A stretch of 64,000 nt of DNA from Myxococcales bacterium (GTDB taxonomy: Bacteria; Myxococcota; B64-G9). The position numbers and the translations under genes are program-made. Within the stretch, counting starts at the first letter, position 1. Each line of letters starts with the position of its first letter. The DNA lies in assembly GCA_012798435.1 (NCBI GenBank), contig JAAZNF010000087.1, positions 62,001 through 126,000 on the forward strand. Direction: 5' to 3'. Below, one piece after another: positions 1 to 64,000 of the stretch. The notes beneath the pieces were generated by a model. The model did no database searches. It was not told the origin of the DNA and worked only from the letters and a program-made list of their open reading frames with translations.

Positions 1-2
1 GG

Positions 3-1805
3 AACGGCAACCCCCTGGCCCTGTCGATCATGACCGACTCGCTGTTTGCCGTCCCCCGGGAAGTGGTGGACGCGGAGCGCACCGCCCGCGAGCTGTCGAA
101 AGCGCTGGGCCTGCCCGAGGCGGCGCTGAAGAAGAAGCTGTCTTCCCAGAAGCATTTCGTGTGGATCCAGCGGCGGCTCCCACCGGACGAGGCCGAGCGG
201 ATCCGGTCGCTCAAGCTTGCGGGGCTGCATTTCACCCGGGAGAGCCGGCGCTTCTATCCGGCGCGCGAACTGGGCGCCTCGGTGATCGGATTCGCCGGGG
301 ATGGCCGGGGCCTGGAGGGCCTGGAGCTGCTGTTCGATGGCAACTTGCGGGGAACCCAGGTCATGGCGCAGGGGCTGCGCGACGCCCGGCAGCAGATGCT
401 GCTGGCCGAGGGGCTAGGCGCGCGCGAGTCCAGTGGTGGTGGCACGGTGGTCACCACCCTGGATCTGACCCTGCAGGAGATCGCGGAGCGGGAGCTTGCG
501 CGCGCCGTGCTCGAGTCTCGGGCCGCGGGCGGCAGCGTGGTGCTCATGGATCCGATGACCGGAGAGATCCTGGCCCTGGCTAACCTGCCGGGTTTCAACC
601 CCAACACCTTCGGCAAGGTCCGCCCCGAGCAGAGGCGCAACCGGGCGCTGGTGGACTGTTTCGAGCCGGGCTCCACCATGAAGAGCATCGTGGTGGCCGA
701 GGCGCTGGAGGCCGGTCTGCTGCGTCCCAATGAGACCATCGACTGCCGGGCGGGTGGGCTTTCGGTGAGCGGCCACGTCATCAACGACTCGCATCCCCAG
801 GGGGCCGTGCCGCTGTCGCTGCGGGATGTGCTGGTGCGATCGAGCAACGTGGGCATGGCTCGCATCGGGCTGCGTCTGGGGCGAGAGCGGCTGCACGATG
901 CGCTGCGGAACTGGGGTTTCGGACAGCGCAGCCAGACGGGCTTTCCGGGAGAGGGTGCCTGTCCCCTGCGTCCGGCGCGATCCTGGCCGGAGGTCGAGGT
1001 GGCCACGGCGTCGTTCGGACAAGGGGTGAGCGTCACCGCGGTGCAGCTGGCCGCAGCCTACGCCGCCCTGGCGAACGGGGGTGTGCTGATGCAGCCGCTC
1101 CTGGTGAAGGAGATCCGGGGAGCGCGTGATCAGGTGTTGCAGCGCTTCGAGCCCGAGCCGCTGGGGCGGGTCGTGAGCGAGAAACATGCCGAGACGCTCC
1201 GGGGAATGTTGGAGGGCGTGGTGGAGCCGGGTGGAACCGGCACCGCCGCGGCCGTCCCGGGCTTCCGGGTGGCCGGCAAGACCGGCACGGCGCAAAAAGC
1301 CGATCCCTTGATCGGGGGATATTCCAAGGACAAGCGCATCGCCTCCTTTGTCGGATTCGTGCCTTCCCGGCGGCCTCGGCTGGTCATCCTGGTGGTGGTG
1401 GACGAGCCTGCCACCAGCCCCTTCGGTGGCGTGGTGGCGGCGCCCGTGTTCGCCCGCATCGCGGAGGCGGCGTTGCCGTACCTGGGGGTGTTCCCCGACT
1501 CGCTGGTGGCCGGCACCCCGATCCTGGAGACGCCTCGCACCCCACCGGCTCGGGAAAGCCTTCCCCTTCTGGATGATGAGCCCGAGCCGGAGCCAACGTT
1601 GGCCCAGGGAACCAGCCTGGTGGTCCCCGATGTGCAGGGCCTTTCCCTGCGCGAGGCGTTGCGGCGCCTGGGGCAACGCGGGCTGGAGGCCGTGGCCCAG
1701 GGATACGGGCGCGTAAAGAGGCAAGCGCCGGGTGCGGGGACCTCCACCCAGCCGCTCGCCCGGGTTCAGCTCATCCTGGATCGCGGAGAGGGGGCCGTGC
1801 CATGA
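3..1805 (+). CDS. ftsI: FtsI/PBP3 peptidoglycan transpeptidase with C-terminal PASTA domain (5' partial)
   Basis: Septal class B penicillin-binding protein that cross-links peptidoglycan stems in the periplasm. The reading frame is already open at the left edge and reads NGNPLALS just before the first internal ATG (base 30), a stretch typical of the FtsI N-terminal region, so the start and the membrane anchor lie outside the window. Numbered from the ATG at 30, the three transpeptidase motifs are STMK (215-218, nucleophile Ser215), SSN (271-273) and KTG (417-419). About 55 C-terminal residues form one PASTA-like repeat (VVPDVQGLSLREA and following). The stop overlaps the murE start as ATGA. 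Position at the head of the dcw genes and the PASTA tail favour FtsI over PBP2. Confidence 0.95.
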   Translation, partial: NGNPLALSIMTDSLFAVPREVVDAERTARELSKALGLPEAALKKKLSSQKHFVWIQRRLPPDEAERIRSLKLAGLHFTRESRRFYPARELGASVIGFAGDGRGLEGLELLFDGNLRGTQVMAQGLRDARQQMLLAEGLGARESSGGGTVVTTLDLTLQEIAERELARAVLESRAAGGSVVLMDPMTGEILALANLPGFNPNTFGKVRPEQRRNRALVDCFEPGSTMKSIVVAEALEAGLLRPNETIDCRAGGLSVSGHVINDSHPQGAVPLSLRDVLVRSSNVGMARIGLRLGRERLHDALRNWGFGQRSQTGFPGEGACPLRPARSWPEVEVATASFGQGVSVTAVQLAAAYAALANGGVLMQPLLVKEIRGARDQVLQRFEPEPLGRVVSEKHAETLRGMLEGVVEPGGTGTAAAVPGFRVAGKTGTAQKADPLIGGYSKDKRIASFVGFVPSRRPRLVILVVVDEPATSPFGGVVAAPVFARIAEAALPYLGVFPDSLVAGTPILETPRTPPARESLPLLDDEPEPEPTLAQGTSLVVPDVQGLSLREALRRLGQRGLEAVAQGYGRVKRQAPGAGTSTQPLARVQLILDRGEGAVP

Positions 1806-3349
1806 ATCGTCGCGGCCTCCAGCTGCGAGAGCTACTCTGTGATCTCCAGCCACTCGGCGTCGAGGGGGACGATGGGGTGTCGATCCGAAATCTTGCGACA
1901 GACTCGCGGCGGGTGCAGCCGGGCGATCTGTTCGTGGCCCTGGTGGGAGAGCACGTGGACGGCCACCGCTTCCTGGAACAAGCCGCTGGGCGGGGAGCGG
2001 TTGCCGCAGTGGTGGAGCGCGCGCTGCCAAGGGGTCGCCTGCCCGCCCTGGTTCGGGTGGAACGTACCCGGACGGCGCTGGCCCGCGCGGCGGTTCGGTT
2101 GCATGACGCCCCCTCCCGCGCCGTGGAGCTCATCGGCATCACCGGGACCAAGGGCAAGACCACGGTGGCGTTCCTGCTCGAGTCCGTCCTCCGTGCGGCG
2201 GGCGGCCGGCCCGGGGTGATCGGCACCCTCGGCGCGCGTTTCGGGCAGCGACAGCTTCCGACCGAACACACCACGCCGGAGGCGCCCGAGCTTCAGGCGC
2301 GGCTGGCCGAGATGCGGGACGCCGGCGCGACTCACGTGGCCATGGAGGTTTCCTCCCATGCGCTGGAGCTGGAGCGGACGCGCGGCACGGACTTTCGAGC
2401 CGGGGTGTTCACCAACCTGGGCCGCGATCACCTGGACTTCCACGGCGATCCGGCGCGCTACGCCGCCGCCAAGCGGCTGTTGTTCTCTCGCGAGCTCGCC
2501 GAGAGCCGGGCCCGGGACAAGGTGGCCATCGTCAACTTGGATGATCCACATGCCCCGCTCATGATCGATGGCTTTGCCGGCCGCGTGCTCTCCTTTGGTT
2601 TTCGAGAAGAAGCAGATGTGCGGCCGGTGGAGGTGGAGGAACGCGGGCTCGCGGGAGCGCGGCTACGCCTCTCCTTCCCGGGCGGCATCCAGGAGGTGAT
2701 CTGCCCGCTGCCGGGTCGCCACAACCTGTACAATTTCCTGGCCGCCTTCGCCTGCGGCCTGGCGCTGGGGCTGCCGCCCGCCGCCGTCTCGGCGGGTCTG
2801 GCGGGCGCCCCGCCGGTGCCGGGCCGGCTGGAGCGGGTGCCCGCGGCGGCCGGGCCGTCGGTGTTCGTGGACTACGCGCATACCCCGGAGGCCCTGGAAG
2901 CCGTGATGGCCACGCTGCGGCCCTTGTGCCGCGGCCGGCTGTGGGTGGTGTTCGGCTGCGGCGGGGATCGCGACGGTGGCAAGAGGCCGTTGATGGGGGC
3001 GGTCGCCGCGAGGGGAGCGGACCGCGTGGTGGTGACCTCGGACAATCCGCGCAGCGAAGATCCCATCGCCATCATCGAGGCCATCCTGCCTGGGCTCCGT
3101 CAGGCGGGCGGGCGAGAGGGCACCTGGCTCGAGGCGGGGAGTGGTGAGGCCGGTGTTTTCGTCATCGAGCCGGACCGGCGTCAGGCCATCCAGCGCACGG
3201 TGGCTCTGGCGAATGATGCGGACGTGGTGCTCATCGCCGGCAAGGGGCACGAGGACTACCAGATCCTGGGCGCGGTGCGGACACACTTCGACGACCGGGA
3301 AGAAGCCCAGAAGGCATTGGAACAGAAAGGAAGCGCACTCCGCTCATGA
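1802..3349 (+). CDS. murE: UDP-MurNAc-L-Ala-D-Glu ligase, probably meso-diaminopimelate adding
   Basis: Cytoplasmic Mur ligase adding the third stem amino acid to the UDP-MurNAc dipeptide using ATP. The 515 residues have the normal three-domain layout: an N-terminal UDP-binding domain (about 20-100), a central ATPase with P-loop GTKGKTT (115-121), and a C-terminal ligase domain. The motif DNPR at 414-417 is the known signature for meso-diaminopimelate selection, so the wall is predicted to be the usual Gram-negative type. The gene overlaps ftsI and murF by ATGA at both ends, indicating translational coupling. Confidence 0.96.
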   Translation: MNRRGLQLRELLCDLQPLGVEGDDGVSIRNLATDSRRVQPGDLFVALVGEHVDGHRFLEQAAGRGAVAAVVERALPRGRLPALVRVERTRTALARAAVRLHDAPSRAVELIGITGTKGKTTVAFLLESVLRAAGGRPGVIGTLGARFGQRQLPTEHTTPEAPELQARLAEMRDAGATHVAMEVSSHALELERTRGTDFRAGVFTNLGRDHLDFHGDPARYAAAKRLLFSRELAESRARDKVAIVNLDDPHAPLMIDGFAGRVLSFGFREEADVRPVEVEERGLAGARLRLSFPGGIQEVICPLPGRHNLYNFLAAFACGLALGLPPAAVSAGLAGAPPVPGRLERVPAAAGPSVFVDYAHTPEALEAVMATLRPLCRGRLWVVFGCGGDRDGGKRPLMGAVAARGADRVVVTSDNPRSEDPIAIIEAILPGLRQAGGREGTWLEAGSGEAGVFVIEPDRRQAIQRTVALANDADVVLIAGKGHEDYQILGAVRTHFDDREEAQKALEQKGSALRS

Positions 3350-4788
3350 CCAACGGTGGATCCACCCGGACGTTGTGCAGCGCGCGGCAGCTGGCCGAGA
3401 CGACCGGCGGGACGCTGGTCCAGGGCCCGGCCGACGCGGTGTGTGGGGCGGTGACCACCGATAGCCGGCGCGTGCAGCCCGGGTCGCTGTTCGTGGCCCT
3501 GCGCGGCGAGCGCTTCGATGGAGCGAAGTTCTGCGCCCAGGCGGCCGGCGGCGGAGCTTCCCTGGTGCTGGTTTCGCGCGAGGCCTGGGAGCAGGGCCTC
3601 CCGGGAGCCCTGCCGCCGCATGTGGCCGTGGTCAGCGTGAGCGACACCTTGCGTGCGCTGGGGGACCTGGCGGCCTGGCACCGCAGCCGTTTTCGGGTGG
3701 GCCTGGTGGGCATCACCGGCTCCAACGGCAAGACCACCACCAAGTTCATGACCGTGGCCGTCCTGGGGGGACCGGCCGGGGTGCTCTTCAATCGCGGCAA
3801 CCTCAACAACCTGGTGGGGATGCCGCGTGCGCTACTGGAACTCGATGAGACGCATCACCATGTGGTGATGGAGATGGGGATGAACGCTCCGGGGGAGATC
3901 CGGCGCCTGGCGTCCATCGCGCGTCCGCAGGTGGGCGTGATCACCAACGTTCATCCCGCTCACCTGGCCGGCCTGGGAACGCTGCAAGCGGTGGCGGATG
4001 CCAAGGGGGAGCTGTTCGAGGTCCTCACCGCCCGCGACACGGCCGTGGTGAACGCCGATGATCCGCTGGTGCTATCCCTGATGGCGCGGACGAACGCTTC
4101 GCAGATCCGATTCGGACGCGCCCCGCACGCGGAGGTGCGCTTGCTCGCCGCGCGAGCGGATGGGGCCGGGGTCCGTGGCACGCTGTCCATCCAGGGCCGC
4201 CAGATCGAGGTGCATCTCGGCCGCCCGGGCTTGCACAACCTGCACAACGCCGCGGCGGCCGCGGCGGTGGGTTTGGCGCTCGGCGTGACGCCGGAGGCCA
4301 TCGCCGAGCGGCTGCCCCGGACGCCGTTCGCCCCGCTGCGAATGGAACCGCTCGTGCTGGCTGGCGCCACGGTGTTGGTGGATTGCTACAACGCCAATCC
4401 TCGCTCGATGCAGGCGGCGTTGGAGACGCTGCGCGAGGTGGCCGGTTCCTCCCCGCGCCTGGCCCTGCTGGGCGAGATGCGGGAGCTGGGTCCGGCCAGC
4501 GCCGATCTCCACCGGCAGGTCGGGCGGGCGGCGGCCCAGGCCGGGGTCGGGGAGCTATGCGTGTTTGGCGAGTCGGCCGGCGAGATGCTTCGGGGCGCGG
4601 CGGAGGGTGGACTTGAGAACGCGCGCCAGGTCACGGAGGTGGAGGAGGCCGCGGCGTGGCTGGAGCAGCGGCTGCGACCGGGGAACTTCGTGCTGGTGAA
4701 GGGATCGCGTGGGGTGGCCCTGGAGCGCGTCGTCCGCGCGGTGGCCGCCCGGTTGGGCCGGGACTGGGATCCCGTTCACGAGGATTGA
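3346..4788 (+). CDS. murF: UDP-MurNAc-tripeptide D-Ala-D-Ala ligase
   Basis: Mur ligase that completes the cytoplasmic UDP-MurNAc-pentapeptide by adding D-Ala-D-Ala. It has the MurF N-terminal domain (a TDSRRVQPGSLFVAL block near residue 40), the central P-loop GSNGKTT (125-131) and the VLVDCYNANPRSMQ block of the C-terminal half. At 480 residues it is slightly longer than the Escherichia coli enzyme. Starts inside the murE stop (ATGA) and is followed three bases later by mraY. Paralogous to murE, murD and murC of the same cluster; order and the NANP motif separate it from them. Confidence 0.96.
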   Translation: MTNGGSTRTLCSARQLAETTGGTLVQGPADAVCGAVTTDSRRVQPGSLFVALRGERFDGAKFCAQAAGGGASLVLVSREAWEQGLPGALPPHVAVVSVSDTLRALGDLAAWHRSRFRVGLVGITGSNGKTTTKFMTVAVLGGPAGVLFNRGNLNNLVGMPRALLELDETHHHVVMEMGMNAPGEIRRLASIARPQVGVITNVHPAHLAGLGTLQAVADAKGELFEVLTARDTAVVNADDPLVLSLMARTNASQIRFGRAPHAEVRLLAARADGAGVRGTLSIQGRQIEVHLGRPGLHNLHNAAAAAAVGLALGVTPEAIAERLPRTPFAPLRMEPLVLAGATVLVDCYNANPRSMQAALETLREVAGSSPRLALLGEMRELGPASADLHRQVGRAAAQAGVGELCVFGESAGEMLRGAAEGGLENARQVTEVEEAAAWLEQRLRPGNFVLVKGSRGVALERVVRAVAARLGRDWDPVHED

Positions 4789-4791
4789 GCG

Positions 4792-5904
4792 ATGCTCTAC
4801 TACCTCTTCTACCAGTACGACCGTTGGATCAACGTGGTGCGCTATCCCTCTTTCCGCGCGCTGGCAGCCGGGGGCACGGCGTTGATCCTGGGTCTTCTCC
4901 TGTACCCACCCTTCATCCGCTGGCTCAAGCGGGTGCAGGCCGGGGTGAGCAACGTGCGCGAGGACACCCCCGAAACCCACAAGGCCAAGGCCGGTACACC
5001 CTCCATGGGCGGGCTGCTGCTGCTGGTGACCATTCTGTCGAGCTGCCTTCTTTGGGGCGATCTGACCAACCTCAATTTCTGGGTGGTGGTGGTGATGACC
5101 ACCTGCTTCGGGCTGGTGGGCTTCATCGACGACTACCGCAAGCTGCGCCAGCGGAACTCCAAGGGCCTGCCCGGGAAGGCCCGATTGCTGCTGCAGTTTT
5201 TCATCAGCGGCAGCCTGGTGTCGGTGCTCTACTTCTTCACGGATTTCGACTCGCGGGTGTCCTTCCCCGTCGTCAACTTCGAGGTCTTCAACCCGGACAT
5301 CGGGGTATTTTACATCCTGTTCGCGGTGGTGGTGGTGGTGGGCACCGCCAACGCGGCGAACCTCACCGACGGGCTCGACGGGCTGGCCATCGGACCAGCC
5401 ATCACCTCGGCCTTCACCTTCCTGGTCCTCTCCTACGCCGCGGGAACGGTGCTCAAGATGAAGGGCTGGCCCGCCGGCGTCGAGTTCAACATCGCCGACT
5501 ACCTGCGCATCCCCCACATCCCCGGCGCCGCGGAGCTCACCGTCTTCTGCGCCGCCATCATGGGGGCCGGGGTCAGCTTCCTGTGGTACAACACCTACCC
5601 GGCCTCGGTATTCATGGGGGACGTGGGATCGCTTTCCTTGGGGGCGGGCCTGGGTACGCTGGCGGTGCTCACCAAGAACGAGATCGTGTCTGCGATCATC
5701 CACGGGGTGTTTCTCATCGAGATCCTCTCGGTGATGATCCAGGTGGTTTCGTTTCAGCTCACGGGAAAGCGGGTGTTCCGCATGGCGCCGCTACACCACC
5801 ACTACGAGCTGCTGGGCTGGGCCGAACCCAAGATCATCGTCCGTTTCTGGGTAGTGTCGACCATGCTGGCGCTGGTGGGCATCGCCAGTTTGAAGTTGCG
5901 CTGA
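4792..5904 (+). CDS. mraY: Phospho-MurNAc-pentapeptide transferase (lipid I synthase)
   Basis: Polytopic inner-membrane enzyme that moves phospho-MurNAc-pentapeptide to undecaprenyl phosphate, making lipid I. The 370 residues contain many hydrophobic helices and the family motifs: an EDTPETHKAKAGTPSMGG segment near residue 60, the catalytic Asp pair at 113-114 (IDDYRK), NLTDGLDGL at 190-198 and the MGDVGSLSLG block. An HHHYEL block near the C-terminus is also typical. Start ATG follows murF by three bases. Confidence 0.97.
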   Translation: MLYYLFYQYDRWINVVRYPSFRALAAGGTALILGLLLYPPFIRWLKRVQAGVSNVREDTPETHKAKAGTPSMGGLLLLVTILSSCLLWGDLTNLNFWVVVVMTTCFGLVGFIDDYRKLRQRNSKGLPGKARLLLQFFISGSLVSVLYFFTDFDSRVSFPVVNFEVFNPDIGVFYILFAVVVVVGTANAANLTDGLDGLAIGPAITSAFTFLVLSYAAGTVLKMKGWPAGVEFNIADYLRIPHIPGAAELTVFCAAIMGAGVSFLWYNTYPASVFMGDVGSLSLGAGLGTLAVLTKNEIVSAIIHGVFLIEILSVMIQVVSFQLTGKRVFRMAPLHHHYELLGWAEPKIIVRFWVVSTMLALVGIASLKLR

Positions 5905-5913
5905 GGAACGAGA

Positions 5914-7293
5914 ATGGACGGATGGCAGGAAATCCTTGGCCGACTCGCCGGCCGCCGGGTGCTGGTGCTGGGCCTCGCTCGAAGCGGCCAGGCCGCCGCG
6001 CGCTGGCTCGCCCAAAGGGGCGCTCGAGTGACGGGCGTCGATCGGAGGGCAGACGCGGCTTCGGGCACGAGGCTGGCGGAGGCAGGCGTGGAGCTGGTTC
6101 TCGGGTCCGAGCCCGCAGACCGCCTCGAGGGGTGCGAGCTAATGGTCCTGAGCCCCGGCGTGCATCTCGACCACCCCTTGGTCCAGGAGGCGCAGCGCCT
6201 GGGGATCCCGGTGCTCGGGGAACTCGAGCTGGCGGCGCGGCTGCTGAGCGCCCCCATGCTGGCGGTGACTGGCACCAACGGAAAGTCGACGACCACCGCG
6301 TTGTGCGCTCACCTGCTCCGCCGCGCGGGGCACGCGGTGTTCGCCGGCGGCAACCTGGGAGAACCGCTCATCTCGAGCCTCGATCTGCCGACGCCGGACT
6401 GGGCGGTGGTCGAGGTGTCGAGCTACCAGCTCGAGCAGTTGAGCCAGCCCGGGGTCCTGGTGCCCTCCATCGCCGTCTGGCTCAACCTCACCCCGGACCA
6501 CCTGGATCGCCACCGGAGCATCGAGCGCTACGCGGACTGCAAGCGGCGTCTCTTCGAGGGCCAGGGTTCACGCGAGAGCGGTGTCTTTTTCGCGGACGAC
6601 CCCGAGGTTTTCTCCAGGGCGCAGGGCCTGTGTTGTCGCCGGCGTCTCTTCGGCCGGGAGGCGCGGCACCTGGCGGCGGGAGACATCCTCATCCAGGGCC
6701 GGACCTTGCACGCGGTGGGGCAAGGCGTCCGCTGGCATCTTCCCGCCGATCGGCTGCTGGGCGATCACAACGTGGAAAACGCGGCGGCCGCGGTGTTGGC
6801 CACGCGGGAGGCCGGCCTGTTGCCCGACGCGATTCAGCAGGGCCTGCTGGACTTCGTCGGACTGCCCCACCGGCTGGAGCTGGTGGCCGAGCGGGACGGG
6901 GTACGCTACGTCAACGACTCCAAGGGAACCAATGTGGACTCGGTGGTGCGCTCCCTGTCCAGCTTCGGCGCGTCCCCAATCGTGTGGATCGCCGGAGGCC
7001 GGGGCAAGGGCGCGCCCTATACGCCGTTGCGGCCCCTGATCCAGGCGCATGTCCGGCACATGATCCTGCTGGGCGAGGATGCGGAGCGGATGGAGCGAGA
7101 GCTGGCCGGTTGCGCCGCCTGCTCCCGCGTCGAAGACCTTTCACGGGCGGTCGCCCTGGCCCGCCGGTTGGCGCGGCCCGGCGAGGTGGTGCTGCTCAGC
7201 CCGGCCTGCGCCTCGTTCGACATGTTCCGGGACTTCGAGGAGCGCGGCGAGGTTTTCCGGCGCCTGGTGCTCGCGGGCGGGGAGGGCGCATGA
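5914..7293 (+). CDS. murD: UDP-MurNAc-L-Ala D-glutamate ligase
   Basis: Mur ligase adding D-Glu, the second stem residue. It has an N-terminal Rossmann-like UDP-binding domain (VLVLGLARSGQAAARW), a P-loop GTNGKST at 120-126, a NLTPDHLDRH block and a YVNDSKGTN block that opens the ligase domain. At 459 residues the length is normal for MurD. It begins nine bases after mraY and its stop overlaps the ftsW start (ATGA), so it sits in the same coupled operon. Confidence 0.96.
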   Translation: MDGWQEILGRLAGRRVLVLGLARSGQAAARWLAQRGARVTGVDRRADAASGTRLAEAGVELVLGSEPADRLEGCELMVLSPGVHLDHPLVQEAQRLGIPVLGELELAARLLSAPMLAVTGTNGKSTTTALCAHLLRRAGHAVFAGGNLGEPLISSLDLPTPDWAVVEVSSYQLEQLSQPGVLVPSIAVWLNLTPDHLDRHRSIERYADCKRRLFEGQGSRESGVFFADDPEVFSRAQGLCCRRRLFGREARHLAAGDILIQGRTLHAVGQGVRWHLPADRLLGDHNVENAAAAVLATREAGLLPDAIQQGLLDFVGLPHRLELVAERDGVRYVNDSKGTNVDSVVRSLSSFGASPIVWIAGGRGKGAPYTPLRPLIQAHVRHMILLGEDAERMERELAGCAACSRVEDLSRAVALARRLARPGEVVLLSPACASFDMFRDFEERGEVFRRLVLAGGEGA

Positions 7294-8420
7294 ACCAGCG
7301 GCCCCAGGTCGACGGCGTGCTCTTCTTGGCCGTGATGGCCTTGCTGGCCTTCGGGCTCATCATGGTCTACAGCAGCAGCGCCGTGTTCGCCGAGGACCGG
7401 TACGGTGACGCCTGGTACTTCGTCAAGCGACAGGTGATCTTCGTCGCCATCGGCCTGCTGGCCATGCTGGCCGCGCTGCGGCTCGGGTACCAGCGCCTGG
7501 TGCGGCTGGGGTTTGCGTTGCTCCTCTTCACCGTGATCCTTTTGGTGCTGGTGTTGATCCCGGGCCTGGGCAGCACCGCTGGCGGCTCCTCGCGCTGGTT
7601 CCGGGTGGGCTCGTTTGGGTTCCAACCTGGCGAGCTGGCCAAGGTCGCCTTCGTGATCTTCCTGGCGGTGTCGCTGACCCGACGCAAGGAGCATATCCAG
7701 ACCTTCTCGGCCGGGTTCATGCCGCACCTCGTCATCGCGGGTGTCCTGATCTTGTTGCTTCTGGGGCAGCCGGATTTCGGCACGGCCGCTACCCTGGCCA
7801 TGCTGTTGTTCTTCATGCTCTTCGTGGCGGGCACTCGCCTGAGCTACATCCTGGCGTCGGCGCTGGCCGCCCTGCCGATGGCCTACTTGTTGATCGTGGG
7901 CGAGGGGTACCGGATGCGGAGGCTTCTCGCCTTCCTGGATCCGTGGAGCGACCGGCTGGACAAGGGTTACCAGGTGACCGAGAGCCTCATCTCCTTCGGT
8001 TCCGGCGGCCTGGCCGGCCTCGGACTGGGCGAGGGCAAGCACAAGCTCTTCTTCTTGCCGGCCGCGCACACCGATTTCGTGTTCTCGATGGTGGGAGAGG
8101 AGCTGGGTTTCATCGGGGCCCTATTGGTGCTCGGGCTGTTCGTGGTGGTGGTGTGGCGGGGGTTGCGCGCCGCGCTGCGGGCGCCGGATCTCTTCGGGAC
8201 GTACCTGGCGTTCGGCCTGACCGCGCTGATCGCGCTGCAGGTGCTGATCAACGTGGGAGTGGTGGTGGGGCTGCTGCCCACCAAGGGACTGACGCTGCCG
8301 TTCTTCAGTTACGGTGGCAGCTCGATGATCTGCATGCTGTTCGCCGCCGGGCTCCTGCTGCACGTGTCTGGCAGCGGTTCGGCGTCCGGCCAGGTCGAGT
8401 CGAAACTGACCTGGCCATGA
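7290..8420 (+). CDS. ftsW: SEDS glycosyltransferase FtsW
   Basis: Septal peptidoglycan polymerase of the SEDS family, partner of the FtsI transpeptidase. The 376 residues are mostly hydrophobic with about ten predicted helices. Recognisable blocks are FGLIMVYSSS near the N-terminus, FQPGELAK, the large periplasmic loop with GLGEGKHK and HTDFVFSMVGEELGF, and the C-terminal PFFSYGGSS signature. Start was set at the ATG overlapping the murD stop; the open frame extends far upstream but that part is only a shadow of mraY and murD. Placement between murD and murG marks it as FtsW rather than RodA. Confidence 0.96.
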   Translation: MNQRPQVDGVLFLAVMALLAFGLIMVYSSSAVFAEDRYGDAWYFVKRQVIFVAIGLLAMLAALRLGYQRLVRLGFALLLFTVILLVLVLIPGLGSTAGGSSRWFRVGSFGFQPGELAKVAFVIFLAVSLTRRKEHIQTFSAGFMPHLVIAGVLILLLLGQPDFGTAATLAMLLFFMLFVAGTRLSYILASALAALPMAYLLIVGEGYRMRRLLAFLDPWSDRLDKGYQVTESLISFGSGGLAGLGLGEGKHKLFFLPAAHTDFVFSMVGEELGFIGALLVLGLFVVVVWRGLRAALRAPDLFGTYLAFGLTALIALQVLINVGVVVGLLPTKGLTLPFFSYGGSSMICMLFAAGLLLHVSGSGSASGQVESKLTWP

Positions 8421-9550
8421 AGGGAGTCGCTCGAGTGGGTCTACGTTTGCTCATCGCCGGCGGAGGAACCGGCGGACACTTGTTCCCGGGCATCGCCCTG
8501 GCCGAGGCCGCGATGGCTCGCGGCGAAGGACACCAGATCCTGTTCGTCGGCACCCGCCGCGGAGTCGAGGCCGAGGCTGTCCCCCGGGCGGGCTTTCCGA
8601 TCGAGTTCATCGAGGTGGGGGCTCTCAAGGGACGGGGCGCGCTCGGCTGGCTGCGCGGCCTGCTCGGCATCCCTCGGGCACTGTGGCAGTCGCGCCGGAT
8701 CCTGCGCGCCTTCCGCCCCGACCTGGTGATCGGCGTCGGCGGGTATGCCTCCGGCCCGGTGCTGCTGTGCGCCTGGCTCCAGCGGCGGCCCACGGTGGTG
8801 CTGGAGCAGAACGCCCTGCCGGGGTTCACCAACCGCGTGCTGGGACGATTGGTGCGCCGGGCCTACGTTTCCTTCCCCCAGAGCCTGAAGCACTTCCCTC
8901 GGGGTCGTGCGGTGCTGGCCGGGAATCCGGTGCGCCGGAACCTGGTGGAGAGCCTGCGGGGGGCGCCGCAGGCGCCGGCGGGGACAGGCCTGCTGGTGTT
9001 CGGCGGCTCCCAGGGTGCCGCCGTATTCAACCGCTTGGTGCCCGAGGCGGTGGCGCTTTTGCGCCAGAAGCTGCCGGAGCTGAAGGTGCGGCACCAGACT
9101 GGCCGCAACGAGTTCGAGCGCGTGCGCGCGCGCTACCAGGAGCTGAAGCTCGATGTGGACGTGCAGCCCTTCATCCACGACATGGCCGCCGCTTACCGGG
9201 ACGCCGCGTTGGTGGTGTGCCGCGCCGGGGCCACCACGGTGGCCGAGCTGGCGCTTTGTCGGAAACCCTCGATCCTGGTTCCGTTCCCCCACGCGGCCGA
9301 CAACCACCAGGAATTGAACGCCCGCTCCCTGGCCGACGGCGGCGCGGCCGTGCTGATTCGCCAGGCCGACTTGACGCCGGAGAGCCTGGCCCGGGCCGCC
9401 GGCGAACTGCTCATGGACCAGAACCGGCTTCGCCTCATGGCCGAGGCCGCGGCGCAGGTGGCGCGGCCCGATGCGGCCAATGACATCCTGCAGGACTGCC
9501 TGCGGCTCCTCGGCGCCAGGAGCGATGCTACGGCGGGAGGCGCGACATGA
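8417..9550 (+). CDS. murG: UDP-GlcNAc transferase making lipid II
   Basis: Peripheral inner-membrane GT-B glycosyltransferase that adds GlcNAc to lipid I to give lipid II. It shows the N-terminal glycine loop GGGTGGH, a second glycine-rich loop at FGGSQGA, and the donor-binding segment CRKPSILVPFPHAADNHQ. 377 residues from the ATG that overlaps the ftsW stop; a GTG six codons later is an alternative start. The stop overlaps murC (ATGA). Confidence 0.96.
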   Translation: MKGVARVGLRLLIAGGGTGGHLFPGIALAEAAMARGEGHQILFVGTRRGVEAEAVPRAGFPIEFIEVGALKGRGALGWLRGLLGIPRALWQSRRILRAFRPDLVIGVGGYASGPVLLCAWLQRRPTVVLEQNALPGFTNRVLGRLVRRAYVSFPQSLKHFPRGRAVLAGNPVRRNLVESLRGAPQAPAGTGLLVFGGSQGAAVFNRLVPEAVALLRQKLPELKVRHQTGRNEFERVRARYQELKLDVDVQPFIHDMAAAYRDAALVVCRAGATTVAELALCRKPSILVPFPHAADNHQELNARSLADGGAAVLIRQADLTPESLARAAGELLMDQNRLRLMAEAAAQVARPDAANDILQDCLRLLGARSDATAGGAT

Positions 9551-10947
9551 TCAGCGCGCGCACCTACCGGGTCCACTTCGTGGGCATCGGCGGCATCGGG
9601 ATGAGCGGCATCGCCGAGCTGCTGCTCAACCTCGGGTACCAGGTCAGCGGCTCGGACCTTGCGGAGAACGAGAACGTGGCCCGCCTGCGCCAGCTCGGTG
9701 CCCGGGTGCAGGTGGGACACAGCGCCGAACACCTGACGGAGGCCGACGTGGTGGTCGTTTCCAGCGCCGTCCGGCCGGACAACCCCGAGGTGCTCTCGGC
9801 GCACCAGCGGCACATCCCCGTCATCCCCCGGGCGGAGATGTTGGCCGAACTCATGCGCATGAAGCGCGGGATCGCGGTGGCCGGGACACACGGCAAGACC
9901 ACCACCACCTCGCTGCTCGGCACCGTGCTTTCCGAGGCCGGCCTGGATCCGACCCTGGTCATCGGTGGCCGCCTGAACAGCTTGGGCAGCAACGCCCGGC
10001 TGGGGCGGGGGGAGTACCTGGTGGCCGAGGCCGACGAGAGCGATGGCTCCTTCCTGCGGCTCCAACCCACCCATGCCATCGTGACCAACATCGATCCCGA
10101 GCATCTCGATCATTTCCAGACCTTCGAGGCCGAGCAACAGGCCTTCCTGCAGTTCGCCAACCAGGTGCCGTTCTATGGGCTGGTCGTAGCCTGTCAGGAC
10201 CACCCGGTGGTGGCAGCGCTGTTGCCCCGCATCGGAAAGCGGGTGGTGAGCTACGGCTTCTCGCCCCAGGCCGAGATCCGGGCCCAGGCCGCATCCTTCG
10301 GGGAGCGAGGTTCGAGCTTCGAAGCCTGGCGTGATGGTCAGCGCCTGGGACGGGTGGAGCTGCGCTTGCTGGGACGGCACAACGTCCAGAACGCGCTGGC
10401 CGTCATCGCCATGGCCGATGAGGTCGGGGTGCCGTTCGAGATCACCGCCCGCGCCCTGGCGGGATTCCAGGGTGTGCAGCGGCGCTTCAGTCTGGTCGGC
10501 GAGATCGGCGGCGTCCGGGTGGTGGACGACTACGCCCATCATCCCGAGGAGATCCGGGCCACCCTGGCCGGCGCCCGGCTGTGCCACCCCGAGCGGCGCC
10601 TGGTGGTGGTCTTCCAACCGCACCGCTTCACCCGCACTCGGGACCTGGGGCCGGCCTTCGGTTCGGCGTTCCAGGACGCGCACGTGGTGCGCCTCCTGGA
10701 GATTTACTCCGCCGGTGAATCGCCCCTGCCCGGTGTAAGCGGCGCGGGCCTGATGGCGCACCTTGCGGCGAGCGGGCATCCAGACGCGGAATTCCTGGGC
10801 ACTCCGGCGGCGGCGCTCGACTGGCTGGAAGCGGAGGTGCGCCCTGGCGATCTGGTGATCACCATGGGCGCGGGCGACGTGTGGAAACTCGGAGGCAGAT
10901 TGCTCGAACGTTTGCGGAGGCGGGGAGCGGAGGACAACCTGTCATGA
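9547..10947 (+). CDS. murC: UDP-N-acetylmuramate L-alanine ligase
   Basis: First Mur ligase, attaching L-Ala to UDP-MurNAc. The N-terminal nucleotide fold starts with HFVGIGGIGMSGIAE, the ATP loop is AGTHGKTTTT, and the C-terminal domain starts with VVDDYAHHPEEI, the MurC signature. 466 residues, normal length. It is coupled by ATGA overlaps to murG and ddl. In many proteobacteria murB lies directly after murC; here there is no space for it. Confidence 0.96.
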   Translation: MISARTYRVHFVGIGGIGMSGIAELLLNLGYQVSGSDLAENENVARLRQLGARVQVGHSAEHLTEADVVVVSSAVRPDNPEVLSAHQRHIPVIPRAEMLAELMRMKRGIAVAGTHGKTTTTSLLGTVLSEAGLDPTLVIGGRLNSLGSNARLGRGEYLVAEADESDGSFLRLQPTHAIVTNIDPEHLDHFQTFEAEQQAFLQFANQVPFYGLVVACQDHPVVAALLPRIGKRVVSYGFSPQAEIRAQAASFGERGSSFEAWRDGQRLGRVELRLLGRHNVQNALAVIAMADEVGVPFEITARALAGFQGVQRRFSLVGEIGGVRVVDDYAHHPEEIRATLAGARLCHPERRLVVVFQPHRFTRTRDLGPAFGSAFQDAHVVRLLEIYSAGESPLPGVSGAGLMAHLAASGHPDAEFLGTPAAALDWLEAEVRPGDLVITMGAGDVWKLGGRLLERLRRRGAEDNLS

Positions 10948-11870
10948 ATTACAGAAACCAGCACGTTGGCGTCTTGCTGGGTGGGCACAACGCCGAGCAC
11001 GAGGTGTCGCTGCGCACCGGCGCGGCGCTGGCCAAGGCATTGCGCGGGCGCGGCTACCGGGTGACGGAGGTCCCCGTCGAGGCCGATCTGCCCGAGACGC
11101 TCCGGCGCCAGGGTATCGAGGTGGCGGTGTTGGGGGTGCACGGGCGCTTCTTCGAGGATGGTTGTCTGCAGGGCCTGCTGGAGATCATGCGCATCCCGTA
11201 CACCGGCTCCGGCGTGCTGGCCTCCGCGCTGGCCATGGACAAGGTGGCCGCCAAGAAGGTCTTTCGCGAGGGCCACCTGCCGGTGGCCGAGGAGGTGGTG
11301 GTCGAGCCGGCACGGGCCGAGTCGTTCGAGCCGTCGAGCATTCCGTTCCCCTTCCCGGTGGTGGTGAAGCCCGCGCGCGAGGGCTCCAGCGTTGGCGTGA
11401 GCATGGTGGCCGAGCCGGCTGGCCTGCGCGAGGCGCTGCGCCTGGCGGCTCGCTATGCCGGAGACATCCTCATCGAGCGGCGCATCTTCGGTCGGGAGAT
11501 GAACATCGCCGTTCTGGACGGGGAGCCGCTGGGCGTGCTGGAGGTCGTTCCCGGGGAGGACTTCTACTCATACCAGGCCAAGTACCAGTCTCAGGGGCGC
11601 ACGCGCTACCTGTTCCCGGCCCCGGTCGAGAAACCCGTCGAGGCGAGGCTGCGCGAGCTGGCGGCCGAGGCGCACCGCCGCCTGGGGTGCAGCGGGGTGA
11701 GCCGGGTGGAGATCCTGCTGGATCGACAGGGCGGCATGTTCCTCCTGGAGGTGAACACCCTGCCGGGCATGACCGAGGCCAGCCTGGTCCCCAAGATTGC
11801 CGCCGGCGCAGGATTGTCCTTCGAGGACCTCGCGGAACGGATCCTGGCGGGTGCCCGCCTGCAGGCCTGA
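10944..11870 (+). CDS. ddl: D-alanine D-alanine ligase
   Basis: ATP-grasp enzyme that joins two D-Ala molecules for MurF to use. The 308 residues include the N-terminal HNAEHEVSLRTG block, the HGRFFEDGCLQG segment, the ATP-grasp stretch KPAREGSSVGVS and the C-terminal LLEVNTLPGMTEASLVPK block with the Mg-binding Glu and Asn. The start chosen is the ATG that overlaps the murC stop. Length and the dcw location match the DdlB type. Confidence 0.95.
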   Translation: MNYRNQHVGVLLGGHNAEHEVSLRTGAALAKALRGRGYRVTEVPVEADLPETLRRQGIEVAVLGVHGRFFEDGCLQGLLEIMRIPYTGSGVLASALAMDKVAAKKVFREGHLPVAEEVVVEPARAESFEPSSIPFPFPVVVKPAREGSSVGVSMVAEPAGLREALRLAARYAGDILIERRIFGREMNIAVLDGEPLGVLEVVPGEDFYSYQAKYQSQGRTRYLFPAPVEKPVEARLRELAAEAHRRLGCSGVSRVEILLDRQGGMFLLEVNTLPGMTEASLVPKIAAGAGLSFEDLAERILAGARLQA

Positions 11871-11880
11871 AGGAGGAGTC

Positions 11881-12747
11881 GTGGCGCGGAGAAACCGCAG
11901 ACGCCCGAACCCCGAGGAGCGCAGCGCCCGGCGATCCTGGAGGCTGCGTGTCCTGGTGTGGGGGCCCCTACGGCTCCTCGGCCTGGCAAGCATCGGCGTC
12001 GCCCTCGGGGTGGGCGCCTTCGCGCTGGAGCGCTTCCTGCGTAGCTCCCCGGCGCTGACCATTCGGGTGCTGGAGGTTCGCGGCGTCGGGGTAACGCGGC
12101 CGGAAAGCTTGTTGCGCGCCGCGGGCTTGCAGGAAGGCCAGAACATCTTCTCGGTCGACGAGGTGGCCGCCGCCCGCCGGGTGCGGATCCATCCCTGGAT
12201 TCGTTATGCCCGGGTCCACCGGGTGGTACCGGATCGCATCGTGGTGGAGGTCGAGGAGTTTCAGGCCGCGGCGCTGGTGAACCTGGACGGGTTCTACTTC
12301 CTCGACCCCAGCGGCGAGATCTTCAAGCGTTGGCAAGCCGGGGAGCCGGCCGATCTGCCGGTGATCTCCGGCATCTCGAGAGAGATGGTGCAGCAGGATC
12401 CGCTACGCGCGCAGGAGAGGCTGCGAGAGGCGCTGCTGACGATCCACCACATCGAGGGCCAGGCCTGCTTGACGGGACTGCGGGTGGCCGAGATCCACCA
12501 TGATGAGCTTCTGGGCATCTCGGCCGTGCTGGATCCCGGCGCTCGCGTGGTGCACCTGGGCCCGCCTCCGGTGGCGGAACGTTTGCCGCGGTTGTGTCAG
12601 GTGCTCGCCCAGTTGAGAAAGATGCGGGTCGAGGCGGACGAGATCCGCCTGGTCCGCTCTGGCCGGTCGGAGTGGATCGGGGTGCAACTCGCCGCGGCTA
12701 TCGGCGATGCCGGAACGAACAAGAATCTGGAACTTCGGACGAGGTGA
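11881..12747 (+). CDS. ftsQ: Cell division protein FtsQ/DivIB
   Basis: Bitopic divisome protein that links the FtsZ/FtsA side to the FtsW/FtsI synthase. A basic cytoplasmic N-terminus is followed by one hydrophobic helix (about residues 25-48) and then a POTRA domain (IRVLEVRGVGVTRPESLL, HPWIRYARVHRVVPD, IVVEVEEFQAAALV) and the FtsQ beta domain (FYFLDPSGEIF). The start is a GTG, 288 codons, placed after a good GGAGG-type ribosome site ten bases beyond the ddl stop. The sequence family is weakly conserved, so the call rests on the POTRA pattern and on lying between ddl and ftsA. Confidence 0.92.
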   Translation: MARRNRRRPNPEERSARRSWRLRVLVWGPLRLLGLASIGVALGVGAFALERFLRSSPALTIRVLEVRGVGVTRPESLLRAAGLQEGQNIFSVDEVAAARRVRIHPWIRYARVHRVVPDRIVVEVEEFQAAALVNLDGFYFLDPSGEIFKRWQAGEPADLPVISGISREMVQQDPLRAQERLREALLTIHHIEGQACLTGLRVAEIHHDELLGISAVLDPGARVVHLGPPPVAERLPRLCQVLAQLRKMRVEADEIRLVRSGRSEWIGVQLAAAIGDAGTNKNLELRTR

Positions 12748-12751
12748 GGCA

Positions 12752-13984
12752 ATGGCCAAGAACAGCGAGATCCTGGTGGGACTGGACATCGGCACGACCA
12801 AGATTTGCGCCGTGGTCGGCGAGGTGCGCGAGGGCGGTGCCGTGGACATCGTGGGCATCGGCTCGGCAAAATCACGCGGCCTGCGCAAGGGCGTGGTGGT
12901 GGACATCAAGAGCACGGTGGCCTCCATCCAACAAGCCATCTCCGAAGCCGAGATGATGGCCGGTTGCGAGATCAAGAGCGCGTACGTCGGCATCGCCGGC
13001 AGCCACATCAAGGGTGTCAACTCGAAGGGCATCGTGGCGCTCAAGGACAAGGAGGTCACCCCCTCCGACATCCGGCGAGTGATCGACGCCGCCCGGGCGG
13101 TGGTCATCCCCCTGGACCAGGAGGTCATCCACGTGCTTCCGCAGGAGTATGTGATCGACAACCAGGACGGCATCAAGGAACCGCTGGGGATGAGCGGGGT
13201 GCGCCTGGAGGCGCAGGTGCACCTGGTCACCGCGGCCTGCAGCTCGGCGCAGAACCTGGTCAAGTGCGCCAACCAGGTGGGCCTGGACGTGGCCGACATC
13301 GCCCTGCAGCCGTTGGCCTCGGCCCTGGCGGTACTCAACGACGACGAGCGCGACCTGGGCGTGGTGCTGCTCGACATCGGCGGAGGAACCACCGACATCG
13401 CGGTATTCGTGAACGGCAGCATCGTCTACACGGTGGTGTTGCCCCTGGGCGGCAACCAGATCACCAGCGACATCTCCACCGGCCTGCGCACGCCGGCGCT
13501 CGAGGCCGAGAACCTCAAGGTGCGGTACGGGTGCGCCCTGGCCTCGCTGGTGGACAAGGAGGAGACCATCGAGGTGCCCTCGGTCGGGGGGCGCAGCGCC
13601 CGCTCCATGTCCCGCCAGATCCTGTGCGAGATCGTGGAGCCACGGGTCGAGGAGATCTTCGGCCTGGTGCAACGGGAGATCCAGCGCTCGGGGTACGCCG
13701 ACCTCTTGGCCTCGGGCGCGGTCATCACCGGCGGAACCTCCATCATGGAAGGCATCCCGGAACTGGCCGAGGAGGTTCTGGGCATGCCGGTGCGTCGCGG
13801 CATCCCCGAGCGGGTGGGTGGGCTCACCGACGTGGTGCGCTCGCCCATCTATTCCACCGGCGTGGGGTTGGTGCTCTACGGTCGGGATCACCTGGGCAAC
13901 AAGTTCTTCCCGGTGCGCCCCGATCGCAACCTGTACGGCCGGATCTTGCAGCGGATGCAGACCTGGATCCGGGACTTTTTCTGA
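12752..13984 (+). CDS. ftsA: FtsZ membrane tether FtsA
   Basis: Actin-fold ATPase that anchors FtsZ filaments to the inner membrane. Actin-type nucleotide motifs are visible: LDIGTTKICAVVGE at the N-terminus, LLDIGGGTTDIAVF for phosphate 2 and VITGGTSIMEGI in the adenosine region. The SHIKGVNSKGIVAL stretch belongs to the 1C domain that is special to FtsA. The last residues RMQTWIRDFF form the expected amphipathic membrane-targeting helix. 410 residues from an ATG four bases after ftsQ. Confidence 0.97.
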   Translation: MAKNSEILVGLDIGTTKICAVVGEVREGGAVDIVGIGSAKSRGLRKGVVVDIKSTVASIQQAISEAEMMAGCEIKSAYVGIAGSHIKGVNSKGIVALKDKEVTPSDIRRVIDAARAVVIPLDQEVIHVLPQEYVIDNQDGIKEPLGMSGVRLEAQVHLVTAACSSAQNLVKCANQVGLDVADIALQPLASALAVLNDDERDLGVVLLDIGGGTTDIAVFVNGSIVYTVVLPLGGNQITSDISTGLRTPALEAENLKVRYGCALASLVDKEETIEVPSVGGRSARSMSRQILCEIVEPRVEEIFGLVQREIQRSGYADLLASGAVITGGTSIMEGIPELAEEVLGMPVRRGIPERVGGLTDVVRSPIYSTGVGLVLYGRDHLGNKFFPVRPDRNLYGRILQRMQTWIRDFF

Positions 13985-14046
13985 AACTTAGGGGCTTCGA
14001 GCCCCCAACCTTGGACCGCGCGCGCGGCCCGAAAACGGAGGGAGCC

Positions 14047-15297
14047 ATGATCGAACTGATGGGAGTCGAAGAGACCGGTGCCAAGATCCGGGTGGTGGGA
14101 GTCGGCGGGGGAGGCGGCAACGCCTTGAACACCATGGTGAAGAGCGGGCTGCAGGGCGTGGTCTTCGTGGCCTGCAACACCGATGCGCAAGCTCTGGCCC
14201 AGAACGCGGCCGAGATCAAGATCCAGATGGGCGAGAACCTGACCCGGGGCCTCGGCGCCGGGGCCAACCCCGAGATCGGCCGCAGCGCCGCCATGGAATC
14301 GAAGGATCGCCTGGCCGAGGTGCTCGAGGGCGCCGACATGGTGTTCGTCACCGCCGGCATGGGCGGCGGGACGGGCACCGGGGGGGCCCCGGTGGTGGCC
14401 GAGGTGGCGCGTTCGCTGGGGTGCCTCACCGTGGGCGTGGTCACCCGCCCCTTCGTCTTCGAGGGACGGCGCCGGGCCCGTCAGGCCGAGGAGGGCATCA
14501 AGGCCCTCAAGCAATCGGTGGATACCCTGATCACCATCCCCAATCAGAAGCTCATCGACCTGGCGGGAGAGAATACGGCTCTGCTGGACGCGTTCACGCG
14601 GGTGGATCAGATCCTGCTGAACGCGGTGCGCGGCATCAGCGATCTGGTGACCGTGCCCGGCATGATCAACGTGGATTTCGCCGACGTGCGTACCGTGATG
14701 CAGAACCGCGGCATGGCGCTCATGGGCACCGGCGCCGCCACCGGTGCCAACCGGGCCCTGGAGGCGGCTCACCAGGCGGTCAACTCGCCGCTGCTGGCCG
14801 AGGTGGCCATTCAGGGCGCCACCGGCATCCTGTTGAACATCAGCGGTGGGCCCGACCTGCGTCTGTACGAGGTCAACGAGGCGGCCACCTTCATTCAGGA
14901 GCAGGTCCACGAGGAGGCCAACATCATCCTGGGCTCGGTGATCGATCCCAACATGAAAGACGAGATCAAGATTACCGTGATCGCCACCGGCTTCGAGACC
15001 TGCCCCGAACTGCTGTCGGAGCGGCCGCGCCTGGGCGCGCAGGCGGACGAGAACCTGGACATCCCCACCATCATCCGGCGCAACCGGCGGCACAACGAGC
15101 TTCAGAGCGCCCCCCCGCCGGTCCTGGAGAGGGTGCCGCTGGCCCGGCCAGCTCCGGCGCGAGTGGCGCTGCGCGAGCCGGCCCGCGACGCCGCTCGCAC
15201 GGTGGAGTCCCAGGCGGCCACGGCGGCCTTCAACTCGGTCTCGATCGAGGAGGAGGAGTACGACATCCCCACCTTCCTGCGCCGCCCGGACCGGTGA
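14047..15297 (+). CDS. ftsZ: Tubulin-like division GTPase FtsZ
   Basis: GTPase that polymerises into the cytokinetic ring. The N-terminal GTP-binding domain has VGVGGGGGNALN and the tubulin signature GGGTGTGGAPVV (around residue 105); the catalytic T7 loop appears as NVDFADVRTVM. A variable linker rich in Pro and Ala leads to the conserved C-terminal peptide DIPTFLRR, which docks on FtsA and other partners. 416 residues from an ATG preceded by GGAG. The 62-base gap to ftsA is the largest in the cluster. Confidence 0.98.
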   Translation: MIELMGVEETGAKIRVVGVGGGGGNALNTMVKSGLQGVVFVACNTDAQALAQNAAEIKIQMGENLTRGLGAGANPEIGRSAAMESKDRLAEVLEGADMVFVTAGMGGGTGTGGAPVVAEVARSLGCLTVGVVTRPFVFEGRRRARQAEEGIKALKQSVDTLITIPNQKLIDLAGENTALLDAFTRVDQILLNAVRGISDLVTVPGMINVDFADVRTVMQNRGMALMGTGAATGANRALEAAHQAVNSPLLAEVAIQGATGILLNISGGPDLRLYEVNEAATFIQEQVHEEANIILGSVIDPNMKDEIKITVIATGFETCPELLSERPRLGAQADENLDIPTIIRRNRRHNELQSAPPPVLERVPLARPAPARVALREPARDAARTVESQAATAAFNSVSIEEEEYDIPTFLRRPDR

Positions 15298-15498
15298 TCG
15301 TTCTCGGCGTACGGCCGCTCCGACAACACGCCATCCGCCACGCAGCTGCGCCTGTTCATTGTCGAGCCAGTGAATTGCGTGGATGCACCAGAAGCGGGCC
15401 TGTGGGAGATGAAATACGCACTCCCCCTACGATGAAGAAGCGGCCGGCGGGATTTTTTTAGGTTGGCGACGAAGAAAAGCGGGGCGAGCGGCTGACCA
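15298..15498. other. Gap between convergent ftsZ and ExbD genes
   Basis: About 200 bases separate the ftsZ stop from the stop of the opposing ExbD-like gene. A T-run (near 15450) follows a GC-rich stretch, but I could not draw a convincing stem with a loop in front of it. No coding region, tRNA or repeat was recognised. Confidence 0.5.
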
Positions 15499-16062
15499 TC
15501 AGCCTGCGGACTCGGCGGGCTTCTTCTGGGCGCCGCCCGTGGGCAGTACCGCGAAGTTGATGTTGGTGTAGCCGACCGAGGTGCAGGTGAACATGACCTT
15601 CTTGAGCACGCGGAAGGGGATCTGCTTGTCTCCCTGGATGATGATCTGCCCCGAGAACTGCTGGTTGGGGTGCAGCGACTGGTAGTTGCGCTTCAGGTTG
15701 TTCAACCTCTCGGAGAGGTCGGCGATCTCGAAGTTCTCGTCTTCGGCGATATCGTCCATCTTGCCGACGCTCTGGCCCTCGATGACCACCTGGCCGGCGC
15801 CGATGATGACCACCGGGGCCTGTTCCAGGGTGTCGGACTTCTCCGCCTTGGGCAGCTCGATGTCCTTCTGGATGAACAGAATCTCACCCGAGGTGGAGAA
15901 GGTCATGAGCAGGAAGATGACCAGGGTGACGAACATGTCGATCATGGGGGTCAGGTTGAGCGACACGTCGTAGCTGGCGCTCTTCTTGCGGGCCAGGTGT
16001 TTCTTGGCGTACTTGAGCTTGACCGAGTTGAGCAGGTGCGGAGCGGGTTTCTTGATGGGCAT
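15499..16062 (-). CDS. ExbD/TolR-type stator protein 2
   Basis: Bitopic inner-membrane protein of the ExbD/TolR family, which with an ExbB/TolQ partner turns proton flow into mechanical work. A basic N-terminal tail of about 35 residues, longer than in classic ExbD, precedes one transmembrane helix (LTPMIDMFVTLVIFLLM) that carries the conserved proton-binding Asp at residue 42. The periplasmic domain ends in FRVLKKVMFTCTSVGYTNI, matching the ExbD fold. 187 residues. It is the last gene of a three-gene operon, ten bases after the first ExbD-like gene, with a GGGAGG ribosome site. The substrate or partner cannot be read from the sequence. Confidence 0.88.
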   Translation of the reverse strand: MPIKKPAPHLLNSVKLKYAKKHLARKKSASYDVSLNLTPMIDMFVTLVIFLLMTFSTSGEILFIQKDIELPKAEKSDTLEQAPVVIIGAGQVVIEGQSVGKMDDIAEDENFEIADLSERLNNLKRNYQSLHPNQQFSGQIIIQGDKQIPFRVLKKVMFTCTSVGYTNINFAVLPTGGAQKKPAESAG

Positions 16063-16072
16063 GGCGTCCTCC

Positions 16073-16549
16073 CTAGATGGTCCCGGACACCGAGATGTTG
16101 GGGAACTCGTTCGCCAGGCACACGTCCATGGTGCTGATGAGATCCTCGTACTTGATGCTGTCCTCGCTCATCACCACGATGTCGTTCTTGTCCGGGTACT
16201 GGCTATGGATCTCCTTGAGCTTCTTGCCCAGGCGATCGTAGTCGTAGCGGTTGCCGGACTTGAGGATGTCCCCGTCCTGGAGGGTCTGCCCATTGGCGGT
16301 GATGAGGAAGCCCTGCGGAGTGATGGCCACCACCAGGTTGAGCTGCATGCGCTGCTCGGGCGTCTGCTCGGTGGGAGCGCCCTGGCCGGACTGGGTCACC
16401 GAGATCTTGCCGATCTGAACCCACACCGCGGCCATGAGCAGGAAGCAGATGAGGCAGCTCAGCATGTCGATGAACGGGACGAGGTTGAACTCGACGTTCA
16501 GGTTCTTCTTGCCACCGCTACGGCCGCCGGGTGCGCTGACACTGGCCAT
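16073..16549 (-). CDS. ExbD/TolR-type stator protein 1
   Basis: Second ExbD/TolR-family protein of the same operon. A short basic N-terminus leads to a helix with the conserved Asp at residue 28 (FNLVPFIDMLSCLICFLLM), followed by a periplasmic domain in which the KYEDLISTMDVC segment corresponds to the usual ExbD C-terminal helix. 158 residues with an AGGAGG ribosome site. The two ExbD-like proteins are clearly different from each other in their periplasmic parts, so they probably form a heteromeric stator core rather than being a recent duplication. Confidence 0.88.
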   Translation of the reverse strand: MASVSAPGGRSGGKKNLNVEFNLVPFIDMLSCLICFLLMAAVWVQIGKISVTQSGQGAPTEQTPEQRMQLNLVVAITPQGFLITANGQTLQDGDILKSGNRYDYDRLGKKLKEIHSQYPDKNDIVVMSEDSIKYEDLISTMDVCLANEFPNISVSGTI

Positions 16550-16603
16550 GCTTTTCCTCCTGCGGCTTGGTACACCGCTTCGGGGGAATGTTCCCGAACC
16601 TGG

Positions 16604-17275
16604 TTATTCGGCGGCGCCGCGCACGTCCGCGGTGTTCAGCTTGTCCTTGTTGGCCAGGATCAGGTTCAGCATACGCACCGTGCTCTCATTGATGTCGTCC
16701 AGCAGGTGCTGGGTAGTGCCCGAGAGCACCGAGAAAAGCACCAGGCCCAGGATGGCGGAGCCCAGCCCGAAGGCGGTGCAGTTCATGGCCTCGGAGATGC
16801 CCTTGGCCAGCAGCACGGCTTTCTCGGCGGCGTCGGCGAACGACACGGCCGCGAAGGCGCGGATCAGGCCGGTGATGGTGCCCAGCAGGCCGCACAGCAC
16901 GGCCACGTTGCCGAGCATGGCCAGGTAGCCGGTGCGCTTCTCGATCTTGGGGACCTCCTGCAGGGCCACCTCGTCCATGGCGGATTGGATCTCCTGCTCG
17001 GTGCCGTCGATACGCAGCAGGCCGGCCTTGATGATGTTGGCGAGCGGCGCGCGCTGGCTGGAGCAGTAGGTGATGGCCCGCTGCAGATTACCCTGGAAAA
17101 GGTACTTGTGCATGGTGTTGACGAAGTCGTTCTTGTTGATGCGCGCCCGGAAGAAAAGGTAGGCGATGCGCTCGGCCGCCACGGCAATGATGAAGACCAG
17201 GCAGACGGCGATGAGGTACATTCCCCAGCCACCCTCGTTGAACGCTTCGGCAATGGCGTCGAACATGTCTTTCAC
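16604..17275 (-). CDS. MotA/TolQ/ExbB family proton channel protein
   Basis: Inner-membrane pore-forming stator subunit of an Ion/proton-driven motor. It has an N-terminal helix (WGMYLIAVCLVFIIAVAAERIAY split over residues 17-39), a cytoplasmic domain, and two further helices with the characteristic LLGTITGLIRAF and GLGSAILGLVLFS stretches. 223 residues. First gene of the operon with the two ExbD-like genes downstream. One TolQ-like plus two TolR-like genes is the gene count known for the Agl gliding motor of Myxococcus, but Tol-Pal or TonB energising roles fit equally well; no tolA, tolB, pal or tonB lies nearby. Confidence 0.88.
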   Translation of the reverse strand: MKDMFDAIAEAFNEGGWGMYLIAVCLVFIIAVAAERIAYLFFRARINKNDFVNTMHKYLFQGNLQRAITYCSSQRAPLANIIKAGLLRIDGTEQEIQSAMDEVALQEVPKIEKRTGYLAMLGNVAVLCGLLGTITGLIRAFAAVSFADAAEKAVLLAKGISEAMNCTAFGLGSAILGLVLFSVLSGTTQHLLDDINESTVRMLNLILANKDKLNTADVRGAAE

Positions 17276-17348
17276 TCCTTTGTTTTCGACCTTCCAGGGT
17301 CGGAAAATTTCCTGGTCCCAGCCAGGCCCGGATTACCGTGGCCTAAAC

Positions 17349-17375
17349 ATCATATGGCCGACCGGGCGAAGTCAA
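17349..17375 (-). promoter_or_regulatory. Candidate sigma-70 promoter of the ExbB/ExbD operon
   Basis: On the minus strand TTGACT (17375-17370) and TATGAT (17354-17349) are spaced 15 bases apart, with the minus 10 box matching consensus at five of six positions. An alternative minus 35, TTGCTT, gives 19 bases. It lies about 70 bases upstream of the ExbB-like start. Seen by eye only. Confidence 0.4.
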
Positions 17376-17479
17376 GCAAAAACATATTGCAGTGGCGCAC
17401 GGCGTCGAGCGCATGGTAACTTCCCCGTGTGACACGGACTCGGACCACCCCCGGCAGTAAAAGTTCCCGCAGATTTCCC

Positions 17480-19111
17480 ATGCAGAAAGCGGTCCGTCCC
17501 GGCGGAAAAGTGAAGGAATTCGGAGGGCGGCTGGCGGCCGCGGTGCTGTCGTTCGAGGACCTGTTCGGGCAGATGGGCGGTCTGGCGGTCGATCTGCTGT
17601 GCCGCCTGGTCAACGCCGACCCGCTGGCGTTGGCCGAACGCTTGCCCGGGGCCGAGCGTGGGCCTCATGCCTGCCGCACCCTGGAGAGCGGTCGGCCGGC
17701 ACGGGACTTTGACCTGATCCTCTGTACTCTCTCGGCCGAAGAACAATTCGCCCGTTTGCCCGAATACTTGAGCCGGTGCGGCATTCCCACCCGAGCGGCA
17801 CAACGCGGAGAGCACGACCCTCTGGTGGTGGCGGGGGGCATGGCGGTGCGCCTGAACCCGCGTCCGATCCTGCCATTTTTGGACGCGTGGGCCCCCGGTG
17901 ACGCCGAGCCGACTCTGCCGGCCCTGCTCGATGCCGTGCGCGAGGTCTCGGGGCGCGGTCGAAGGCTGGAGGCGATGGCGAGCGTCGCGGGACTCGGCGT
18001 CGTGGATCGTACCGCCGGGCCGGTCCGCTGCCTTGGGTGTGCCGAGGACCGACCCGCCGCGCGAACGCTGCGCCCGGGCGAGCCGGACGGAGGCATTTTT
18101 GTGGTGGAGACGGGGCGAGGCTGCCCTGCCGGGTGCCGTTTCTGCGCCGTGGGTTGGGCCACCCGGCCACCACGCTTCTTCTCCGCCAAGACGATCTGCG
18201 CGGCAGCGGGCGAAGGGGTACGGCAGGGCTTGCGGATCGGCTTGGTGGGCGCGTCGCTGGCCCTGCATCCGGAGCTCGTACCGCTGCTAGAAGAACTTGG
18301 AGGGGAGCGGGCCGACCTCACCGCGGCTTCCCTGGAACCCTCCTTCCTGGCGACGCCGACGGGACAGGCATTGCTGCGGCGCCTTTCCTCGAGCGGTCTG
18401 CACACCTTGACCCTGGCGGTGGAGTGCGGCTCCGAACGGCTGCGCCGGGTGATCCACAAGGCGGCGCGGCGCGAACAGATCCTGGAGGCCGCCGCCCGCG
18501 CGGGTGAGACGAGCATCCAACACCTCAAGCTGTACCTCATGTTGGGCCTGCCCTCGGAGGAAGAGGCAGACCTTCTGGCTCTGACCGAGATGGTCGGTGA
18601 CGTCCAGCGCGCCTGGCTTTCTCCCCGGCGCCAGCGGGGCCGCAGCGGACGCCTCTCGGTGTCGCTCAACCCGTTCGTGCCAAAGCCGCACACCCCGTTC
18701 GCGTTCGAGGCCATGCCCAGACGAGCCGAGTTGAAGAGACGGATGATGGTGGTTCAAGATCGGTTGCGCCGCTTGGGAGGGGTCGAGCTGGCCGGTCTGT
18801 CGCCCCGCCTGGCGCAGCTCCAGTGCTTGCTGAATCGCTCGGACGAGTCGATGGCCGAGGTCCTGGAGCGTGCGAACGGGCGATGGCCGCCGCCGCCGGC
18901 CCTGCTCGAGGGCCTTTACGGCGACTGGGAGCACCGGGTGACGCAAGCCTGGCCCGCCGGTGGGCCTGTACCCTGGAGCATCGTGGACACCGGCGTCTCG
19001 AAGGCGTGGTTGGAGGCGGAGCGGGACCGCGCACAACGTGCCGAGCCGGGACCGGCATGCCGCCCTGGGAACTGCACCGCCTGCGGCGCCTGTTCGGAGA
19101 GCCCGCTCTAG
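17480..19111 (+). CDS. Radical SAM protein with B12-binding-like N-terminus (TIGR03960-like)
   Basis: Resembles the two-domain family in which a degenerate cobalamin-binding-like N-terminal domain precedes a radical SAM core. The N-terminal blocks (a LES..P..DFDL segment, GIPTRAAQR, DPLVVAGG) follow that family. The [4Fe-4S] motif CPAGCRFC gives Cys215, 219 and 222; a GLPSEEEADL block and SLNPFVPKPHTPF follow. The C-terminus has an additional cluster C-x4-C-x2-C-x2-C (CRPGNCTACGAC), which could bind metal. 543 residues from the ATG; an in-frame GTG at 17429 is an alternative with a non-conserved-looking extension. Catalysed reaction unknown. Its stop overlaps that of the opposing MDR gene. 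Confidence 0.85.
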   Translation: MQKAVRPGGKVKEFGGRLAAAVLSFEDLFGQMGGLAVDLLCRLVNADPLALAERLPGAERGPHACRTLESGRPARDFDLILCTLSAEEQFARLPEYLSRCGIPTRAAQRGEHDPLVVAGGMAVRLNPRPILPFLDAWAPGDAEPTLPALLDAVREVSGRGRRLEAMASVAGLGVVDRTAGPVRCLGCAEDRPAARTLRPGEPDGGIFVVETGRGCPAGCRFCAVGWATRPPRFFSAKTICAAAGEGVRQGLRIGLVGASLALHPELVPLLEELGGERADLTAASLEPSFLATPTGQALLRRLSSSGLHTLTLAVECGSERLRRVIHKAARREQILEAAARAGETSIQHLKLYLMLGLPSEEEADLLALTEMVGDVQRAWLSPRRQRGRSGRLSVSLNPFVPKPHTPFAFEAMPRRAELKRRMMVVQDRLRRLGGVELAGLSPRLAQLQCLLNRSDESMAEVLERANGRWPPPPALLEGLYGDWEHRVTQAWPAGGPVPWSIVDTGVSKAWLEAERDRAQRAEPGPACRPGNCTACGACSESPL

Positions 19112-20121
19112 TCCGCGATGCGGATCACCAGCTTGCCGAAGTGCCGGCCCGCCGCCAGCGCCTCGAACGCCTCCGGGGCCTGTTCGAAGTCGAACACCCG
19201 GTCGATGACCGGCCGCAGGCGAGAAGCGGCCAGCGCCCGATTGAGGTTTTCGAACATCTCCCGGCTACCCACGAACACCCCTTGTAGCCGGACGTTCTTC
19301 ATCAGGATCGAGGTCACGGGGAGGCGGGCCTCGACGCCGCTCAGCACGCCGATGACCATGATCCGCCCCGAGAGCCGCACCGCCTGGAGCGAGCGGGCCA
19401 GGGTGTCGGCCCCGCCGACCTCCAGCACCACATCGGCGCCGCCGCCCGTGAGCTTCTGCACCTTGCGCTCCCAATCGGGTTCCGCCCGCCGGTCGATCAC
19501 CGCGTCCGCCCCCAACTCGCGCAGGCGCGCAACCTTGTCGGGGCTGCCGGTGACCACCACCACTCGCGCCGAGAAGAGCTTGGCCAGTTGAAGACCGAAC
19601 ACGGAAACGCCGCCGCTGCCGAGAAGCAGCACCCACTCGCCGGGACGGACGGCACCCTCCTCCGCCAGGGCGTGCCAGGCGGTGAGCGCCGCGCAGGGCA
19701 AGGTGGCCGCCTCCTCGGTCGAGAGGTAGTCGTGCACCTTCACCAGACCGTCTTCGCCGAGCACGGCGTGGCTGCGCAGCATCCCCGGCAACGGCCCGCC
19801 CAGGGTGGAGGCCCGGGCCTCGGGCGTGAAGGGGCCCGCCAGCCAGCGCTGGGCGAAGATGCCGGCGACCCGGTCGCCCGTACGGACTCGCGTGACACCC
19901 GCGCCGACCGCGGCCACCTCGCCCACGCCGTCGGAAAGCGGAACCAGCGGCAGGGGCTGGCGCGGGTTGTACTCGCCGCGCACCATCATCAGGTCGCGGA
20001 AGTTCAGCGAGCAGGCCCGCACCCGCACCAGCACCTCGCCCGGACCCGGCTCCGGGTCCGGCGCATCAACCCGCTTCAGGTTGGACAGCCCAAAGGAGCC
20101 CTGGATCTCGTATGCGCGCAT
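19108..20121 (-). CDS. Zinc-independent MDR-family NAD(P)-dependent oxidoreductase
   Basis: Medium-chain dehydrogenase/reductase with a GroES-like N-terminal domain (EVLVRVRACSLNFRDLMM, a quinone-reductase style NFRD instead of the zinc-binding Cys) and a Rossmann domain (LLLGSGGVSVFGLQLAK). The structural four-Cys zinc loop is also absent. 337 residues. It probably reduces quinones, enones or related substrates with NAD(P)H; the actual substrate cannot be inferred. Its stop codon shares bases with the stop of the convergent radical SAM gene. Confidence 0.85.
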   Translation of the reverse strand: MRAYEIQGSFGLSNLKRVDAPDPEPGPGEVLVRVRACSLNFRDLMMVRGEYNPRQPLPLVPLSDGVGEVAAVGAGVTRVRTGDRVAGIFAQRWLAGPFTPEARASTLGGPLPGMLRSHAVLGEDGLVKVHDYLSTEEAATLPCAALTAWHALAEEGAVRPGEWVLLLGSGGVSVFGLQLAKLFSARVVVVTGSPDKVARLRELGADAVIDRRAEPDWERKVQKLTGGGADVVLEVGGADTLARSLQAVRLSGRIMVIGVLSGVEARLPVTSILMKNVRLQGVFVGSREMFENLNRALAASRLRPVIDRVFDFEQAPEAFEALAAGRHFGKLVIRIAD

Positions 20122-20364
20122 GACGCCTCCGTAGCGGCGGCGCCATTTCAGCAGAAGGCAGGGCGCCGGTCAAACCGTCCGGCCGCTGACCGAACTTCAT
20201 AAATACCGTGATTCGACGAAGGCATTGTTGAACTTGCTGTGGTGCGGCGCGCCAGGCGGGTCCTCCATGCAGCGGAGACGGCTTGGCGGCGAGCAGTTAG
20301 GAGGACCCGCCGTCAAGCAGCCGCGCCGGAAAGGGATAATTCTCGGGAAAAAAGTGAGGTACGA
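20122..20364. other. Intergenic stretch between rnhB and the MDR oxidoreductase
   Basis: No coding region recognised. It holds the 12-base inverted repeat listed separately and an A-rich stretch near 20345 just beyond the rnhB stop. On the minus strand this is the downstream region of the ribosomal/SRP operon and the leader or promoter region of the oxidoreductase gene. Confidence 0.5.
20255..20311. repeat. Perfect 12-base inverted repeat with 33-base loop
   Basis: GGCGGGTCCTCC at 20255-20266 pairs perfectly with GGAGGACCCGCC at 20300-20311. The loop contains a second element, CTTGGCGGC (20282-20290), able to pair with the GCCGTCAAG that overlaps and follows the right arm with one mismatch, so two exclusive folds are possible. 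No T-run follows on either strand, which argues against an intrinsic terminator. It could be a leader structure, a protein site or a small RNA hairpin. Confidence 0.6.
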
Positions 20365-21057
20365 TCAGACCCGGCCGGGTCCGGAGAGGTGCTCCTTGAC
20401 GCCGGCGAACGACTTGCGGTGCCATGGGCAGGGGCCGTGCCGGGCGATGGCCTCGAGGTGCTCGCGTGTGCCGTAGCCCTTGTGGCGGTCGAACCCGTAC
20501 TCCGGGAAGGCGCGGTGGAGCTCGGTCATCAAACCATCCCGGTACACCTTGGCCACGATGGAGGCGGCCGCGATGGAGGACGAGCGCCCGTCTCCCCCGA
20601 CGAAGGCCCGCTGCGGCAGGGCGGGTCGCGCGGAGAGCGGCACGAGGTCGCGCCCGTCCACCAGCACCAGGTCCGGTTCGATGCCCGTGTCCACCACCTG
20701 CATCACCGCCAGCGCCATGGCCTGCAGCGTGGCCCGGCGGATGTTGATGCGATCGATGGTGTCGGCCTCCACCCGGGCCAGCCCCAACGCCCGGGCGCAC
20801 TGGCGGATGAGCCGATCGAGTTGCTCGCGCCGTGCTGGAGAGAGCCGCTTGGAGTCGGCCAGGCCGGGCACCGGCCGATCCGGATCCAGCACCACCGCCG
20901 CGGCCACCACCGGACCGGCCAGGGGCCCACGACCGACCTCGTCTACCCCGACCAGGAGGCGCGCGCCGTTCTGACGGGCCCAGGCATCGAGGTCGCCTTC
21001 CGGTAGGCGCAGGTCGGCGGTTTCGGCCGGTTCAGATCTCGAAGGAGGCCGCGGCAT
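20365..21057 (-). CDS. rnhB: Ribonuclease HII
   Basis: Cleaves RNA in RNA/DNA hybrids and starts removal of single ribonucleotides from DNA. The catalytic motifs are GVDEVGRGPLAGPVV (Asp39, Glu40), DSKRLS, a VDGRD Asp and the SSIAAASIVAKVYRD block with GFDRHKGYGT after it. 230 residues. It overlaps the end of the upstream ATPase gene by 26 bases and is the last gene of the ffh-rpsP-trmD-rplS operon; rplS-rnhB linkage is common in bacteria, which supports the call. Confidence 0.96.
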   Translation of the reverse strand: MPRPPSRSEPAETADLRLPEGDLDAWARQNGARLLVGVDEVGRGPLAGPVVAAAVVLDPDRPVPGLADSKRLSPARREQLDRLIRQCARALGLARVEADTIDRINIRRATLQAMALAVMQVVDTGIEPDLVLVDGRDLVPLSARPALPQRAFVGGDGRSSSIAAASIVAKVYRDGLMTELHRAFPEYGFDRHKGYGTREHLEAIARHGPCPWHRKSFAGVKEHLSGPGRV

Positions 21058-23080
21058 GTCGGGCGAAGTCCGTCTGGGATGTGAACAGCACCACCTGGGT
21101 GAGGCGCCCGAGGCCGGCCAGCATCCGGCCCAGGAGTTCGATTCGCTCCGGCGGGTGGGAGGCGAACGGGTCGTCGAGCAGCAGGGGCACCGGTTGGCGG
21201 GGGCTGAAAAGCTCCACCACGGCCAGGCGCAGGCCCAGGTCGACCAGGTCCCGCTCCGCCGGGGGCAGGGACGCGGCCGGGAGCGCGGGCGCCGGCGGCG
21301 GGGGTTGCACCTCCAGCGAGCCCTCGGCCGTTATGGCCAGCCGTACAATTGTCTGCCGTGTCAGTGCCGCCACGTACTGGCTGGCGCGGGGGGAGAGCAC
21401 CTGCTGGAGGCGCTCGATGTCGACCAGGAAGAGATCCCGCGCCAGCTTGATGACTCCCACGAAAGGATCCGCCCCCGCGGCTACCGGCGCCTGGGCCTGG
21501 GCCTGCTCCTCAACGGGACTCCCATCCAGGTAGGTCTCCGGGCCCGCGCCGAAGTCCGGCGGCGGTGGCGGCTGCGGTGCCGGCTCGCCGCCCTCCAGGG
21601 AAGACAGCTTGGCCCGCAGCGCCTTCAGGCGGCGCTCCATCTCCTGCGGTCCCATGGTCAGCCCGGCGGCGGCCGAGAGGCGGGCCTCCAGCGCGCCGAT
21701 CTCCGCCTTGAGCTCGTTCTGGCGGGCCTCGAGCTCGGCGCGGTTCCGGTCGCTCTTCTTGGCCTCGGCCTCTTTCCGGGCCACGTCCAACGCCGCGCGC
21801 AGCTGATTGCGCTGCGAGAATTTCTCCAGGATCTCGGCCGGGGACTCGGCGCCCAGCACGTCCATGCTGCGCTTGACGACCGAGGTCTCGATCTCGAACT
21901 GGCGGCGCAACTTCTCCCCGCGTGAATCGACGAGTTTGAGGCGCGCGGCGGCCCGTTCTGCGGCCATGGAGCGGTCCAGGTGGCGGACGGCCACCACGGC
22001 CGCCAGGCCGAAACCAAAGAGGTCGCCCAGCGCCGCCCAGCGCAGGCCCGGGCTCACGAAGAAGCCGGTGATCCCCAGCAGCAGGCACACCGCGCCCAGG
22101 GTCATGCCCAACAAGAAGGAGCGGTTCTTCACCAGGGGCAAGGGAGATTCAGCGCGGGACTTCTCCTCCCAATCCTGCCGTTCCTCCTCCAGGCGGGCCA
22201 TGTCGCGCTCGAACTTCCCCTTGCGCTCGGAGAACTCCCGCAGCCGCTTCTCGAAGTCCCCCGGCACCTGCTCCAGCGGCGCGTAGGCCTTGAGCTGCTC
22301 CTCCAGTTGCCGGACTCGCTGCTCGCCCTCGCCGAAGCCCTTGAGCTTCTGCTCCAGCTCGAACTGCTCCTTCTGCAGCCCGTCGAGGCGGAACTGGGCC
22401 TCGTCCGCGTCCCGGGCGGCGGCCAGATCGCGCTCCAGCACTCCGATCTGGTCGCGGATGGCCGCGGCGTCGTCCGGCAGGACGTCTTCGCTGCCGCCCC
22501 CCACATCACCCTGGTAGCCGGGGAACCCCGGACCGCCGCCCTCGAAGCCGTAGGAGCTCGGCGGCAGTCGCCGTTTCGCAGGCGGGGCCTTCTTTCCCGC
22601 CGGGGGTTCCGAGCCCGCCTTCCGGCCCCGGGGCGGGCCCGCTTCAATCTCAGCCATGGGGAGCGCCCGCAGCAGGTAGAACACCGAGAACAGGTCCTGT
22701 TGCGGAAGGTGCAGGGTGGAACCCAGGTATTGCGCCACCTCGGCCGGCGACGAGGAGATGGGGACGAAGCGGTTCTCCTTCTCGTCGAGGCGCGTCAGGG
22801 CGATCCCGCCCTGGACGAAGTCGTGGACCAGCCGGTGGCGCGCGCCGCGCTCGTCGTCGATGAGCAGCGCCGCGCGGCAGGTCTCGCTCTCGCGACAGGC
22901 GAACTTGCGGGTGGCCGGTTCCAACGGATCGGGGAACAGCATGTGGGCCACCGCGTCCACCAGAGTGGACTTGCCGGTCCCAGGGCCCCCCACGAACACG
23001 GTGAACCCCGGACCCATGGGGAAACGGTGGGTCTGAGAGAAGCGGCGAACGCCTTGCAGTACCAGTTCGGAGAAGCGCAT
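21032..23080 (-). CDS. Rad50/SMC-like coiled-coil ATPase with internal membrane hairpin
   Basis: Large AAA/ABC-class ATPase of unknown role. From the ATG at 23080 (682 residues) the N-terminal Walker A is GPGTGKST (32-39) and the C-terminal Walker B is VPLLLDDPF, the split-head arrangement of Rad50, SMC and RecF-like proteins; LPPAERDLVDLGLRL stands where the ABC signature would be. The central part has long Glu/Lys/Arg-rich heptad-like segments interrupted near its middle by two adjacent hydrophobic helices (LLGMTLGAVCLLLGITGFFV and a second one). Such a membrane hairpin within a coiled coil resembles YhaN/AAA_27-type proteins. A GTG at 23110 is an alternative start; the ATG has a GGAG site. 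It lies between rplS and rnhB, an unusual location. Confidence 0.8.
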   Translation of the reverse strand: MRFSELVLQGVRRFSQTHRFPMGPGFTVFVGGPGTGKSTLVDAVAHMLFPDPLEPATRKFACRESETCRAALLIDDERGARHRLVHDFVQGGIALTRLDEKENRFVPISSSPAEVAQYLGSTLHLPQQDLFSVFYLLRALPMAEIEAGPPRGRKAGSEPPAGKKAPPAKRRLPPSSYGFEGGGPGFPGYQGDVGGGSEDVLPDDAAAIRDQIGVLERDLAAARDADEAQFRLDGLQKEQFELEQKLKGFGEGEQRVRQLEEQLKAYAPLEQVPGDFEKRLREFSERKGKFERDMARLEEERQDWEEKSRAESPLPLVKNRSFLLGMTLGAVCLLLGITGFFVSPGLRWAALGDLFGFGLAAVVAVRHLDRSMAAERAAARLKLVDSRGEKLRRQFEIETSVVKRSMDVLGAESPAEILEKFSQRNQLRAALDVARKEAEAKKSDRNRAELEARQNELKAEIGALEARLSAAAGLTMGPQEMERRLKALRAKLSSLEGGEPAPQPPPPPDFGAGPETYLDGSPVEEQAQAQAPVAAGADPFVGVIKLARDLFLVDIERLQQVLSPRASQYVAALTRQTIVRLAITAEGSLEVQPPPPAPALPAASLPPAERDLVDLGLRLAVVELFSPRQPVPLLLDDPFASHPPERIELLGRMLAGLGRLTQVVLFTSQTDFARHAAASFEI

Positions 23081-23140
23081 GGCTCCATCCGCGGGCGACC
23101 GTGAGGCCACCCGGTGCTTTCGGCGCGAACGTACCTGTAC

Positions 23141-23527
23141 CTACTCCGCCGGCTTGGCGGGGGCGTCCGGGGTCGTCTCCTGGGCCTCGCGGGCGCCCCG
23201 CAGGCGGGCGGCCTTTCCCTTGAGGTCGCGCAGGTAGTACAGCCGCGAGCGGCGCACGTGGCCCGAGCGCACCACCTCGACCTTCTCCATGCGGGGCGAG
23301 TGCAGCGGGAACTGGCGCTCCACGCCCACTCCGTAGGAGATCTTTCGCACCGTGAAGGTCTCGGAGAGGCCCCGGCCGCGGCGCCGGATGACCACGCCCT
23401 GGAACACCTGCACGCGCTCCCGCTCGCCCTCCACCACGTGCATGTGCACCCGGACCGTGTCACCGACCCGGAACGGGTCCACGCTGGACTTCATGAGGGA
23501 CTTCTCCACCTGCGACAGACGGTTCAT
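23141..23527 (-). CDS. rplS: 50S ribosomal protein bL19
   Basis: Protein of the large subunit at the 30S-50S interface. The core is fully conserved ([84 protein letters not shown]). 128 residues, with a Pro/Ala-rich tail beyond the usual end. Twelve bases after trmD in the same operon. Confidence 0.98.
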
Positions 23528-23539
23528 GATACTTCCTCC

Positions 23540-24274
23540 TCAGGCTCGTCGGCCCGTCGATTCAGAAAACAACCAGGCGCGCTCCTCTTCGTCGAGATCG
23601 GCTCGCTCGATCAGGTCGGGCCGGTGCCGCGCGGTGACGCGCAGCGCCTCCTGCCTCCGGTAGCGGGCGATGGCCCCATGGTCACCGGAGAGCAGCACCT
23701 CGGGGACTTCTCGTCCGCGGAAGGTGCGGGGCCGGGTGTACTGCGGGTACTCCAGAAGGCCATCGCCAAAACTCTCCTCGACCTTGGACGCCTCGCAGCC
23801 CATCACGCCGGGGAGCAGCCGGGTCACCGCGTCCATGATCACCCAGGCGGCGGGCTCGCCGCCGGAGAGCACGTAGTCGCCCGCGCTGATCTCGCCGTCG
23901 ACGAAGTCGCGGACCCGCTCGTCGACGCCCTCGTAGCGCCCGCACAGCAGGCCCACGTGGGGTAGCGCGGAAAGCTCCGTCGCCAGCGCCTGATCGAAGC
24001 GCCGGCCGCGCGGCCCGAGCAGGAACACCCGCACGTTGGCATCGCTCTGCCGCACGGCCTCGATCGCCCGCACCAGCGGCTCGGCCTTCATCACCATCCC
24101 CGGGCCGCCGCCGAAAGGGGCGTCGTCGACGGTGTGGTGACGGTCCTCGGTGAAGTCGCGCAGGTCCACCCGGTCCACTTGCAGCAGCCCGCGCTCGACG
24201 GCCTTGCCGAACAGGCTGGTCGCGAGCGGAGAGTCGAAGCACTCCGGGAAAATGGTGAGCAGGGTCCAGCGCAT
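23540..24274 (-). CDS. trmD: tRNA (guanine-37-N1)-methyltransferase
   Basis: SPOUT methyltransferase that makes m1G37 in tRNAs reading CCN, CUN and CGG, preventing +1 frameshifts. The sequence shows LTIFPECFD, the VDDAPFGGGPGMVMK motif, LLCGRYEGVDERV and the trefoil-knot segment DYVLSGGEPAAWVIMD. 244 residues from the ATG four bases after the rimM stop; an in-frame start further upstream would overlap rimM and is less likely. Normal length and operon position. Confidence 0.97.
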   Translation of the reverse strand: MRWTLLTIFPECFDSPLATSLFGKAVERGLLQVDRVDLRDFTEDRHHTVDDAPFGGGPGMVMKAEPLVRAIEAVRQSDANVRVFLLGPRGRRFDQALATELSALPHVGLLCGRYEGVDERVRDFVDGEISAGDYVLSGGEPAAWVIMDAVTRLLPGVMGCEASKVEESFGDGLLEYPQYTRPRTFRGREVPEVLLSGDHGAIARYRRQEALRVTARHRPDLIERADLDEEERAWLFSESTGRRA

Positions 24275-24278
24275 GCGC

Positions 24279-24794
24279 TCACAGCTCCCACAGGCCGGGC
24301 GGGACATCCACGATCACCCGGCCGCTCGCAAGATCCACCTCACGAAAGATGCCGCCGGCCACCGGCAGCAGGTGCTCCCGGCCGTTCTCCTCCACCACGA
24401 AGATATCGTGCGCGCCGTTGTCAAAGATCCGCGAAAGCCTTCCCAGTCGCTTCCCGGCCAAGTCCACCACCGTAAGACCGATGAGCTCGCCGGTGTACCG
24501 CGCGCCTCCCGAAAGGGGAGGCAGATCCTCCAGCGCCGCGAACACGTCCAGGCCCGAAAACTCGCGGGCCCGCTCGGGATCCGAGATGCCCTCCAGGGCC
24601 ACGATCACGAAGCGGCCCTGGCCGCGCACGCTGCAGAGCGACATGGGCCGCGCCTCCTCCGGGCTGCGGCCCACGAAAACCTCCTTCACACGGCGCCAGC
24701 CGCCCGACGACTGGTCCTCCTCCACCACCTTCAGCTCGCCCGTCACGCCGTGCGGCCGGGCGATGCGTCCGACCCTGGTCAAGCGCCGGGTCAT
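24279..24794 (-). CDS. rimM: 16S rRNA processing protein RimM
   Basis: 30S maturation factor acting at the head with ribosomal protein uS19. Two beta-barrel domains are visible: an N-terminal RimM domain (VGRIARPHGVTGELKV) and a C-terminal PRC-barrel (LIGLTVVDLAGKRLGRL, FDNGAHDIFVVE, LLPVAGGIFREVDL). 171 residues. Directly upstream of trmD, as in most bacteria. Confidence 0.96.
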   Translation of the reverse strand: MTRRLTRVGRIARPHGVTGELKVVEEDQSSGGWRRVKEVFVGRSPEEARPMSLCSVRGQGRFVIVALEGISDPERAREFSGLDVFAALEDLPPLSGGARYTGELIGLTVVDLAGKRLGRLSRIFDNGAHDIFVVEENGREHLLPVAGGIFREVDLASGRVIVDVPPGLWEL

Positions 24795-24814
24795 GCCCGC
24801 CTCGGGCGCCGACC

Positions 24815-25051
24815 TCAGTCGGCGATGTCGAGCCGGGCCCGCGCGCCCGTCCGGGTAGAGGCCACCGCCAACACGGTGCGCAGAGCGCGGGCGGTGCGGC
24901 CCTCGCGGCCGATCACCCGCCCGGTGTCTCCCGGGGCGACCCGCAGGCGCAGCACCCGCTCCCGCTCGGCGCTCTCCTCGCTCACCTCCACCGCGGCGGG
25001 GTCCTGCACCAGCGCGCGCGCCATGAAGGCCACCAGCTCGCGCATCGGCAT
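24815..25051 (-). CDS. khpA: KH-domain RNA-binding protein (KhpA/YlqC type)
   Basis: Small RNA-binding protein consisting of a single KH domain; the GxxG loop is GREG in the segment VIGREGRTARALRTVL. 78 residues, the normal size. It lies between rpsP and rimM, the standard place for this family, four bases after rpsP. In other bacteria the protein partners KhpB and affects small RNAs, division or elongation; that role here is only inferred. Confidence 0.92.
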   Translation of the reverse strand: MPMRELVAFMARALVQDPAAVEVSEESAERERVLRLRVAPGDTGRVIGREGRTARALRTVLAVASTRTGARARLDIAD

Positions 25052-25055
25052 GGCG

Positions 25056-25334
25056 CTAGCCCTGGGCCGCCGGCGCCGCGGAGGCTGCGGGGGCCTCGGT
25101 CGGAGCCGGGTGCCGCGCCACCAGCTCGGCCACCGTCCGGCTCAGGCGCGCGCCGCGCTGCACCCAGAAAGCCAGCCGCTCCCGGTCGATGGCGAAGCTC
25201 TTGCTGCCGCGCGGGGCATAGTGTCCGAGCTGCTCCAGGCACCGCCCGTTGCGGGCCCGCCGCGAGTCCGCCACCACCACCTGGTAGTAGGGCTCGTTGC
25301 GGCCGCCGGATCTCCTCAGTCTGATCGTGGTCAT
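25056..25334 (-). CDS. rpsP: 30S ribosomal protein bS16
   Basis: Assembly protein of the small subunit. The conserved N-terminus IRLRRSGGRNEPYYQVVVAD and the block LEQLGHYAPRG leave no doubt. 92 residues including an Ala/Pro-rich tail that is not conserved in the family. Nineteen bases after ffh. Confidence 0.98.
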   Translation of the reverse strand: MTTIRLRRSGGRNEPYYQVVVADSRRARNGRCLEQLGHYAPRGSKSFAIDRERLAFWVQRGARLSRTVAELVARHPAPTEAPAASAAPAAQG

Positions 25335-25353
25335 GGAAAAACCGCCTCTCCTT

Positions 25354-26694
<1,341 letters not shown>

Positions 26695-26717
26695 TCCTCG
26701 CGCGCTCCTGGCCGCGC

Positions 26718-26733
26718 AAAACCCCTTTCGGGG
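26718..26733 (-). promoter_or_regulatory. Small terminator-like hairpin in the ffh leader
   Basis: On the minus strand CCCC-GAAA-GGGG is followed at once by TTTT, 20-40 bases before the ffh start. A four-base stem with a GNRA loop and U-run could be a weak attenuator or an RNA structure. It is short and may be chance. Confidence 0.25.
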
Positions 26734-26868
26734 AGGCGTAAGCTACCTTCCAACCCGGCTCAATGTCAAGGGAAACCATCCAATCCGTGGTTCCGGTTGC
26801 GGTTTTTTACAAAGATTTTACAATCTTTTGACGGCCGCAAGACCACTCCACCGGCCGGCGCGAGGATC

Positions 26869-26886
26869 ATGGGGTCAGGACCCATT
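26869..26886. repeat. REP-like palindrome ATGGGGTCAGGACCCATT
   Basis: An 18-base imperfect palindrome lies just before the ribosome site of the VWA gene. GGGGTCAG-type palindromes with an ATGGG...CCCAT frame resemble repetitive extragenic palindromes mobilised by Y1-type REP-associated transposases. Only this single copy is obvious in the window and no such transposase is present. Confidence 0.35.
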
Positions 26887-26903
26887 AATCCAAGGAGGAC
26901 TCC

Positions 26904-28220
26904 ATGACCCGAAAGTACCTCGTCGCCGCGGCGCTGGCTTTCCTGCTTTCACTCCCGGATGCCGTTCACGCCCAGAGCGTGGACATGAAGGTCTCGCTCT
27001 CCAACCCCCTCCTGCTGGCGGGCCAGGGCCAGACCGGCTACCTCAAGGTAGGCATGCTAGGCACCGGCTTCGGCGAGGCCCGGCCGCGGGCCACCGCCAA
27101 CCTGGCGCTGGTGATCGACCGCTCCGGCTCCATGGCCGGCGCCAAGCTCGAGCGCGCCAAGGAGGCGGCCATCCAGGCCATCGCCCGTCTCTCGCCCCAG
27201 GACATCGTATCGGTGGTGGCCTTCGACGACACGGTCAGCGTGCTGCTGCCGGCCACCCGCGCCAGCGACAAGGAAGAGATCTACCGGGCCATCCGGCGCC
27301 TCCGCCCCGGTAACAGCACGGCGCTGTTCGCCGGGGTGAGCCGCGGCGCCGGCGAGGCGCGCAAGTTCCTTGCGCGCAACTTCGCCAACCGCGTCATCCT
27401 CATCTCCGACGGCCTGGCCAACGTGGGACCCAGTTCCACCGAAGCGCTGGCCTCGCTGGGGGCATCGCTGCGCAAGGAAGGCATCTCGGTGACCACCCTG
27501 GGTCTGGGGCTGGACTACAACGAGGATCTTCTCTACCACCTGGCTCAGGCCAGCGACGGCAACCACGCCTTCGTGGAGAACGCCACCGACCTGGCCCGCA
27601 TCTTCGACTCCGAGTTCGGCGACGTGCTGTCGGTGGCGGCCACCGACGTGGAGATCCGCATCGCCTTCGCCCCCGGGGTGCGCCCGTTACGCTTGCTGGG
27701 GCGCGGCGGGGAGATCGTGGGTCAGACGGTGGTGATCCGGCTGAACCAGGTCCTGGACCGGCAGGAGAAGTACGCCCTGGTCGAGTTCTCGGCGCCGGCC
27801 CGGCTCGCCGGCGAGACGGTTCCCCTGGCCGAGGTGCGCGCCGACTTCACCGGCGTCGGCGACGGCCGGCGCCAGAGCCAGAGCCGCTCGGTGACCGTAC
27901 GCGCCAGCGCCGAGCGCGCAGAGGTGGAGCGGGCCACCGACCGCGAGGTGATGGTGGCGGCGGTGGAACAGCTGGCCAACCAGCGCAGCAAGGAGGCGCT
28001 GGCCCTGCGCGACCGGGGCCTGATCGAGGACGCACGGGCAGCGCTGCGGGAGAACGAGCGCTACCTGAGCGAGAACGCCGCCCGGCTCCAGTCGGAGCGG
28101 CTGCGCCGGGCCAGCGAGCAGAACCGCGTCGACCAGACCAACCTGGACGGCGACTGGAACCGGACGCGCAAGAACATGCGCCGAAACCAGTACTATTTCG
28201 ATAGCCAGCAGAGCTACTGA
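26904..28220 (+). CDS. Secreted von Willebrand factor A domain protein
   Basis: Exported protein with a Sec signal peptide (residues 1-23, cut near VHA-QS). The VWA domain carries a complete metal-ion-dependent adhesion site: DRSGS at 72-76, a Thr in GNSTALF and the ISDG Asp, so it should bind Mg and a protein ligand. After it comes a beta-rich region and a helical, Arg/Glu/Asn-rich tail (ELxxEN repeats) that ends in RNQYYFDSQQSY. 438 residues, strong AAGGAGG ribosome site. The stop is 15 bases before a histidine kinase gene, so it may act as the extracytoplasmic partner of that sensor; this link is inferred from operon structure. Confidence 0.88.
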   Translation: MTRKYLVAAALAFLLSLPDAVHAQSVDMKVSLSNPLLLAGQGQTGYLKVGMLGTGFGEARPRATANLALVIDRSGSMAGAKLERAKEAAIQAIARLSPQDIVSVVAFDDTVSVLLPATRASDKEEIYRAIRRLRPGNSTALFAGVSRGAGEARKFLARNFANRVILISDGLANVGPSSTEALASLGASLRKEGISVTTLGLGLDYNEDLLYHLAQASDGNHAFVENATDLARIFDSEFGDVLSVAATDVEIRIAFAPGVRPLRLLGRGGEIVGQTVVIRLNQVLDRQEKYALVEFSAPARLAGETVPLAEVRADFTGVGDGRRQSQSRSVTVRASAERAEVERATDREVMVAAVEQLANQRSKEALALRDRGLIEDARAALRENERYLSENAARLQSERLRRASEQNRVDQTNLDGDWNRTRKNMRRNQYYFDSQQSY

Positions 28221-28235
28221 GGAAGGTGTCGTACC

Positions 28236-29837
28236 GTGCGGACCCGGGCGCTATGGCTTCTGGCGTTGCTCACGCTGCTCCCCATCGGCGCCCTGGCCGT
28301 GCTCGGGATGAGGCTCGTGCAGAGCGAGGCCGAGCGGGTGCGGCGGGTCTTCGGTGATTTGCAGGAGCAGCGTCTGCGCGAGATCGCCGAGCGGCTCATG
28401 GGGCTCCTGCGCGCCCGGGAGCAACACCTGCTCGCGCACCCTGGGCTCCTCGCGGCGCACGGGCCGGACGAGGTTCGCGACTTTGTTCGCGCCGAGCCGG
28501 TGGTGCGCGCGCTGGTGGTGTGGGACGCGGCCGGGCGAGTGGTGTTCCCGCCGCCCCAGGGCCCGCGCTCGCTCGCCGAGCAGCGCGACGTGCTACGCCA
28601 GGAGCAGGCCCTGCTCGACCGGCCCGGGACGGGGATCCCCGCGGCGGCGGAAGAGGGCGCCGCGCCGGCGGGGCCATCGCTCGCACGGCAGCCCGCGGAA
28701 ACGTCCGGCGCCGGCGGCGCGAGCCACGGCTGGTACGTGTGGTACCACGGCAACGACCTCAACCTGATGTTCTGGCAGCGCGTTGGCGGCCGGGTGATCG
28801 GCGTCGAGGTGGATCGCTACCGGCTGCTTTCGGACTTCGTGTCGCTCTTGTCCGATGAGGCCTCGGCCGCCATGACCTTCGAGCTGCTCGACGCCCGCGG
28901 CATCGCGCTCCACCGCTGGGGTGGGGATGGGGCAGGGAGCGAGGTCGCGCGCCTTGCGTTGCCCGAGCCGCTCTCGGCCTGGCAGTTGCGAACCCTCGCC
29001 GCCGCCGCGCCCGGCGACGATGCCTGGGGCCAGAGCGCGGCGCTGGGGTTGGGGGCGGGGCTGCTGGCCCTGGCGCTTGCGCTGGTCGGCCTGGCGGTGG
29101 CGTTCTGGCGTTCCCAGGCCCGCGCGCTCAACGAGGCCGAGCGCCGGGTGTCCTTCGTCAACCAGGTCTCGCACGAGCTCAAGACGCCGCTCACCAACAT
29201 CCGCCTGTACGCGGAGCTTCTGGCCGGGCGGCTCGATGGAACGGGCGGCGAGGCCGGGCGGCACCTGGCGGTGGTCGTCGAAGAGAGCCAGCGGCTCGGC
29301 CGGCTCATCGACAACGTGCTCACCTTCGGTCGCCACCAGCGCAAGACATTACGGTTGCGGCCGGCCCCGGCCTGCCCGGACGAGGTGGTCGAGCGCGTGC
29401 TCCGGGCCTTCCGCCCGCGGCTCGCCGAGCGCGGGGTGCGTGTCGAGTTCGAGCCCGGCGCCCCGACCCAAGTGCTCCTCGACGCCGACGCGCTGGAGCA
29501 GATCCTGGGCAACCTCTTGTCCAACCTGGAGAAATACGCCGCCGGAGGCGGCCTGGCCCGTGTGGAGCTCCGCCGGGAAGGGGACGTCACCTCGCTGCGG
29601 GTCGCCGACCGGGGGCCGGGGGTGCCGGCCAAGGATCGAGAGCGGATCTTCGAGCCCTTCGTGCGTCTCTCGGACAGCCCGGGGGAGGGGGCCAGCGGGG
29701 CGGGCATCGGGCTCGCCATCGTGCGCGAGCTGGCCCGGCTGCACGGCGGCGAGGCGCGCCTGCTCGAAGGCTCGCCGGGGGCGGTGTTCGAGGTGCGGCT
29801 GCACACGCCGCCCGCTGGCGCGAAAGGGGAAGCATGA
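28236..29837 (+). CDS. Membrane sensor histidine kinase
   Basis: Inner-membrane sensor with helix 1 (LWLLALLTLLPIGALAVLGM), a periplasmic sensing domain of about 235 residues with no recognised fold, and helix 2 (LGAGLLALALALVGLAVAFW). The dimerisation domain has the phosphoacceptor His313 in QVSHELKTPL, then the ATPase domain with the N box (NLLSNLEKY), G1 (DRGPGVP), F box and G2 (GAGIGLAIV). 533 residues with a GTG start. It overlaps the regulator gene by ATGA, so the two are made together and form one two-component pair. Confidence 0.94.
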   Translation: MRTRALWLLALLTLLPIGALAVLGMRLVQSEAERVRRVFGDLQEQRLREIAERLMGLLRAREQHLLAHPGLLAAHGPDEVRDFVRAEPVVRALVVWDAAGRVVFPPPQGPRSLAEQRDVLRQEQALLDRPGTGIPAAAEEGAAPAGPSLARQPAETSGAGGASHGWYVWYHGNDLNLMFWQRVGGRVIGVEVDRYRLLSDFVSLLSDEASAAMTFELLDARGIALHRWGGDGAGSEVARLALPEPLSAWQLRTLAAAAPGDDAWGQSAALGLGAGLLALALALVGLAVAFWRSQARALNEAERRVSFVNQVSHELKTPLTNIRLYAELLAGRLDGTGGEAGRHLAVVVEESQRLGRLIDNVLTFGRHQRKTLRLRPAPACPDEVVERVLRAFRPRLAERGVRVEFEPGAPTQVLLDADALEQILGNLLSNLEKYAAGGGLARVELRREGDVTSLRVADRGPGVPAKDRERIFEPFVRLSDSPGEGASGAGIGLAIVRELARLHGGEARLLEGSPGAVFEVRLHTPPAGAKGEA

Positions 29838-30520
29838 AGGTTCTCATCGCTGAAGACGACAGGCTCACCCGAGAGGGCCTTGTCGAGATCCTTTCGGACG
29901 AGGGATACCGGCCCCTGCCCGCGCCGGACGGCGAGACGGCGCTGGAGCTCTTTGGGCGCGAGCGGCCGGACTTCGTGCTGCTCGACATCATGATGCCCGG
30001 GCGGTCCGGCTACGAGGTGTGCCGCGAGATCCGCAAGCGGGACGAGGCCGTGCCCATCATCTTCATCAGCGCCAAGTCCGAGGAGATCGACAAGGTGCTG
30101 GGGCTCGAGCTCGGCGCCGACGACTTCGTGGTCAAGCCCTTCGGGGTGAAGGAGGTGGTCGCCCGCATCCGCGCAGTGACGCGACGGGTGGTGGCCGGGC
30201 GCCGGGGAAAGCCCCGGCCCGCGCCGTTTCGCATCGGCGATCTCGAGGTGGATCCGGCCGAGCTGCGCGCTCGCCGGGGGCGAGAGGTCATCGATCTTTC
30301 GCTGCGCGAGGTGCGGCTGCTCGAGCTCTTCGCCCGCTCGCCGGGCGTGGTGCTGGATCGCGACCGGTTGTTCGACGCCGGCTGGGGCCAGGACTATCTG
30401 CCGGACAGCCGCACCCTGGACCAGCACATCTCGAAGTTGCGCAAGCGCATCGAGCGCGATCCCAAGAACCCGGCCATCATCCAGACGGTGCATGGCGCGG
30501 GGTACCGCTACCAGCCGTGA
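29834..30520 (+). CDS. OmpR/PhoB-type response regulator
   Basis: Receiver domain with acidic pocket (EDD near residue 7), phosphoacceptor Asp51 in LLDIMMPG, the Ser/Thr switch in FISAKSE and the Lys of VVKPFGVKE. The C-terminal winged-helix DNA-binding domain shows LSLREVRLLELFARSPG and VHGAGYRYQP. 228 residues. Cognate partner of the histidine kinase in the same operon; its target genes are unknown. Confidence 0.96.
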   Translation: MKVLIAEDDRLTREGLVEILSDEGYRPLPAPDGETALELFGRERPDFVLLDIMMPGRSGYEVCREIRKRDEAVPIIFISAKSEEIDKVLGLELGADDFVVKPFGVKEVVARIRAVTRRVVAGRRGKPRPAPFRIGDLEVDPAELRARRGREVIDLSLREVRLLELFARSPGVVLDRDRLFDAGWGQDYLPDSRTLDQHISKLRKRIERDPKNPAIIQTVHGAGYRYQP

Positions 30521-30608
30521 GCAGAGCTGCGTGCGCGAGGAAAGACCTCGCTTCGCTTCTGCGGGCGCCTTCCTGTGTGAATCCAGGCCGCGGGATCGGC
30601 AAGACGGA

Positions 30609-30661
30609 TTGACATCGAGACGAAACGTCACCACACTCTTGTCAGACCGGCGTAACGTTTC
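30609..30661 (+). promoter_or_regulatory. Candidate peroxiredoxin promoter with inverted repeat
   Basis: A perfect minus 35 hexamer TTGACA (30609-30614) is followed about 17 bases later by CACACT, a poor minus 10. An inverted repeat GAAACGT (30622-30628) and ACGTTTC (30655-30661) straddles that minus 10 area with 26 bases between arms. The layout would suit a repressor or redox regulator site upstream of the peroxiredoxin gene. Confidence 0.35.
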
Positions 30662-30692
30662 CCACAGGAGCCGAAAAAAGGAGGGCTCGATC

Positions 30693-31400
30693 ATGGAAGA
30701 AAAAATTGTCATGATGCCACGCATCGGAGACCCCGCCCCCGAGTTCAAGGCCACCACCACCCAAGGACCCATCCACTTTCCCAAGGACTACGAGGGGAGC
30801 TGGGTGATCCTCTTCAGCCACCCGGCGGACTTCACCCCGGTGTGCACCTCGGAATTCATGACCTTCGCCACCATGGAAGCGCAGTTCGCCAAGGCCAACT
30901 GCAAGCTGGTGGGCCTGTCGGTGGACGGGCTCTTCAGCCACATCGCCTGGCTGCGCACCATCAAAGAGAAGATCCAGTACAAGGGGATGAAAGACGTCGA
31001 GGTGAAGTTCCCGCTCATCGAGGACATCACCATGGAGGTGGCGAAGAAGTACGGGATGATGCAGCCCGGCGAGAGCGCCACCAAGGCCGTGCGCGCCGTG
31101 TTCTTCATCGACCCCAAGGGCATCGTGCGGGCCATCGTGTACTACCCGCTCAGCCTGGGCCGCAACTTCGACGAGATCTACCGGGCTTTGATCGCCATGC
31201 AGACCGCCGATGCCTTCCAGTGCGCCACGCCGGCCGACTGGCGGCCCGGCGACGAGGTGATCGTTCCTCCCGCCGGCTCCTGCGGCGTGGCCAAGGAGCG
31301 CATGCAGGCGAAGGATCCGAACGTCACCTGCCACGACTGGTTCTTCTGCACCAAGAAGCTCGACAAGGAAACCGTCCTCAAGACCGTGCTCAAGAAGTAG
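30693..31400 (+). CDS. Prx6-type peroxiredoxin
   Basis: Thiol peroxidase that reduces hydrogen peroxide and organic or peroxynitrite substrates. The peroxidatic Cys51 lies in the active-site block HPADFTPVCTSEF, with the usual Arg further on (AVRAVFFIDPKGIVRAI). The long C-terminal arm holds further Cys residues in GSCGVAKERM and VTCHDWFFCTKK, as in archaeal-type Prx6 enzymes with a C-terminal resolving Cys. 235 residues from the ATG behind a GGAGGG ribosome site; the open frame reaches back into the regulator gene but that part is not coding. Confidence 0.94.
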   Translation: MEEKIVMMPRIGDPAPEFKATTTQGPIHFPKDYEGSWVILFSHPADFTPVCTSEFMTFATMEAQFAKANCKLVGLSVDGLFSHIAWLRTIKEKIQYKGMKDVEVKFPLIEDITMEVAKKYGMMQPGESATKAVRAVFFIDPKGIVRAIVYYPLSLGRNFDEIYRALIAMQTADAFQCATPADWRPGDEVIVPPAGSCGVAKERMQAKDPNVTCHDWFFCTKKLDKETVLKTVLKK

Positions 31401-31458
31401 TGGGCCTTGGCCGAGAGATGGCGATCGATCGGGCGCTTCCGGGCCGGGGTGCCTTCTT

Positions 31459-31719
31459 ATGAAACTGCGCGTCTTTTCTCGGCGGCTCCTCGGCATCCGC
31501 AACCCGAACTGCGTCATTCCCGGCTGCGCCTCCACCATGGAGAGCACCGGTTACATGGTCTTCTGGTTCGACTCCCACCCGAAATTGCAGGGCTGGTGCA
31601 TCGAGTTCTCGTGCCCGGAACACGGGATTCAACTCTCCATGGGCGGGGAGTGGCAAGCGGCCATCGAAGATGCGGTGTCGGCGGAGCTGGGTCCGGGCAA
31701 GATCACCCGCAAGCTCTGA
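31459..31719 (+). CDS. Small Cys-rich protein of unknown function
   Basis: 86 residues, not recognised. Cys18, Cys23, Cys47, Cys52 and His55 (C-x4-C ... C-x4-C-x2-H) suggest a zinc ribbon or a redox/metal site; the segment between them is aromatic (YMVFWFDSHP). No signal peptide. Third codon positions are strongly GC-rich, as in the neighbours, which supports a real gene. It begins 58 bases after the peroxiredoxin gene on the same strand and may share its transcript. Confidence 0.65.
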   Translation: MKLRVFSRRLLGIRNPNCVIPGCASTMESTGYMVFWFDSHPKLQGWCIEFSCPEHGIQLSMGGEWQAAIEDAVSAELGPGKITRKL

Positions 31720-31755
31720 CGCAGTGACGGAAAATCGAAAAAACAAGTTCTTGGC

Positions 31756-31807
31756 AAGGGGGCGCTGCCCCTTTGAACCCCCGGAGAACCCCCAGAGAAC
31801 CCCCGAA
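31756..31807 (+). terminator. Hairpin followed by three C-rich 11-base repeats (possible Rho-dependent terminator)
   Basis: AAGGGG (31756-31761) pairs with CCCCTT (31768-31773). Right after come three tandem 11-base units GAACCCCCGGA, GAACCCCCAGA and GAACCCCCGAA (31775-31807). Regular C-rich, G-poor sequence with pyrimidine-C steps about every 11 bases resembles a Rho utilisation site, and the position is 37-88 bases past the stop of the upstream gene. The terminator role is inferred. Confidence 0.45.
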
Positions 31808-32010
31808 AAAGAACCGCTAATAATAGAGGGGAGAAAAAAATAAAAGAAGCGCAAGACGACTTCGCCGACAAAAAAGACATCTTCATCGATGTGGGAATGA
31901 CGAAACTCCCTGCATTTTCTTGTTGAGCGGTGAAGACGACACACGAAAAGCCGGCCTCCCCGATGCCTTTCTCCAGGTTTCGGTTTTCCTTGGCAGAAGG
32001 TTTTTTCCCC

Positions 32011-32060
32011 GGTGTTCTCTGGGGGTTCTTCTTGCGGGTCGGAGGGGGCCTGGTTCCTTC
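32011..32060 (-). terminator. Inverted C-rich repeat copy past the transporter stop (possible terminator)
   Basis: Read on the minus strand this segment contains GAACCCCCAGAGAAC (32028-32014), identical over 15 bases to 31786-31800 on the plus strand, and more C-rich sequence on either side. It sits 30-80 bases beyond the stop of the minus-strand transporter gene, mirroring the arrangement of the plus-strand copy. An inferred Rho-dependent terminator or a repeat arm. Confidence 0.4.
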
Positions 32061-32089
32061 GCCGAGATTTCGTTTGAAAGGTTTGAGGC

Positions 32090-33499
32090 CTACAGGAAGA
32101 GCCAGCTCACCAGTAGAAACAACGGAAGCAAGATGAGGAGCGGATAGAGCATGTAGCCGAAAAAAGAGGGCATCTTGATTTTTCGCTCTTCGGCGATGGA
32201 CTTGATCATGAAGTTGGGGGCGTTGCCGATGTAGGTGTTGGCGCCCATGAACACCGCCCCCAGCGAGACCGCGCGCAGCAAGGGGTCGGCGATGCCGGTG
32301 TTGGCCACCGGCGCCTGCCCCGCCACGCTCCCCACGGCTTGGCCCAGGGCGAAAAACACCACGAAGGTCGGGGTGTTGTCGAGAAAAGACGACAGCATGC
32401 CGGTGGCCCAGAAGTAGCTCATGGGGCTTTCGATGCCGAGCTCGGCGCCGCGCGCGCGCAGGATGAGCAGCGCCGGGATCATGGTGACGAAGATGCCAGC
32501 GAACAGCACCGCCACCTCCACGATGGGGTGGAAGGTGAAGCGGTTCTCCTCCCGCAGCACGCGGGGCGTGAGCTTCCAGGAGGCCGCCGCCAGCAGCGAA
32601 AGCACGATCTCGCGCACGGGAAACGGGACCACGCCCTCGTGCAGGAAGGCCACCGACAGCACCACGCCGAGGAGCAGCGGTAGGTTGAGAAGACCCAGCA
32701 CCTCGGGACGCCGGACGCGGGCCCGGTCCAGCATGAGCGCGGCCTCGGGCTCGCGCGCGTACTGATAGCGATCGATGACGAAGTACAGTGCCGCCAGCGT
32801 GAGGTTCACCAGCGCCCACTCCGGCCACAGGCGGAAGAACCAGGAGAAGGGCACGCCGGCCAGGTATCCCATGAAGAGCGGCGGGTCGCCCAGCGGGGTG
32901 AGGCAGCCGCCGGTGTTCCCCACCATGAAGATGAAGAAGATCACCGTGTGCGTAACGCGCGTGCGCTGCTGGTTGGTGTCGAGCAGCGGCCGGACCAGCA
33001 GCATGGCGGCGCCGGTGGTGCCCATGAACGAGGCCAGAACGGCCCCGAGCAGCAGGAAGGCGGTGTTCACCGCGGGCGTGGCCTGGACGTCCATGCGGAT
33101 GCGGATGCCGCCGGAGATGACGAACAGCGACCCGAGCAGCACGAGGAACGACAGGTATTCCTTGCCGGTGTGTACGAGCTCGTGCGGCGCGTTGGCGAGC
33201 AAAAAGGCGGCCACCGGCAGCGACAGCACGATCGCCGGCACGGCCTTGTTGCGGTTCTTCTCCCACCAGTGGGGGAGCAAAAGCGGCGCCAGCGCGATCA
33301 CCAGCAGCATGAGCACGAACGGCGCCACCCACAGCAGCGAGAGCTCGTGGCCCAGCGCCTCCGAGGCCAGGGCCGGGCCGGCCCCCAGCAGAACGGCGAT
33401 TCCCAGCAGGATGGCCGGAAGGCGCGGGATGTGCGTCGAGGCGGAATTCTCGGTGTCCGCGGTTGCGTTGTGCCTCTGCCAGGTACGCGTCATCGACAT
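32090..33499 (-). CDS. NhaD/citrate-transporter-like sodium/proton antiporter family protein
   Basis: Polytopic inner-membrane carrier of the ion transporter superfamily. About 11-13 hydrophobic helices are visible, with conserved-looking loops FMVGNTGGCLTPLGDPPLF and SSFLDNTPTFVVFFALG, plus VFMGANTYIGNAPNFM, which match NhaD-like and ArsB/citrate-transporter permeases. 469 residues from the ATG at 33499; an upstream start at 33586 would place codons inside a strong hairpin and is less likely. It lies about 100 bases after kbl. Exchanged ions cannot be read; Na/H exchange is the family expectation. Confidence 0.85.
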   Translation of the reverse strand: MSMTRTWQRHNATADTENSASTHIPRLPAILLGIAVLLGAGPALASEALGHELSLLWVAPFVLMLLVIALAPLLLPHWWEKNRNKAVPAIVLSLPVAAFLLANAPHELVHTGKEYLSFLVLLGSLFVISGGIRIRMDVQATPAVNTAFLLLGAVLASFMGTTGAAMLLVRPLLDTNQQRTRVTHTVIFFIFMVGNTGGCLTPLGDPPLFMGYLAGVPFSWFFRLWPEWALVNLTLAALYFVIDRYQYAREPEAALMLDRARVRRPEVLGLLNLPLLLGVVLSVAFLHEGVVPFPVREIVLSLLAAASWKLTPRVLREENRFTFHPIVEVAVLFAGIFVTMIPALLILRARGAELGIESPMSYFWATGMLSSFLDNTPTFVVFFALGQAVGSVAGQAPVANTGIADPLLRAVSLGAVFMGANTYIGNAPNFMIKSIAEERKIKMPSFFGYMLYPLLILLPLFLLVSWLFL

Positions 33500-33513
33500 T
33501 TTCGTTTCTGTTG

Positions 33514-33553
33514 CGCCAGGCTGCGATGTCGCCGGAGCGAGCGCAGCCTGGCG
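33514..33553. promoter_or_regulatory. Strong hairpin between kbl and the antiporter gene
   Basis: CGCCAGGCTGCG (33514-33525) and CGCAGCCTGGCG (33542-33553) form a perfect 12-base stem with a 16-base loop. On the minus strand it follows the kbl stop and ends about 14 bases before the transporter ATG. No U-run follows, so it may be a leader structure, an RNA-stability hairpin or a factor-dependent stop. Confidence 0.55.
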
Positions 33554-33597
33554 AGCCTCGACCGATTGTTGGTTGAGCTGGGGCAACGCCGGCCGCG

Positions 33598-34788
33598 TCA
33601 GCGGATCACGCCGTGCTTCTTGCCCACCTTGATGAAGGCCGCGATGGCGCGGTCCAGGTGTTCGCGCTCATGGGCGGCGGAGATCTGCACGCGGATGCGG
33701 GCGGCACCCTTCGGTACCACCGGGTAGGAGAAGCCCACCACGTAGATGCCCTCGTCCAGCATGTCGCGCGCCATGTCGGCCGCCAGCCGCGCGTCGCCCA
33801 GCATGATGGGCGCGATGGGGTGCACGCCCGGCTTGATGTTGAAGCCGGCGGCGGTCATCTTCTCTCGGAAGTAGCGGGTGTTGTCCTCGAGCTTGTCGCG
33901 CAGGGCGGTGGTCTCGGAGATGAGCCCCAGGCAGGCCAGGGCCGCGCCGGCGATGACCGGCGGCAGGGTGTTGGAGAACAGGTAGGGCCGGCTGCGCTGG
34001 CGCAGGTAGGCCACGATCTCGCGCCGGCCGCTGGTGAAGCCACCCGAGGCGCCGCCCAGGGCCTTGCCCAGGGTGGAGGTGATGATGTCCACCCGGCCCT
34101 CCACCCCGCAGTGCTCGGGGGTGCCGCGACCGTGCTTGCCGATGAAACCGGAGGCGTGCGAGTCGTCCACCATCACCAGCGCGCGGTAGCGGTCGGCGAG
34201 GTCGCAGATCTTGTCGAGCGGGGCGATGTTGCCATCCATGGAGAACACCCCGTCGGTGGCGATCACCCGGCGCCGCTTTCCCTGGGTGGCGGCGAGGTGC
34301 TTTTCCAGCTCGGCCATGTCGGCGTTCTTGTAGCGCAGCCGCTCGGCCTTGGACAGGCGCACCCCATCGATGATGCTGGCGTGGTTGAGCTCGTCCGAGA
34401 TGATTACGTCCTCGGGGCCGAACAAAGTCTCGAACAGCCCGCCGTTGGCGTCGAAGCACGAGGAGTACAGGATGGTGTCCTCGGTGCCCAGGAAGCGGGA
34501 GATGGCCTCCTCCAGTCGCTTGTGCAGGTCCTGGGTGCCGCAGATGAAGCGCACCGAGCTCATGCCGTAGCCGTGCGTGTCGAGCGCCCGGCGCGCCCCC
34601 TCGATCACCGCCGGGTGGGAGGAGAGCCCCAGGTAGTTGTTGGCGCAGAAGTTGAGGACCTTCTTCCCGCCGCTCACCGCGATGGCCGCCGCCTGCGGCG
34701 TGGTGATGATGCGCTCGTCCTTGAACAGCCCGGCGTCCTGGATCTCCTTCAATTCCTTCTCGAGCTGCTGCTTGACATCGCCGTACAT
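33598..34788 (-). CDS. kbl: Glycine C-acetyltransferase (2-amino-3-ketobutyrate CoA ligase)
   Basis: PLP enzyme of the alpha-oxoamine synthase family, cleaving 2-amino-3-ketobutyrate with CoA to glycine and acetyl-CoA in threonine breakdown. Blocks include [42 protein letters not shown] and the PLP-binding Lys242 in [10 protein letters not shown]. 396 residues, the same size as Escherichia coli Kbl. A good GGAGGTG ribosome site precedes the ATG. No threonine dehydrogenase (tdh) gene is adjacent, so another member of the family (such as BioF) is the main alternative. Confidence 0.92.
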
Positions 34789-34885
34789 GGTTCACCTCCG
34801 GTTCGGCGCGTGATGGCCGAATTGTATGGTCGCGCGGCACCTGGCCGTCAACCCAAATATTTCAGTGGGGAGGTCCATTGGGGTA

Positions 34886-34912
34886 TTGCCAAGGACGATG
34901 CCGGAGGATAAT
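34886..34912 (+). promoter_or_regulatory. Candidate promoter of the large lipoprotein gene
   Basis: TTGCCA (34886-34891) and GATAAT (34907-34912) lie 15 bases apart; the minus 10 box matches at five of six positions. A small AGCATT/AATGCT stem follows at 34914-34931. It is about 65 bases before the gene start. Confidence 0.3.
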
Positions 34913-34978
34913 GAGCATTCATGGAAATGCTGATTCGGGACCTGGTCGACGAAACTGAGGCGTCTCAAGGAGCTGAAA

Positions 34979-36817
34979 ATGCGCAGGAAAAACTGGGTTC
35001 GGCAGGCGGCGTTCGGGATGGGGGTTCTCTTGTCGGGGATGGTTTTCCTTGGCTGCGTCCACCGCGAGGTGGTGCCCTTCGTGACGCTCAAGACCTCGGA
35101 GACGCCGGAGGCCTGGAAAGACGTGTCCCTGGCGTACGTGAAAGGGGACTCCCGCACCGAGCTGGATCCGTTGCTTGCGCTGGCCATGCCCCCCGCCCAG
35201 GCACTGGAGCAGGCCCTGCGCGCCCGCTTGCCGCAGGCGAGCGCCACCGACGCCCGGGTACGGCTGCGCGTCGAGAACGTCCGCGCCGCGCTGAACAAGG
35301 CCGAAACCACCCTGGGCCTGGCCGCGGATTTCACCTTGCAGACCATGTCGTCCTCGGTCACCATTCGCCTGGAGCACTCGGTGACCTGCGTCTCCAACAG
35401 CCAGGGCGCTTTCTCGCGCGCGGTGTACGATCTCACCGACCGGCTGCTGTACCACCCCAAGGCGCTCGAATTCTTGGAATCCGGTTCGATCCTCTTGCGC
35501 GACTCCGCCCTGATCGACGAGCCCGAGGCCCGGGGGCCCATCATGCCCCTCTCGCCGTCGGCGCCCGGCATCCAGGCCGGCGGGCGCTACCTGTGGGGCG
35601 ACAAGGACACCACCATGGGGTTCATGGGCCTCGCGTTCCTATCGGGCGATCCCGGCTTCATCGCGGCCGTCAGCCAGGTGGAGCTGCACCGCTACTACGG
35701 GTTCGCCATGAACGCCGGCCTCGGCGGCATGTTTCCTGACAAGGGAGATTCGATGTTCATGGCGCAGGTGGGCCTCTCTGCCGGCCTGGGGTTCAACGGC
35801 ACCTGGACCGACGCCGACGGGTACGTGCTGGCCCCGGGTCTCTCGGTGCTCGTAGGACCGAGTTTCAATGGCCTGACCATGATGGCTTCGGGGGTCAACG
35901 CCACCATGATCCAGATCGGGGGCAAGCTGGACTTCGACTTGCCGGTGCTGGGCATGCTGGGGTTCCGGGGAGGAGCGTTCGTGGGCGGGAACTTCCTCGA
36001 GATGTCTTTTACCGAGACCGTTCCGGGGATGCCGAGCAGCCAGAGCTCCAGTTCATTCATCTGGTATCCGTACGGCGATCTGTACTATCAGACGGCCACC
36101 GGCCGCATCTCCATCGGCATGACCTTCCAGTCGCTGAAAGATGCCAAGAACTTCCTGGAGAACCCCGTGTTGCTCATCACCTACGAGATGCGAAAGGGCC
36201 GCGGGCTGGCCTACGAAAAAGAGCAGGTCCAGCTCGCCGACTTCGACCTGGTCAACCGCGCGGACACCCTGTCCACCCCGCGCAACGCTTTCCTCGGCAC
36301 GATCCCACCGGCTCCCCCGCCGGCGCTGGATCCAGCCTTGTTTGGCGGCGCGCCCGCTTCTTCACCGATTTCCGCACCCAAGAGCGGATCGCCGGCACCG
36401 GAGAGCGCGGCGCCGCTTGCGGCTCCGGTCTTGCAGAAGAAGAAACTCGTGGTGTTGTACCTGCGGCTGGACCCCTCGCTCCCGGCCGAGACCTCGGCCA
36501 TCCTGGATACCATCGTCGGCGAGGAGACCGCCAAGAAGGGGCTGGGCCAGGTCCCGTCCGCGTTCGCCGCGAAACTCATCGAGCTGGCCGGTGAGAAGGA
36601 TCTCGACACGCCCGAAAAGCTGACCGCCGCGGCGCGCTCCATGGAGGCGGCGCTGGCCCTCACGGGCTCCATCCGGGTCGTGGGCGAGGGCAAGCTGGTC
36701 ATCGAACTTTCGCTGCTGGAGGTGGAGAGCGGCGATGCCCGCACCGCCCGCGAGGAGCTCTCGCCCGCGGGTCTGGTGGAGGCCTTCCGGCGCCTGCTGG
36801 CGGGGCTGTTGCCGTGA
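34979..36817 (+). CDS. Lipoprotein of unknown function with beta-barrel-like middle part
   Basis: Not recognised. A signal peptide ends in the lipobox FLGC (Cys near residue 26), so the mature protein is probably attached to the outer membrane. The middle (about 190-410) has alternating Gly/aromatic strands (FAMNAGLGGMF, AQVGLSAGLGFNG, VLVGPSFNGLTMMAS, MLGFRGGAFVGGNF) that look like an outer-membrane beta structure. A Pro/Ala/Ser linker leads to a C-terminal alpha/beta domain (LVVLYLRLDPSLPAE onwards) with a VVGEGKLVIELSLLEVESGD strand pair like that of nucleotide-free periplasmic helper domains. 612 residues with an AAGGAG ribosome site. Confidence 0.7.
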   Translation: MRRKNWVRQAAFGMGVLLSGMVFLGCVHREVVPFVTLKTSETPEAWKDVSLAYVKGDSRTELDPLLALAMPPAQALEQALRARLPQASATDARVRLRVENVRAALNKAETTLGLAADFTLQTMSSSVTIRLEHSVTCVSNSQGAFSRAVYDLTDRLLYHPKALEFLESGSILLRDSALIDEPEARGPIMPLSPSAPGIQAGGRYLWGDKDTTMGFMGLAFLSGDPGFIAAVSQVELHRYYGFAMNAGLGGMFPDKGDSMFMAQVGLSAGLGFNGTWTDADGYVLAPGLSVLVGPSFNGLTMMASGVNATMIQIGGKLDFDLPVLGMLGFRGGAFVGGNFLEMSFTETVPGMPSSQSSSSFIWYPYGDLYYQTATGRISIGMTFQSLKDAKNFLENPVLLITYEMRKGRGLAYEKEQVQLADFDLVNRADTLSTPRNAFLGTIPPAPPPALDPALFGGAPASSPISAPKSGSPAPESAAPLAAPVLQKKKLVVLYLRLDPSLPAETSAILDTIVGEETAKKGLGQVPSAFAAKLIELAGEKDLDTPEKLTAAARSMEAALALTGSIRVVGEGKLVIELSLLEVESGDARTAREELSPAGLVEAFRRLLAGLLP

Positions 36818-36936
36818 GCGCCTTGTCCTCTCGAATGCGAGCGCCCATTCTCCATCCCGCTCACCCGAATTGATGGCCATGGGGTGTCGCCTGCCGAGCC
36901 CGCCTATGCCCGCAAGGTGTAAGGGTCAAGGTCGGG

Positions 36937-39900
36937 TCAGGAAGACGCGCGGGAGGCAGGAATTCGCAGCTTTGGCTGCAGCACCCGGTACAGGACGGGC
37001 ACCACGAACAGGGTGAGCAGCGTCGAGCTGAACAGCCCCCACACGATGACCGTGGCCAGCGGCCGCTGCACGTCGGAGCCCAGGCCCGTGGCCAACGAGG
37101 CCGGCAGCAGCCCGAAGATGGCCACGATGGCGGCGATCATGATGGCGCGCAGTCGTTGCAGCGCTCCCTGGACGATGGCCTCATCGAGAGGCAAGCCACT
37201 CTCGCGCATCTCGGTGATGCGGCGCACCATGAGCACGCCGTTCATGATGGAGATGCCGAACAGGGCTGCCAGGCCGACTCCGGTCGAGGTGCTCATGGGC
37301 ATGTGGCGCACGTACAGGGCCAGGATGCCGCCGACGCACGCCAGCGGGATGCTGATGAGCACCAGGATGGCGCTGCGCAGCGAGGCGAAGGTGATCCACA
37401 GCATCACGAAGATGAGCGCCACCGTAGCCGGGATGACCAGGGAGAAGTGCCGGGTGGCGCGCTCCAGGTTTTCGAACATGCCCATCCACTCCACCCGGTA
37501 GCCCTCCGGGAGCGACGGCCGGATCTCACGCTCGAAGCGCCGCTGGGCCTCGGCCACGAAGCTCCCCGAGTCGCGATCCACGATGTCGCAGCGGGCGGTG
37601 AGGATGCGCCGGCCATTTTCGCGGGTGATGATGGTCTGGCCGTCCGCGATCTCGATACGCGCCACCTGAGCCAGCGGCACCGGTTGGCCCTGGGCGTTGG
37701 CGAGCATCAAGCGGCCGATGGCCTGGGGAGAAGCGACGCTGCCCGGATCGAGCTTGACCACGATGTCGAAGCGGCGCTCGCCGTCGTACAATGTGCCCAC
37801 CGGCGCCCCGCCCAGGGCGACGTCGATGAGACGGCTCACATCTTCGATGCGGACGCCGAAGCGGGCGCACAGGCGGCGATCCGGTTGGATGATCAGCTGA
37901 GGCTGCGGTCCCTCCTGTTCGATGTTCACATCGCGAGCTCCGGGCACCGTTGCCAGCAGCGACAGGGTACGGCGCGCCAGGGAGAGCAGCACCCCGGAGT
38001 CCGGACCGGAGAACTGGACGCCCAGGTTGGCAGAGGTGCCGTTGGTATCCTGGGTCACCATGTCGATGATGGGTTGTGTGAACACGAAGCGGGTGGTGGG
38101 AAACTCCTCGCGCAGGCGCCGGGCCAGCGCCTCGACCAGTTGGGCTTTGTTCGGGAATCGCCGCCAGGTGGACGGCGGTGCGAGCCCGATCATCATCTCG
38201 ATGCGGCTGGGCGGGAACGGCTCGGTCCAGGCCTCGGTGCGACCAACCTGGGCGGAGGCGAAGCGCACCTCGGGGAACTCCAGCGCCACCTGCCGGATGA
38301 TCTTGCCGAACTCGGCCGTCTGTTGCAGTGAGGTCCCCTCAGGAAAGTTGGCCTTCACCCAGATGGGTCCCTCGTCGAGATACGGCAGAAACTCGGTCCC
38401 GAGGCGGGGCAGCACCCGACCGCCGACCAGCGCCAGGATGGCAGCCACCGTGATCACCGCCGGCCAGCGGTGCGCGATCAACCAACGCAGGGAGCGGGCG
38501 TAGGCTGTCTGGAGCGCGGCGGCCAGCCGGCCGCTGGACTCGTGGTAGCCCGTGCGGAACAACACCGTAGCCAGCGCGGGGACGAGGAACAGGGCGAAGA
38601 TCAGCCCGCCGAGCAAGGCGTACACCATGGTCTGGGCCATGGGGCGAAACAGCAGGCCCTCGATGCTGGTCAGCGCTAGGATCGGCAGGTAGCCGGCGAC
38701 CACCATCAGCATCGAGGACACCACCGGGCGCTGGACCTCTCGTACCGCCGCCAGCACCACCCGGGGAACCTCGACCGGTCCCGGGCCTCGCTCGCGCGCA
38801 CAGCGGGTGGCCTCTCCCAACCGGCGCGCGATATTCTCGCCCACGATCACCGCGCCATCCACGATGATGCCGAAGTCGATGGCGCCGATGGAGAGCAGCC
38901 CGATCGGAATGTCGGTGAGCCACATCAGCACCAAGGCGAACAGTAGGGAAAAAGGAATGGTCACCGCGATCAGGGTGGCCATGCTGGGCCGGCCCAAGAA
39001 CAAGAGCAACACCAGCACCACCAACACGATGCCCAAAGATACACTATGGGCGACGGTGTGCAGCGTGCTGTCCACCAGGTGCTGGCGATCATAGAAGGGT
39101 CGAATGCGCACGCCGGCCGGCAACTCGGTTTCGTTGAGCTCGTCGATGGCCTGGCGCACCCCCGCAAGCACTTGTGACGGGTTTTCCCCCCGTCGCAGCA
39201 GCACGATCCCCTCCACCGATTCGTCGGCACGATCCTTGCTGTAGATGCTGGAGCGGGCCATCGGGGCGGGGCCCACCTCGGCCACATCGCGTAGGTAGAT
39301 GGGAGTGCCGCCCACCGACTTGACGAAGATGTTGCCGAGTTGCTCCGCGCTCTCCAGCAGCCCGGCGCCCCGGATCACCAGGGACATGCTGCCGCGCTTG
39401 AGCACGCTACCACCGGCGGCGGCGTTGTTGGCCTGGATGGCCTCCACCATATCGGCGACCGTGACGTTGTATTGGGTGAGTCGAGTCGGCTGCACCGTCA
39501 CGGCATACTGCTTGGCCAGGCCACCGAAGTTCGAGACGTCCGCCACACCGGGCACCCGTAACAGACGTGGGATCACCGCCCACTCGTTCAAGGTGCGCCG
39601 CTCCATCAGATCGATGGTCCCGTCCGAGGTGAGCTCGTAGCGAAGGATCTCACCGCAGGGCGATGTGACCGGCGCCAGATCGGCGCTGGCTCCGTCGGGC
39701 AGTTCCACGCCGGTCAGGCGTTCCTGTACCCGTTGCCGCGCCCAGTAGGTCTCGGTGCCCTCCTCGAAGATGAGTTGCACCAAGGAGAGCCCGAAGATGG
39801 TCTGCGAGCGCACCGTCTCGACTCGCGGCACACCGCGCATGGCAATCTCAATGGGGATGGTCACCCGGCGTTCGATCTCCTCCGGCGCCCGGCCGGGATA

Positions 39901-40053
39901 GGTCGTCACCACCCACACCGATTGTGCCGCGATGTCGGGATAGGCGTCGATGGGCAGTCGCTGAAAGGCGAACCCCCCCACCAGGGCCACGCCCAGGCCT
40001 GCGAGCAGGAACCACCAGCGCTGGCGTAGCGAGAACTCAAGGGGAGAGCCCAT
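36937..40053 (-). CDS. HME-RND heavy-metal efflux pump (CzcA/CusA family)
   Basis: Trimeric inner-membrane proton antiporter that exports metal cations through a tripartite channel. 1038 residues with the RND repeat layout: a first helix, a large periplasmic loop (PIDAYPDIAAQSVWV start), helices 2-6, a second loop and helices 8-12. The heavy-metal subfamily motif DFGIIVDGA is at 393-401 with the charged residues D393, D399 and E406 used for proton flow. The Met triad typical of Cu/Ag pumps is incomplete (one equivalent of IDM present, the YMP Met missing), so the metal cannot be fixed. Start overlaps the adaptor stop (ATGA). Confidence 0.93.
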   Translation of the reverse strand: MGSPLEFSLRQRWWFLLAGLGVALVGGFAFQRLPIDAYPDIAAQSVWVVTTYPGRAPEEIERRVTIPIEIAMRGVPRVETVRSQTIFGLSLVQLIFEEGTETYWARQRVQERLTGVELPDGASADLAPVTSPCGEILRYELTSDGTIDLMERRTLNEWAVIPRLLRVPGVADVSNFGGLAKQYAVTVQPTRLTQYNVTVADMVEAIQANNAAAGGSVLKRGSMSLVIRGAGLLESAEQLGNIFVKSVGGTPIYLRDVAEVGPAPMARSSIYSKDRADESVEGIVLLRRGENPSQVLAGVRQAIDELNETELPAGVRIRPFYDRQHLVDSTLHTVAHSVSLGIVLVVLVLLLFLGRPSMATLIAVTIPFSLLFALVLMWLTDIPIGLLSIGAIDFGIIVDGAVIVGENIARRLGEATRCARERGPGPVEVPRVVLAAVREVQRPVVSSMLMVVAGYLPILALTSIEGLLFRPMAQTMVYALLGGLIFALFLVPALATVLFRTGYHESSGRLAAALQTAYARSLRWLIAHRWPAVITVAAILALVGGRVLPRLGTEFLPYLDEGPIWVKANFPEGTSLQQTAEFGKIIRQVALEFPEVRFASAQVGRTEAWTEPFPPSRIEMMIGLAPPSTWRRFPNKAQLVEALARRLREEFPTTRFVFTQPIIDMVTQDTNGTSANLGVQFSGPDSGVLLSLARRTLSLLATVPGARDVNIEQEGPQPQLIIQPDRRLCARFGVRIEDVSRLIDVALGGAPVGTLYDGERRFDIVVKLDPGSVASPQAIGRLMLANAQGQPVPLAQVARIEIADGQTIITRENGRRILTARCDIVDRDSGSFVAEAQRRFEREIRPSLPEGYRVEWMGMFENLERATRHFSLVIPATVALIFVMLWITFASLRSAILVLISIPLACVGGILALYVRHMPMSTSTGVGLAALFGISIMNGVLMVRRITEMRESGLPLDEAIVQGALQRLRAIMIAAIVAIFGLLPASLATGLGSDVQRPLATVIVWGLFSSTLLTLFVVPVLYRVLQPKLRIPASRASS

Positions 40054-41276
40054 CAGCCGCGCTCCGTCAGAGGTTCGGGTGAAGCGGCTCGTACGGTGTC
40101 GACCAGGGGTTTGAGCAAGATCGCCCCCTCGCCGATCACCTCGTCTCCGGGACGCACGCCTTCCAGGATCTCCACCCGATCTGCCTGCACTTCGCCGGCC
40201 TTCACCGGCACGGGCCGCCAGCGCTCGCCGTCCTCACGCCGGATCAGGTAGTCGGACCTGCCCACGTGAATCAGTCCCGGCGCGGGAACCCGGAGCGCAA
40301 CCCGCTCCTCCGTGCCCAGGCCGATGTCCGCGAACATGCCCGGGCGCAACTTGTCGTCGGGATCGTGGATGGTGAACAGCACGCGGAGCGCGCGCCTTTC
40401 CATCGACAGGACCGGAGAGATGGCTCGGACGACGCCGGGGAAGGGGCCGTTGTGCAGACAGGCGAAACGCGCCTCGCAGGACTGTCCCACGCGCACCTGC
40501 GATAGCAGGGTCTCGGGCACGTCGGCCACCACGATGTCGATGTCTTCCTCGCGCGCGAGGAGCAGCGTGGCATCCAGGCCCGCTTGTTCCAGTTGCCGGC
40601 GCAGCGCGGCTTCGGTACGGTGGGCCTGACGCCAGAGCGTCTCGGCCTCGTGAACTTCCTTGCGCCCTTGGATGCGGCTTTGCGCCAGTTCATTCTGCGC
40701 CGACGCCAGCTCCCGCTCGGTTTCCGTGCCGACCGCGACCAGCTTGGTGAGGCGCTGGACCAGCGACTCCTGGGCCGCCACCCGGTTCTCGGCCAGCTCC
40801 CGGATGGCCTCGAGCTGTGTCTTGGCGAAGGCGATGTCGGCCACCGCTTTCTGCCAGTCGGCGTAGGTGGCCAGTAGTTCGGGCGAGTTGAACTGCCAGT
40901 CTCGTGAGTCGCCGGCTCCAATCCGCAGGCTGGCCACCACGGAGCCGGTGACGTTGACGACCGGGATGCGGATACGCTCCTCCTGGATGGTGAAGACCTG
41001 CAGCTTTTTTTGGAGGGGTGTGCCAGCCTGGATGACGATGCGATGTTCGTCGTCCAGGCGCACGGCCGCACTCTCCCGAGAAGGATCGGGCGTGGGAACG
41101 GCCTTTCCGGTTCCGTCGTCCGGCCACAACAGGAACGTCAGGATGCCCATGGTGAGCACCAGGTACGCCCAGTACAGCACCCGGGACAAACGCGACGGGG
41201 GTGGCAGCGCCTGCCCGCACCCCGCCGGCGGCGCTGTCTTGTCCACACGAAACGGCTCGAGGTTCGCGTTGGTCAT
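40053..41276 (-). CDS. Membrane fusion (adaptor) subunit of the metal efflux system
   Basis: Periplasmic adaptor that joins the RND pump to the outer-membrane channel. An N-terminal helix (LYWAYLVLTMGILTFLLW) anchors it; an alpha-helical hairpin (QKAVADIAFAKTQLEAIREL through ALRRQLEQAGL), then lipoyl-like and beta-barrel domains (VRVGQSCEARFAC, LRPGMFADIGLG, GVRPGDEVIGEGAILLKPLVD) follow. The hairpin starts after an unusually short barrel-sandwich half. 407 residues from the ATG overlapping the outer-membrane gene stop; coupled by ATGA to both neighbours. Confidence 0.9.
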   Translation of the reverse strand: MTNANLEPFRVDKTAPPAGCGQALPPPSRLSRVLYWAYLVLTMGILTFLLWPDDGTGKAVPTPDPSRESAAVRLDDEHRIVIQAGTPLQKKLQVFTIQEERIRIPVVNVTGSVVASLRIGAGDSRDWQFNSPELLATYADWQKAVADIAFAKTQLEAIRELAENRVAAQESLVQRLTKLVAVGTETERELASAQNELAQSRIQGRKEVHEAETLWRQAHRTEAALRRQLEQAGLDATLLLAREEDIDIVVADVPETLLSQVRVGQSCEARFACLHNGPFPGVVRAISPVLSMERRALRVLFTIHDPDDKLRPGMFADIGLGTEERVALRVPAPGLIHVGRSDYLIRREDGERWRPVPVKAGEVQADRVEILEGVRPGDEVIGEGAILLKPLVDTVRAASPEPLTERG

Positions 41277-42574
41277 GGCGTCACTTCTCCTCCCATGGCC
41301 GCCTGGAGCCGGGCATGGGCTCGCCACAGCTCGGCGCGGCCGGCGACGTAGGCGCGGTAGGTTTCACGGTAGCTCTGCTGCGCGTCGATGAACTCGATCA
41401 TGGGGCGGCCGCCCGAGGCACGGGCCTGCTGGATGCTGTCGCGGATCTGAGTTGCCAGGGCGAGCTCTTGCTCCGAGATCAGGCGGGCGTTTTGCTCCGC
41501 AGTGGCCAGGGCTTGCACGGCGAGTTGAACCTCCGCGCGCAGCTCGAGTAGCGCGGCCGCGAGTTCGAGCTCTGCCTGGGAGGCCGCGGCGATGGCCCTG
41601 GCGCGGTTCCCCTGGTTGCGGTCGAAGAAGGGCAGGGTCATCTCGAAGGCGACGCCGAAGGCGGTGACGTCTGGCGCGCCGATCGGTTGTTGGAACTGGT
41701 GGGTCACATTGATGCCCACGGATGCCTCGGGCCAGGCGTTTCTCTTCTCTACCAGTTCCGCGCTCCTGGCCAGGGCGCTCTGGTGCCGCAGGGCCAGGAT
41801 ATCTGGGCGGGCCTGGACGGCGATCTGGTAGGCCTCCTCGGCGGAGAGGGTGGCGCTCGGCGGGGGATCGTCGAGGGAGCCGGCGGCCACGATGCTGGCA
41901 GGTTCACGGGGCGGATCGAGCAGGGCCGTAAGGCGCAGGCGGGCCGCGTCCAGCTCGGCGCGTATGGTCCGCGCCTCTCGTTGTGCGACCAGCGCCGCCA
42001 GCCGCACGCGGGCCAGGTCGAGTTGGGATCGGCCGCCGCTCTCGACCGAAGCCTGCACCGCAGCCTCGAGCTGGCCCAGGTCCCCGAGCGAGTCCTGAGC
42101 GACACGAAGCAGGTGTTGCCATTCGAGGACATCGTAGAAAGCGAGCGCGGCTTCCAGCGTGCGCTGACGAACGGCGTCGGCATACTCGGCCTCCGCCACC
42201 CGGAGAGCGGCTTCGCCGGCTTCGATCGCCGCGGACCTTTTTCCGAAGAGTAGCCGGTCGATCGGGTAGCTCAAGCTCCCGGCCAGCTCGGAGGGGCCAC
42301 CGGGTTTCTCGGGGGTGAAGGCGCGGCTGATAGGCAGCAGCCCACCTTCGATGGACAAGGTGGGATTGGGAATCACACCTGCGCTCTGCAGTTCCGCGCG
42401 AGCCTGGTTCACGGCTTCCTGCGCCGCTCGCATGCGCGGGTGGCGCAGGCTGGACTGGATGGCCTCTGTGAGCGTCAGACCGGGTTCGGCTGCCGAGGCC
42501 GTGAACGGTCCCGACATCAACAGGATCGCCCCCGCCCAGACGGCGGGTAGGCGCATCCGAAAATCGCTCTCCAT
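41273..42574 (-). CDS. TolC-type outer-membrane efflux channel
   Basis: Outer-membrane factor of the same tripartite system. Signal peptide (about residues 1-28, ending ASA-AE), then two similar halves of TolC-type helices and strands (LTLTEAIQSSLRHPRMRAA, PTLSIEGGLLPI; second half SAEEAYQIAVQARPDILALR, PEASVGINVTHQF). 433 residues, usual for CzcC/CusC-like channels; no lipobox seen. First of three overlapping genes that encode the full channel. Confidence 0.9.
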   Translation of the reverse strand: MESDFRMRLPAVWAGAILLMSGPFTASAAEPGLTLTEAIQSSLRHPRMRAAQEAVNQARAELQSAGVIPNPTLSIEGGLLPISRAFTPEKPGGPSELAGSLSYPIDRLLFGKRSAAIEAGEAALRVAEAEYADAVRQRTLEAALAFYDVLEWQHLLRVAQDSLGDLGQLEAAVQASVESGGRSQLDLARVRLAALVAQREARTIRAELDAARLRLTALLDPPREPASIVAAGSLDDPPPSATLSAEEAYQIAVQARPDILALRHQSALARSAELVEKRNAWPEASVGINVTHQFQQPIGAPDVTAFGVAFEMTLPFFDRNQGNRARAIAAASQAELELAAALLELRAEVQLAVQALATAEQNARLISEQELALATQIRDSIQQARASGGRPMIEFIDAQQSYRETYRAYVAGRAELWRAHARLQAAMGGEVTP

Positions 42575-42682
42575 GCGGCTCCTCGATAGACGTCAACTGG
42601 ACGAAACGATGGCGCGATACCCAGACAACACGCTGGCGATCCCGTACGCGGGACGGCCGGCGCTGCCGGGCGGGCGCCGGAA

Positions 42683-43114
42683 TCAGATCGAGACAGGAGT
42701 CGGAGGAGAGTGCTTCGGCGCGACGCTGAGCGGATCGCGGGGAGGGATTTCGCGCCACACCATGATTGGGGTGTGGCTCGATGACAACCCGATCGGAACT
42801 TCGATCTGGATGAATGTCGTTTGCTGGCCCTGCAGGTTGAGGTTCGAGAGGACACACGGTGGGGTATCGTCAAGCAGGAGCGTCCCGGTGCGCAGGGGAG
42901 TGAGCGAGGACTCGAAGTCGGCGCTGGAGCGGAACCGCAGAACCCGGATCCGCTTGAGCCCCGCATCCTCGATCCGGTGGTGCTGGGCGCACAGGACGTG
43001 GTTGTGCTCGGCGAACGCCTGGTGGAGTTCGGGGAGCAGCGGGACCACCGTCACTCCGGAAGAGAGGACCGTGGTGAGCCATGCGAGCAGTATTTGTCTT
43101 CGGTGATTCGTCAT
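42683..43114 (-). CDS. Small membrane/periplasmic His-Cys protein at head of the metal efflux operon
   Basis: 143 residues, not recognised. A hydrophobic N-terminus (ILLAWLTTVLSSGVTVVPLL) acts as signal or anchor. Right after comes a dense metal-ligand patch: His31, His37, His39, Cys42, His45 and His46 (in LHQAFAEHNHVLCAQHHRIED). The rest is beta-like with SSADFESSLTPLRTGTLLL. Its position 108 bases before the efflux genes and behind a promoter suggests a periplasmic metal-binding or sensing accessory. An upstream start at 43186 exists but would place codons within the promoter. Confidence 0.65.
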   Translation of the reverse strand: MTNHRRQILLAWLTTVLSSGVTVVPLLPELHQAFAEHNHVLCAQHHRIEDAGLKRIRVLRFRSSADFESSLTPLRTGTLLLDDTPPCVLSNLNLQGQQTTFIQIEVPIGLSSSHTPIMVWREIPPRDPLSVAPKHSPPTPVSI

Positions 43115-43126
43115 CCCTCGGGGGGA

Positions 43127-43155
43127 TGCAATACCATTTCGGCTTTGCTTGTCAA
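43127..43155 (-). promoter_or_regulatory. Candidate promoter of the metal efflux operon
   Basis: On the minus strand a perfect TTGACA (43155-43150) is followed 16-17 bases later by TATTGC/ATTGCA. It ends about 12 bases before the ATG of the small His-Cys gene, so the leader would be very short. No MerR-type dyad was obvious. Confidence 0.4.
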
Positions 43156-43190
43156 TATCGGCTTTCAGCCCGGGTCGACACGGCAACGTC

Positions 43191-44741
43191 TCAAGGCGAC
43201 GCCATGACGTTGATGATCTCCAAGCCGATCTCGCGCCCGTCGCGCCGGAAGGCCAGCCGGTGCCGTCCGGGCGCGAAGGCCATTTCCGATCGCGGGGTTT
43301 GGCCGGCGGGCTGGCCGTCGAGCAAGATGTCCGACCAGGGTTTCGACTCGGCGTTGAGCGTCCATGCGCCCGGTGGGTCCGGGGCCGGTTCGAGCCGCAG
43401 GCGTACCCGGAGCGGGTCCGCCGGATCGTTGGAGACCAGCTCCAACAAGGCCGCGCGACGAGGGAGCCGGATCTGGCGTCCGCGGATTGGCTGGTGGTCC
43501 AGCAGGATGTCGATGTCCGGGGCCACCACGATCGTGAGCGGTGCCGGCACGACGGTGCTTGCCGGCGCCGGCGCGATCCCGGCGTCCGGCGTCACCGCCG
43601 GCGCTGGGGTCTGCGGTGGGCTTTCGGGGGCCGGAGTGGCGACCTGCGCCGAGAGGCCGGTGGGGGCGGCCGGCCGCGTGGAACCCAGGGGTTTCGGCGG
43701 GGCTGTCGGCTCCGGGTACGCCGCCCACCAGGCGAACCCGGCCGCCCAGGCGACAACGAAAAGCACAAGCCACAGCCGGCGCGCCGAAGTGCGCGTGGGT
43801 GCCACCGGCCGGACAGCCAGGGCGGTCCGCTCGGGGGCGGCGGCCTCGGTATCGGACGCCGGCAGCGAGCGCTGCAGGAAGGCGGCCAATGCTTCCGGAC
43901 CGCAGGGGGGACAGATGGCGCCGATGGCCTGGGCGATTTCGGCGGCGCTCTCGGGTCGCGCCCCGGGCTCGAGCGACAGCGAACGCCGCAGCAGCGCTTG
44001 TAAGGCCAGCGGCATATCTCCGGGGAGTTCGCGCACACCCTGTTTCGCTCGCGCCAGGGCCTCGTCTGGCGAGTCCGGCGCGGGAAGGGCGGGGTGGCCG
44101 GTGAAGATCTCGAAGGCGATGAGGCCGAGAGCGTAGATGTCGCTCGCCGCCGACGCGCTCTGGCCGTCCGCTTGCTCCGGGCTCAGGTAGCGGAACTTGC
44201 CAGCCACCGTGCCACGCGCCGCCGCCATGTTGCGCAGCCGCGCCAGGCCGAAGTCGGCGAGCTTCACCGCGCCCTCGCGCGAGAGGAGAACGTTCGAGGG
44301 CGAGAGATCCCCGTGCACCACGCCGCTGTGCAGGCCCGAAAGGTCGCGCCGCTGGTGGGCATGACACAGGGCGCGGCACAGTTGCACCACGATCTCGGAG
44401 GCGATGGCGGGGGGCAGCGGGCCCCGCACGGCTTCGAGGAGCCGGCCCAGGTCCGCGCCCTCGACGAACTCCATGGCCAGGTAGCTGTGGCCCTCCAGAC
44501 AGCCGTGGTCGAACACCTGCACGATGTTGGGGTGGTTGAGTCGGGCGGCCAGCGTGGCTTCTTGGGTGAACAGCTCCACGAACTCCGGCCGGCAGGCCAG
44601 CGTGGGCAGGATGCTCTTGAGGGCCACCGGCTTGGCGAACCCGCCTCGTTCCAGCACCGCCAGGTACACCTCACCCATCCCGCCGCGAGCGATGAGGCGC
44701 ATGAGCCGGTAGTCTCCGAAGCGGGCGGTCATGTTCGGCAT
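43191..44741 (-). CDS. Membrane Ser/Thr protein kinase with PEGA-like periplasmic tail
   Basis: Hanks-type kinase typical of Myxococcota. Glycine loop ARGGMGEVYL, ATP Lys42, catalytic loop HGDLSPSN (His143, Asp145) and DFG at 163-165. The usual Arg before the catalytic Asp is Gly144 (non-RD type) and the catalytic-loop Lys is Ser147, as in many myxobacterial kinases. After the kinase (about 10-275), one transmembrane helix (322-341) leads to a Pro/Ala linker and a periplasmic domain ending in a PEGA-like repeat (LLDGQPAGQTP ... APGRHRLAFRRDG). 516 residues from the ATG at 44741; other ATGs nearby are possible. Upstream of the metal operon on the same strand but with a separate promoter between. 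Confidence 0.88.
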   Translation of the reverse strand: MPNMTARFGDYRLMRLIARGGMGEVYLAVLERGGFAKPVALKSILPTLACRPEFVELFTQEATLAARLNHPNIVQVFDHGCLEGHSYLAMEFVEGADLGRLLEAVRGPLPPAIASEIVVQLCRALCHAHQRRDLSGLHSGVVHGDLSPSNVLLSREGAVKLADFGLARLRNMAAARGTVAGKFRYLSPEQADGQSASAASDIYALGLIAFEIFTGHPALPAPDSPDEALARAKQGVRELPGDMPLALQALLRRSLSLEPGARPESAAEIAQAIGAICPPCGPEALAAFLQRSLPASDTEAAAPERTALAVRPVAPTRTSARRLWLVLFVVAWAAGFAWWAAYPEPTAPPKPLGSTRPAAPTGLSAQVATPAPESPPQTPAPAVTPDAGIAPAPASTVVPAPLTIVVAPDIDILLDHQPIRGRQIRLPRRAALLELVSNDPADPLRVRLRLEPAPDPPGAWTLNAESKPWSDILLDGQPAGQTPRSEMAFAPGRHRLAFRRDGREIGLEIINVMASP

Positions 44742-44905
44742 TGTACTCTCGAAAGGTGCGGCCACAAGCTTTGCGGGACCGGCGCTTGTGATCCTTGGCG
44801 TGGTCCGATCCCGCTGACATCATGGGACCCGCGGCCGGGGCCGACGCGAGAGCGGCACCATCATCTCGTGTTTTCAAGGAGATAACACCCCGACACGTTC
44901 CGTTG

Positions 44906-44924
44906 CCGCCGGTTGTGCCGGCGG
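44906..44924. repeat. Seven-base hairpin upstream of small lipoprotein gene
   Basis: CCGCCGG (44906-44912) and CCGGCGG (44918-44924) form a stem with loop TTGTG, about 55 bases before the small Cys-rich lipoprotein start. No T-run. It may be a leader structure or part of the promoter area of the divergent pair. Confidence 0.35.
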
Positions 44925-44979
44925 TTGCCAGCCGTCGGTCGTTGCGGTATATCGGCATTCATCAGGAGGAGCGTAGGCG

Positions 44980-45252
44980 ATGAAATACAAGATCCTGTTC
45001 ATGCTGGCGGTGATGTTCTTGTTCTCCTGCCGGATGCTGGGGTGTTTCACCGTCAAGGACGCATGCAAGGAGTGCTGCAAGCAGGCGACCAACCGGCTCA
45101 AGGGCCCCCTGGGAAGCGAGAAGGCCTGGCGCATGCGCGAGCCGTGCATCCAGGAGTGCGTCGATTTCGCCAACGAGCGCGACAAGGACGGGGAGTGGGT
45201 GGAGGCCAACGAGGCCTGCTTCCTCGACCCCAAGTCCTACAAGTTGGACTAG
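44980..45252 (+). CDS. Small Cys-rich putative lipoprotein
   Basis: 90 residues, no recognised family. A hydrophobic signal (ILFMLAVMFLFSC) ends at Cys17, which with LFSC could serve as the lipid-modified Cys; Cys22 is a second candidate. The mature part has CKECCK and further Cys at REPCIQEC and NEACFL, giving possible disulfides or a metal site. A GAGGAG ribosome site precedes the ATG and codon use is GC-rich at position three. Convergent with the MYXO-CTERM protein gene 23 bases beyond. Confidence 0.7.
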   Translation: MKYKILFMLAVMFLFSCRMLGCFTVKDACKECCKQATNRLKGPLGSEKAWRMREPCIQECVDFANERDKDGEWVEANEACFLDPKSYKLD

Positions 45253-45275
45253 CCAGAAGGCGATTGGGAAGCTAG

Positions 45276-47888
45276 CTATCGTCTGCGCCGGCATCGCGCG
45301 ATCCACCCGAGCAAAACGAGACCCATCAGGCTGGCCGCCATGCCGGTGCCGCTGGAGGCGCAGCCGCAGCCGCCGTCCCCGTCTCCGCCTCCGCCGTCGC
45401 CACCCGCGTCCGTCGGCCCGCCGTCGGAGCCGCCGTCCTTGCCCGCGTCGCTGCCGGCGTCAGAGCCGGCATCAACGCCGGCGTCGAACCCGTCCGGGCC
45501 CGCGTCGATGCCCGCGTCCGGCTGGGGCTCCTCTTCCTTGATGCAGAAGCCGTCGCGGCACACGGCGTCGGCCGGGCACACTACGCCCTCGCAGGCATCG
45601 GCGACGCACTGGCCGTTTTCGCAGCGCTCCCCACGGGAACAATACACCCCCTGGCACGGGTCGGCGGCGCACTCGCCGTTCTGGCAGGAACGACCATTGG
45701 GGCAAACCACTCCGGCGCAGGGGTCGGAGGTGCACTGGCCGTCCTGGCAGGTCTCGCCCGCGGCGCAGTTGGTGCAGGCCACCTCGCGGCACACGCCCTC
45801 GCGGCAGTACTGATCCGACGGGCAGTCGATCCCGGCGCACGGATCGGTCACGCAAACACCCGCAGCGCAGCGCTGGTCTGCCGGGCACTCGTGTCCCGGA
45901 GCATAGCAATCGGGTTCCACGCACAGGCCATCGCGGCACACTTGCTCGGGCGGGCAGGAGACGCCGCCGGTGAGGCAAGGATCCTGGCACTCGCCGTTGC
46001 TCTGGGCGCTGCAAGCGGTGCCGGCCGGGCAGTGCACACCGCAGCAGGGGTCGGAGACGCACCAACCGAAGACGCAGCGCTTACCGCCGGCGGGGCACTC
46101 GCCGCTGGCGCAGGGGCCCACGCACTCGCCGCAAAGGCACTCCTCGCCCGGCGCGCACAAGGAGCCGTCGTCGGTGAGCCCGTCGCAGTCGTTGTCCAAC
46201 AGATCGCAGATCTCGTCCGTGGGCGGCGTCTGGCCGCGGCAGTCCGCCCAGCGCCCCTGGCTGGTGCAGATCTGGACGCCCTCGCGGCACTCGCCGATGT
46301 TCACCCCGCAGGGCCGCTGCTCGCCCGGCGTGCACACGCCGCAGGTGGAGTCCTCCAGGTCGGTGAAGCCGTCGCAGTCGTTGTCGATGCTGTCGTCGCA
46401 GACCTCGTCCGAGGGCATCCCGGCCGAGCACTGGCCCAGCATTCCGTTTACGCAGTCGATGGTCCCGTCGCCGCAGGCGGTGAAGCACTCTTGCGGCCAG
46501 TCCTCGTCGACCTCGCCGTCGCAGTCGTCGTCCTGGAGGTTGCACTCTTCGAACTGCGGCATCCCCGGCTCGGCCGAGCACATCACGTCCGTGCCGTCCG
46601 GCGTGCAGACGTAGGTGCCCTGGCGCAGGCAGGCGCCCTGACCGGCGGAGCACGCCTGCCCCTTCAGCGGGAAATCCTCATCGATGGAGCCGTCGCAATC
46701 GTTGTCCTTGTTGTCGCATACCTCCGGCAGCGGGGTACGTTCGCCGATGCATTGCATGCTGCCGTCGAGGCACATGAGCGCTCCCGGGGCGCATTCGCCG
46801 CGGCAGGCAGGGGAGGGGGCGCCGCAGGCCCCGCACGCTCGGCCCATGTTGGGATCGGATTCGTCGATGACGCCGTTGCAGTTGTCGTCGCGGCCGTTGC
46901 AGGTCTCCGTCGCGCCCGGGCGGATGGAGGCTGCGCTCTGGGCGGTGCAGCCGATCATGGGCTCGCTGCCGCTGTCGCAGCAGTCGCTGCAGGTGCTCAC
47001 CCCGTCGTTGTCCCGGTCGAAGATGGTCACCCCGTCCGCCTCGTCAACCTGCGAGTCGCAGTCGTTGTCGATGCCGTCGCAGATCTCGGTGGCGGGGACG
47101 ATCTGGGCGGTGCACACCAGGCCGTCATGGGCGGCGTTGCACTGATAGACGCCCTGGCCGGTGCAGCCGCCCTGGGAGATCGTGCACAGGGTGCCCTTCA
47201 GCGGCCAGGGTTCGTCCACCTGGCCGTTGCAGTTGTTGTCGCGGTCGTCGCAGATCTCCTGCAGGCTCTGATTGATGATGGAGTTCATGGCGTCCTGCAA
47301 CTGGGTCTGGTTATCCGCCTGGTAATAGGTCCCGGTGTGACCGGCGGCGGCGATGTTGTTCAAGGCGGTAGGGTTCACGCCGCTACCGAAGCCGATGACG
47401 TAGGTGCGGATGCCGTTGTTGTAGAGATCTCCCGCTGCCACCACGCCGTTGCCCTCGCAGGTTTCCGAGCCATCGGTGATCAGCATGACGAAGTTGCGCC
47501 GATTGGTGTCCTTGAGGGGAGCGTACTGGTTGAGCATGGACAGCGTGGCGCCGATGGGCGTGTTGCCGCTCGGCCAGTATTGATCGGTGGGCAGGGCAGC
47601 CATGATGGCCGTCGCGGTGTTGTCCCCCACGTTCACCACCACCGTGCCGTAGTTGCAGTTGGAATTGGATGGAAACAGGTTGAGCCCGAAACGCAGCAAG
47701 GTTCCGTAGTTGTCGAGCACGTACTGGATGGCGGCGCGGGCCTGGGTCCATTTGGTGCCGTCCATGCTGCCCGACTTGTCCTGCACGATGAGCATGTTGG
47801 GCTTCTCGCAGGTGGGTTGTGCCCGGACGGATCCGGAGATCAGGACAACCACCGCCAGGGTCAACAGGCCGATTCGCCGCGTTTTCAT
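45276..47888 (-). CDS. VWA/MopE-repeat surface protein with MYXO-CTERM sorting signal
   Basis: Predicted cell-surface protein. Signal peptide (1-24), then a VWA domain with complete adhesion site (DKSGS 37-41, Thr in NTPIG, LITDGSE). Next come about seven MopE-like repeats of pattern E-x-CD..DNDCDG..DE, which in related proteins bind metal or Ca, and about nine Cys-rich EGF-like units (DPCAGVVCPNGRSCQNGEC type). A Asp-Ala-Gly linker leads to the C-terminal MYXO-CTERM signal: GCGCASS, a hydrophobic helix and RCRRRR. This tail is recognised by a rhombosortase-like or myxosortase protease in the phylum. 870 residues; ATG with GAGGTG site, 45 bases after the upstream lipoprotein gene. Confidence 0.9.
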   Translation of the reverse strand: MKTRRIGLLTLAVVVLISGSVRAQPTCEKPNMLIVQDKSGSMDGTKWTQARAAIQYVLDNYGTLLRFGLNLFPSNSNCNYGTVVVNVGDNTATAIMAALPTDQYWPSGNTPIGATLSMLNQYAPLKDTNRRNFVMLITDGSETCEGNGVVAAGDLYNNGIRTYVIGFGSGVNPTALNNIAAAGHTGTYYQADNQTQLQDAMNSIINQSLQEICDDRDNNCNGQVDEPWPLKGTLCTISQGGCTGQGVYQCNAAHDGLVCTAQIVPATEICDGIDNDCDSQVDEADGVTIFDRDNDGVSTCSDCCDSGSEPMIGCTAQSAASIRPGATETCNGRDDNCNGVIDESDPNMGRACGACGAPSPACRGECAPGALMCLDGSMQCIGERTPLPEVCDNKDNDCDGSIDEDFPLKGQACSAGQGACLRQGTYVCTPDGTDVMCSAEPGMPQFEECNLQDDDCDGEVDEDWPQECFTACGDGTIDCVNGMLGQCSAGMPSDEVCDDSIDNDCDGFTDLEDSTCGVCTPGEQRPCGVNIGECREGVQICTSQGRWADCRGQTPPTDEICDLLDNDCDGLTDDGSLCAPGEECLCGECVGPCASGECPAGGKRCVFGWCVSDPCCGVHCPAGTACSAQSNGECQDPCLTGGVSCPPEQVCRDGLCVEPDCYAPGHECPADQRCAAGVCVTDPCAGIDCPSDQYCREGVCREVACTNCAAGETCQDGQCTSDPCAGVVCPNGRSCQNGECAADPCQGVYCSRGERCENGQCVADACEGVVCPADAVCRDGFCIKEEEPQPDAGIDAGPDGFDAGVDAGSDAGSDAGKDGGSDGGPTDAGGDGGGGDGDGGCGCASSGTGMAASLMGLVLLGWIARCRRRR

Positions 47889-47933
47889 GGTCACCTCTGC
47901 AAAATCTGCAAAATCGACGGACCCATGTCCGCC

Positions 47934-49850
47934 TCAACACTCGTCCGTGGAACCGTCGCAATCGTTGTCCACGTTGTCGTCGCACTGGTCGCCGGTGGTC
48001 TCCGAGGTGGCCGTGCCGGCCACGGCGCTGCACTTGGTGCCGCCGGTCGCCGGGTCGCAGATGATGTAGCCGACGCTGCGGCAGGCGCCGCGGCCGACCT
48101 CGCAGGCCTGGCCCAGGTTGGTGTAGGTCTCGTCGGTCCCTCCATCGCAGTCGTTGTCCAGGCCGTCGCAGGTCTCGTTCGCGGCCGGTACCTCTCCCAC
48201 ACAGGTGAGCTGGGCGCTCAGACAGACGTAGATGCCGTGCCGGCATTGACCCAGGCACGGGGGCGTGCTGGAGGTGCCACAGGCACCGCAGGCGGTGCCG
48301 ATGGCCGGATCGCTCTCGTCGGTCGAGGCGTCGCAGTCGTTGTCTCGCCCGTCGCATACCTCGGTCTGGGTGCCGCCTTGCGTTGCGTTGCACGCCGTGG
48401 ACTGATGATCGGCCGAGCATACGTATGTGCCCGGGCGCCGGCATTCGCCCAGGCCGGCGTAGCAGGTCTGACCGAGCAGGGCGAAGGCCTCGTCGGTGCG
48501 CCCGTCGCAGTTGTTGTCCTTCCCGTCGCACAGCTCGTTCACTGGCTGCACCACCGGGGCGTTGCACACCACGCTGCCGGTGGCCGAGCAGGCCATCACG
48601 CCGGTGGTGTGGCACTCGCCGACGCCGCGCTCGCAGAAGGTGCCCACGTTGGCGAAGTCCTCGTCGGTGCTGCCGTCGCAGTCGTTGTCCAGCCCGTCAC
48701 ACAGCTCGGCGTGGCCGGTGCCCGGGTTGGCCGAGCATATCACCCCGGTCTTCTCGGTGTTGCAAAGGAAGATCCCGGTGCGCTGGCATACCCCGGTGCC
48801 GACCTGGCAGGCCTGGCCCAGGGTGGGGAACTCCTCGTCGGTGGAGCCGTCGCAGTCGTTGTCGCGGTGATCGCATATCTCCGAGCGCGACTCGCGTCCG
48901 CCCTGGCAGGCGCTCCACTTTCCGGCCACGCAGGTACGCAGGCCCTTGCGGCACTCGCCCACGTCGCTGCCGCACTCCTCGAAGATCCCATCCAGACAGT
49001 CGCATCCTTCGTCCACCTGACGGTCGCAGTCGTCGTCCAGGCCGTTGCACACCTCGGGCTCGGGCCAGCGCGCCCCGACGCACTGCTGCCACACGCCATT
49101 GTGGCAGGCCTGGGTGCCGGAGTGGCAGATGCCCACGTCGATGCCGCATCGCCGGCTGTCGGCGCTGCACAGACAGCCGTTGTCCACGGTGCCATCGCAG
49201 TCGTTGTCGAGCGAGTCGTCGCAGACTTCAGGCACGGGCTGGGTGCCGCCCTGGCACGGTCCCCAGGTCCAGGTCCCGCCTTGCTCCACGCAGGCCTGGG
49301 TGCCGGGGGTGCACTCGCCCAGGTTGCGGCCGCAGACTCTCGTGTCATCCGGGGTGCAGGGACAGTTGTCGTCGGTGGCGCCGTTGCAGTCGTTGTCGAG
49401 TCCGTCGTCGCAGGTTTCGGAAGCCGCGGGCATGACCCCGCCGACGCAGTCGCCCCACTGGCCGTTCTCGCAGGTCATCTTGCCCATGCGGCAGATGCCG
49501 ATGTTGGAGCCGCAGGGCTGGACGTCGCCCGCGTTGCACGGGCAGCCCTCATCGACGGCGCTGTCGCAGTTGTTGTCGATGCCGTCGCACTTCTCCTCGG
49601 CGCCGGGATGGATGTCGGCGCGGTTGTCGTTGCAATCGTCGCCACCCTCGTTGCGGGCGCAGTAGAAGTCGCCGTCCACGTCGGAGCAGCTGGGGCCCTC
49701 CACGCACACCCCGTCGCGGCAAGCCCAGCCGGGTTGGCAGTCCTGCGGCCCCTGGCACGGGCCGCTGTCCCGGCCGGTGGTGGCGGACGAGCAGCCCGCC
49801 AGGAACCCTCCGATGGCGAAAACACCCAAGAGATACGTTCGGTTCTTCAT
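47934..49850 (-). CDS. MopE-repeat lipoprotein (ten repeats)
   Basis: Lipoprotein with lipobox LAGC (Cys20) and a body made almost only of Cys-rich repeats. An early SDVDGDFYCARNEGGDDCND block resembles a thrombospondin type 3 Ca site. Ten units of type E-x-CDG.DNDCDG..DE follow, each separated by Cys-containing spacers such as GQACQVGTGVCQ. MopE of Methylococcus, whose name these repeats bear, binds copper; Ca binding is an alternative. 638 residues from the ATG behind GAGG; the frame is open further upstream but without coding character. First gene of a pair with the MYXO-CTERM protein. Confidence 0.88.
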   Translation of the reverse strand: MKNRTYLLGVFAIGGFLAGCSSATTGRDSGPCQGPQDCQPGWACRDGVCVEGPSCSDVDGDFYCARNEGGDDCNDNRADIHPGAEEKCDGIDNNCDSAVDEGCPCNAGDVQPCGSNIGICRMGKMTCENGQWGDCVGGVMPAASETCDDGLDNDCNGATDDNCPCTPDDTRVCGRNLGECTPGTQACVEQGGTWTWGPCQGGTQPVPEVCDDSLDNDCDGTVDNGCLCSADSRRCGIDVGICHSGTQACHNGVWQQCVGARWPEPEVCNGLDDDCDRQVDEGCDCLDGIFEECGSDVGECRKGLRTCVAGKWSACQGGRESRSEICDHRDNDCDGSTDEEFPTLGQACQVGTGVCQRTGIFLCNTEKTGVICSANPGTGHAELCDGLDNDCDGSTDEDFANVGTFCERGVGECHTTGVMACSATGSVVCNAPVVQPVNELCDGKDNNCDGRTDEAFALLGQTCYAGLGECRRPGTYVCSADHQSTACNATQGGTQTEVCDGRDNDCDASTDESDPAIGTACGACGTSSTPPCLGQCRHGIYVCLSAQLTCVGEVPAANETCDGLDNDCDGGTDETYTNLGQACEVGRGACRSVGYIICDPATGGTKCSAVAGTATSETTGDQCDDNVDNDCDGSTDEC

Positions 49851-50001
49851 GGTTTTCCTCGATGCGTGGCATCCAACCGCAACCACCATGACGCGGCCGC
49901 CCGCGCCGGTTTCGAGGCCTTCGCGGTCGGTCGCATCAGATTCTTCGGTAAGATGTGAATCCAGGCTCACGGATCACCAGTCCATTCAAAACAGCAGGCG
50001 G

Positions 50002-51222
50002 TCATTCCAGATAGTAGTTTAGCACGAGCAGGATGGCCGCGTCATCGGGACTGGCGCCCTGGTTGGTGTACATGATGGCGAAGTAGCGCGAGCCCGCGGT
50101 GTACACGAAGATGGTGCCCCATGTGGGATCGTTCTTCTGGGCCACCGGGGCGCCCAGCTCCAGCTCCCACTCGGATTTCTTGCTCCCCAGCCCGTGTCCC
50201 GCCGCTGTTTGCCCATAGAAGAGAGGGTATAGGGCCAGCACCACCAATTTATCCACCACGGTCATCCCGATGACGTCGTCGCCACCCACGAACTCGAAGC
50301 CCAGCACGCGGTACGAATCGAGGTAGAACTGGACGCTCGTTCCTTGCACCATCTGGGTGAAGGTCGATTCGGCGTCGGGTTCCCCGAGCAGGTTGCGGTG
50401 CACGCTGCGGCGGGTGCCCGAGTTGGTCCCGTCCCCGCACACGATGGTCGTCGAACCGATGGTGACCGTGGCCGCCGCCGGGTTGATGGTGCCGGTGGGA
50501 AGCGTCTGGAACGGCCGGGTCACGGTGAAGGCGGAGAGGTTCTGATTTTCGTCGTACCCCAGGAAGGCGCCCATGCGGAAATACGACTCCATCAGCCCGC
50601 CGGGATAGGAGCCGTAGGGTTCGGCCACCACCGAGCGATCCGGGGTGGCGTAGGCCGGCTGGCCGTGGACGAAGGCCAGCGAGCTGCCCGGCGCGATCCA
50701 CTCCGCCGTCCGCGCGTTGAAGCCCTTGCGCACCATGATGGTGAGCACGCGGTCGTTGCTGTCGAAGACCTTGTTGCCGCTGGTCTCGATGCCGCTCACC
50801 CACAGGGTGTCGTTGCGAAAGGAGCGGGCGTACTCGACCCCGGTGGAGTTGCCGCTCTCCCCGAGCGCGACCTGGATCTCCGAGAGCTGGTGAGCGGTGG
50901 TCAACCCCTGGCTCACCTTGAGCGGTCCCACGCCCACCCCGGGCTGGATGATCCACGGCTCTCCCGGATCGCCGCCCGTGTCGCCGCCTTCCTCGGCCGG
51001 ACCCGGATCAGAACCGTCGTCCTGCGACGGGCCGGGATCTCCGGCGTCAATTCCGGCGTCCGGGTCGTCGCCCGCCGGCTCTCCGCCATCGAAGCGCAGG
51101 TAACACACCCCCGCCACGCAGCGGAAGCCCTCGCTGCAATCCGCGTCGTTCTTGCACTCGGTCGTGCCCTGGGTGCAGCAGCAAAGAAAAAGGCACAAGA
51201 GCGGCAGAACGTTTTGCTGCAT
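50002..51222 (-). CDS. Putative lipoprotein with Asp-Ala-Gly linker
   Basis: 406 residues. The signal peptide LPLLCLFLCCCTQ gives a lipid-anchor Cys (around residue 14-16). A short Cys-rich motif (CKNDADCSEGFRCVAGVC) is followed by an acidic Pro/Asp/Gly linker (PDAGIDAGDPGP) and a beta-rich domain of about 300 residues without known fold. CKNDADC..GFRC motifs are common in myxococcal lipoproteins. 151 bases upstream of the MopE-repeat lipoprotein gene, same strand. Confidence 0.75.
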   Translation of the reverse strand: MQQNVLPLLCLFLCCCTQGTTECKNDADCSEGFRCVAGVCYLRFDGGEPAGDDPDAGIDAGDPGPSQDDGSDPGPAEEGGDTGGDPGEPWIIQPGVGVGPLKVSQGLTTAHQLSEIQVALGESGNSTGVEYARSFRNDTLWVSGIETSGNKVFDSNDRVLTIMVRKGFNARTAEWIAPGSSLAFVHGQPAYATPDRSVVAEPYGSYPGGLMESYFRMGAFLGYDENQNLSAFTVTRPFQTLPTGTINPAAATVTIGSTTIVCGDGTNSGTRRSVHRNLLGEPDAESTFTQMVQGTSVQFYLDSYRVLGFEFVGGDDVIGMTVVDKLVVLALYPLFYGQTAAGHGLGSKKSEWELELGAPVAQKNDPTWGTIFVYTAGSRYFAIMYTNQGASPDDAAILLVLNYYLE

Positions 51223-51316
51223 GTAGAAAAGCTACCATTATCTCCCACCGCGAATCAACGGGGGTTGCCCGGCGCGGGAGGGGATGATACCGTGGCGGCG
51301 TTCGGGAGAGGCCCCC

Positions 51317-53005
51317 GTGCTGCGTGAGGCTTTTTACGATCTCAACCGCATGCGCCGCATCTTGCAGATCGCGGTGCGCTACGGGTTTGGGGACCTGCTG
51401 GCGCGGGCCCGGGTGTTCGAGCGGTTGCGCCTCAAGCAGCCGGCCACGGAGACGACGGAGAGCAGTTCCCCCGCCCAGCGGCTCACCCGCATGTTGGCCG
51501 AGCTGGGGCCCACCTTCGTGAAGCTGGGCCAGATCCTGTCCACCCGGCCGGACCTGCTGCCGGCGGAGTACATCGCCGCCCTGAGCGAGCTCCAGGATCG
51601 CGCCCCGGCCATGCCGTTCTCCGAGGTCCGCAAGGTGCTGCGCCAGGATCTCGGCGCCGAGCCCGAGGACCTGTTCGCCCGCTTCGAAGAGGAGCCGCTG
51701 GCGGCGGCCAGCATCGCCCAGGTCCACCGGGCCACGCTCAAGGATGGCCGCGAGGCGGCGGTCAAGGTGCGCCGGCCGGACATCGAGCGGGTGGTGCGCG
51801 CCGATCTGGACATCCTGTACACCTTGGCCCACCTGTTGCAGTCGGCGCCGGAGGAAGAAGCGGCGCTCGTGGACGGCGTCGGACTGGTGCGCGAGTTCGA
51901 TCGGGCCATCGCGCGCGAGCTGGATCTCGGCCGCGAGGCCGAGACGCTCAAGACCTTTTTCAAGAACTTCGAAAAGCGCGCCTCGCTCTCCATCCCCGAG
52001 CCGGTGGAGCCGTTGTGCGGCCCGCGGGTGCTCACCATGTCGCTCTTGTGCGGGCAGCGCATCTCCGAGATCCCGCCGGGGAGCGAACTCGCCCAGAAGG
52101 CCGCGGCCAACCTGATCGAGGGCGCCTACCAGCAGATCTTCGAGGACGGGTTGTTCCACTCCGATCCGCACCCCGGCAACCTGTGCGTGCTCGCGGACGG
52201 TCGAGTCGGCATGATGGACTTCGGCCAGGTGGGCCGCCTCACCCCGGCCATGCGCAACACGCTGGCGCTGCTGGCCCTGGGGGTGGTGCTGCGCGACCCG
52301 GACACCCTGGCCCGCCTGGTGTACCGGGTGGGCGCCTCCGGGCGGCGGGTGGATCTCGGCGAGCTGCGGCAGGACATCCAACAGATGCTGGACGGCAACA
52401 TCGAGAAGGCGCTGGGCGAGGTGGACACCGGCAAGGTCCTGCAGCGCTTGCTGCTGCTGGCCCAGCGATACCGGGTGGCGCTGCCCGCCGAGTACGCCCT
52501 GGTGGCCAAGGCCGTGGCCACGGTGGAGGCCGCGGTGCGCGCGCTGCACCCCGGCCTGGTCCCCGCCACCGCCACCGCCCCCTACGTGCGCCGGCTGCTG
52601 GCCGACCGCTACAATCTGGAAGACCTGCGCGGCGGCATGGCCCGCACCCTGCTGCAGCTCTCCAGCTTCCTCAGCGAGCTGCCGCAGCAGGCCTCCCAGA
52701 TCCTGCTCGATCTGGAGGGCGGGCGCCTGACCGTCAACGTGCGGGACCCCGAGGCGGGCAAGCGGCTGCGCGTGCTGCGCTACGTCGGGCTCGAGGTGTT
52801 CTGGGGGCTCATCGCGGCGGGCCTGCTGGCCGGCTCGCTGCCCGCCTTCTTCGGCGAGCGCCCGGCGCCCTGGATCGCGGTGCTGGGCATCGCCGGCGCG
52901 ACGGCCATCGCGCTGTGCGGGACCGCCATCCACTTCATCGGTCCGTTGCTGCGGCGGATGAGTTTGCGGCGTTGGCTGGAGCGGCGCTTCGGCGATCGCG
53001 AGTAG
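51317..53005 (+). CDS. ABC1/UbiB-family atypical kinase
   Basis: Member of the AarF/UbiB/ADCK family, needed for ubiquinone biosynthesis or lipid transport in other bacteria; ATPase-type. The family KxGQ motif is at Lys69 (FVKLGQILSTRPDLLP), with IAQVHRATLKDG, a VKVRRPDIE Lys, the DPHPGN catalytic stretch and MDFGQVGRL. Two C-terminal hydrophobic helices anchor it. GTG start at 51317 has a strong GGGAGAGG site, 562 residues; an ATG at 51284 would add 11. Divergent from the lipoprotein gene. Confidence 0.92.
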   Translation: MLREAFYDLNRMRRILQIAVRYGFGDLLARARVFERLRLKQPATETTESSSPAQRLTRMLAELGPTFVKLGQILSTRPDLLPAEYIAALSELQDRAPAMPFSEVRKVLRQDLGAEPEDLFARFEEEPLAAASIAQVHRATLKDGREAAVKVRRPDIERVVRADLDILYTLAHLLQSAPEEEAALVDGVGLVREFDRAIARELDLGREAETLKTFFKNFEKRASLSIPEPVEPLCGPRVLTMSLLCGQRISEIPPGSELAQKAAANLIEGAYQQIFEDGLFHSDPHPGNLCVLADGRVGMMDFGQVGRLTPAMRNTLALLALGVVLRDPDTLARLVYRVGASGRRVDLGELRQDIQQMLDGNIEKALGEVDTGKVLQRLLLLAQRYRVALPAEYALVAKAVATVEAAVRALHPGLVPATATAPYVRRLLADRYNLEDLRGGMARTLLQLSSFLSELPQQASQILLDLEGGRLTVNVRDPEAGKRLRVLRYVGLEVFWGLIAAGLLAGSLPAFFGERPAPWIAVLGIAGATAIALCGTAIHFIGPLLRRMSLRRWLERRFGDRE

Positions 53006-53006
53006 C

Positions 53007-53885
53007 TCAGCGGTACTCGAGCTTCTGCAGCTTGCTTTCGGCGCGGCGGATGTTCTCCTTGGCGCCGGTGTTGTAGGGGTCGAGGCGCACCGCGCGCTGC
53101 CACACCTCGACCGCGCGCTTCAGGTGATCGGCGGCGCCCTCGATCTTGCCGGCGCGGGTCATGCGGTCCCCCAGCACGCCGTTGCACAGGCCGATCTTGT
53201 ACAGGGCCTCGACCTTCTGAGGATTTTGCCGCAGCGCCTCCTCGTACTGCTTCAGCGCCTCGGGGTAGTCCTTGCGGGCGTAGGCCGTGTCCCCGGCCAG
53301 CATGGCCGCATCGGCGGCGCGCCCGCTCTCGGTCTGGACCTGGTTGGCCACCGGGATGAGCTTGGGGATGCTGTCCGGCGCGGCCTGCGCCGGCGGCGCG
53401 GGGGCGGCGGCCCCCGGGGTCGCCGCGGCGGTCTTCTCCTGCGGGCGTTTCACCACCACCTTGGCGTAGCGGGTCGACGACCCGGTCTCGTCCACCGCGT
53501 CGGCGGGGGCGGGCGCTGCCGGGGTGATGCGCTTCAGTGGCATCTCGTCCATCACCATGCGTTCATCGGACTTGATGGTCCCCTCGAACGGCCGCAAGAA
53601 CTCGAACTCGCGCATGCCCTCCTCGCGCACGAACATCTTGCCCTGGATCTTCTTGCCGGAGAGCTTGCCGCGATAGATGTGCTCGAGCAGGTAGCGCTTG
53701 CCCTCGAACTCCGGATGGAGCTGGCGGTAGAAGGTGACCTCCGCGCCCTGGTGCTCGACCTTGAAGTTGGTGTCCTCGGCGTTCAGCGCCTGGTAGCTCC
53801 ATTCGCCGGAGAGGTTCTCCGCCCGTGCCGCGGGCGAAAGCGCCAGCGCCTGGCATGCCGCCACGATCGATATCACCCGCAACAT
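53007..53885 (-). CDS. Exported TPR-repeat protein
   Basis: 292 residues with signal peptide (LRVISIVAACQALALSPAARA, cut after ARA). The N-terminal part resembles a small beta domain (LSGEWSYQALNAEDTNFKVE, RYLLEHIYRGKLSGKKI). A Pro/Ala linker is followed by TPR units: DTAYARKDYPEALKQYEEAL, NPQKVEALYKIGLCNG and a third around HLKRAVEVWQRAVRLDPYN. AGGAGG ribosome site before the ATG. Its stop lies one base from that of the opposing ABC1 kinase gene. Role unknown; likely a periplasmic scaffold. Confidence 0.8.
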   Translation of the reverse strand: MLRVISIVAACQALALSPAARAENLSGEWSYQALNAEDTNFKVEHQGAEVTFYRQLHPEFEGKRYLLEHIYRGKLSGKKIQGKMFVREEGMREFEFLRPFEGTIKSDERMVMDEMPLKRITPAAPAPADAVDETGSSTRYAKVVVKRPQEKTAAATPGAAAPAPPAQAAPDSIPKLIPVANQVQTESGRAADAAMLAGDTAYARKDYPEALKQYEEALRQNPQKVEALYKIGLCNGVLGDRMTRAGKIEGAADHLKRAVEVWQRAVRLDPYNTGAKENIRRAESKLQKLEYR

Positions 53886-54066
53886 GTCGCCTCCTGGTCC
53901 GAAAGAGCCTCGTTGCATAGCCCTAGCACGAAACCTTGGCCGGTGCCAGCGGCGGGTGGCCGCCAGCCGCTTCGTCTCGCCGCGCGGCCGCGGGGCCCCC
54001 GAGGCCAGCGCGTTCGCGCGCGACAAGGCAATGCGGCCGAGAGCCGAAAGGATGTGAAGCCGGCTC

Positions 54067-54095
54067 TTGAGGATCGTGCCGTTCGGGAGTATGCA
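54067..54095 (+). promoter_or_regulatory. Candidate promoter of the DUF192 gene
   Basis: TTGAGG (54067-54072), 17 bases, TATGCA (54090-54095). The ATG at 54105 would lie only a few bases past the start of transcription. Moderate match at both boxes. Confidence 0.3.
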
Positions 54096-54104
54096 TACCA
54101 AGGA

Positions 54105-54611
54105 ATGTCACGATCAGATCCTACGTCCCTTCCCCGCCCGGAATTCAACGGGCTCCTGTTCCTCGCCCTTCTGCTGGCCTCGTGCGGCGCGACGTTTTCG
54201 GCCGGCTGCCGGCGCGCACCCGAGGGACCGGCGCGGGTGTTCTTGCCGTCCGCGGCGGGCGAGGTGGCGGTGCGGGTGGAAGTGGTGCGCCGGCCCGAGG
54301 AGCGGGAGCGCGGCCTGATGTACCGGCGCCAGCTGGACGAGGACGCGGGGATGCTGTTCGTCTACCCCGCCGAGGGGCGCTTGCGCTTCTGGATGAAGAA
54401 CACCTACCTTCCGCTCGACATGATCTTCATTGGAGACAACCGGCGCATCGTGGGGGTGGTGAAACGCGCCGCGCCGCTCACCGAGGAGGGCCGCGAGGTG
54501 GACGCGCCTGCGCGCTTCGTGCTTGAGGTGAACGGCGGCTTCTTCGAGCGGCACCGCGTCCAGCTCGGGGGAGAGGTCCGCTTCGAGAACGTGGAGCTCA
54601 CCGCCTGGTGA
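54105..54611 (+). CDS. DUF192-family lipoprotein
   Basis: 168 residues. A lipobox LASC (Cys near residue 26) follows a hydrophobic signal. The DUF192 core is clear: RPEERERGLMYRRQLDEDAGML, then YPAEGRLRFWMKNTYLPLDMIF and FVLEVNGGFF. The family is small, widespread and of unknown function. Starts at the ATG preceded directly by AAGGA; there is no alternative nearby. Confidence 0.86.
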   Translation: MSRSDPTSLPRPEFNGLLFLALLLASCGATFSAGCRRAPEGPARVFLPSAAGEVAVRVEVVRRPEERERGLMYRRQLDEDAGMLFVYPAEGRLRFWMKNTYLPLDMIFIGDNRRIVGVVKRAAPLTEEGREVDAPARFVLEVNGGFFERHRVQLGGEVRFENVELTAW

Positions 54612-54775
54612 TTCTTCCCCGGCCGCATTCTCCCATCGGGGCGCCTCTGGCCGCCAGGCCGAAACTTGGACATTCGCCCGCGGATAGCCTTCGCCCGAGC
54701 TTGGGCTGAAGGGAAAATCGCAGCCAGAGGCAGATGATTCGACTGGTGGCCAGGGACCGGGGCAAAGTGGCGTCG
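54612..54775. other. Gap between convergent DUF192 and PilZ genes
   Basis: One imperfect stem-loop is visible: CTTCGCCC (54689-54696) with GGGC-T-GAAG (54703-54711), a bulged eight-base stem. No T-run follows on either strand. Otherwise nothing was recognised. Confidence 0.35.
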
Positions 54776-55219
54776 CTACACGGGCTCCTTGCCCAGCAGC
54801 TTGCGGAAGAGGTGCTCGCCCAGAGACTCGCGCAGCATGCCCTCCACCATGTGCTCGAACTCCTCCCGCTCGCGGTCGTCGCGGTACACGAAACGGATGC
54901 CCATGCCGGGATCGGGCACCTCGGGGTTGGTGGGCGCGCCCAGCTCGTTGACCCACACCACCTGGCCCCGGATCTCCACCGGTTGGGGGATGCGCGGGAT
55001 CACCAGGCGGAACAGGAACTCGGTCCCCACCGGCAGCGGGCGCTCGGTCTTGATGAAGGTCCCGCCCTTGGAGATGTTGCGGGTGTAGTCGGCGAAGAAG
55101 GTGTTGAGCTTCTTGTACTCCACCTTGAGCTCGATGGGCGCCCGGATGAAGCGGCGCTTCTCCTCGCCCTCGGCGGCCGGCGGGGGCGACCCGCCGTCTT
55201 GGGTCTCTTCTGGCGCCAT
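54776..55219 (-). CDS. PilZ-domain c-di-GMP receptor, Myxococcus-type (TIGR02266-like)
   Basis: 147 residues made of one PilZ domain. The c-di-GMP-binding motifs are intact: RRFIR (Arg22, Arg26) and NISKGG (48-53). The VGTEFLFRLVIP and GQVVWVNE strands with PGMGIRF match the paralogous PilZ family of myxobacteria. It would link c-di-GMP levels to an unknown partner such as motility or secretion proteins. Confidence 0.9.
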   Translation of the reverse strand: MAPEETQDGGSPPPAAEGEEKRRFIRAPIELKVEYKKLNTFFADYTRNISKGGTFIKTERPLPVGTEFLFRLVIPRIPQPVEIRGQVVWVNELGAPTNPEVPDPGMGIRFVYRDDREREEFEHMVEGMLRESLGEHLFRKLLGKEPV

Positions 55220-55303
55220 GCCGGGGATGCTATGCCGAAGGCGCGGGGCGGGTCAATGTTTTTACCGGGTGAGCCAGAGCGGGATTCGTGCTATATCCCT
55301 CCC

Positions 55304-57634
55304 GTGCCCGAATCGAATGCGAAAGAACGCTTGCGCGCCTGGGCCGTCCGCCTGGGCCCCGCCTTCTGGGTCGCCCTCGGCCTGCACGGCGCCCTGGCGC
55401 TGGCGCTGATGCGCATTCCGCTGTTCGACGTGCTGGGCTACGAGTCTGGCGCGGCGCTCTCGCTGCTGGCGTCGTTCTGGGCGGGGTTGGTGGCGCTGGG
55501 GGCGGTGCGCCGCGCGCCGCTGTCGCGGCCGGACTTGGCCACGCCGGCGAAGCTCGTGCTGTTCTGGGCGGGCCGGGCCCTGCTGCGAAACGCCGTCGTG
55601 CTCTCGCTGCCGCTGGCCCTGCTCCTCCTGAACGCCCTGCGGGTGAAGAACTGCGCCCCCGGCACGGGCCTGGCCTTCTTCGTCCTGCTGCCGCTCGCCA
55701 GCGCCGCCTTCGCCTCCCTCTTGGGCGTGGCCCTCGGGATGGTCGTGCGCCGGCGCTTCTTGGGCGGGCTCGCCTGGGGGCTCTTGTGGCTTTCGCTCGC
55801 GGCCGGCTACCTGCTGGAGGCCTACCTCGGCCTGGAGGTGGACTCCTACAACCAGCTCGCCGGCTGGGTCGCCGGGCCGATCTACGACGAGGTGGTCGAG
55901 CCCTCGCTTCCGCTCGTCGCCTGCCGCCTGCACGGCCTGCTGTGGGCCGGCGCGGCCCTGGCCATGAGCTGCGCCTTCCTCGACCGGGCGGAGCTGCGGG
56001 CGCGGATTTCCGCCTTGCGCGCCAACCGTGCGCCGCTCCTTGCCGCCCTGGGGCTGGCCGCCACCGGCGCCCTCGTGTTCGCGCACGGGGATGAACTCGG
56101 CTTCCGGCGCACCCGCGCGGCGGTCGAGCGGGCGCTGCCCGTGGTCCGCACCACTCCGCACTTCGTGCTGCATCTCCCGGACGGCGTCTCGCGGGAGCGG
56201 GCGGCGCAGCTCGAACGGGATTTCGAGTTCCGCTACCACCAGCTCGAGCGGCTGTTCGGGCCGGTGGCGCTCCCGCCCATCCACGGCTACCTCTTCGAGA
56301 GCGCGGCGAAGAAGCGCCGCCTGCTCGGGGCGGGCCGGACCCAGTTCGCCAAGCCCTGGCGCAACATGCTGGCGCTCAACGGCACTGAGTTTCCGCACGG
56401 CACGCTCATGCACGAGCTGGCGCACGTCTACGCCGGCGCCTTCGGCGCCTGGCCGCTCCAAGCCAGCAGCCGCTTCTGGTTCTGGTTCAACCCCGGGCTC
56501 ACCGAGGGCCTGGCGGTGGCGGCCGAGTACGCCGGCGATCCATCGTATCTCCACCGCTGGAGCGCGGCCATGCGGCGCGCCGGCCTCGCCCCGAGGATCG
56601 AGCGGCTGTTCGACCCGGTGGGGTTCTGGAGCGAGCCGGCCCGGCGCTCGTACCTGGTGGCGGGATCGTTCGTGCGTTTCCTCATCGATCGCTACGGCCA
56701 GGAGGTCTTCCGCCGCGCCTACGCCGCGGGCACGCTGGAGGCCTACCCCGCGACGCCTTCTCGACTGGTGGCGGAGTGGGAGCAGCAGCTCGACGAACTC
56801 GAGGTGGAGCCCGCGCAGGTGGCGTCGGCCCGGGTCCGCTTCGGCCAGAGCAGCATCTTCGCGCGGCCGTGCGCGCACGAGGTGGCGCGGCTCCATGCGC
56901 AGGCCCGCGCCAGCCTGGGGCAGGGACGATCCGGGGAGGCCCTGCGTATCGCCCGGCGCATGATGGAGTGGTTCCCCGACGATGCCGACGCCTGGCTGCT
57001 CTATCTCGACGCGCTCATGCGCGGTGAAGACGATTCCGAGGCGTACCAGGTGGCCCAGCGCTTGCTCGCTCGCCCGGATCTTCCGCCCGCCGCCCGGCTC
57101 GGCCTGCTCGAGCGCCTGGGCGGGTTGGAGATCCGACGGCAAGAGGCCGAGCGGGCCTGCCCGTACTTCGAGGCGCTGCTCGAATCGAACGCCGACGAGG
57201 CCGTAAACCGGTTGAACCTGGCCCGCCTGGACGCCATCGCCCGCGGCGAGGGAGGGCGGCGGGTGCTGGAGTTCCTTCAGGGAGACGGCGGGCTCGCGGC
57301 GGGCATCCTGGCGCTATTGGACGCCGACCGCCTCGAGCCGGGCTGGGGCCTGCCCGCCTACCTGCTCGGCCGCCACCTGGCGCAGGGCGAAAGCTGCCGG
57401 CGGGCTCTGTTCTGGCTGGAGCGGGCCGGGGAGCGGGGGCTGCCGCACCCGGCCTTCGCGGCCGAGAACCTCAGGCTGCTTCTACTCTGCCGCTACCAGA
57501 CCGGCGACCGGCAGGGCGCGGCCGAGGCGGCGGCGGTGCTCGCGCAGTATCCTCCCGACAGCGCGACGCGGGCTCAGGCGCGGGACTGGCTGGAGCGGCT
57601 GGCCTTCGAGGCCGGGCTCACTTGCGGCGAATGA
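55304..57634 (+). CDS. Membrane protein with gluzincin-type metallopeptidase domain and TPR tail
   Basis: 776 residues with an unusual layout. The first about 270 residues hold roughly six hydrophobic helices. A middle domain contains the zinc motif HELAH (370-374, in LMHELAHVYAG) and a downstream LTEGLAV with the third ligand Glu, typical of gluzincin peptidases like the peptidase MA group. The C-terminal third is helical, TPR-like (SGEALRIARRMMEWFPDDADAWLLYLDAL, DEAVNRLNLARL). The GTG start at 55304 was preferred; an ATG at 55256 adds 16 residues. Substrate unknown. Confidence 0.78.
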   Translation: MPESNAKERLRAWAVRLGPAFWVALGLHGALALALMRIPLFDVLGYESGAALSLLASFWAGLVALGAVRRAPLSRPDLATPAKLVLFWAGRALLRNAVVLSLPLALLLLNALRVKNCAPGTGLAFFVLLPLASAAFASLLGVALGMVVRRRFLGGLAWGLLWLSLAAGYLLEAYLGLEVDSYNQLAGWVAGPIYDEVVEPSLPLVACRLHGLLWAGAALAMSCAFLDRAELRARISALRANRAPLLAALGLAATGALVFAHGDELGFRRTRAAVERALPVVRTTPHFVLHLPDGVSRERAAQLERDFEFRYHQLERLFGPVALPPIHGYLFESAAKKRRLLGAGRTQFAKPWRNMLALNGTEFPHGTLMHELAHVYAGAFGAWPLQASSRFWFWFNPGLTEGLAVAAEYAGDPSYLHRWSAAMRRAGLAPRIERLFDPVGFWSEPARRSYLVAGSFVRFLIDRYGQEVFRRAYAAGTLEAYPATPSRLVAEWEQQLDELEVEPAQVASARVRFGQSSIFARPCAHEVARLHAQARASLGQGRSGEALRIARRMMEWFPDDADAWLLYLDALMRGEDDSEAYQVAQRLLARPDLPPAARLGLLERLGGLEIRRQEAERACPYFEALLESNADEAVNRLNLARLDAIARGEGGRRVLEFLQGDGGLAAGILALLDADRLEPGWGLPAYLLGRHLAQGESCRRALFWLERAGERGLPHPAFAAENLRLLLLCRYQTGDRQGAAEAAAVLAQYPPDSATRAQARDWLERLAFEAGLTCGE

Positions 57635-57968
57635 CGTACACCTCGGGGAAGAAACTGGCGCGGTTGGGGCCGGTGAACTCGCGCGTGGTCACGCCCCGCA
57701 GCGTGCCGTCGGTGGCCAAAAACCAGAAGGTGTAGCTCTCGCCGCTCTTCTCGACGCGGTGGATCGAGAACACCGTGCCCCACTCGAGCGGGATGGTCTG
57801 CTTGAACTCCAAATTTTCCCAGACAAAAGGCACGGTCTCCCCGGAGATCTCCGGCAGGGGAGGGACCGGCGCGGGATCGGCGGCCAGCGCCCGGTAGCCG
57901 AGTTCGACGGCCGCCATGAGCAGGGCGCCCGCCAGCGCCGCCAGCAGGACCAGCAGTCTAAACCGCAT
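57618..57968 (-). CDS. Small single-pass membrane protein, unknown function
   Basis: 116 residues. An N-terminal hydrophobic helix (LLVLLAALAGALLMAAVELG) is followed by a Pro-rich stretch and a beta-like domain (FVWENLEFKQTIPLEWGTV, YTFWFLATDGTLRGVTT). GAGGTG ribosome site before the ATG. The end overlaps the last 17 bases of the opposing metallopeptidase gene. Confidence 0.7.
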   Translation of the reverse strand: MRFRLLVLLAALAGALLMAAVELGYRALAADPAPVPPLPEISGETVPFVWENLEFKQTIPLEWGTVFSIHRVEKSGESYTFWFLATDGTLRGVTTREFTGPNRASFFPEVYVIRRK

Positions 57969-58104
57969 GCGCGCACCTCGCCGCAAAGACAACGCGCTGA
58001 TGATACCCGAGAGCGGCACCGGGCGCAAACCCGATGGCCGTGGCGCGAAGGATTCATGCACGGCCGGCCCAGAGCCGCCGGCCTTCCGCGCGAACGCGCC
58101 TCCG

Positions 58105-60870
58105 TCAGGGCACGAAGCGCTCCCGGGTCTCGGCGTTCTGCACCACGTCCTTCTCCGTGAAGTAGAGCGGCGGGGCCTCGTTCTTGCGCCAGTACTGCGC
58201 CTCGTCGGCGTGGTGCGGGTTGGTGTAGTCGTGTACCTCGCCGCCGGCGATGGCGTTCCAGATGCGCGGCCCCTGGTCGGTCATCTCCACCACCAGCCGC
58301 TGCTGCGGGCCCGAGCCGTAGGTGAAGTCGGTCTCGTCCCACAGGCCGGTGTGGCTGGCGTCCACCCCGAAGTTGTCGCCGTGCCGCGGGAAGCCGCCCG
58401 GGAAGTCCGGGTCGGTCGCCTGCGGGATGCTGAAGGCGTCGAAGAACGGAATGAGCGTCTCGAAGGTCACCCGGTGGAGCTTGCCCCAGCGCCAGCCGGC
58501 CGGGTCCGCCCCGAGCGTGCTGGAGAGGAAGCCGTAGGCCAGGTGCGCCGCCCGCAGCACTCGATCGCCACGGCTCTCGCGCTCCGGGGTGGCCAGATCG
58601 TCCCACAGCACGGTGTCCTGGAGCTGGGCATCGTAGGTCGTGAGCCGCTGGGGTTCGAGCAGCGCCCACTGCAAGGCCTTGGCCAGGTAGTCGTCCGCCG
58701 GCCGCACGCCGATGGCCTCCACCTCGTCGCCGAAAGAGAGCCGCACCAGGCGCGGCACGATGGCGTTGAAGATGGAGGTGGCCACCGACTCGTCGATCTC
58801 GGCCTGCGCGGGGGTGCCCTCGACCGCCGGGGGCGTGGAGAACTTCCAGTTCTTGAGCCGGTCGCGAAGGCCCAGCACGGCGGGCATGTCGGTTCCCACG
58901 GCCGCCACCGCCGCGGCCAGGTCCGGGTGCGTGCCGGGATGCGCGGCCTCGGCCTCGGCGCGGTCGAGCTCGGTCACGATGGCGGCGCTGAACTTCGCCC
59001 CCAGCACCGAGCGGTCGTCCGCCTGGATGGCGCGCATGTCCTCCGGCGTGACCTTGCGCGAGGAGAGCAGTTCCTCGAGCCGGGCGTGGATGCGGGCCAT
59101 GCGGTGCCCCACGTCCCAGTCGAAGCCCAGGTACACGGGGTCGTTGAAGGGGTTACCGTCGGCGCTGAGGCCGACCAGGTCCTGGTTGGCGGTGGCGAGG
59201 TAGCCCTTGGTCGGGTTCTGGTCGTGGGGGAGGTATTTCTCGTCCACGAAGGTGCCGATCCACTCGTACTCGCCGCTGCCGGGGAGCACGAAGGCGGGGG
59301 CGAGACCGCTCTGGGCGGCCGGGTCGTAGCTCAGCGCGCGCGGGTCGCGCAGGGGCACCCTGGACTGGGTGCTCCAGAAGATGTCGCCGGCGCGGCTCAC
59401 CACCACGAAGCTCTGCGCCCCCACCTCGAAGAAGTCGAGCGCGTTCTCGACCTCGGAGACGTCGCGGGCCTTCATCAGGCGGCTCACCGCGCGCAGCTCG
59501 TTGGTGACGTCGTTGCCGGTCCAGCGCACCGACAGGGCCGCGTCGGTGGTGCGCGAGCCGGGGATGATGGTCCCGTGGTGTGGCACGATCTCGAACGTCA
59601 CCTCACGAACCTCTCCGTTGTTGAGGGCGATGGTCTCGGTGCGCGTCTCGAGCGGCACGGTCGTGCCCTTGAACTCGACCGCGTCGGGGTTGCCGCCGGC
59701 GCCCGGCACGATGGTCTCCTGGTACACGTCCTGCACGTCGAACACCGCGGTGGTGAGCCCCCAGGCGATGGAGTCGTTGTAGCCGAGCAGGATGCCGGGC
59801 GCCCCGGCCAGCGACAGGCCCTGCACGTCCATGTCCCCGCCGGCGCGCTTGGTGTTGAGGTGCACGTACCAGAAATTCGGTGGGCTATCCAGGCCGAGGT
59901 GGGGGTCGTTGGCGAGCAGGGGAAAACCGCTCTGGGTCTTGCTCCCGTGCACCACCCAGTTGTTGGAGCCGCCGTGGGCCCCGCGCAGCTCGACGAGCGA
60001 GCGGCTCCGCGTCAAGAACGCCCGCGCCCGCTCGAGGAGCGCCCGATCGGGCAAGAACGCCGGCTCGGGCCGGGCGGGAGCGCGCAGCGCCACGGTGCCG
60101 TTGTCGGTCGGCCAGTTGGGGATCCCCTCGCGGGTGAACACCGCTTCGCCGGGAGCGAACGACCAGAAGTCCGAAAACAACCCCGCGCGCGCCGCCTGCG
60201 CCGGATCGGCGGAGGCCGCCGGGAAGACCTGGGCGATGGCGGAGCGGGCCTCGGTCATGTCCAGCTCGATCTCCAGCGAGCGCGACAGGTCGTAGGACAT
60301 GTAACGGGAGATGGCCAGGGTGTCGGCGCCGCTCCAGTCGGTGAGGTGATCCTTGTGGATCAGGCTGCCCACCCCGCCCGGCAGCGTGGCCGTTCCGGCG
60401 CGCAGCTCGGCCAGGTAGGCGTTGACCCCGGCCGAGAAGGCGTCCAGCATGGCCTTGATATCGTCGCCGGCCGGCAGCGATTCGTAGATGGCCGCGCCCA
60501 GCCGCCCGAAGCCGGTAAAGCGCGCCCCGATGTCCATGTCCAGCAGACCCGGGTAGGCGGAGTAGGCCACCTCGGAGAGCCGGCCCTCGACGGCCCGACG
60601 CAAGAACTCCATCTGGGCCATGCGGTCGCGGGCCATGAGGTAGCCCTGCACCTGGATGACGTCGAGTTCCTCGGCGCCGTATACGTGGCGCATGCCGCGC
60701 GCGTCCGTCACCACCTCCACCGGGGCGGACAGGTTCGAAAGCTTGATCTCGCCGGCCACCGGCAGATCCTCGATGCGGCTCGGTCCCGATTTCGAGCCCG
60801 AACATCCTGAGGCGAAGAGCAGGGATGCCAGGAGCGACGGCGCGAGAGTATGGACCGCGAAGCGTTTCAT
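58105..60870 (-). CDS. Penicillin-acylase-family (Ntn hydrolase) lipoprotein
   Basis: 921 residues. Lipobox ASGC (Cys23). Ntn-hydrolase of the penicillin amidase family: the proprotein would be cut before Ser302, the new N-terminal nucleophile, in GGSNNWVVHGS. Conserved blocks include GYLMARDRMAQMEF before it, LLANDPHLGLDSPPNFWYVHL and GILLGYNDSIAWGLT after it, and HGDNFGVDASHTGLW near the C-terminus. Likely acts on acylated amines such as acyl-homoserine lactones, beta-lactams or cyclic lipopeptides; the substrate is not predictable from sequence. ATG at 60870; upstream open frame is non-coding. Divergent from the VIT/VWA gene. Confidence 0.92.
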   Translation of the reverse strand: MKRFAVHTLAPSLLASLLFASGCSGSKSGPSRIEDLPVAGEIKLSNLSAPVEVVTDARGMRHVYGAEELDVIQVQGYLMARDRMAQMEFLRRAVEGRLSEVAYSAYPGLLDMDIGARFTGFGRLGAAIYESLPAGDDIKAMLDAFSAGVNAYLAELRAGTATLPGGVGSLIHKDHLTDWSGADTLAISRYMSYDLSRSLEIELDMTEARSAIAQVFPAASADPAQAARAGLFSDFWSFAPGEAVFTREGIPNWPTDNGTVALRAPARPEPAFLPDRALLERARAFLTRSRSLVELRGAHGGSNNWVVHGSKTQSGFPLLANDPHLGLDSPPNFWYVHLNTKRAGGDMDVQGLSLAGAPGILLGYNDSIAWGLTTAVFDVQDVYQETIVPGAGGNPDAVEFKGTTVPLETRTETIALNNGEVREVTFEIVPHHGTIIPGSRTTDAALSVRWTGNDVTNELRAVSRLMKARDVSEVENALDFFEVGAQSFVVVSRAGDIFWSTQSRVPLRDPRALSYDPAAQSGLAPAFVLPGSGEYEWIGTFVDEKYLPHDQNPTKGYLATANQDLVGLSADGNPFNDPVYLGFDWDVGHRMARIHARLEELLSSRKVTPEDMRAIQADDRSVLGAKFSAAIVTELDRAEAEAAHPGTHPDLAAAVAAVGTDMPAVLGLRDRLKNWKFSTPPAVEGTPAQAEIDESVATSIFNAIVPRLVRLSFGDEVEAIGVRPADDYLAKALQWALLEPQRLTTYDAQLQDTVLWDDLATPERESRGDRVLRAAHLAYGFLSSTLGADPAGWRWGKLHRVTFETLIPFFDAFSIPQATDPDFPGGFPRHGDNFGVDASHTGLWDETDFTYGSGPQQRLVVEMTDQGPRIWNAIAGGEVHDYTNPHHADEAQYWRKNEAPPLYFTEKDVVQNAETRERFVP

Positions 60871-60985
60871 GGATTTCCCCTTCCGTATGGAGGCCTGAGA
60901 CGTGGCGAAAGATACCACGCGCGCCGGTCCCGTCAACGGAATGTTGCGAACGTTGTTGGCGCGCCGCGACAACGGGCCGGGGCGT

Positions 60986-61015
60986 TTGACTCGGGGACGG
61001 GCGGCAGGGGATGAT
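60986..61015 (+). promoter_or_regulatory. Candidate promoter of the VIT/VWA gene
   Basis: TTGACT (60986-60991) and GATGAT (61010-61015) lie 18 bases apart, about 38 bases before the gene start in the divergent gap with the acylase gene. Confidence 0.35.
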
Positions 61016-61053
61016 CTCGCCCAAAGCGGGCCCGCGGGCCCAGGAGGCGGGAC

Positions 61054-64000
61054 ATGACGACGAACGCGCGCTGGCAGATCGCTTCGCTGGCTCTGGCACT
61101 GGCGCTGGCCGGCCCGGGCTGCCCTCGGCCCGACGGCGCCGCCGGCGGCCAGGTTTCCGGGCCGCCCGCCTGGGACGACAAGGCCCGGGAGCTGTTCGAG
61201 TCGAAGGGCCTTTGGGTGCCCGCCACCGTGATGACCGCGCGGGTGGAGAACGCCGAAACCCTCGACCTGGCCCGCATCCGCGAGGCCATCGCCGAGGCCA
61301 AGGAGGTGTCGCCCGAGGAGATGAGCCGGCTTGAGTCGGCGCAGCGCGAGGGCGCGACCGCGCCCAGCGAGATGGCGCTGGCGGGCGCGGCGCCCGAAGA
61401 ACGCCCTCGGCCCGCCATGGCGCCGCCGGCCGCGCCGGAGCCGATGCGGGAGGCGCGGGAGCAGGAGGCTCTGGTTGACCGCGTGCGGGCCGCCAAGTCG
61501 GCCATGGCCGACGAGGCCCCGGCGGGCCCCGGTGGGGGGGCGGATAAGAAAGAGAAGAAGAAGCCGGAGGAAGGAAGCGAGGCCGGCCGCACGGTGCTCA
61601 AGCAGATCGCCGGCGCTCCGCGCGAGCCGAAGATCCTGGTGCGCGACGAGGAGGGGAAGCTCCAGCCGCTTTCGCTGCGCGAGATGCGGCTTGTCGCCTA
61701 CCTGCAAGGCCCGCGCGCCCGCACCGTCGTGGACGTGGTGTTCGAGAACCGCACCGACCGGCGCATCGAAGGGACCTTCTACTTTCCGCTGCCCGCCGAC
61801 GCCTCACCGGTGGGGTTCGCCATGTTCTCGGGCGCGCCGCGGCTGGACGCGGAGCGGGCCTTCCCCGGTGGCCGGGCGCTGCCGCCGCTGGGGCAGGACT
61901 CGGGCGCCTTCGACAACCTGGAGGCCTTCGCGCCCGCCCGCGCCGGCGCCGGGCCGGACTGGCAGCTCCGTCAGACCGCGCGGGTGGTGGCGCAGAAGCG
62001 CGCCCGCGAGGTGTACGAGGAGGTGGTGCGCCGCTCGGTGGACCCCGCCCTGCTGGAGTGGTCGGGCGGCAACACCTTCCAGGCGCGCGTGTTCCCCATC
62101 GAGGCGCGCTCGTTGAAACGCCTGGTGCTGGTGTACGAGCAGACCCTGCCCTTCGACGGCGAGTTCCTGCGCTACACCTTCCCGCTGCCCGAGAAGAAGC
62201 AGCCGCGGCCCATCACCGCGCGCGTCCACCACGACGATTCGCTGGGCACGGTGCGGGCGGTGGCCATGGGCAAGGACGCGCCGCTTTCGGTGCCGCGAGG
62301 GACGGCCATCGGCCCGTGGACGGCCTTCGACCTGGCGCAGGAGGGCGAGGGGGGCGCGCTCTCGGTGGCGGTCGCCCCGAAGGACGCCGCCGTCCAGGCC
62401 ATCGCCGGCGTCGACCCCGGCGGGCTGCCGGGCCGGGCCTTCTTCGCGCGGCTGCTCCCCAAGATCCCGGAGGGCAAGCTGGGCAAGACCGGCCGCGCCC
62501 TGTTCGTGATCGACAGCTCGCTCTCGGCCGAGGACGGCAAGGCCTACGAGCTCCAGAGCCGCACCCTGGAGGCGCTGCTGGAGAAGGACGACTCCATCGC
62601 TCAGTACGCGGTGGTGCTGTTCGACGTGCGGCCGCGCTGGCTGCACGCCCCACGCTACCGCGACAACACGCCCCAGAACCGCGCCGAGACTCTGCGCGAG
62701 CTACGCAAGGTCTACCTGGAGGGCGCGACGAACTTCGAGGCGCTGCTTTCCGATCTGGACGCGAACCTCTCCTGGATCCGGGCGGGGGAGGGGACGGCGC
62801 CCACGGCCTTCTTGCTCTCCGATGGCCAGATCACCTGGGGCCAGACCGAGGTCCAGGCCATGGCGCGGCGCCACCCGGCCGCCGCCGCCCTGCGCTGGGT
62901 GTGCTACCGCTTCGGCGAGTCCGCGGTGAACCAGGCCCTCTTCGACGAGCTTTCACGCGGTAGCGCCGGCCGCACCGTCACCGTGCTTTCGGAGTCGGAG
63001 ATCCCCGCCGCCGCCGCCGCCCACCGGCGCCCCGCCGCCGTTCTGGAAGGAGTAGAGGTCCTCGGCGGCAAGGTGGCCGATCTCACCCTGGCGGGCGCGC
63101 CGAAGCTGGTCTTCCCCGGCCAGGAGCTGCGCCTGGCAGGCCGGCTGCTGGACGGCCGGGGGGCCCGGGTGGTGGTGCGGGCCTCGCTGGGGGGACAGGC
63201 GCTGCGCATCGAGGCCGTCATCCCCGACGACAGCGACCACCGGCTGGCGGCGCGGGCCTTCGGCGAGGTGCACGTCTCCCGGATGCTCTCGCTCGACGAC
63301 GAGCGGCTGGACCGCATGATCGTGGCCCTGTCCCAGCACTACCTGCTGGCCAACGCCCGCGCTAGCCTGCTCATCCTGGAGGACGAGCGCGCCTTCGAGG
63401 CCTTCGGTATCAAGGAAGAGCAGGTGGATCTGGCCAACCTGGAGCGGCTGCGCGCCCAGGAGGAGGACCAGCGCCTGGAGAAACTCCAGGGGCTGGATCT
63501 GGACCAGGCCTCGGATCTGGCGCGGGCGGTGGTGCGCGGGCTCTCCGCCGCCGGCGACAAGATCGCCGCGCCGCTCCGCCCGCAGCCGCTGCTGGATCGC
63601 CCGCTGGCCGGGGGCGAGGAGCGCTTGCAGGCCGAGCTGCGCTACCGCGAACAGCGCAAGACGGAGCGCATGGACGTGATGATCTACGACGCGGTGGCGC
63701 GGGTGCGCGCCCTGGCCGGCGACACCATGGGCGCGGTGCGGGCGCTCTCCTGCACGGTGGAGCTGCGGCCGCAGGACACCGAGGCGCTGCGCCTGGTCGG
63801 CTACGGACTGCTGGCCCTGGGGCAGTATCAGCCTGCCGCGGAACTCTTCGAGCGGGCGCGGCTGCTGCGGCCCTTCGAGGGGCAGGTGTACCTGGAGGAG
63901 GCCCTGGCGCTCGACGGCTGCGGCCGCCTGGGCGACGCCGCCCGGCGCTACGAGATCGTGCTGTCGCGCGCCTGGCCGCGGCACGATGGCGAGGTGAAGA
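61054..64000 (+). CDS. VIT and VWA domain lipoprotein (3' partial)
   Basis: Open to the right edge, over 980 codons. A hydrophobic signal ends with GPGC (lipid Cys near residue 24), then a Glu/Ala/Pro-rich low-complexity stretch with basic patches (KKEKKKPEE). The VIT domain follows (LVAYLQGPRARTVVDVVFEN, GTFYFPLPADASPVGFAM, VFPIEARSLKRLVLVYEQTL). The VWA domain has a full adhesion site: DSSLS (487-491), Thr in GATNFEAL and LSDG. The C-terminal part includes TPR-like helices (ALGQYQPAAELFERARLLRP). AGGAGG ribosome site. Probable outer-membrane protein-interaction scaffold. Confidence 0.88.
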   Translation, partial: MTTNARWQIASLALALALAGPGCPRPDGAAGGQVSGPPAWDDKARELFESKGLWVPATVMTARVENAETLDLARIREAIAEAKEVSPEEMSRLESAQREGATAPSEMALAGAAPEERPRPAMAPPAAPEPMREAREQEALVDRVRAAKSAMADEAPAGPGGGADKKEKKKPEEGSEAGRTVLKQIAGAPREPKILVRDEEGKLQPLSLREMRLVAYLQGPRARTVVDVVFENRTDRRIEGTFYFPLPADASPVGFAMFSGAPRLDAERAFPGGRALPPLGQDSGAFDNLEAFAPARAGAGPDWQLRQTARVVAQKRAREVYEEVVRRSVDPALLEWSGGNTFQARVFPIEARSLKRLVLVYEQTLPFDGEFLRYTFPLPEKKQPRPITARVHHDDSLGTVRAVAMGKDAPLSVPRGTAIGPWTAFDLAQEGEGGALSVAVAPKDAAVQAIAGVDPGGLPGRAFFARLLPKIPEGKLGKTGRALFVIDSSLSAEDGKAYELQSRTLEALLEKDDSIAQYAVVLFDVRPRWLHAPRYRDNTPQNRAETLRELRKVYLEGATNFEALLSDLDANLSWIRAGEGTAPTAFLLSDGQITWGQTEVQAMARRHPAAAALRWVCYRFGESAVNQALFDELSRGSAGRTVTVLSESEIPAAAAAHRRPAAVLEGVEVLGGKVADLTLAGAPKLVFPGQELRLAGRLLDGRGARVVVRASLGGQALRIEAVIPDDSDHRLAARAFGEVHVSRMLSLDDERLDRMIVALSQHYLLANARASLLILEDERAFEAFGIKEEQVDLANLERLRAQEEDQRLEKLQGLDLDQASDLARAVVRGLSAAGDKIAAPLRPQPLLDRPLAGGEERLQAELRYREQRKTERMDVMIYDAVARVRALAGDTMGAVRALSCTVELRPQDTEALRLVGYGLLALGQYQPAAELFERARLLRPFEGQVYLEEALALDGCGRLGDAARRYEIVLSRAWPRHDGEVK

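Follow-up and report, generated by a model that had tools for sequence, protein, structure and literature searches.

The window (the whole stretch of 64,000 nucleotides of Myxococcales bacterium DNA analysed here) encodes a Rad50/SMC-like protein with a hydrophobic hairpin at the apex of its coiled coil, which we interpret, with a probability of about 0.5, as a membrane-tethered rod of the Rad50 type that now acts as a scaffold or tether, the ATP cycle having been lost in Myxococcota. SMC and Rad50 proteins are normally regarded as ATP-driven machines; the loss of the ATP-gripping site in most of the species examined, with the gene nevertheless preserved, suggests that here a motor has been turned into a structural part. 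A conserved lineage that has lost the signature and the P-loop but retains its head fold, coiled coil and hairpin amounts to a natural experiment on an ATP-free fold. The question is testable, since Myxococcus xanthus, a model organism, has a member of the family that can be deleted and tagged.

Sequence features and genomic locus

The features of the gene and of its surroundings are as follows.

21032..23080, minus strand: Rad50/SMC-like membrane-hairpin gene, 682 amino acids counted from the ATG at 23080
22964..22990, minus strand: Walker A motif GGPGTGKST, amino acids 31-39, intact among Myxococcota only in the class of the window protein
22151..22468, minus strand: first coiled-coil arm, amino acids 205-310 (AlphaFold helices)
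22055..22111, minus strand: TM1 of the apex hairpin, amino acids 324-342 (Kyte-Doolittle mean 2.14; AlphaFold helix 320-342)
21983..22039, minus strand: TM2 of the apex hairpin, amino acids 348-366 (Kyte-Doolittle mean 1.50)
21590..21982, minus strand: second coiled-coil arm, amino acids 367-497 (AlphaFold model)
21248..21268, minus strand: degenerate ABC signature LPPAERD replacing LSxG, amino acids 605-611 (motif table)
21164..21187, minus strand: Walker B-like PLLLDDPF, amino acids 632-639 (sequence and motif table)
21074..21076, minus strand: Q669 at the H-loop position, the histidine being missing (motif table)
23141..23527, minus strand: rplS (L19), the conserved upstream neighbour (Pfam E 9e-48)
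20365..21057, minus strand: rnhB (RNase HII; Pfam E 7e-41), overlapping the 3' end of the window gene by 26 bases
23540..26694, minus strand: trmD, rimM, a small ORF, rpsP and ffh, the remainder of the operon
24815-25051, minus strand: the small ORF, of KhpA size, between rimM and rpsP in the operon listing

The gene exists at the location given in the earlier note, between rplS and rnhB. An alternative upstream GTG start is found at 23110; the family alignments start at the ATG at 23080. The overlap with rnhB, also reported in the note, is real because the ATG at 21057 is the sole ATG, GTG or TTG start ahead of the RNase HII active-site motif. The N-terminal Walker A, the C-terminal Walker B, the coiled coils and the two hydrophobic helices that the note described are all present. 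A pair of hydrophobic segments like that of the window protein appears in 7 of 2000 shuffled sequences of the same composition, and a P-loop within the first 60 amino acids in 58 of 20000 composition-preserving shuffles of this protein.

A Pfam search with the window protein identifies SMC_N, AAA_29 and AAA_23, with all matches confined to the N-terminus; the match to PF13514 (AAA_27) is under the cut-off (E 0.015, 15.3 bits vs 22), and NCBIfam yields sub-threshold matches to Rad50 and SMC families and nothing else. The gene is present once in its genome.

Among the upstream genes, ffh was identified with Pfam and NCBIfam, and trmD, rimM and rpsP were named from their own sequences and the conserved gene order. 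Between rplS and the window gene, nothing resembling a terminator was detected, and an Rfam scan of the 64-kb window detected no RNA family. The position after rplS most likely reflects growth-linked expression together with the ffh-rpsP-rimM-trmD-rplS operon; this placement can be explained by expression alone and provides no evidence for a role in RNA/DNA hybrid processing. In the loci L055, L056, L058, L060, L064, L065 and L072, rplS and the gene are adjacent, and no rpsP, rimM or trmD was found in the 5-6 kb upstream.

Two other genes of the window can be mentioned. The radical SAM protein encoded at 17429-19111 shows partial and divergent similarity to TIGR03960, a B12-binding radical SAM family, and the 872-amino-acid protein encoded at 45276-47894 is weakly similar to the gliding-motility lipoprotein CglB and to a sortase-target VWA family.

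Predicted fold and membrane hairpin

The AlphaFold model of the window protein (pLDDT 83.6) consists of head strands and helices contributed by both termini, two helical arms and an apex hairpin flanked on both sides by long helices. The M. xanthus member, modelled with pLDDT 86.3 from an alignment that included P-loop-positive rows, lacks the P-loop, and its model is still a Rad50 head. In both cases, the top Foldseek matches are Rad50 structures, with TM scores to Pyrococcus furiosus Rad50 of 0.77 for the window protein and 0.75 for the M. xanthus member, in agreement with the Rad50-like layout proposed in the earlier note.

TM1 of the hairpin is found in essentially all full-length members of the family; TM2 is weaker, being moderately hydrophobic in many of them. 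In the window protein as well, TM2 is the weaker of the two segments and contains an aspartate; its LGDLFGFG stretch occupies the site of the conserved LLDIPAFG-type motif of the family. By the Kyte-Doolittle scale and a simple biological scale, used here in place of a trained predictor, hydropathy favours membrane helices, as the note had assumed, so that the hairpin would be inserted in the membrane, with the heads predicted to face the cytoplasm.

Family spread and conserved gene order

Homologs were detected, by P0001, in 38 of 58 relatives from the phylum, and one more (L112) was recognized by position only, as a diverged P-loop-less copy after rplS in a genome without a detected homolog; universal presence in Myxococcota is thus ruled out. 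A scan of named genomes, a sample skewed to Myxococcaceae, yielded 44 loci, nearly all from Myxococcota (M. xanthus, Pyxidicoccus, Archangium, Anaeromyxobacter and metagenome-assembled genomes). The bin of the source genome and many of its relatives are likewise metagenome assemblies. One record, L048, is titled Comamonas sp. KCTC 72670, but its copy is myxobacterial, has rpsP-rimM-trmD-rplS upstream and falls within Myxococcaceae in the tree; this assembly is probably mislabelled or contaminated.

The placement between rplS and rnhB, whose conservation the earlier note proposed to check, holds on the upstream side: rplS is the immediate upstream neighbor in 42 of the 44 named-genome loci (the exceptions are L061 and L069), and also in 26 of the first 30 loci examined. 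The downstream side differs in M. xanthus (gene at L050 6001-7899), where the order is rplS-X-yraN-rsmI, with no rnhB downstream. Furthermore, in genomes without a detected homolog, rnhB often comes immediately after rplS, which makes rnhB simply an ordinary neighbor; this adjacency together with the M. xanthus order removes a specific operon link to rnhB. Apart from proximity, nothing supports the suggestion of the note that the protein couples the membrane to DNA damage or to the processing of RNA/DNA hybrids.

The P-loop-less set and the class of the window protein align in hhalign with E 3.5e-93 over 629 columns and share the position after rplS, and accordingly constitute one family. The M. 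xanthus member matches no Pfam family, and a search limited to the open-access literature, and hence weak evidence, found nothing relevant on such proteins. The homologs belong to no named family of known function.

Weak similarity to LmuB, JetC and PtuA in a PADLOC search could be taken to place the protein in a Lamassu-, Wadjet- or Septu-type system for defence against phages. The matches are unspecific, mostly over the P-loop region, and the M. xanthus member gives one weak unrelated match; the gene itself is single-copy and occupies a stable housekeeping position with no effector neighbor. We consider a defence function extremely improbable and have rejected it.

Loss of the ATP-site motifs under purifying selection

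The motif table comprises 68 sequences, 9 from the class of the window protein, 48 from other Myxococcota and 11 from Nitrospirota. Walker A is present in 9/9, 0/48 and 11/11 of these, respectively; in the 48 other Myxococcota sequences, its site holds segments such as LKPPSAESSPLAG. Within the class of the window protein, G34, G36, K37 and D636 are invariant in all nine sequences. The serine and glycine of the signature (S-x-G) are both missing in each of the 57 Myxococcota sequences, including that from the window, and the Nitrospirota relatives carry LSHG, LSRG and similar signatures, LSxG-type in most. Walker B is partly retained. The signature and H-loop are degenerate even in the class of the window protein, a feature on which the earlier note did not remark. 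As read from the sequences, then, the signature is lost throughout Myxococcota and the P-loop is lost outside the class of the window protein, which argues against an ATPase engine of the Rad50 type. Motif loss of this kind suggests, as a hint, that the family consists of ABC pseudo-ATPases that do not hydrolyse nucleotides.

The profile of the P-loop-less members by itself still retrieves Rad50 from the PDB (E 9e-9). In these members, the open frame is kept and head residues outside the ATP site are invariant; dN/dS is about 0.11-0.15 in close pairs and about 0.3 in more distant ones, and the constraint on the head is similar to that on the entire protein. Taken together with the hhalign result and the retained Rad50 head, these values imply that selection continued to maintain the fold as the ATP site disappeared. 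The disappearance of catalytic motifs from most lineages might also be expected of a decaying, functionless gene in the P-loop-less lineages, but dN/dS of 0.1-0.3, the open frame and the invariant head residues contradict this explanation, which we consider very improbable and have discarded. The tree favors more than one P-loop change, a single loss not being rejected (p-AU 0.15).

The same motif pattern bears on whether the protein could be an active membrane-bound repair ATPase of the Rad50/YhaN type that works with a nuclease and is possibly helped by RNase HII. The intact Walker A and B in the class of the window protein, the Rad50 fold and the overlap with rnhB are compatible with such a role. 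It appears unlikely, though, considering the degenerate signature and H-loop in that class, the absence of the P-loop from the rest of the Myxococcota family members examined, and the behavior of rnhB described above. The nuclease partner that the earlier note proposed to look for elsewhere in the genome does not fit either: a YhaO-like metallophosphoesterase gene exists but adjoins its own intact, hairpin-containing YhaN-like ATPase, and no nuclease of the SbcD/YhaO kind was seen beside the gene in the arrangements read, including the window locus.

Proposed function

The ABC/Rad50 head is probably becoming, or already is, a nucleotide-independent, membrane-tethered scaffold. From sequence and predicted structure, the N- and C-terminal lobes would form the ABC head, connected to antiparallel arms that end in a two-helix hairpin, putatively in the inner membrane, at the place where Rad50 has a zinc hook and SMC proteins have a hinge. 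The protein has relatives whose ATP site is complete, the Nitrospirota members retaining both Walker motifs and a signature of the LSxG type. With the signature gone, the canonical ABC sandwich would not form, which points to a tether or scaffold that, judging from the missing motifs, could anchor a cytoplasmic partner to the membrane. In the class of the window protein, ATP might still bind, acting as a structural ligand or a switch, without the normal cycle of sandwich formation and hydrolysis; in the other Myxococcota lineages, the protein would function without nucleotide. The good conservation of both Walker motifs in the class of the window protein means that its members may still be working ATPases to which an unusual partner provides the signature in trans.

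That the P-loop and Walker B are kept there and the signature and H-loop are not is also compatible with an organizer linking the membrane to the nucleoid or to the ribosome, in which ATP binding rather than hydrolysis gates the opening of the heads, with the P-loop-less relatives locked in one state. The operon shared with SRP and ribosomal genes fits this possibility, but expression level alone can account for the operon position, and we regard such an organizer as conceivable but doubtful.

Extending the scaffold reading to the phylum, we tentatively propose, at slightly below even odds, that membrane-anchored SMC/Rad50 pseudo-ATPases form a class widespread in Myxococcota. They would be nucleotide-independent rods, produced along with L19 and the SRP GTPase, that connect the inner membrane to a cytoplasmic machine. 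The class of the window protein, with Walker A and B kept and the signature lost, would be a candidate intermediate.

Comparison with known systems

Rad50/SbcC is the best match of the window protein in both structure and sequence, sharing the bipartite ABC head and the antiparallel coiled coil. The apex of the Rad50 coiled coil is a zinc hook and that of SMC proteins is a hinge, whereas the window protein has a hydrophobic hairpin and no CxxC zinc hook. Walker A and Walker B of Rad50 are found in the class of the window protein, in contrast to the other Myxococcota members, which lack Walker A; the signature (LPPAERD) and the H-loop (Q669) are lost. Rather than an Mre11/SbcD nuclease, the adjacent genes are rplS and rnhB.

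The bacterial SMC and MukB proteins, Lamassu LmuB and JetC resemble the window protein in having SMC-type ABC heads with coiled coils. These proteins possess a dimerization hinge or hook, a canonical ATP site and dedicated partner proteins, and contain no membrane hairpin.

YhaN (AAA_27, PF13514), judged here on the YhaN-like protein of the same genome, is similar in its Rad50-like head and hydrophobic hairpin at the apex. This protein (G000:C29), encoded after the YhaO-like metallophosphoesterase in the locus L096 1017-4384, is motif-complete (GPNESGKTT, LSQGTRD and LDEPF) and has a hairpin of its own, so that the window gene is not alone in combining a Rad50-like protein with a hairpin. The hhalign alignment between the window family and this YhaN is confined to the C-terminal lobe, and the window protein differs in scoring under the Pfam cut-off, in lacking the signature and in having no nuclease neighbor. 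A search of other genomes for YhaN, run without a positive control, came back empty.

The tmk-linked hairpin ATPase of Nitrospirota (L061, L076-L091) is a full-length homolog with a hairpin (hhalign E 8.8e-37). It differs from the window family by its complete Walker A, its mostly LSxG-type signature and its neighborhood, which contains tmk rather than rplS, often with trpE before the gene. This full-motif relative is encoded ahead of tmk-holB (L061 4378-12995 and the Nitrospirota loci L075-L089), with trpE upstream in loci that extend that far, and thus defines a second conserved genomic position.
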